A stretch of DNA of 23,028 nt. Source: a virus. Below the pieces are notes generated by a model. That model was not told the DNA's origin, searched no databases, and was given only the letters and a program-made list of their open reading frames with translations. The stretch is taken from positions 1 through 23,028 of IMG/VR virus record IMGVR_UViG_3300023301_000112. One strand, given 5' to 3'. This document shows positions 1 to 23,028 of this stretch, one piece after another (the first letter of the stretch is position 1; each line of letters begins with the position of its first letter). Both the position numbers and the translations under genes were made by a program.

Positions 1-1
1 T

Positions 2-841
2 GATCTGGGAATTTTCTCCCTTACTTCTGACATTGTGCACACGAACTCAATAAAACTTGTCGGCGGTGCGAATATAGTTTTCGACGTTCCTAATTCTATT
101 TTTAATGATACTGCTCAAGTAAAATCAATCAACTTTTCTACTCGTGAATTATTCGAGGGTGCAGGTAATAATTACCCTGTTATTGACTGGGGTAATTATG
201 CATTAGTTAACGTCAACTTATACAATGGCGGCGGTCTTCTAACTTGGGATGGTTCAGGCGTTTTAATCAGGGACAACGGCGGCACCATTGCTTTTCAAGC
301 CTCAGATAGAACGCTTCGCGATACGGCTGGAATCACTGTCTTAGATTTTTCAGGAATGTATTTAGCCGACGTATTTGGAAATCAATCTGTTAATTGGGCT
401 AACAGAACTTTATTAGACGTTAGCAGTCAGACATCTGTGGATTACAGCAATAGGGATTTAGTTGACTCAAATTTTGGCGCATCTGTAGACTGGCAAGACC
501 GATTCTTGACCGATTCGGTTGGGGCCGTGTCCGTAAACTGGGAGAACAGAGAACTTAAAAACGGTGGCGGTAGCACGGTTCTTACCTATAGTTCTGACTT
601 AGAGGTCTCCGATTCAGTTAACTTCGTTTTCAGCGACGTCGTGGGAACTAAAATCGGTAGTCAAACAGACCAGAAATTATCATTCTGGGGTGCGACTCCC
701 GTAGACCAACCGGCCACTTCGGTGGCATCGGCGACACGAGTTGGAGTCGCTGGCACAACGGTAACCATCAATGACACTTTCGACGGTTACACAATCGCGA
801 AGGTCGTTAGGGCTTTGCGACACACGGGCCTTCTAGCTTAA
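2..841 (+). CDS. Tail fibre / virion appendage protein, C-terminal part (5' end outside window)
   Basis: The frame is open from base 2 and continues leftwards, so the real start is probably outside the window; a GTG at 35 is the first internal candidate, without a clear ribosome site. The visible part is almost wholly short beta-rich repeats. Four units of exactly 16 residues begin SVNW, SVDY, SVDW and SVNW (bases 386-577), each with an NR/DR-x-L core, and more diverged units precede them. After the repeats comes a segment with GTKIGSQTDQKLSFWGATPV, a pattern I recognise from the C-terminal ends of phage fibre and baseplate-associated proteins. The last part (DTFDGYTIAKVVRALRHTGL) resembles the helix that ends such proteins. 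Inferred role: host-binding appendage or fibre shaft. Family-level call only; which fibre this is cannot be told. Confidence 0.65.
   Translation, partial: DLGIFSLTSDIVHTNSIKLVGGANIVFDVPNSIFNDTAQVKSINFSTRELFEGAGNNYPVIDWGNYALVNVNLYNGGGLLTWDGSGVLIRDNGGTIAFQASDRTLRDTAGITVLDFSGMYLADVFGNQSVNWANRTLLDVSSQTSVDYSNRDLVDSNFGASVDWQDRFLTDSVGAVSVNWENRELKNGGGSTVLTYSSDLEVSDSVNFVFSDVVGTKIGSQTDQKLSFWGATPVDQPATSVASATRVGVAGTTVTINDTFDGYTIAKVVRALRHTGLLA
386..577 (+). repeat. Four in-frame 48-base repeats in the fibre gene
   Basis: Four consecutive 16-residue units read SVNWANRTLLD-, SVDYSNRDLVD-, SVDWQDRFLTD- and SVNWENRELKN-. The period is exactly 48 bases. Diverged copies with the same aromatic/L-x-D pattern extend back to about base 125 and on to about 610. 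Such units usually form a repetitive beta shaft. Confidence 0.75.
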
Positions 842-853
842 GGAGAAAATAAA

Positions 854-1165
854 ATGAGTTTGATTAGATCAAAACCAGCACCGATGACGACACTAGACCG
901 GATCGCAGTTTCTAACTCACAGTGCCTCGCGCAAATGAAGCGCACTGTAACTGAAACCTATGAGCTTTTATGGGGCACGAAAGGGCAAACGCCTCAACAA
1001 GTTTGTGACTTGATGGGCAACCAATCGGCTCTCGGCTTTACCCTTCACGGCAAGCTGCAAGAAATGATTTACGCTCTCGACCCGACATGGGTTCCACTTC
1101 TGCCCACACACGAATACGTGAAGAACGCCGACGGCACCGTAACAATTGGAGAGATCCTCGTATGA
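854..1165 (+). CDS. Hypothetical phage protein (103 aa)
   Basis: An ATG follows an AGGAGAAAATAAA ribosome site 12 bases after the fibre gene stop, so the start is well supported. The product is soluble-looking, with no signal peptide or membrane segment. It has a helical N-terminal half and a C-terminal stretch DPTWVPLLPTHEYVKNADG followed by a short beta end. I do not recognise the family. Its place directly after a fibre gene would fit a small tail-associated or fibre-assembly protein, but nothing in the sequence proves this. Its stop overlaps the next start (ATGA at 1162-1165). Confidence 0.6.
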   Translation: MSLIRSKPAPMTTLDRIAVSNSQCLAQMKRTVTETYELLWGTKGQTPQQVCDLMGNQSALGFTLHGKLQEMIYALDPTWVPLLPTHEYVKNADGTVTIGEILV

Positions 1166-1278
1166 CCAAAGAACAAGCACTAGCGATCATCGCTCAGCTC
1201 GCGGCCAACTACCGTGGCACGCTCGACGAGCACAAACACATTCAAGAAGCCCTTAAGATTTTAAAGGAGACACCGTAA
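1162..1278 (+). CDS. Small hypothetical protein (38 aa)
   Basis: I chose the ATG at 1162, which overlaps the previous stop as ATGA. A longer reading from 1087 would overlap the preceding gene by 79 bases and has no ribosome site. The product begins MTKEQALAII and is one or two short amphipathic helices (HKHIQEALKILKE). Its stop runs into the next start as TAATG at 1276-1280, so translation is probably coupled on both sides. The function is unknown; very small proteins of this shape are common between phage structural genes. Confidence 0.5.
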   Translation: MTKEQALAIIAQLAANYRGTLDEHKHIQEALKILKETP

Positions 1279-1760
1279 TGGACATGAATATTAACGTACT
1301 GAGACAGGCAAACGCGTTCTTTGAACTAATGAAAGACGCCGACAAGAAGAAAGCGCTTCTGCAAGAGATCATTGCTGGCAAAGAGCAAATTGCCGCAGCC
1401 TTTACTGAGCTTGAGGCTATCGAAAAAGACACTAAAGAAAAGCATAAAGAATCTGTAGCTCTTATGGCCTCCGCTCAAGCGAGTGCTGCTGAGTTGCAGG
1501 GGCAGGCCAAGAAGCTGGAAGCCAAAGAATTGGCGATTAAAGCGTCCAACAAAGAGCTTGCTGAGTCTTTGAAGTCGCTTAAAAAACAGCAAGCCGAATC
1601 CAGCGCCTTGTCTGAGGATCTTAAAGAGAAGGCAGCAGCTTTTGATGAAAAGGTTTCTAAAGCATCTGAGGAGATTGAGGCCATGAAGGCTCACGCTGCC
1701 GGAGCCAAACTTGTTTACGACTCCAAGCTTGCAGCGCTCAAGAAGACTATGGGCGAATAG
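1278..1760 (+). CDS. Coiled-coil protein (160 aa)
   Basis: The start overlaps the previous stop (TAATG), with AAAGGAGACACCGTA as ribosome site. From about residue 30 to 155 the sequence is an almost unbroken Lys/Glu/Ala/Leu-rich coiled coil with no cysteines, and there is no membrane segment or signal peptide. Low-complexity coiled coils of this kind can be scaffold, chaperone or fibre-linker proteins in phages. The position between fibre genes and the lysis cassette gives no firm clue. The coding call is good; the function is unknown. Confidence 0.6.
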   Translation: MDMNINVLRQANAFFELMKDADKKKALLQEIIAGKEQIAAAFTELEAIEKDTKEKHKESVALMASAQASAAELQGQAKKLEAKELAIKASNKELAESLKSLKKQQAESSALSEDLKEKAAAFDEKVSKASEEIEAMKAHAAGAKLVYDSKLAALKKTMGE

Positions 1761-1762
1761 CC

Positions 1763-2326
1763 ATGGGACCTAAAGCACCTAAAGAGAAAGTCATCCCCAA
1801 GGAAGTTGCGTTGGCTTACGCCGCGCATCTAGCGCGCAAATCCTTGCATGATTGGTGCTGGGAAGTGAACTACGCCATTAACTCGCGTCATCCCAGGTTC
1901 TTCGTCTACAACACCAAGACCGGCGAGTTCTACAAGTACAAGACCGCTCACGGGATTGGCGGATCTAACCGCACTCCCAAGGATGGCAAGTGTCGTGAGT
2001 TCTCCAACGTGCCTGGGAGCTTCATGTCGAGCCTTGGAGTTGTGCGTACAGGTAACAAGATCCGCTCCGACGCGACGGGCATCTCGGTACGTCTTCAAGG
2101 CTTGTCGATCACGAACTCTCGCATGGGTCCTCGTGGGTGTCATTTACATGGCGGTGCCTACGTGGTCGAATCCGACAACTCGGTGTGTGGGTACTCTCAG
2201 GGTTGCGTCGTGACCGATGATAAGTACATCTCTCGCAAAGACGGCGGCGAGCTGATAGAATGGCTCAAGGACGGATCAATTGGGGTGATCCATCACAACG
2301 GGAGCTTCTTCGAGGGGAAAGTATGA
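1763..2326 (+). CDS. YkuD_2-type L,D-transpeptidase-fold protein; candidate lysis enzyme
   Basis: 187 residues. The core from about residue 90 to 150 follows the YkuD_2 pattern of murein L,D-transpeptidase catalytic domains: TGISVRLQGL, then HLHG (His129, Gly130), then YSQGC (Ser145, Gly147, Cys148). Cys148 would be the nucleophile and His129 its partner. No signal peptide or membrane segment is visible, so access to the periplasm would need a holin, as for a classical endolysin. Known members attack or form peptide cross-links in peptidoglycan. Next to a lysozyme-like gene and a spanin-like pair, a lysis or wall-remodelling role is the natural inference. The start at 1763 has only a weak ribosome site (GGGCGA). 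The family call is from motif reading alone. Confidence 0.65.
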   Translation: MGPKAPKEKVIPKEVALAYAAHLARKSLHDWCWEVNYAINSRHPRFFVYNTKTGEFYKYKTAHGIGGSNRTPKDGKCREFSNVPGSFMSSLGVVRTGNKIRSDATGISVRLQGLSITNSRMGPRGCHLHGGAYVVESDNSVCGYSQGCVVTDDKYISRKDGGELIEWLKDGSIGVIHHNGSFFEGKV

Positions 2327-2940
2327 ACTACATTCTGTATTGGACCTTTGTAGCTCTTGCGTCGGTAAGCATCCTTCAGTTCGTTTCGGGATGCGCCACC
2401 GTGCCGCCTGAAATCCCTACCGTAACCCGACACGAAACCGTGAAACCCTACGCTAGCTGGCCGAATCAGGAGTGGGCTAAGGTCGCTCTCGAAGCAGTAC
2501 GGGCCGAGAAGCTTACAAGCATTCCCATTACGGACGGTAAACTGTTTTGTCCGAAAGGACTCACTGAGCGCAACTGGGTCCACCTCATGGCTGGCATTGT
2601 TACCTATGAATCCAACTTCAAGCCAAGCGCTACATACAGAGAAGCCTTCAAGTCCTCTAATGGGCAGTACGTTCTATCTAGCGGACTTTTCCAAATAAGT
2701 ATTTCTTCCACACAGCAAGCACGCTACGGGTGCAAGTGGTTCAGCCAGGCTGAGCTTCTCGATCCAGTTAAGAACATCCAGTGCTCAGCTAAAGTCATTC
2801 GTGCGCTGGTAACAGAGAACAAAGCTGTTACTAACCACACGGGCACCGCATACAAGGGCACCGCACGTTACTTCTCGACCATGCGCCCAAGTGGCAAGCT
2901 CTCGCAGATCAAAGGCCTTATGGCCAAGTGGTGCGAGTGA
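2323..2940 (+). CDS. Lipoprotein with lysozyme/SLT-like transglycosylase domain
   Basis: The ATG at 2323 follows GAGGGGAAAGT and overlaps the previous stop (ATGA); a reading from 2260 would add residues before an obvious signal peptide. The 205-residue product starts with a hydrophobic segment (about 4-22) ending in VSGC, a lipobox with Cys24 as the lipidated residue. The region 85-160 resembles the goose-lysozyme/SLT fold: catalytic Glu candidate in TYESNF (Glu96), then SSGLFQIS (119-126), and paired cysteines that may form disulfides. Expected role: cleavage of peptidoglycan glycan strands from a membrane-anchored periplasmic position. It may be the main endolysin, a wall-remodelling enzyme, or a virion/entry enzyme; the lysis neighbourhood favours the first two. 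Confidence 0.7.
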   Translation: MNYILYWTFVALASVSILQFVSGCATVPPEIPTVTRHETVKPYASWPNQEWAKVALEAVRAEKLTSIPITDGKLFCPKGLTERNWVHLMAGIVTYESNFKPSATYREAFKSSNGQYVLSSGLFQISISSTQQARYGCKWFSQAELLDPVKNIQCSAKVIRALVTENKAVTNHTGTAYKGTARYFSTMRPSGKLSQIKGLMAKWCE

Positions 2941-2941
2941 C

Positions 2942-3154
2942 ATGCTCTCCCTGGAAGTCATTAACGTAATCATTCAAGGAGTGGTCGGGTTCTTCCTGGC
3001 CTACTTCGCGTATGACTTCCTGACGGAGTTTAAGAAGCTTCGTGAATCGGTTACGGCTCTCAACTCCTCAATGAGCGTTGTTGTGAATCGGCTAGAACGC
3101 GTTGAGCATGACCACGGTCGGCGACTAGACCGCCTGGAGACAGAGGTTCTGTGA
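2942..3154 (+). CDS. Small membrane protein with coiled coil, candidate holin or spanin-like
   Basis: I chose the ATG at 2942, one base after the previous stop; longer readings run into the lysozyme-like gene. The 70-residue product has one membrane segment at about residues 5-26 (VINVIIQGVVGFFLAYFAY), then a charged coiled coil (LTEFKKLRE... to LDRLETEVL). This is the shape of XhlA-like or single-TM holin-associated proteins, and also of short i-spanins. Its place right after the two wall enzymes supports a lysis role. No family-specific motif is visible, so holin remains an inference. Confidence 0.55.
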   Translation: MLSLEVINVIIQGVVGFFLAYFAYDFLTEFKKLRESVTALNSSMSVVVNRLERVEHDHGRRLDRLETEVL

Positions 3155-3573
3155 AGATCAAAGCGCCACCAGGTTGGGATACTGACCTCTGGCGGCAAGC
3201 CCGTGAAGTCGGGCTGGAATGTGTTCTTGTTGTTGATAATCCCGACTTCGAGCTGCTTGTCGACACAGACACCCACAACAAAGGCGTCCGCTCCACTGGC
3301 CCAGATAAAGAGTTCCTTAAGATTATGCAAGCGGCCTGCATAAAGGGGCTGACGGAACCCAACCCTGAATGGCGTGGTGAGTGGTGTGAAAAGCCGATGC
3401 ACACTAAGCCCAAAGACATGGGTTGGCAGGTTTCTAGCGACCACCTTAAAACGACTATTTCTATAGGAAGCACTAAAGAATTGCAGCGTCTAAGCAGGTG
3501 CAGGTCTCAGCTTGTGCGCTCGATAATTAGCGCCTTCGTCACATTGAGTTTAATCCAAAACAAGTTACCATAA
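3151..3573 (+). CDS. Hypothetical protein (140 aa)
   Basis: A GTG start overlaps the previous stop (GTGA at 3151-3154). The N-terminal part, with PGWDTDLWRQAREVGLE and VVDNPDFELLVDTDTHN, looks like a compact folded domain, and there are two Trp-rich stretches around residues 70-90. The last 40 residues are basic and Leu/Ser-rich, unlike the rest, and could reflect a frame change or a degenerate tail. An inverted repeat TTATGCA/TGCATAA lies inside the gene (3323-3343). I do not recognise a family. Its place inside the lysis cassette is the only functional hint. Confidence 0.5.
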   Translation: MKIKAPPGWDTDLWRQAREVGLECVLVVDNPDFELLVDTDTHNKGVRSTGPDKEFLKIMQAACIKGLTEPNPEWRGEWCEKPMHTKPKDMGWQVSSDHLKTTISIGSTKELQRLSRCRSQLVRSIISAFVTLSLIQNKLP

Positions 3574-3589
3574 AGAACAAGGAGAAATT

Positions 3590-3817
3590 ATGGAAAAAGC
3601 ATTTGATCTAAAAGTGTTAACCGACAAGTTGGGCGCTCGTGGTCTTGATCTGGCTGAAGATGCCGCAAAGATTGCCATCGAAGAAGTTCTGGATTGGGCC
3701 GCTGCTAGCGTTGCTCTGACTGAGAACAAGTTCGACGATCTCGTAACTCCCTTCATCCCTCAACTCAAGGCCGCTGCTCTCGCTCTGGCCGACAATGTTG
3801 ATCAAAAAGTAGGTTAA
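3590..3817 (+). CDS. Small acidic helical protein (75 aa)
   Basis: A strong ribosome site (AAGGAGAAATT) precedes the ATG. The product is Ala/Leu/Asp-rich and predicted wholly helical (MEKAFDLKVLTDKLG..., AAKIAIEEVLDWAAASVAL). There is no signal peptide, and the helices look amphipathic rather than membrane-spanning. The next gene begins 2 bases after its stop. The function is unknown; it sits between lysis-type genes. Confidence 0.55.
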   Translation: MEKAFDLKVLTDKLGARGLDLAEDAAKIAIEEVLDWAAASVALTENKFDDLVTPFIPQLKAAALALADNVDQKVG

Positions 3818-3819
3818 TT

Positions 3820-4068
3820 ATGTGGGGCGCATTGGCAAAGCTGGCAACCCCTGTCTTAAAGTGGTTAGCCCAGTTCCTACTGCTGCCCCTCATTCGTGAG
3901 CTGATCGAGTCACTCCTGGCGTCTCGCAAAGAAACGCGGGACCGCGCAGAGCGCCACAAAGAAGTGGATGAAGACGTTAAAAAAGTTGAAGATGCAGTTA
4001 CACCGGAGGAACAGGAAAATGCACTTGAAGAATTGGCTAAGCGTGCTCGCGCTCGTCGCCGTAAGTAG
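3820..4068 (+). CDS. Candidate inner-membrane spanin subunit (i-spanin, Rz-like)
   Basis: 82 residues: a hydrophobic N-terminal segment (about 8-26, PVLKWLAQFLLLPLI) followed by a highly charged, coiled-coil periplasmic-type part rich in Arg, Lys and Glu, ending in ARARRRK. The 3' end overlaps by 50 bases, in another frame, a gene for a small lipoprotein at 4019. That architecture is the hallmark of Rz/Rz1-type spanin pairs, which link inner and outer membrane and fuse them at the last lysis step of Gram-negative hosts. The membrane segment contains one Lys and is flanked by Arg/Glu, so it is not ideal. The ribosome site is weak (TAGGTTAATT). Synteny is stronger evidence than sequence. Confidence 0.5.
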   Translation: MWGALAKLATPVLKWLAQFLLLPLIRELIESLLASRKETRDRAERHKEVDEDVKKVEDAVTPEEQENALEELAKRARARRRK

Positions 4069-4315
4069 CTGTTCGGCTATTCGCAAAGACTTCCCGCCTC
4101 CCGACATTGACCTCGGCGTTGCTATCTGGAACGGGTCTACCGAGACTTCCTACGGTTACTTCACTCCGTATTTTTACGAGAGCCGTAAATCATATCGTCA
4201 ACCTTCAGAACAGATGTTCCGTGAAAAGGTTTTTTTAATCAAAGCTAGTCACTTCGGGGCGTTGGAGAAATACGTCGGCGACCTGGAGTCTCAGATTTCT
4301 AAGAGGTGTAAATGA
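4019..4315 (+). CDS. Small lipoprotein, candidate outer-membrane spanin subunit (o-spanin, Rz1-like)
   Basis: I chose the ATG at 4019, preceded by a strong GGAGGAACAGGAAA site. The product begins MHLKNWLSVLALVAVSSCSA, a Sec/lipoprotein signal with lipobox VSSC and Cys18 as the lipidated residue. The mature part is about 80 residues, with a short Pro run (FPPPD) after the anchor, aromatic residues in the middle and a charged helical end. The start lies inside the preceding membrane-protein gene in a different frame (50-base overlap), as in spanin pairs. At 98 residues it is larger than lambda Rz1 but within the range of other o-spanins. Lipoprotein call strong; spanin call inferred from layout. 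Confidence 0.55.
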   Translation: MHLKNWLSVLALVAVSSCSAIRKDFPPPDIDLGVAIWNGSTETSYGYFTPYFYESRKSYRQPSEQMFREKVFLIKASHFGALEKYVGDLESQISKRCK

Positions 4316-5073
4316 AAAACCTATTACTGATTCTATTACTTGTGTCTGGGGCTGCTTTTGCCCAATCTAACATCACGGGGATTAATCCCCCCAACAGTGG
4401 AGACGTTGATTACGTCAACAAGATCAAGAACTCGTTCACAGCCGTTGATGGCCACGACCACTCCGCAGGTAAGGGGCTTCCAGTCTCACGTATTGGAGCG
4501 CAGGTTGTAGGCGCTGCTGAGCTTGCTGTAGGCGCTGTTGGCAACACACAGTTGGCTAACGACGCTGTAACAACGGCTAAGATTTTAAACAGCAACGTAA
4601 CAACTGGCAAGCTTGCGGACGGAGCGGTGACGAAAGCAAAACTTAGTGCTGCTAACTGTCAGATAAGCGCAAACTCTGGGCTTTTCAGTACAACATCGAC
4701 CTCTTATGTTGACGTTACAAACCTTAGCGTTACCCTGACCGTGACGGGTCGACCCGTCCACCTTATGATTGTGAGCAATGGTGGTGGCGGAGCGTCGGGC
4801 ACAACAGACGTTTATTCGCAGAAATCTTCTGGAGCTTTCGACGTAAGCAGCTATTTTAGGTTTGTAGAAGGAGTTGTGATCCTGTCCGACCACATTCTTG
4901 CAGCCCCCTTCCCCTCTGGGTTTGCTAGGCTTACGTCTCCTGCGTCTGTCTTGAGTCATCTATATATACCGTCGGCTGGAACTTACACTTATAAATTACA
5001 AGTAGTTTCCTTAACGGGCGGCGTCCACTCGGTTGGGGTTTCCAACGCCAAACTCGTCGTCTGTGAAATGTAA
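4312..5073 (+). CDS. Exported fibre-like protein with signal peptide and jelly-roll C-terminus
   Basis: The start overlaps the previous stop (ATGA). Residues 1-18 (MKNLLLILLLVSGAAFAQ) form a textbook Sec signal peptide with cleavage expected after AFA. Residues about 60-112 are pseudo-repeats of the fibre-shaft type (NTQLANDAVTTAKIL, GKLADGAVTKAKLSA). Residues about 115-253 look like a beta-sandwich/jelly-roll seen at the tips of phage fibres and in some bacterial surface proteins (VDVTNLSVTLTVTGRPV, PSAGTYTYKLQVVS). There are exactly two cysteines, Cys116 and Cys251, at the two ends of that domain, suiting a disulfide in an oxidising compartment. A signal peptide is unusual for a virion fibre. 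It may be a secreted or periplasmic protein rather than a particle component. Confidence 0.6.
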   Translation: MKNLLLILLLVSGAAFAQSNITGINPPNSGDVDYVNKIKNSFTAVDGHDHSAGKGLPVSRIGAQVVGAAELAVGAVGNTQLANDAVTTAKILNSNVTTGKLADGAVTKAKLSAANCQISANSGLFSTTSTSYVDVTNLSVTLTVTGRPVHLMIVSNGGGGASGTTDVYSQKSSGAFDVSSYFRFVEGVVILSDHILAAPFPSGFARLTSPASVLSHLYIPSAGTYTYKLQVVSLTGGVHSVGVSNAKLVVCEM

Positions 5074-5076
5074 CCG

Positions 5077-7614
5077 ATGGCATCACTCGACGTTGTAGAG
5101 TTCATTGGCGGCCTGGTTGATGAGTACATTGGTGCTGCGCCAAACAAATGGCGGCTTGCCGATAACTTCATTATTACCCAAGATAGAAAAGCCCAGAACA
5201 GGCCAGGCAGTCGCATCGACTTCCCTGGATCTACTCGCTCGCGGGTAACTGCATCTGGTGGCAGTCGTCGAGTGGGGCTCGTGGTTCCTGCTTACGGCAC
5301 CAACATTAAGCAGGTTGTAAGCACGCTTCAGTACGACACAGGCGCTGCCCTTGCAGAGCTTCTTGGCCCAGCCGGAGCGTCGGCTTTTGTTCCAGTTACT
5401 AGCGATAATGCATCGTTTTGCTACAGTAATTGGAACGGCCACTCCTACATCACTCATGACGCCCTTAACCAGCGTCCGGTAAAAATCTACAGCACAACTA
5501 ACGATGCTACTGGGCTTCGCTTGCGCACGGCAGGTCTTCCTAAGCCCAGTGGCGCTCCTGTTTTCAACGGCGAGGTCGGGTCTGGATCTAGCTTCCTGTA
5601 TGCTTTTGTCTACAAGTACACCTATGCAGTGAACGGCGTGACGTTTGTCGACCGTAGCGCCCCAATGTATGTCACTCGGGTTGCTGCAACTCCAGCCACG
5701 ACAATCACTGTCACTCCTCTGGCGCTCACCAATGCGTCTGGACAACACTACGACGTGGCAAGTGCCAACCTTGTGATTGAGGCGTACCGCACAAACAACA
5801 ACGGCACTGTGTTTTACTTTGCTGGAGAGATCGCTAACGGCGCTGCTACTATCACCATAGCTTGGGCTGCCACCAACGCCTTGCTTTACACTACTGGCGG
5901 TGTTGCTGAAAACGACCGTCCGCCTATTGCCAAGTATGTCCATGCCACTACAGGTTTTGGGTACTACGGCCACATCATCGACATCAACAGCGGCGAGACG
6001 CTGAGAAACGTCCTCGTTCAGTCAAAGCAGTCTGATCCTGACTCTGTGCCTTCTCGTTTTAACGTGGAGCTTGCGGAAGAAATCGTCGGAGTGTCTTCTG
6101 TGCGCTCTATCCCAGTGGTCTTCACCAAGACCGCTATTTACCGCATTGACGGCTTCTATGATCTGCTTGGTCGCGGTGGGATGAACCCCATCAAGATCAG
6201 CGACTCCATTGGCGGCATTGGTCAGCTCTCTCTCGTGCAGACGCTAGAGTGGTTGTACTTCGCCTCTTCGGACGGGTTCTACCGCACTAACGGGTATGAC
6301 ATTCAGAGGCTCTCAGACAACGAGATGAACTCCTTCACGGCTCAGTACGTGACATTCCTGGGCACTGCCCTTAAGGAGAAGCGCGTTTACGGAGTGAATG
6401 ACGTTAAGGAAGACCGCGTTCTTTGGGCCGTCGAAAAGGTTACGTTCGAGAACTCGGGCGACAACAACTCCATAATGGCTTTTGACACCCGCAATGGTGT
6501 TTTCACAAGCTGGTCGAGCGGGTTCAGCGAGCTTAACGAAAGGTACAAAACTCAGTTTCGTGACAACTTCCGGCCTACAGCCATGAGCATTTTAGACGGT
6601 GTTTTTTACCGCGCTGGTACCAACGGGTACACCTTTAAGCATGAAACCAACACGCTCACAGACCCGCGCATTAACACGGCAGTAGCCGATACCAATCTTT
6701 GGGAAGTGAACCCCATCATCTACGACCTCACGATGGCCGCTGTTGACTTCGGCCTTTCTGGGGTACGGAAGTGGGTAGAGAGCATTATCGTCAAAGGTAA
6801 GTCGGTTGTGGACTTCAACGTCGCCAATCCAACGGCCTTTAATACCACTCTTCGTATCAGCTCTGACAATGACTCTAAGCAAAGCTTTACGGAGCTTGCC
6901 GAGATCTACAACCGCAACCAGCTTGTCTGGGGAGATCCTGACGTTCCATACGGCGACCCCCGACTGTGGCAGTCCCGCTTTGGTATCTACGACGTTAAGC
7001 GTATGTTTAACTCCCTGGGTGGACTCCGCTGTGCCTATAAGCAGATGCGCTTTACCAACCTCTTTGCCAACATCGCAAGCTCTGACATTCGTGGCATTGC
7101 CAACATTTCAGGCAGCACCGTGACTATGCCCCAAATCACAATGAGCGTTAACACTTCTATCGGGCTGAATGTTGTCACGGTTGTCAGCACAAGCTCTCCG
7201 GTCGCCGTTGGGATGGGCATTATTGGAGCTGGCGGGCTTAGTATCCCGTCTGGCAGCATTATCACAGAGATTATTAGCCCAACTAGCATCCGCATCAGCA
7301 ACAACGCTACAGCTAACTCTGCTCCTATCGCTGCAACAGCCGCTCGCCTATTCCCCCTTGGGGTTAACAACTACTGGATGACCTTTGCTTCCGACAATTA
7401 CGTCTCGGAGTTCGTCATTGTCTCCCGTGGTGGCACTGTTCCTGGCTCACAGGTCACGGTATCTGGATCTCCCAACTCCAACCCCACCAACAAGTGGGTG
7501 ATGAAGGGCTTTTTCAAGGGAGACGCTATCTGCCTCCTTGGGTACACCATCAACTTCGTTCCTCTTTCCGACACTCAGGCTCCGTTTAGGGGTGTTTCTG
7601 GGGGCAACAAATGA
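5077..7614 (+). CDS. Large virion protein, tail nozzle / head-tail stabilisation-like
   Basis: 845 residues with a near-N-terminal pattern DNFIITQDRKAQNRPGSRID. This is like podovirus tail proteins (T7 gp12 and P22 gp10 types), where 'DG...RPG' follows the first strand. The middle carries beta-propeller-like strands: VVFTKTAIYRIDGF, then SIGGIGQLSLVQ and EWLYFASSDGFYRTNGYDIQ, a succession also known from P22 gp10-like stabilisation proteins. A small beta module at residues 687-757 also occurs in the adaptor protein downstream. No ribosome site is obvious before the ATG. Neighbours (adaptor, ejection-like genes) fit a portal-distal tail component. The exact family is not certain. Confidence 0.6.
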   Translation: MASLDVVEFIGGLVDEYIGAAPNKWRLADNFIITQDRKAQNRPGSRIDFPGSTRSRVTASGGSRRVGLVVPAYGTNIKQVVSTLQYDTGAALAELLGPAGASAFVPVTSDNASFCYSNWNGHSYITHDALNQRPVKIYSTTNDATGLRLRTAGLPKPSGAPVFNGEVGSGSSFLYAFVYKYTYAVNGVTFVDRSAPMYVTRVAATPATTITVTPLALTNASGQHYDVASANLVIEAYRTNNNGTVFYFAGEIANGAATITIAWAATNALLYTTGGVAENDRPPIAKYVHATTGFGYYGHIIDINSGETLRNVLVQSKQSDPDSVPSRFNVELAEEIVGVSSVRSIPVVFTKTAIYRIDGFYDLLGRGGMNPIKISDSIGGIGQLSLVQTLEWLYFASSDGFYRTNGYDIQRLSDNEMNSFTAQYVTFLGTALKEKRVYGVNDVKEDRVLWAVEKVTFENSGDNNSIMAFDTRNGVFTSWSSGFSELNERYKTQFRDNFRPTAMSILDGVFYRAGTNGYTFKHETNTLTDPRINTAVADTNLWEVNPIIYDLTMAAVDFGLSGVRKWVESIIVKGKSVVDFNVANPTAFNTTLRISSDNDSKQSFTELAEIYNRNQLVWGDPDVPYGDPRLWQSRFGIYDVKRMFNSLGGLRCAYKQMRFTNLFANIASSDIRGIANISGSTVTMPQITMSVNTSIGLNVVTVVSTSSPVAVGMGIIGAGGLSIPSGSIITEIISPTSIRISNNATANSAPIAATAARLFPLGVNNYWMTFASDNYVSEFVIVSRGGTVPGSQVTVSGSPNSNPTNKWVMKGFFKGDAICLLGYTINFVPLSDTQAPFRGVSGGNK

Positions 7615-7961
7615 GCCAAGGTCAACAACAGCTTAGGCAGCCCGCTCTAGAAGACATCAAGGACGAGGCGACCCGACGCACACTCCAGTGGGTTAAGGAC
7701 TATCTTGAACAGATTGAGCTTTTGAAGGGTCAGTTTCAGTTCTTTACCCTTACCTTCGGCAGCAATGACACCAACCTTAAGATCCCCCACAACATGGACT
7801 TTATGCCTTTGGATTTTATTGTCACGTCCACTGTCGGAACGGGCACTTTAACTTTAAACTATAGAAGAATGGACAAAGATTTCTTTGACCTGACTATTGC
7901 TGGAACTAGCGCGGCTGATCCTCTTGAGGTCAGGTTTTTTGCGGGGAGATACCAACGGTGA
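7611..7961 (+). CDS. Small virion-associated protein (116 aa)
   Basis: The start overlaps the nozzle-like gene stop (ATGA). An N-terminal helix (EDIKDEATRRTLQWVKDYLEQ) that could be coiled coil is followed by a compact beta domain (QFFTLTFGSNDTNLKIPHN, GTLTLNYRRMDKDFFDL). Helix-plus-beta proteins of this size occur as fibre-attachment or tail-needle parts in phages, but I recognise no family. It is held between two connector-like genes by 4-base overlaps on both sides, so the products are probably made in fixed ratio and act in the same structure. Confidence 0.55.
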   Translation: MSQGQQQLRQPALEDIKDEATRRTLQWVKDYLEQIELLKGQFQFFTLTFGSNDTNLKIPHNMDFMPLDFIVTSTVGTGTLTLNYRRMDKDFFDLTIAGTSAADPLEVRFFAGRYQR

Positions 7962-8875
7962 TTACTTGGGGCGACATTAAGTCCGACATTAACAACGACT
8001 TAAACCTTGGTGACGAGGTTTTCGTTACTCCAGTGGAGATGCTCGGCTATTGCCGTGACGCCATTCGTTTCGCTGAGGCTGAGATCCACAAGCTTTCTAT
8101 CGAGGACCGTTACTTCGAGTCCATGACGGCTCTCCCACTGCGGGCGTTGTACCGTGATTACGCTCTGCCTGTGAACATCTACGGCAACAAGATCACCCGC
8201 TTGGTCTACGTCAACAACAACGACATCTACCCTATCGAGCGCCTGACGAAGCTGCGTCGGTATGAGGACGCTGCCCTTATTAAGCTTTACCCATCGAGTT
8301 CTTTGGACCGCTACAACTACATGATCGTTAACAACGACAAGAGCGCTGGGCCTCGTATTCGTATCAGCCCCACTCCTGTCGTAAACGCACCTAGCGTGAC
8401 GGTAACGTGCACTGGAAACTTGGGGGAGGACATTGTAACGACATCGAATGTTTTGGCCGCTCAACTGGTTGCAGACCAGGTTGTGTCTGGGGCTGGTGTG
8501 CCCCTCAACACGTCGGTTATCGCTTGGTCAGTGCTTGCTGGGGTTTACACCATCAGGATCTCAGAAGTTCTGACCGCTGCTGTGTCTGGGAGCATTGTTT
8601 TCACTCAGCCACTCGTTCAGGTTTGGTTTATCCGCAATGCGTTTATCCCTGTGCTTGATGCGGACGTAATCGACATCCCCGAGTTCTCTACCTTTATTAA
8701 ACAATTCGTTAAGGTAGAGTGTATTAAGAAAGAAAAGCTGAACCCTATGCTTGGAGACGAGCAAGCCAAGCTTCTTATCCTTAAAGAGCAGATGATCGCT
8801 ACATTGACCGAAATGGTGCCTGACCAGGCCGATGAGATCGAAAAGGATCTCGATATTTATAGGAGTTTCTCATAA
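7958..8875 (+). CDS. Head-tail adaptor-like protein
   Basis: A GTG start is coupled to the previous stop (GTGA). Of 305 residues, the N-terminal 1-60 is helical (WGDIKSDINNDLNLGD, VEMLGYCRDAIRFAEAEIHKL) and the C-terminal 240-305 again helical (FSTFIKQFVKVECIKKEKLN...KEQMIATLTEMVPDQ). That is the fold order of phage adaptor proteins which bind the portal, with a beta-sandwich between. A separate beta module (residues 146-217) interrupts the middle and resembles the one in the nozzle-like protein. Expected place: ring between portal and tail nozzle. The family call rests on helix pattern and gene neighbours. Confidence 0.6.
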   Translation: MITWGDIKSDINNDLNLGDEVFVTPVEMLGYCRDAIRFAEAEIHKLSIEDRYFESMTALPLRALYRDYALPVNIYGNKITRLVYVNNNDIYPIERLTKLRRYEDAALIKLYPSSSLDRYNYMIVNNDKSAGPRIRISPTPVVNAPSVTVTCTGNLGEDIVTTSNVLAAQLVADQVVSGAGVPLNTSVIAWSVLAGVYTIRISEVLTAAVSGSIVFTQPLVQVWFIRNAFIPVLDADVIDIPEFSTFIKQFVKVECIKKEKLNPMLGDEQAKLLILKEQMIATLTEMVPDQADEIEKDLDIYRSFS

Positions 8876-9771
8876 TGATTAAAGCGAACCAAACGACTTC
8901 TCAGGGCATCCTTGGCGCCATGAACCCTAAGAAGGGTCTAGGCTGGAACCCATGGAAGGGACCTGCTAAGGAGCTTGGAGCTTACCAATCCACGCTTGGT
9001 GCTGGGGACTCCCTCTACCGTGATCCATCAAAGGGCGACTCCCCTTGGTTGTCGATGCAGAACAGTCGTATCGGCGCTCAGACAGCCAAGTCGCAAGACG
9101 ATGCTCGTGCTGGTGCCGCTGGAGCTGGAGCCAATGCCTGGAGCCAACTCGCTAGTATGGGCGGCGTTCGTTCAGGCACAGCTCAGAACTTGGCCGAGAA
9201 TTCTTCCAACACTGGGATGCTTGCTGCACAAGATGCTGGCTTCCAAGGCAATGACCTCCAAATGCAGGCCGGAATCCAAGACGCCACAATGAACGCTGAG
9301 AACCAGCGTTTTGACGTTACCAACCGCATGACAGACGCCAAGGGCCGTAATGATTACGACCAGGCCAAGTATGGAACTGAAATGACAGCTTGGGCCGCCA
9401 AGCAACAAGCTGATGCGACACGCCCTAAAGATAGCAAATGCTGCTTCATCTTCCTTGAGGCTCGTTATGGTAACGGCGTGATGGATTCTGTCGTTCGTCG
9501 TTTCCGCGATGAGCAGCTTACTCCTCGCAACCAACGCGGCTACTACAAGCTGTCACAGGTTCTTGTGCCTCTGATGCGTAAGTCTAAATTCGTTAAATTC
9601 GTAGTCCAAGCTACGATGACCTCGCCTCTTGTAGCCTACGGCAAGGCCTACTACGGAGAAGGCAGCAAGCTGGGCTTCTTGTTTGCTCCTGTTAAACGCT
9701 TCTGGCTGAAGGCCTTCGACTATCTTGGCCAAGACCATGAGTTTGTTCGTGAGAATGGAGAGGTGATCTAA
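8875..9771 (+). CDS. Putative internal virion protein with CFI-box-like C-terminal domain
   Basis: The start shares a base with the previous stop (TAATG), with a TAGGAGTTTCTCATA site. Residues 1-185 are Gly/Ala/Gln/Asn-rich and low in hydrophobics, typical of packaged ejection-type proteins (GAQTAKSQDDARAGAAGAGA, QNLAENSSNTGMLAAQ). After residue 187 the composition changes sharply: CCFIFLEARYGNG, then VVRRFRDEQLTPRNQRGYY and FAPVKRFWLKAFDYLGQ. This matches the 'CFI-box' C-terminal domain found at the ends of many unrelated bacterial and phage proteins, whose role is not known. The start of the domain is two adjacent cysteines (189-190). Function as virion protein is inferred from position. 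Confidence 0.55.
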   Translation: MIKANQTTSQGILGAMNPKKGLGWNPWKGPAKELGAYQSTLGAGDSLYRDPSKGDSPWLSMQNSRIGAQTAKSQDDARAGAAGAGANAWSQLASMGGVRSGTAQNLAENSSNTGMLAAQDAGFQGNDLQMQAGIQDATMNAENQRFDVTNRMTDAKGRNDYDQAKYGTEMTAWAAKQQADATRPKDSKCCFIFLEARYGNGVMDSVVRRFRDEQLTPRNQRGYYKLSQVLVPLMRKSKFVKFVVQATMTSPLVAYGKAYYGEGSKLGFLFAPVKRFWLKAFDYLGQDHEFVRENGEVI

Positions 9772-10175
9772 TGGACCCAATTACAATCGGAGTAATGGCA
9801 GGACTTGGTGGCTTAAAAGCTATCGCCAATTCCAAGGCTAAGAAATCGGCTCAGAACCAACGTGCAGACGAGATCCTTTACTCACCTTGGAGCGGGATGA
9901 CCCCCAGCACTGAGATCCCTGAGACAAACGCTATTGGCGACATCGCTGGTGGCGCTCTGTCTGGGTACGCACTTGGGCAGAACATGGAAGCCAACAAGAT
10001 CCTGAACGCCAACCTAAAGGCAGGACTTGGATCTAACACCAACGCCCTTATTGCTTCTCAGTCGGCAGCGGCAACCTCCCCATGGGTCCATGAATCTAGC
10101 CTTTTGGGCACAGCCAAGCCTCAGAATCAGTTTAGCTTGATGGCTCCTGCCAAGTCACGCACCTGGGGCTTCTAA
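9771..10175 (+). CDS. Putative small internal virion protein (134 aa)
   Basis: The start is coupled by TAATG. The N-terminus MDPITIGVMAGLGGLKAIAN is a Gly-rich amphipathic/hydrophobic stretch like those opening ejection proteins. It is followed by a basic patch (SKAKKSAQNQR), another Gly-rich stretch (IGDIAGGALSGYALGQ) and a disordered C-terminal end. Located between two similar low-complexity genes. Likely packaged and able to touch membrane during DNA entry, by analogy with T7 gp14-like proteins; no direct motif supports this. Confidence 0.5.
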   Translation: MDPITIGVMAGLGGLKAIANSKAKKSAQNQRADEILYSPWSGMTPSTEIPETNAIGDIAGGALSGYALGQNMEANKILNANLKAGLGSNTNALIASQSAAATSPWVHESSLLGTAKPQNQFSLMAPAKSRTWGF

Positions 10176-11326
10176 TGGATCTTGCTCAACTCATTGAACA
10201 CTTTCGCGGTGAGCGTAAGCCATCACAAGACCTCCAGCTGAGTGGTCGCGGTGCCCCAGGTACTGTGCCTCTTCGTGGTATGGAGCGTCTGACCGTTAAC
10301 GAGACTCGTGAACCAATCCCTGAAGAAGTTTTCCAACAGTTGCTTGGGCGTGCTCAAACAATCCCTGGAATCGCTGAACAAGAAGAAAGCACTGATCAAC
10401 TGCAAGGCATCTCCAACATGATCCGTAGTGGAGGCGTCCAGCTTGATGCTTCCCCAGTCGCTGGCTTTATCAAAGGCGTTCTCGGTCGTGATGTAGGCTA
10501 CAAAGCCCCTCAATCCGCTGAGAGCGTTGTGGGCAGTCTTGCTGAGATTCAGAAGCTTATCGGTGGCTCACAATCCAATCGCGCCAATGACATCCTCAAG
10601 GGGATGAACATGGGTATGACCGAGAAGAAGACTACCGTTGCTGAGACGATGGCCGATAAGCAGGTTCCTCAAGGTCGTGCCGGTCCCAAGCTTGATATGA
10701 AGGGCTTTGGGGACCGTATGGCTAAGGACGGTGTTGCTGCTTCTATTGAAGCTCTGCAAAACGTCGAGAAAGTAATCCCTGGGATTTACGACGCTAACGA
10801 CAACAGCATCATCCCAGGTTTTGACCAAACCGCTCAACTCAACCCGTTTAAAAAAGGGTTTAGCGTGCCAGACACTTGGCAGCCTTCTGTAACACAGGGA
10901 AACAAGCAAGCCTTGTTAAACCAACAGGCCGTTGAAGAGCTTTCAGCAGGTCTTCGTAACCAACTCTTTGGTGCCACTCTTACCGCTGGTGAGGCTGCTG
11001 CCTGGGACAAGAAACTTGGTACAGCCGCTGGTCAGGGTCCGAAGTCTTTGCGCTCTGCCATGAGACAGTTCAACGCTGTTGTCAGGGAACGTCTTGCTTC
11101 GCGTGAAAGCGCTCAGCCTGAAGAAGCAAATCAGTTTAGACAGACCTTCGAGCAAGCCAACCGCAAGGAAGCTCCTCTTTCCACCCACTCGGTGTTCAAC
11201 ATGGAGGGTCGTCAAAGCGCTCCTCAAGCTGCTCCCCAAGCGGCTCCTGCTCCAGACGCAGCAAAGGACCGCCGCTACGAAGAGTGGAAGATTAAAAACG
11301 GACGAGGCGGTGCTCGCCCAAAGTAG
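10175..11326 (+). CDS. Putative internal virion / ejection protein (383 aa)
   Basis: The start is coupled by TAATG. Rich in Gln, Ala, Gly and charged residues, without membrane segments. Short motifs such as PVAGFIKGVLGRDVGYK and LRNQLFGATLTAGEAAAWDK are of the kind found in phage DNA-transfer proteins. The segment LTAGEAAAW resembles a helix in phage internal proteins that I cannot assign further. The C-terminus contains an Ala-Pro-Gln stretch (QSAPQAAPQAAPAPDAA) and ends with a conserved-looking basic tail (DRRYEEWKIKNGRGGA). A 7-bp hairpin follows the stop. Confidence 0.5.
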   Translation: MDLAQLIEHFRGERKPSQDLQLSGRGAPGTVPLRGMERLTVNETREPIPEEVFQQLLGRAQTIPGIAEQEESTDQLQGISNMIRSGGVQLDASPVAGFIKGVLGRDVGYKAPQSAESVVGSLAEIQKLIGGSQSNRANDILKGMNMGMTEKKTTVAETMADKQVPQGRAGPKLDMKGFGDRMAKDGVAASIEALQNVEKVIPGIYDANDNSIIPGFDQTAQLNPFKKGFSVPDTWQPSVTQGNKQALLNQQAVEELSAGLRNQLFGATLTAGEAAAWDKKLGTAAGQGPKSLRSAMRQFNAVVRERLASRESAQPEEANQFRQTFEQANRKEAPLSTHSVFNMEGRQSAPQAAPQAAPAPDAAKDRRYEEWKIKNGRGGARPK

Positions 11327-11329
11327 ACC

Positions 11330-11347
11330 GAGAGCCTCAGGGCTCTC
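11330..11347 (+). other. Short perfect hairpin between two virion genes
   Basis: GAGAGCC, loop TCAG, GGCTCTC: a 7-bp perfect stem in the only gap (26 bases) of the ejection gene run. No T tract follows, so it is not a standard terminator. It could stabilise or process the mRNA, or hide the start of the next gene, which has no clear ribosome site. Confidence 0.4.
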
Positions 11348-11352
11348 TAGAC

Positions 11353-11865
11353 ATGCAGACTGGGAACCCCTTGATTGATACGGCGTCGACTCGCATGAAA
11401 GAGTGGGGCTTTCCTCTCGCCACCCAAGCTGTTGAGTCTATGTCTGAAGCCCCTCTTAGCGGCTTCATCCCAGATGAGGCTGACAGCGTTGAGTTTGGCG
11501 CGGACTTCACCGATCTTGATGGCCCTCCAGAGGCTGGCCGTGATCCTTCAAGCGATGGCGTTCCTCAACCTGAAACTCTTGGTGCTTGGCCCATGTCGGC
11601 TCTTACCGATAACGACCTCAGCACCACTGAGGGTAAGAACGCTTGGAGCAACGAAGTAGCTGATTACATCAAAGCTAAGATTGCAGAGAAATACTCTGAT
11701 CCTGAAGACCAGAAAGCAGCATGGGACATTATCCGTAAAGACGGCAAGAACATGCGTCAGTATCTTCGTGATGATGGGGGCAACCCCGACCGTGGACCTG
11801 CTTCTGCACCCGACTTCGATCTGGTAAAGTTTAAGAAGTACCTTCTAAAAGGAGATCAAGAATGA
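11353..11865 (+). CDS. Hypothetical acidic virion-associated protein (170 aa)
   Basis: This gene is not overlapped by the one before; the ATG at 11353 has a poor ribosome site and sits 5 bases after a hairpin, so the start is less sure than its neighbours. The product is acidic and mostly disordered in the first 95 residues (GADFTDLDGPPEAGRDPSS), then a helical C-terminal part (AWSNEVADYIKAKIAEKYSD, DFDLVKFKKYLLKGD). No recognised domain. Probably part of the ejection protein set by position only. Confidence 0.45.
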   Translation: MQTGNPLIDTASTRMKEWGFPLATQAVESMSEAPLSGFIPDEADSVEFGADFTDLDGPPEAGRDPSSDGVPQPETLGAWPMSALTDNDLSTTEGKNAWSNEVADYIKAKIAEKYSDPEDQKAAWDIIRKDGKNMRQYLRDDGGNPDRGPASAPDFDLVKFKKYLLKGDQE

Positions 11866-13352
11866 CCGAAGAACAAGAGTTCCAACTGCGAGCAGATGCA
11901 GAAGAAGAAGAGTTCAGCCGACGTGCCTTTGAGGAAGAAGAACTGGCACAAAAGCGCCCTCCTTCGGCTGTAGATCCTTTTGCTGTGGCTGGGTATCGGA
12001 CTCTTCAAGGTCTTCCCTTTGGTCTTGGCGACAAGGCAGACAACGCTCTTGGTCTTCTGACTGGTCGGAAGCCTGAGGATGTCGACGCCTTCTTTGAACA
12101 GCTTGGACAAGAAAGCCCTACCGCAAGCAACGTAGGAAGCGCTCTTGGTGTTGCCAACGCTTTCGTTACCGATCCTTTGAAGGCGCTTGGTCTTATGAAC
12201 AAGGTTCCAGCCCTTGGAAGGCTCACCACTCCACTCAGCAAGTTGTTCGACACCGTTAAAGGCGGTAAAGCCGTCAACCGTACCGCACGCATTGCCCAGG
12301 GCTCTTTGACTGGAGGAGCCGATGCGGCCCTCCGTGAAGACGCCACACTGGATGACGTTAAGACAGGCTTTGGCCTGGGGGCGATCTTGCCAGGGTTTCT
12401 TGAGGGCGGTCAGGCAGTGTTAGGCGGCAAGATGGCTGCAAACAGGGCAGCGGTTAAGGCCTTGCGTCCAACCGCTGGTCAGGCCGGAACCATGAACGCC
12501 GGTCAGGCCCAAAACGTAGGTAGAGCCTTGTTGGATCAAGGTGTTGTCACTCCTTTCGCTGCACGGTCGACTATTCAAAAACGCCTCGGCAGCGCAGGTA
12601 GCCTAAAAACCGCAACCCAGGAGGGATCGCTTCCGTCTGGTGCCTTGGGTGAAGTCGGAAGAAACCTTGGAGGTTATCTCAACCGTGCTGATGACGCCGC
12701 CAAAGGGGCTCAGGTTATTAACCGTCGCCAAGTGGCTGGGCGTGTCCGCGATAAGATTGGCCTCAATCCGCAGACTACTGACTTCCCGCTTGAGCAAAAG
12801 GCTTTGAACGAAAAGCTTCTTCGTATGACTGAGGGTGGCGACCTTAGTATTAAAGAGGCTCAAGCCGTTAAGAAAATTGGCCAAGACAAGCTGAACATGG
12901 ACAAGGCCAAAGACTCCCAACTTCGTGAGGCTATGGATGTTAGGGTGGACCGCGCCGAGAGAGATGTGTTGGCCGAAGAGATCAGCGCTCAACAAGCTCG
13001 CTTCTCTCCGAACGAGGCCAAGGCCTACAAGCAAAGTGCAAAAGACTACGCAGGATTAATCAAGGCATCGAAAATCATTAATAAGACCGTTGATCGTGAG
13101 GGCACGGTAGGAAGTATGCTTCAGGGGGGAGTCATCCCAGGCCTTGGAATCGCAGGTACTATTGGCTTTGCGGCGCGCTCACCAGTTACGTCAGGAGCAA
13201 TTCTTACCGCAGCAACCCTGCTCGCTGGGCAACGTCGTTATGGTTCACAAATGGCCGCTTCGGGGCTCAACAAAGACTTTAACACTAGCGCCCTGACCCG
13301 TGGGGCTATGAACCTTTGGCAACATCTTAAAGACAAGGAAGAACAGCAATGA
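11862..13352 (+). CDS. Large internal virion / ejection protein (496 aa)
   Basis: The start overlaps the previous stop (ATGA) and follows AAAAGGAGATCAAG. It has a highly acidic N-terminus (EEQEFQLRADAEEEEFSRR), then Gly-rich amphipathic stretches (GLPFGLGDKADNALGLL, GFGLGAILPGFLEGG). A long central charged helical region (about 290-400) follows, with a hydrophobic Gly/Ala stretch near the C-terminus (IPGLGIAGTIGFAA, SGAILTAATLLAG), possibly membrane-inserting. This mix matches phage DNA-ejection proteins. No enzyme motif such as a lysozyme domain is visible. It is followed by two small coupled genes. Confidence 0.55.
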   Translation: MTEEQEFQLRADAEEEEFSRRAFEEEELAQKRPPSAVDPFAVAGYRTLQGLPFGLGDKADNALGLLTGRKPEDVDAFFEQLGQESPTASNVGSALGVANAFVTDPLKALGLMNKVPALGRLTTPLSKLFDTVKGGKAVNRTARIAQGSLTGGADAALREDATLDDVKTGFGLGAILPGFLEGGQAVLGGKMAANRAAVKALRPTAGQAGTMNAGQAQNVGRALLDQGVVTPFAARSTIQKRLGSAGSLKTATQEGSLPSGALGEVGRNLGGYLNRADDAAKGAQVINRRQVAGRVRDKIGLNPQTTDFPLEQKALNEKLLRMTEGGDLSIKEAQAVKKIGQDKLNMDKAKDSQLREAMDVRVDRAERDVLAEEISAQQARFSPNEAKAYKQSAKDYAGLIKASKIINKTVDREGTVGSMLQGGVIPGLGIAGTIGFAARSPVTSGAILTAATLLAGQRRYGSQMAASGLNKDFNTSALTRGAMNLWQHLKDKEEQQ

Positions 13353-13543
13353 AAGACATGAAAGAAAACGACTACGAGTGCGATGAGGCCGTAAGAACCC
13401 TTCTCAAGGCTGAGGAGATCAAGATGGACAAAGACATGATGAAACGTGTCTCCAAGAAGCTTGGCTCTCAGTCAAAGGCTATCAAGTCTCTCCAAGACCT
13501 CAAAGAGGCTGGGGCTGATATGGACAAAGAAGACGATGCGTAA
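13349..13543 (+). CDS. Small charged protein (64 aa)
   Basis: The start overlaps the preceding stop (ATGA). Lys/Glu/Asp-rich helical protein with many Met residues (EEIKMDKDMMKRVSKK). No membrane segment or known motif. Probably an accessory virion or assembly protein since it is the penultimate gene of the structural strand. Confidence 0.5.
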   Translation: MKDMKENDYECDEAVRTLLKAEEIKMDKDMMKRVSKKLGSQSKAIKSLQDLKEAGADMDKEDDA

Positions 13544-13709
13544 GCCTGCTGAAATCATCCGTGACGAAGACGGCAACGCTATTGGGTCTGATGTTGTTGG
13601 CGGAGGCGTCCGCGCTGGAGAGCCTAAGGCCATCCCCAAGAAGAAGAAGGTTCAGTCCCTTGAAGATCTCAGAAAAAGACTCAAGGAACTGACCGACAAA
13701 GAAGACTAA
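13536..13709 (+). CDS. Small basic protein (57 aa)
   Basis: I chose the ATG at 13536, which overlaps the previous stop by 8 bases; longer readings run through the preceding gene. The product begins MRKPAEIIRDEDGNAIGSD and contains a basic KKKK patch followed by a charged helix. It is the last gene of the structural strand. Its TAA overlaps in the opposite direction with the TAG of the next minus-strand gene (CTAA at 13706-13709), so no room is left for a terminator between them. Confidence 0.5.
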   Translation: MRKPAEIIRDEDGNAIGSDVVGGGVRAGEPKAIPKKKKVQSLEDLRKRLKELTDKED

Positions 13710-13984
13710 GTTACGATCCCTTTAACAAGCTGGATCTTACGGTCTAAGACCGATGGCTCTTTAGCCTTCGGCGCTAGTTTCTTTTCTCCACGAGCAAGCT
13801 TCTGGTGGTCCAGATAAGCAGCGCTGACCGTCTCGGCCAGGTGCTGTAGTTCTTCAGTGTTGCTAACTGAGATGTCGTGCAGCTTGATGCCACCACTGTT
13901 CACAATCACGCTACCTTGGTCCTTAGTGTAGACGTATGAGGGGTTCTCTCCCGATACCAAAACGCTTCGTTCAAACTTCTTCAT
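13706..13984 (-). CDS. Small hypothetical protein at the end of the replication operon (92 aa)
   Basis: I chose the ATG at 13984 because an AAGAAGGAGAAAGCCA site directly precedes it. A longer reading (from 14047) lies inside the exonuclease gene. The product begins MKKFERSVLVSGENPSYVYT and has a beta-rich first half (VIVNSGGIKLHDISVSN) and a helical, basic C-terminal part. No recognised family. It overlaps the exonuclease gene by 14 bases and ends the leftward operon; its role may be an exonuclease partner, but that is only a positional guess. Confidence 0.5.
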   Translation of the reverse strand: MKKFERSVLVSGENPSYVYTKDQGSVIVNSGGIKLHDISVSNTEELQHLAETVSAAYLDHQKLARGEKKLAPKAKEPSVLDRKIQLVKGIVT

Positions 13985-14897
13985 TGGCTTTCTCCTTCTT
14001 AACGGTGATTCGTGTGGATACACTAGCAGCACCACGGTACTTTTCAATAAGGTCTACTGGCAAGGCTTTGACCTCTGGGATCTTAGCCCAAGAGACGCTT
14101 CCCTTACGGCTGTAGCGTGTGACCTTGACCTGTGAGCCCTCGATAGACCCATGCTTGCCCAAGTAGCTGAGCAGAGCGCCCTCAGCGAGATCAACGGCCT
14201 CCTGAGCCTCAGCAAGGCGGCTCTTGGCTTCGACGTATGCGTTCTCGTCAGCGATGAAGACTTCAGAGTCCATGTGGATGGCGTCCTTGTCGCAAAGCTC
14301 TGGCGGCACCTTGGTCTTCACAAGCTCAATGAACGCCTTAGCCTCATTAAGATAGTGAAGGTATGTAGCCTCAGTTTTCTCACTCCAGTCGACCGTGACG
14401 GTGACTATCTCATTGTCTTCCTCTGGGCGCACTGAGATGAAGAAGCAAGTCTTCATGCCGCTGATACCCATGTTCCAAATGATCTGAGCCCTGTAGTGCG
14501 CTGGGATTACTCCAACCTTGGCGGCTTCATGTGCTTCCAGTCCCATTGCCTTTATTTCCAGCAAAGAGCCGTGCTCCAGGTTGGCACCATCATCAGAGCA
14601 GACGGCCATGTCGTTTTTAACCCAGAACGTGGGGGTGTATTTGCGTTCGCTGATGTCCTCGAACTTCTTACGGGCGATAGGCTCAGCGATGCGGCCACGC
14701 ATGATGTGGGGCAGTCCCTCTAGGTTATCTTCCTCACCCTCGGGTGTGACGTGAGCCAACCATAGCTGGTAGCGTGTCTTATATGGACTAATACCTAGTA
14801 TTACGGGGATTGAACTCCCACCAACGCGGCCCTTGCGTGCAGCCTTCCAAGCTGGTGATCCTTGCGTCTGTTCTGTGTTTTCTTCAAATGGGTTCAT
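13971..14897 (-). CDS. YqaJ-type / lambda exonuclease-like recombination nuclease
   Basis: I chose the ATG at 14897, with AAGGAAG at the right distance; a TTG at 14921 would overlap the upstream HNH gene. Of 308 residues, the order of motifs fits the YqaJ viral recombinase family of the PD-(D/E)XK fold. PAWKAARKGRVGGSS (17-29) is followed by PVILGISPYKTRYQLW, RGRIAEP (Glu72), SDDGAN (Asp103 region), LLEIKA (Glu114, Lys116) and the YRAQI helix (Gln138). It would degrade one strand of duplex ends in the cytoplasm and feed recombination. Genes for an ATPase and DUF669 protein in the same operon support this. The C-terminal third is coiled coil and variable. Confidence 0.8.
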   Translation of the reverse strand: MNPFEENTEQTQGSPAWKAARKGRVGGSSIPVILGISPYKTRYQLWLAHVTPEGEEDNLEGLPHIMRGRIAEPIARKKFEDISERKYTPTFWVKNDMAVCSDDGANLEHGSLLEIKAMGLEAHEAAKVGVIPAHYRAQIIWNMGISGMKTCFFISVRPEEDNEIVTVTVDWSEKTEATYLHYLNEAKAFIELVKTKVPPELCDKDAIHMDSEVFIADENAYVEAKSRLAEAQEAVDLAEGALLSYLGKHGSIEGSQVKVTRYSRKGSVSWAKIPEVKALPVDLIEKYRGAASVSTRITVKKEKANEEV

Positions 14898-14902
14898 GAT
14901 TT

Positions 14903-15346
14903 CTACTTCCTTTTGTTCCAATAAATTCTAGTGCTGGGAGTGGACAAGGCCTGCTCTATAGTCATCTTCTTAACTCGCATACGATACCTAATACACCCTG
15001 TGCTAATTGAATATTTTTCACACAGATCTTTTAGGCAATCACCATCAGGGTGCCTGTATTTTATGCTACGTCTTTGGTTTAAGTTCTGCTCTCTTCTTGT
15101 GGCCCATCGGCAGTTGCTGGGCTTGTAATCACCGTCGTTGTTGATTCTGTCTAAAGTTTGGCCCTGAGGACGAGGCCCCATGTCTCTGTAAAAAGACATG
15201 AATGATTTAGACCATCTGGAACAGATCTTGATCCCTCTGCCCCCATAGTCCATGTACTGAGGGCAGCCTTCGTTTAAACATCTTATTTTCATGCCATACC
15301 ACGACGCGTACTCTCTCCTGAAAAACCACACTTTTCTTTTAGTCAT
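14903..15346 (-). CDS. Free-standing HNH-type homing endonuclease-like protein
   Basis: I chose the ATG at 15346 over a TTG at 15349; AGAGGGCG precedes it. Of 147 residues, a pattern I recognise from phage HNH proteins runs [45 protein letters not shown] and [13 protein letters not shown], with Cys and His/Asn-type residues for the metal site. The C-terminal part ([20 protein letters not shown]...MTIEQAL) looks like the helix-turn-helix (NUMOD/IENR-like) DNA-binding tail of homing endonucleases. It sits between two nuclease genes, overlapping the VRR-NUC gene by 8 bases, and by eye looks more AT-rich than its neighbours. Mobile insertion is the likely origin. Confidence 0.7.
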
Positions 15347-15683
15347 CAAGCGCCCTCTTTACGTCTTCTATGGTCGTAACTACAAAATACTTATGGTTCA
15401 TCTTTTTAAGTTTTTCGCTAAATGCCTTCTGGTCGGGGCTAAGTCGACCACCTGGTTTTTTAAACTCAAGGAAGTAAACGGTCCCGTCATTTTTGCAAGC
15501 AATAACGTCAGGCTGCCCTTTTAGATCATACAAAGACTTAGACCTGAAGACCCCAGCTTGCTGGTCGTAGATCCCAGTATTGTTGTTCTTCCATGAGAAA
15601 AAGTCCCCCCGCTTATTGAGATAGTCCAGCGCCTCTCTTTCAAAGTCCTTCTCCAGTCTCACGGTCTTCGGCAAACTGAGCAT
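15339..15683 (-). CDS. VRR-NUC domain nuclease
   Basis: 114 residues, ATG preceded by GGAGG. This is the whole minimal VRR-NUC fold: Glu-containing first helix ([16 protein letters not shown]), then KGQPDV (56-60), then a strand with [17 protein letters not shown] (Glu73, Lys75, Gln85), which is the PD-(D/E)XK metal site. Small stand-alone VRR-NUC proteins in phages cut branched or structured DNA, like Holliday-junction resolvases. The start lies inside the preceding small gene (44-base overlap), so translation is probably coupled. It belongs to the leftward recombination operon. Confidence 0.8.
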
Positions 15684-15843
15684 TTAATGATTCCTCCAGT
15701 CCTGCTTGTTGAACGAGCCAGATCAGGGTGTTTTTTTCCCCCAGATCAAACGATGCTCCTGGTACGTTGTTGCGGATACGCTGGTCGAGCCACTCGATCC
15801 GGCGCTTAACCCGCTTCATGTGTTTCACTTCTTCGCTACTCAT
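15640..15843 (-). CDS. Small conserved-looking protein (67 aa)
   Basis: The ATG at 15843 follows GAGGAAATGATTT and overlaps the helicase gene end by 8 bases. The helical, basic first half (VKHMKRVKRRIEWLDQRI) is followed by a second helix (EKNTLIWLVQQAGLEES). It looks like a small helical bundle found in many phage replication operons. The function is unknown; the pattern (charged first helix, WL/LV core in the second) suggests a DNA- or helicase-associated protein, which I cannot verify. Confidence 0.55.
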   Translation of the reverse strand: MSSEEVKHMKRVKRRIEWLDQRIRNNVPGASFDLGEKNTLIWLVQQAGLEESLNAQFAEDRETGEGL

Positions 15844-18421
15844 AAATCATTTCCTCTATTCTCGGGTACTCACCCCAAGAGACTTTGATGCTCTTAGGCG
15901 TTCTTGGGGTTTGGTTGCCAATGTCGGCTTTCTTCCATGCTGTGATACCAAGCCTGGCCAGCTTGCCTCTAGAGACATGGTTTGAGCCAGCGTCTCCCCA
16001 AGGGCAGTATTCGACCACTGGTTGGGCGAGGATGTTGTCTGGGTAATAAGTGATCTTGGTGCAATCACGCCCAGAGCGTGCAATGTGGTCGCCGATACGC
16101 ACTTCCCTGATTCCTATCCACGACACGTTTGGCCTAGCGCCAGAAAGCAGTTGCCCAGCCTTGTGGCGGGATGACAGGCTTTTAGTCATAGAGCGCTCTG
16201 GAGGTGGTGGAGCCACAAACCCACAGCAAGGGCATTGCTGCACGTCTTTCTCCATGTACTCCAAGCAGCGCTTGCAGAACTTCATTAAGCTCTCTTTGGG
16301 GGCTTTCTCGCCTTTCTTACGAATGAACGGCTTGTCTAGGGGACCGCAGTTTTCGACTACTTTTCCATAATCCAAAACAAGGCAGTCTTCCTTTTCTGGG
16401 AAAACTCGTAGTCCTCGTCCAACCACCTGTAGGTACTTCACAGGACTCCTGGTTGGGCAGCATAGACAAACGGCATCAATCGGAGGGAAGTCGAATCCTT
16501 CCTTAATGATCGAGATGAATGTCAGATGCTTGCCCTGTTCCTTCCAGTGCTTCATCACAGGATCGCGCTCTTGTAGCTTGGAGTGGTAGGCCACAGCATC
16601 TTCCCCGATAGAGCGCAGGATTGCTGCCAACTCCTCAGAGTGCTTGATGCTTGTGCAAGCCCAGACAATCTTCTTACGGCCCTCCAAGCGCTTCATAGCG
16701 TCTGCCACTTGAGCCTCTAGCTTCTTAGTGTCCGAAGTCAGTTCTTCGAGTTGTCCTTGGTCGTAGTCTCCGGCAATTGTCCTAATGCCAGTGAGGTCGA
16801 ACTGCTCCTCAACGCGCTTCATAAGGGGCTTAACAAGAATCCTGTTTTCCAAGGCCCAATGTAGGTCTTTATGATACGCGATTGAGTCGAATACAGAGAC
16901 TTTCTCACCGTAGATAAGCCCACCACTACGGAAGGGCGTCGCTGTCAGTCCCACAACCTTGAGGTCTTTGTTTAGCTCATACTGTCCAGCGATGTACTTA
17001 CGGTAGGCGCTCTCTGCAACGTCCGACAAGTTGTGTGCCTCATCCACAATGACATAGTTGGGGAACGGGCGCTTTGCTGAGTGTAGGCTTTGGATGGTCC
17101 CCACGGTAATGGTGCGACCAACCTGCTTAGGTTGTCCTCCTGTGAAGACACCAACCTGGTCCTCGCTGAAGAACTCAAGCAAGCTACGAACGGTCTGGGC
17201 CAATAGCTCTTTCCGGTTCACAACGAAGTCCACTCGAACGGCAGGGTTTAAACGCAACCACTTCACCATGAGCATGATGGAGATTCTAGTGTTGTGAGTG
17301 ACTGTGAAGTCTCCAAGCAGGAAGAGCCTGTCTCCATCTATTTCAAACCCGTAGTAATCCCCTTCGCCCAAAGACTCTAAAGAGAACCCGCGCACCCTGT
17401 GGTCTTTAACCTGCCTCCTAGCCGCAGCTTTCCGCTTCTCTTGCAGGACGGGAACGGTAGAAATGTCCCCATTTATAAATATCCGCTGGTATGGCCTCGC
17501 TTTATCCCACCCCTCAAGACGAACATGTTTAATTCTTCGAGTGGCGGAAAACCCCAGCCCCCTTGCCAAGTGCAGGATGTCATCACTAAGGCCAATATAT
17601 TTTGTTACGATCTCGTAAGACCCTCCAGCCAGATACCCGTCTGTGTCCATAAGCCCAGCCAACAAGTTCATTCGGTCCCGCCTTGAGGAGGTTAAAAACC
17701 TATGCGGGATGCGTTTCTCATTGTTTATTTTTGCTTCTGAAATGAGGGGCCTGAGGGGATTGCGCTCGCTGCTTCTTCCGCTCAAGGCAAACGAAGAGGC
17801 CCTGTTCTGCGACTTGTATTCCTTGAGCGACAGCCCTTTCGACTCTGCGTAGGTAGAGAGCCAAGCCGTTAAGACTGGAACATTTTTACAGATGATAGGA
17901 TCTCTGTACTGTCCATCTCCTAGCCATAAGCCTAAAAAATATGGGTCATCTCCAAGGTTTGAGTTCTCGTTGAACTCAATGCCTTCAGGAGCCCAGAGTT
18001 TGTACTGCCATTGGATAGTCCTTGCTTTTTTTAAGAAGTCTCCAACGGATACGTTTTCTAATTCGTGCGCGTTACCGGCAACCCTAGGAGATCTTTTGAG
18101 GCTTAAGATATGGGACTTGTTGCACGTCCAAGACTCTCCCTTAATGGGAGTTACTCGGAACATCTCCTCCCTTCCTCTAGATAGGTTTAGGACGGTTCGA
18201 GGCAATGAGTCTGGCCCCATAAGCCTGTCCCCAGCCTCAACATTTTGAACAAGTTTCGTTGTCCCGTCATACATGAGAATGGGCGTGTCTCTACCGAGAC
18301 ATTTACCCATGCCCATCAGAAGGACAATGAGAGCATTGTCAGAGGTGGAAAGCTTATCTTCGACAGCCTGAACGGCTGCGATTTGGTAGTCTCTGTCTCC
18401 AGAGTTTAGGATGTAATCCAT
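15836..18421 (-). CDS. SF2 DNA helicase interrupted by an intein
   Basis: 861 residues as read: helicase 1-40, intein 41-377, helicase 378-861, giving a 524-residue spliced product. The intein lies between Lys40 and Thr378 of the Walker A motif (spliced GMGKT). After it come the DEAH box (IVDEAHN, 458-464), motif III (GLTATPF, 491-497), motif V/VI (QVVGRGLRV, 665-673) and a likely zinc ribbon (CKRC...CPCC, about 716-733). Such ATP-driven helicases unwind branched intermediates or act in recombination (RadD/UvsW-like). The ribosome site AAAGGACTC precedes the ATG. It sits in the recombination operon, upstream of the VRR-NUC gene. No frameshift or missing motif is visible, so it should be active after splicing. 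Confidence 0.85.
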   Translation of the reverse strand: MDYILNSGDRDYQIAAVQAVEDKLSTSDNALIVLLMGMGKCLGRDTPILMYDGTTKLVQNVEAGDRLMGPDSLPRTVLNLSRGREEMFRVTPIKGESWTCNKSHILSLKRSPRVAGNAHELENVSVGDFLKKARTIQWQYKLWAPEGIEFNENSNLGDDPYFLGLWLGDGQYRDPIICKNVPVLTAWLSTYAESKGLSLKEYKSQNRASSFALSGRSSERNPLRPLISEAKINNEKRIPHRFLTSSRRDRMNLLAGLMDTDGYLAGGSYEIVTKYIGLSDDILHLARGLGFSATRRIKHVRLEGWDKARPYQRIFINGDISTVPVLQEKRKAAARRQVKDHRVRGFSLESLGEGDYYGFEIDGDRLFLLGDFTVTHNTRISIMLMVKWLRLNPAVRVDFVVNRKELLAQTVRSLLEFFSEDQVGVFTGGQPKQVGRTITVGTIQSLHSAKRPFPNYVIVDEAHNLSDVAESAYRKYIAGQYELNKDLKVVGLTATPFRSGGLIYGEKVSVFDSIAYHKDLHWALENRILVKPLMKRVEEQFDLTGIRTIAGDYDQGQLEELTSDTKKLEAQVADAMKRLEGRKKIVWACTSIKHSEELAAILRSIGEDAVAYHSKLQERDPVMKHWKEQGKHLTFISIIKEGFDFPPIDAVCLCCPTRSPVKYLQVVGRGLRVFPEKEDCLVLDYGKVVENCGPLDKPFIRKKGEKAPKESLMKFCKRCLEYMEKDVQQCPCCGFVAPPPPERSMTKSLSSRHKAGQLLSGARPNVSWIGIREVRIGDHIARSGRDCTKITYYPDNILAQPVVEYCPWGDAGSNHVSRGKLARLGITAWKKADIGNQTPRTPKSIKVSWGEYPRIEEMIYE
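17291..18301 (-). mobile_element. Intein with LAGLIDADG endonuclease, in helicase Walker A
   Basis: 337 residues. The first residue is Cys (CLGRDTPILMYDG, block A-like) and a block B-like stretch with a His follows (TCNKSHIL). Two dodecapeptide motifs stand in the middle (YFLGLWLGDG and LLAGLMDTDG, about 92 residues apart), the mark of a LAGLIDADG homing endonuclease. The end is block F/G-like: DYYGFEIDGDRLFLLGDFTV then THN, with penultimate His and terminal Asn, and Thr as the +1 residue. All splicing residues are present. The insertion is between the Lys and Thr of GMGKT. The endonuclease metal-site aspartates (in GDG and DTDG) look intact. Confidence 0.9.
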
Positions 18422-18451
18422 GAGTCCTTTCTGCCTTGCGGCGGGTGAGCG

Positions 18452-18652
18452 TTACTTCTGCCAAGCCTCGACGAAACTGTGAGCCGCCTTGAAGACTTTG
18501 ATTGCTGAGCCAACTGGTCTAGTCTTAATCTCGTCCGTTACTTCTTTGCGACTAGAACAAAAGTAGTGCATCGACTCTCCGTTGAATTTTGTCACCACGA
18601 TCCAACAATGAGTACGGAGCACGGGTTCTTTTTTTAATGCGATCTTCTTCAT
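18452..18652 (-). CDS. Small hypothetical protein (66 aa)
   Basis: Overlaps the stop of the upstream small gene by 4 bases (ATGA at 18649-18652). The product is a small basic beta-alpha protein (CWIVVTKFNGESMHYF, then a KEVTDEIKTRP helix, then FKAAHSFVEAWQK). Such short 'KxFxxAxxF.eAW' endings are common in phage small proteins of unknown role. It lies upstream of the helicase in the same operon. Confidence 0.5.
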   Translation of the reverse strand: MKKIALKKEPVLRTHCWIVVTKFNGESMHYFCSSRKEVTDEIKTRPVGSAIKVFKAAHSFVEAWQK

Positions 18653-18870
18653 TTTGTCCCCATCACAGGCCAGCTCCAGTGACCAGGCTTGGGTTCCTCA
18701 GAGTACGGGACCTTCTCTGGAAAGAACAGTCCGGTAGGGTTGAAGATGCACAAGCTGATAGTGTCCTCCTCAACCGCAGTCACGATGGCAGCGCGTGGCA
18801 GTGCCTTGTATTCCCCGTTGGGAGTTCCATAAGATTGATAGTTAACGATTCGTCCTACTGTTGGTTTCAT
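18649..18870 (-). CDS. Small conserved phage protein (73 aa)
   Basis: The ATG at 18870 follows AAAGGAACATC. The product begins MKPTVGRIVNYQSYGTPNGEY, has a core AAIVTAVEEDTISLCIFNPT and ends PGHWSWPVMGTK. It is a compact beta barrel-like sequence of a type seen in many phage genomes and annotated only as hypothetical. The upstream 97-base gap holds a TATAAT box and a short hairpin, so this gene may be the first of a transcript leading to the helicase. Confidence 0.6.
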   Translation of the reverse strand: MKPTVGRIVNYQSYGTPNGEYKALPRAAIVTAVEEDTISLCIFNPTGLFFPEKVPYSEEPKPGHWSWPVMGTK

Positions 18871-18885
18871 GATGTTCCTTTATGT

Positions 18886-18905
18886 GCCCCGTATCCGGCA
18901 GGGGC
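18886..18905 (-). other. Short hairpin in the gap upstream of the small conserved gene
   Basis: GCCCC and GGGGC pair over a 10-base loop, inside the 97-base gap between the DUF669 and small-protein genes. On the minus-strand transcript it would lie just before the ribosome site. Without a T tract it does not look like a terminator. Confidence 0.25.
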
Positions 18906-18959
18906 CAAGCCGTTCTCCCTTCCAGTGTAGGGTTTGTGAATCACTGCGAGAGAGAAAGT

Positions 18960-18987
18960 ATTATAGCCTAGAAGTGGGGAATGTTGC
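18960..18987 (-). promoter_or_regulatory. Candidate promoter for the helicase part of the operon
   Basis: A perfect TATAAT is found on the minus strand (complement of 18960-18965), 16 bases from a weak -35 candidate GCAACA (complement of 18982-18987). The hexamer overlaps the end of the DUF669 gene; the start point would fall in the 97-base gap. The -10 is excellent but the -35 poor, so this is a moderate call. Confidence 0.4.
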
Positions 18988-19384
18988 CGACCGACGGACT
19001 AGGTGCTTTAGCGCCAGCCATAGGCTTGAAGTAAGAGATGCGTGGCTGTGTGCCGTAATCACTCTCTTCAATCTTTACCTTGGCGAGACAACGCAGGTTC
19101 AGAAGTTCTTGCAGGTCCTTCAAAGTGTCTGGCTTGTGGTGGCCTGAAGCCTTAAGGAAACCCTTAAGCTGTTGGAGGCCCATCTTCTGAGTCTGCTCTT
19201 TTGGGTTGATGGTGTTAAACATGGTCCAAAGCTTGCGCCCATCGGGGGTGGTCAGCTCAATCCTGATGTACGTCCCCAGGCCGTTCTTGGTTTCTTTCAT
19301 CTCGGCATTGGTGCAGGTCACGGTGTATTCTCCAGCTTCCCACTCTGATGTTTGGACTCCGCTAAGATCTACTAAATTGTTCAT
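18968..19384 (-). CDS. DUF669-type ssDNA-binding-like protein
   Basis: 138 residues; the ATG has AAAAGGAATACAC before it. The pattern EAGEYTVTCTNAEMKETKNG, then TYIRIELTTPDGRKLW, then FNTINPKEQTQKMGLQQLKGF is the family signature of DUF669 proteins, OB-fold-like partners next to Sak4-type ATPases in phages. The last 20 residues are Pro/Ser-rich and end PHF, recalling the acidic/aromatic tails of SSBs. Likely role: coats single-stranded DNA and works with the ATPase upstream. The intergenic distance to the ATPase gene is 21 bases. Family call good; function inferred. Confidence 0.75.
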   Translation of the reverse strand: MNNLVDLSGVQTSEWEAGEYTVTCTNAEMKETKNGLGTYIRIELTTPDGRKLWTMFNTINPKEQTQKMGLQQLKGFLKASGHHKPDTLKDLQELLNLRCLAKVKIEESDYGTQPRISYFKPMAGAKAPSPSVGNIPHF

Positions 19385-19405
19385 GTGTATTCCTTTTCTT
19401 TCTAC

Positions 19406-20137
19406 TTACGCTTTAGTCGTAAGATTTGGTCTGATTTTGTTAAAGATTTTTCCGAGATGCGCTCCCTCAGTAGGGAGTACGTTGCCACGACTCTTGGCCT
19501 TCCAGCGTGCTCCAGGTTGGGTGAGCAACCAACGCAAGCCGTTGCCATTCTCGTCTTTCTGCACTTCGTCAACGACTAGGCGGTACACCTCATCAAAGAG
19601 GCCCATGATGACGCCAATACTCGCTGCACCTGGGTACTCGGGCTCGTAGAACTGACGCTGCTCCTCGTCCTTGACTAGCGACTCTTGACACAGAGCCACA
19701 AAGTCACACCTCAAAGAGTCATTGATGTAGTTAACGAGCTGCGACGTAATCTCAGCAATCTTGCTGTACAAGAAGAATTTATTCTTGGCAATCTCTGCCG
19801 CGTTGTTTTCTTCAATGTACCCCTTGATAATAAATCCAAACTGGGTAAGGGAGTCCAGCATCACGCAGTTGTACTTCTGTACCTCTATCGACTTGATGGC
19901 CTCCACTGTGGCTTTGAACTTTTCTGTGGCAGTTACATAGGGGACTCCATCATCATTCTTGGTAAGATCTAGGAAGGCGATCTTAGTTCCAGACAATGAC
20001 CTCAAGCCGTTTTCAAGAGATAACACAATAGGGTTATCTAATGTTTTCGCAAGGGATGTCTTCCCGTGGCCCTGCTTACCATATACGACGACTCGTATGG
20101 GTCCTTGGTGGATAGACTCGGTGCTCTGAATTTTCAT
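19406..20137 (-). CDS. Sak4-like RecA-fold ATPase (phage recombinase / DNA-repair NTPase)
   Basis: 243 residues. Walker A reads GKQGHGKTS (20-28), and a Walker B-like VMLDSLTQF (92-100) follows. A short core with SLENGLRSL after the P-loop and an acidic C-terminal end match phage 'AAA_24/Sak4' annealing-type ATPases. The family helps single-strand annealing or RecA-like strand exchange with a DUF669-type protein. It is the first gene of the leftward operon, about 60 bases from the divergent HTH gene. The ribosome site (AAAGG) is 12 bases from the ATG, a slightly long spacing. No second start is close. Confidence 0.8.
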   Translation of the reverse strand: MKIQSTESIHQGPIRVVVYGKQGHGKTSLAKTLDNPIVLSLENGLRSLSGTKIAFLDLTKNDDGVPYVTATEKFKATVEAIKSIEVQKYNCVMLDSLTQFGFIIKGYIEENNAAEIAKNKFFLYSKIAEITSQLVNYINDSLRCDFVALCQESLVKDEEQRQFYEPEYPGAASIGVIMGLFDEVYRLVVDEVQKDENGNGLRWLLTQPGARWKAKSRGNVLPTEGAHLGKIFNKIRPNLTTKA

Positions 20138-20160
20138 TATTTTATTTTACCTTTCTGGGC

Positions 20161-20189
20161 TTGTGCCCTAACGAAGATCAAGATACATT
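20161..20189 (+). promoter_or_regulatory. Weak candidate promoter for HTH regulator / primase gene
   Basis: TTGTGC, 17 bases, TACATT, so matching 3/6 and 4/6 of a sigma-70 type site. The start point would be 1-2 bases before the ATG at 20198, and no ribosome site stands before that ATG, so a leaderless message is possible. The match is weak. Confidence 0.25.
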
Positions 20190-20193
20190 TGAT
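20177..20193. promoter_or_regulatory. Candidate operator (17-base inverted repeat)
   Basis: ATCAA, seven bases, TTGAT: a perfect 5-bp inverted repeat with a 7-base centre, the size used by Cro/CI-type regulators. It covers the -10 boxes of both the leftward and rightward candidate promoters and lies 4 bases before the HTH gene start. A further smaller palindrome (GGGC-TTGT-GCCC) is at 20157-20168. Confidence 0.4.
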
Positions 20194-20209
20194 TCACATG
20201 AAAAGTCAA
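20180..20209 (-). promoter_or_regulatory. Good candidate promoter for the leftward recombination operon
   Basis: On the minus strand: TTGACT (complement of 20204-20209), an 18-base spacer, TATCTT (complement of 20180-20185). The -35 is 5/6 and the -10 4/6 of consensus. The -35 lies inside the HTH coding sequence, and the start point would fall near 20172, about 35 bases before the ATPase ATG. Confidence 0.5.
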
Positions 20210-20428
20210 CCAAAGAAAAAACGAAATCTTTCCATCGGAGCAGTAAAGCTTCGGACGTGGCGTGAAGGCCATGAAATGACTCTAGAAAACGTGGCACAGC
20301 GTCTTGATGTTACCAAACAAGCTATCAGCTATTGGGAGCTTGGGGATACTCTACCTAGGATTTATCACATGCGTGAGCTTGTGGTTATCGCTGACATCGC
20401 GTTCATGGACTGGTTGAAGGAAGCCTAA
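20198..20428 (+). CDS. Small XRE-family HTH regulator
   Basis: I chose the ATG at 20198; a reading from 20066 would run through the divergent ATPase gene. 76 residues: a basic N-terminal tail (MKSQPKKKRNLSIGAVKL), then an XRE/Cro-CI helix-turn-helix (MTLENVAQRLDVTKQAISYWELGDTLP) and a last helix (VIADIAFMDWLKEA). The turn 'VTKQAISYWE' is the recognition-helix signature. It lies next to a 17-base inverted repeat over two divergent promoters, and 2 bases from the primase gene start, so it is probably a repressor or activator of both. No ribosome site is seen; a leaderless start is possible. Confidence 0.75.
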   Translation: MKSQPKKKRNLSIGAVKLRTWREGHEMTLENVAQRLDVTKQAISYWELGDTLPRIYHMRELVVIADIAFMDWLKEA

Positions 20429-20430
20429 CC

Positions 20431-22578
20431 GTGCTGTTCGGGGAGAAAGCACCTCCGCTGTGGGAAGCGGGGATTTCAGTAATTCCATGTGCGGGGAAAC
20501 GACCCGTCATCAAAGGCTGGCAGCAATACTGCGAGCAGCAAGCTGAGCCATCCCTGATGGGCGCTTGGGAGTCGATCTACTCAGACTGCAACATCGGCAT
20601 GGCCTGTGGGCGCGCTAGTGGCATCGTAGTCCTAGACATCGACGACCCCTCTCTGGTCGACGAGCTTCCTCAATCGCCTGTATCATGGCGTGGACGTGAA
20701 GGACGTGAGAGCAGGGCATTTAAATGGTCTGGTGAGACTGTTGAGCATTACCTGGGTATCGACATCATCGGCACTGGTGGACAAGTCATCTTGCCCCCAT
20801 CTATCCACCCCATAACAGGGCAGCCTTACGTCTGGCTCAACAACGCGCTTCCGTATGAAGATCTGCCTGAGCTACCCAAGGCGCGCCCCTCAATCCTCTA
20901 CCGTGACAAAGCCACGCCTGTGGTTGTGAACGGTCAGGTCCAAGCAGTAAAGCCTGGGCGCTGGACAGCCATGGGGTCTATATCTTTCAAGATGGCTTGC
21001 GATGGCTTCAGCAAAGGAAAGATCTCTGAGGGTCTTCTTGAGTGCGCTCACAACAGTTGGTTCTCTGACATTACAGAGAAACATCGTGGGCAAAACCATC
21101 AGTTTGAAGCTGACAAGATTTCATCCACGGCAATCGACAAAGCTATTCTACAAAACAAGCGCCAGCACCAAGATGGTGACGATACTGTTATCGACCTGTC
21201 AGAGCTTATGGCTGTTAAGGTGCATCAACGCGACCCATGCTCTGCCGAAGCCTTTGTTCCTCCTCCGCTCCCCAAGGAAGGGGCCTTGCGTTGGATCTAC
21301 GAATACATCGAGCAGCAGTCTAGTCCCCAGATCCCAAGCCTTGCTATGGGTGGTGCTATCGCCATCATGTCGGCACTGCTTCAAAACCGCTTCAAGTGTG
21401 GTCGCATCGGCCTAAATACTTACGTCTTAAACATCGCACCCTCTGGCACTGGTAAGTCCTACCCCTACACCGCTGTAGAAAAAATCGTCCCGCTGCCTTT
21501 GTTGGGAGCAGGTGGCTACAAGTCGGGCAAGGTGTTTACACAGGGTCTTGGTAAGCAGCGTGAACGTCTGGACCTTTTGGACGAAGTGTCTGCGATGTTT
21601 GCTCACATGCGTGATGGCTCAAGCTTCCAAACTGAGATGGTCGATATCATCTGCGGCATGTGGTCGGCTGGGCCTACGAGTTACTTCCGTCTTTCACAGT
21701 CTTCGAGTGGCCTTAAAGAAGGTGAGCGCGCTGGCGTTTGGTCCCCTGCCGTTTCCATGCTGGCCTCAACCACGGACTCGGGGCTCCTTAGCTCTATCTC
21801 ACGCACCATGACTGAGAAGGGGTTCTTCCCTCGCTTCATGATCTTCCCCCAGCCCATGCTCGACTGGAAAGAAGAACTGTCCACTGAGGACTATCTCGGT
21901 CCTATCCTCAGGTGGCGGGACATGATCTTCGAGCGGTATCCGATCCTAGTGGCCGGAGCGACCAACGGGCCCAACAACGTACAGAATAGCTATACCGAAG
22001 CGTCGGATGCCCAGCGTCTTGCTCGTGACGTGCAGCCTTTCGACAGAAACTTTCTTGCTGAGATGTCCAAGCGTTACTTTCTGGCCCGTAAGCTAGAGGA
22101 GGCTGATGAATCCTTTGACGCCTTCCAAGCGCGTAAGATTGAGCAAGTCGTTAAGATCGCTCTTATGTACGAGCTTGGCCGTATGACTGACCCATGTGCC
22201 ACAGAGATTGTCTTGATTGATGATGGCAACGGTAAGACTCACGAGGAGGCTTACGCTTCAGAGGATTTTACCATTCAAGCGGATGCTTTCGAGTACGCTG
22301 AAAAGCTTTGGGATTGGATGTTCGTGTCACAGCGTCTTTTCATCTCCAACCTGGCAGAGTCGAGTGACCGCATCCGTCAGATGAAACAGATCTACAAGTA
22401 CATCGCTGACGCTAAGCAATTTGGTGTCAGCCACGCTATGTTCACAAAGCGGTTTGCGCGAGTTCCTCGTCGTGAACGTGATGAGATTATCAGCGACCTC
22501 ATTGTGAGTGAGCAGATCAAGGTTCTCCAGGTGGGGTCCTTGGTGGGCGGCAATCGCAAGGTTTACGTATCCATGTAA
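20431..22578 (+). CDS. Primase-polymerase/helicase fusion (prim-pol N-terminus, P-loop ATPase C-terminus)
   Basis: A GTG start with AAGGAAG before it follows the HTH stop by 2 bases. Residues 1-155 resemble the bifunctional primase/polymerase domain: GRASGIVVLDIDDPS (acidic pair Asp69/Asp71), WRGREG, and GGQVILPPSIHP (Ser124/His126). Residues about 275-715 are a DUF3987/SF3-like helicase: Walker A NIAPSGTGKSY (334-344) and Walker B DLLDEVSAMF (381-390). Such fusions start and unwind phage replication forks in one protein. No other replicative helicase or primase is visible, so this is likely the main one. The helicase family is read from Walker motifs only. Confidence 0.75.
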   Translation: MLFGEKAPPLWEAGISVIPCAGKRPVIKGWQQYCEQQAEPSLMGAWESIYSDCNIGMACGRASGIVVLDIDDPSLVDELPQSPVSWRGREGRESRAFKWSGETVEHYLGIDIIGTGGQVILPPSIHPITGQPYVWLNNALPYEDLPELPKARPSILYRDKATPVVVNGQVQAVKPGRWTAMGSISFKMACDGFSKGKISEGLLECAHNSWFSDITEKHRGQNHQFEADKISSTAIDKAILQNKRQHQDGDDTVIDLSELMAVKVHQRDPCSAEAFVPPPLPKEGALRWIYEYIEQQSSPQIPSLAMGGAIAIMSALLQNRFKCGRIGLNTYVLNIAPSGTGKSYPYTAVEKIVPLPLLGAGGYKSGKVFTQGLGKQRERLDLLDEVSAMFAHMRDGSSFQTEMVDIICGMWSAGPTSYFRLSQSSSGLKEGERAGVWSPAVSMLASTTDSGLLSSISRTMTEKGFFPRFMIFPQPMLDWKEELSTEDYLGPILRWRDMIFERYPILVAGATNGPNNVQNSYTEASDAQRLARDVQPFDRNFLAEMSKRYFLARKLEEADESFDAFQARKIEQVVKIALMYELGRMTDPCATEIVLIDDGNGKTHEEAYASEDFTIQADAFEYAEKLWDWMFVSQRLFISNLAESSDRIRQMKQIYKYIADAKQFGVSHAMFTKRFARVPRRERDEIISDLIVSEQIKVLQVGSLVGGNRKVYVSM

Positions 22579-22766
22579 CAGTTGGGGGGCTTGCCAAGCA
22601 GCAGCCCCCACAGCTTGCAATCGACCGTGTGGATATGGTCAGAAAGAAGGACAACAAACTTCTTTGGGTCACGTGCTCCAGCAGGAACGTCTAGCTCGGG
22701 TTGCTCCTCAAGCCAGTCCATCCATTCAAAAACACTAAGAACGGCGTCGTCGTCTTCTAATCTCAT
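22563..22766 (-). CDS. Hypothetical protein (67 aa)
   Basis: I chose the ATG at 22766; a TTG at 22814 would overlap the upstream gene more and is less likely, though GAGG lies near it. Acidic helical first half (LEDDDAVLSVFEWMDWLEE), then a beta part with VVLLSDHIHTVDCKLWGLLL. No recognised family. It is convergent with the primase gene and overlaps its end by 16 bases, and it overlaps the metallopeptidase-like gene by 32 bases, so it is likely translated with it. Confidence 0.4.
   Translation of the reverse strand: MRLEDDDAVLSVFEWMDWLEEQPELDVPAGARDPKKFVVLLSDHIHTVDCKLWGLLLGKPPNCYMDT
22585..22609. terminator. Strong hairpin at the convergent end, possible terminator without T tract
   Basis: GGGGGCT pairs with AGCCCCC over an 11-base loop that can form three more pairs (TGC/GCA). 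It lies 6 bases after the primase stop and inside the convergent minus gene. No run of T follows on either strand, so termination is only a possibility. Confidence 0.3.
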
Positions 22767-23028
22767 AATTGTGTGCCACAAGGCGTGAGCAGAGTTCAAC
22801 GACTTGCTCCTCAAGGTCGGGGTTCCATGAAGGCATCTGCCTCATGCCAGCCGCTTCGATCTCAGCGTGCAGTAGCTCGTGAAGGAAAGTCTCCAGGGTG
22901 TCGCTCGCGTCGAGAACGTATATCGTGCGGGTGATGTGGTCGTGCAGTCCACGTACCTCGCGCCCCTCGTACTCCAGCGTGTCGCACCAAACCAGGCGGT
23001 AGTCGTATCGCGATACGCGGTGGCTACT
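22735..23028 (-). CDS. HExxH metallopeptidase-like protein, partial (cut by the right edge)
   Basis: The minus strand is open from 23028 to a TAG at 22735-22737 (97 residues visible). The motif FLHELLHAEIEAAG contains HELLH, a zinc-protease HExxH pair of histidines with a Glu, and LEEQVVELCSRLV follows, as in ImmA/IrrE- and SprT-like small phage proteins. The preceding part (HDHITRTIYVLDASDTLE) fits a strand before the active-site helix. The beginning is outside the window. The product ends in a run of arginines (RRRRRRS). Possible role: cleavage of a host or phage regulator, or a virion maturation protease. Family placement is only by the HExxH helix. Confidence 0.5.
   Translation of the reverse strand, partial: SSHRVSRYDYRLVWCDTLEYEGREVRGLHDHITRTIYVLDASDTLETFLHELLHAEIEAAGMRQMPSWNPDLEEQVVELCSRLVAHNYEIRRRRRRS

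Follow-up and report, generated by a model that had tools for sequence, protein, structure and literature searches.

An apparently intact class 1 intein in the Walker A motif of a RadD-like phage helicase

A helicase gene from a virus (IMG/VR record IMGVR_UViG_3300023301_000112) is interrupted in frame within its P-loop, which raises two questions: what kind of element is placed there, and whether the position that it occupies is a new one. The window, that is, the whole stretch of DNA analysed, comprises 23,028 nucleotides and corresponds to a metagenomic virus record of 23 kb, possibly a fragment.

The interrupted helicase and its exteins

The gene (15836..18421, minus strand; stop codon at 15836-15838) is an open reading frame coding for an intein-containing precursor of 861 aa. 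The extein domains found with Pfam are ResIII (E=6.2e-17) and Helicase_C (E=3.1e-8), and the precursor also matches the PHROG 16 DNA helicase family (E=6.5e-64) and the RadD structure 6jde (E=2.9e-28). The match with the NCBIfam RadD model NF053632 (E=1.1e-42, 146 bits) falls far short of the equivalog cut-off of 720, and for this reason the host protein is termed a RadD-like SF2 helicase and is not filed as RadD (YejH).

Pfam, alignment, AlphaFold and the matches with PI-SceI delimit the intein as precursor residues 41-377 (17291..18301, minus strand). It has 337 aa, from Cys1 to His336-Asn337, in agreement with the original prediction, which was exact in coordinates and lengths and had already described a Cys start and a His-Asn end followed by Thr. 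The N-extein (40 aa; 18302..18421, minus strand), defined by alignment to intein-free helicases, finishes with LLMGMGK, the Walker A motif through its Lys. The C-extein (484 aa; 15839..17290, minus strand) begins with TRISIM, its first residue being the Walker A Thr, and holds the DEAH box, the helicase C domain and a zinc-ribbon-like tail of the CxxC...CxxC type. Once the insert is removed, the helicase is predicted to read ...LLMGMGK-TRISIM... and to have 524 aa, the same length that had been anticipated, as calculated by removal of residues 41-377.

The best intein-free relatives of the extein are the helicases from Roseobacter phage CRP-902 and Alteromonas phage XX1924, with around 29% identity. 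The spliced helicase aligns with both of them without any gap across the P-loop, and a simple pattern search detected an uninterrupted GxGKT/S in 11 of 12 intein-free relatives. The exteins consequently rejoin into a known uninterrupted protein, as is characteristic of class 1 inteins, and the clean rejoining at GMGK-T that had been expected is borne out. On the other hand, when viral contigs were scanned for the spliced extein, no close relative was found, and hence no sister gene with an empty site that would point to recent homing. The GC contents of intein (49.1%) and extein (51.3%) are near-equal and thus give no sign of recent arrival. To see if this helicase acquired its intein independently, an extein tree was built, in which the window protein has a long branch that falls between the group without and the group with an intein, a position that is weakly supported (80/39). 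The intein itself also forms a long branch in its own tree.

The helicase sits in a phage DNA recombination/replication block together with a YqaJ/RecE-like exonuclease, an HNH nuclease, a VRR-NUC nuclease, a DUF669 protein and a Sak4-like AAA_24 ATPase, and with a Prim-Pol primase on the opposite strand. The HNH endonuclease (14903-15349, minus strand; PHROG 3377, 1e-45) is free-standing, lies between the exonuclease and VRR-NUC genes with a slight overlap with both, and constitutes a second possible mobile endonuclease near the intein-bearing helicase. The P-loops of the Sak4-like ATPase (GHGKT; 19406-20137, minus strand) and of the Prim-Pol/DUF3987 primase (GTGKS; 20431-22578, plus strand) are uninterrupted, so the intein has not entered either of these genes. 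Elsewhere in the window, a YkuD-type L,D-transpeptidase (1763-2326, plus strand) and an SLT lytic transglycosylase (2260-2940, plus strand) are encoded by overlapping genes, a pair of cell-wall enzymes that is unusual in a phage.

Splicing and endonuclease domains

At the N-terminal splice junction (18296..18313, minus strand) the codons GGC ATG GGT AAA / TGT CTC specify GMGK/CL, and at the C-terminal junction (17279..17299, minus strand) ACT CAC AAC / ACT AGA ATC TCC specify THN/TRIS. In precursor numbering, the first residue of the intein is C41, the last ones are H376-N377 and the +1 residue is T378. Block B (18098..18121, minus strand) reads N61-K-S-H64-ILSL, with the N-x-x-H arrangement present in PI-SceI. 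C1, N61, H64, H336 and N337 do not vary among 33 aligned sequences; the block A Cys and the terminal Asn, whose loss had been named as evidence against an intein, are both intact. A search against intein profile models, as had been proposed, matched Hom_end_hint (PF05203, E=2.7e-19), starting at residue 41, the Cys, and above its curated cut-off. By its sequence, the insert is a class 1 intein, with Cys1, the block B N61-x-x-H64, His336-Asn337 and a +1 Thr, and because the +1 residue is Thr, the host's Walker A Thr would serve as second nucleophile. As had been foreseen for this phage SF2 helicase, the P-loop is split between the Lys and the Thr (GMGK/T), which places the element in the P-loop insertion class.

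The AlphaFold (AF2) model of the intein (mean pLDDT 93.6, pTM 0.91) matches PI-SceI and Prp8 inteins and so points to a Hint fold. When compared with the PDB by Foldseek, the top eleven matches are all PI-SceI structures, the best one being 1ef0 (E=5.4e-28). It could be argued that the element is no intein, but either an intron in frame or an inserted domain that the mature protein keeps. The sole point for such an interpretation is that the insertion is in frame, whereas the frame is open throughout, the splice junctions carry the residues of inteins, a Hint fold is predicted and the exact junction is in common with annotated inteins; this explanation has a negligible probability.

Two LAGLIDADG-type motifs had been recognised from the sequence, and both are conserved across the 33 aligned sequences: FLGLWLGDG (intein residues 122-130; 17912..17938, minus strand), in which D129 is aligned with D218 from PI-SceI, and LAGLMDTDG (residues 214-222; 17636..17662, minus strand), in which D221 is aligned with D326. 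The Pfam model Hom_end (PF05204) matches the precursor above its curated cut-off (E=8.2e-5). LAGLIDADG_3 gave no matches in the whole record because this model is too distant, Hom_end being the one that matches. A profile search pairs the intein with C1, D218, D326, K301 and N454 from PI-SceI, K196 being the equivalent of K301. The catalytic role of D218, D326 and K301 in PI-SceI is established. In the same alignment, the conservation of D129, D221 and K196 reaches 90% or more. With two motifs that carry the catalytic acidic residues, and all of the expected catalytic residues in place, the endonuclease looks intact; the residues for splicing and homing (C1, N61, H64, H336, N337, the +1 Thr, D129, D221 and K196) are therefore present, as originally predicted.

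The element is thus, with high probability, a homing intein of class 1, full-length and, like PI-SceI, composed of a Hint and a LAGLIDADG part; splicing, cleavage, homing and an ATP-dead precursor are inferred. The helicase would be translated as a precursor of 861 residues, and by means of Cys1, Asn337 and the +1 Thr378 the intein would cut itself out and ligate Lys40 to Thr378, producing an active helicase of 524 residues with a restored GMGKT P-loop. If intein-plus and intein-minus phages meet in one cell, the LAGLIDADG domain would cleave the Walker A codons of the empty helicase gene, which would then receive a copy of the intein through double-strand-break repair; the recombination genes of the phage itself could help in this step. 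That the intein can still splice but has lost its endonuclease activity, and is now inherited with the gene, appears unlikely, though this deserves some weight. Its branch is long and divergent, with no close relative, and the conservation of aspartates is by itself no proof of activity; nevertheless, D129, D221 and K196 (D218, D326 and K301 in PI-SceI) are all retained and the domain is modelled at high confidence.

The P-loop of the precursor is interrupted by the intein, and from this it can be strongly inferred that the precursor would be unable to hydrolyse ATP, as also suggested by the RadA result that PMC6195587 cites. That source reports conditional splicing or lost ATPase function for the P-loop inteins in DnaB from M. 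smegmatis and RadA from P. horikoshii. Related to this, the intein might act as a regulatory switch, whose conditional splicing (depending, e.g., on redox state, DNA or phage stage) gates the helicase during infection. Both the reported behaviour of the DnaB and RadA inteins and the interruption of the Walker A motif, with its Thr serving as the +1 residue, are in favour of such a role. Gating of replication or recombination by splicing had also been suggested originally; it is possible, but nothing in this sequence speaks for it. There is no hint of a sensor in the sequence, related phage helicases exist without an intein, and the P-loop is also the best site for a selfish element, given its conservation and the fact that only a precise loss is tolerated there. 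A switch is consequently improbable, and the element is most likely a selfish, splicing-competent homing intein.

One intein lineage in several P-loop ATPases

The window intein and its relatives, extracted from phage, viral-contig and bacterial-genome loci, make up a sample of 132 sequences. All 132 end with HN followed by T or S, and 130 start with C. The exact Walker A Lys/Thr or Lys/Ser position is occupied in 128 of the 132, a rate (97%) that is biased, as the sample was gathered by similarity to the window intein and is dominated by DnaB. The hosts, most of them labelled by similarity to Pfam-scanned examples, include DnaB (82), RadD-like SF2 helicases (31), SNF2-like proteins, SNF2 plus DNA methylase proteins, ClpB-like proteins and RecD2. 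In three viral contigs (L028, L026 and L031) the intein is found in the P-loop of a protein that combines an SNF2-like region with an N6/N4 DNA methylase.

Four relatives depart from the common position. In Escherichia phage PJ16 (SF2 helicase) and Vibrio phage pYD38-A (terminase large subunit) the insertion is at G/SGKT, a shifted site two residues upstream within Walker A. In the crAss-like phage cr118_1 (match at 2501-3562 of that phage) the gene is annotated as a portal protein, and the insertion at EGGK/S is in a Gly-Lys/Ser look-alike rather than in a known P-loop ATPase. The fourth exception is a distant terminase intein from a mycobacteriophage.

Host types form strong but imperfect clusters in the intein tree (13 changes, where 8 would be the minimum), so the intein appears to have moved between unrelated ATPases, but rarely or early. 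It is a tentative proposal that one lineage spreads among RadD-like and SNF2-like SF2 helicases, DnaB, RecD2 and ClpB-like proteins because its endonuclease would tolerate the degenerate Walker A codons, the P-loop codons themselves being the putative homing site. The presence of one lineage at the same Lys/Thr in several unrelated ATPases makes the cause of P-loop intein enrichment testable, the two candidates being endonuclease targeting of Walker A codons and selection for regulation.

Known inteins at the same position

Intein relatives are present in 651 phage records, in 447 of which they cover at least 80% of the intein length (tblastn), a number far beyond chance. Catalogued carriers, phages as well as bacteria, number in the hundreds, most with the intein at the same Walker A spot. 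The suggestion that this helicase position, with an intact endonuclease, might be new is not supported: a homologous LAGLIDADG intein is placed at the same point in SF2 helicases from Klebsiella, Vibrio, E. coli and Salmonella phages, and the element is already annotated in two of them, Ent1 gp34 and Bas95. The P-loop insertion class has been defined by an insert between the invariant Walker A Lys and Thr/Ser, K/T being the 'classic' insertion (PMC5050341).

The gp34 protein from Salmonella phage vB_SenS-Ent1 (Jerseyvirus; HE775250, CCG55216) is annotated as a 'putative intein containing helicase precursor', with an intein 'encoding splicing domains and a homing endonuclease of the LAGLIDADG type'. 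The source for this intein is its record annotation, and no dedicated study of Ent1 or Salmonella phage helicase inteins was found in the open-access literature. It is 37.9% identical to the window intein over 100% of the length and is inserted at GSGK/T; however, it has 347 aa and its host helicase is SNF2-like instead of RadD-like. RadD/ResIII-type SF2 helicases are the hosts in Klebsiella phages JD001/MEW1, Vibrio phages 393E50-1 and 1.009.O and E. coli phage HelliStehle Bas95. Their inteins, at G[GA]GK/T, are 41-43% identical to the window intein, whereas the exteins share only about 24-27% identity with the window extein. The Bas95 helicase is annotated as 'similar to intein', and this group mostly lacks intein annotation.

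Other known inteins share the position in different host proteins. The bacterial DnaB P-loop inteins (Bacteroidota, Campylobacterota) are also inserted at the Walker A Lys/Thr, and so are the TerL1-a inteins of mycobacteriophages (PMC5050341); the terminase inteins recovered from mycobacteriophages in this analysis share just about 26-28% identity with the window intein. PI-SceI, the yeast VMA1 intein, is the best match among solved structures, by profile and by fold, and has the Hint blocks and the LAGLIDADG catalytic residues in common with the window intein, but it has 454 aa and occupies another insertion site in another host protein. The window intein is therefore a divergent new member of a known P-loop intein family, large and widespread in phage helicases, to which it adds one apparently intact example at an insertion position that was already known.
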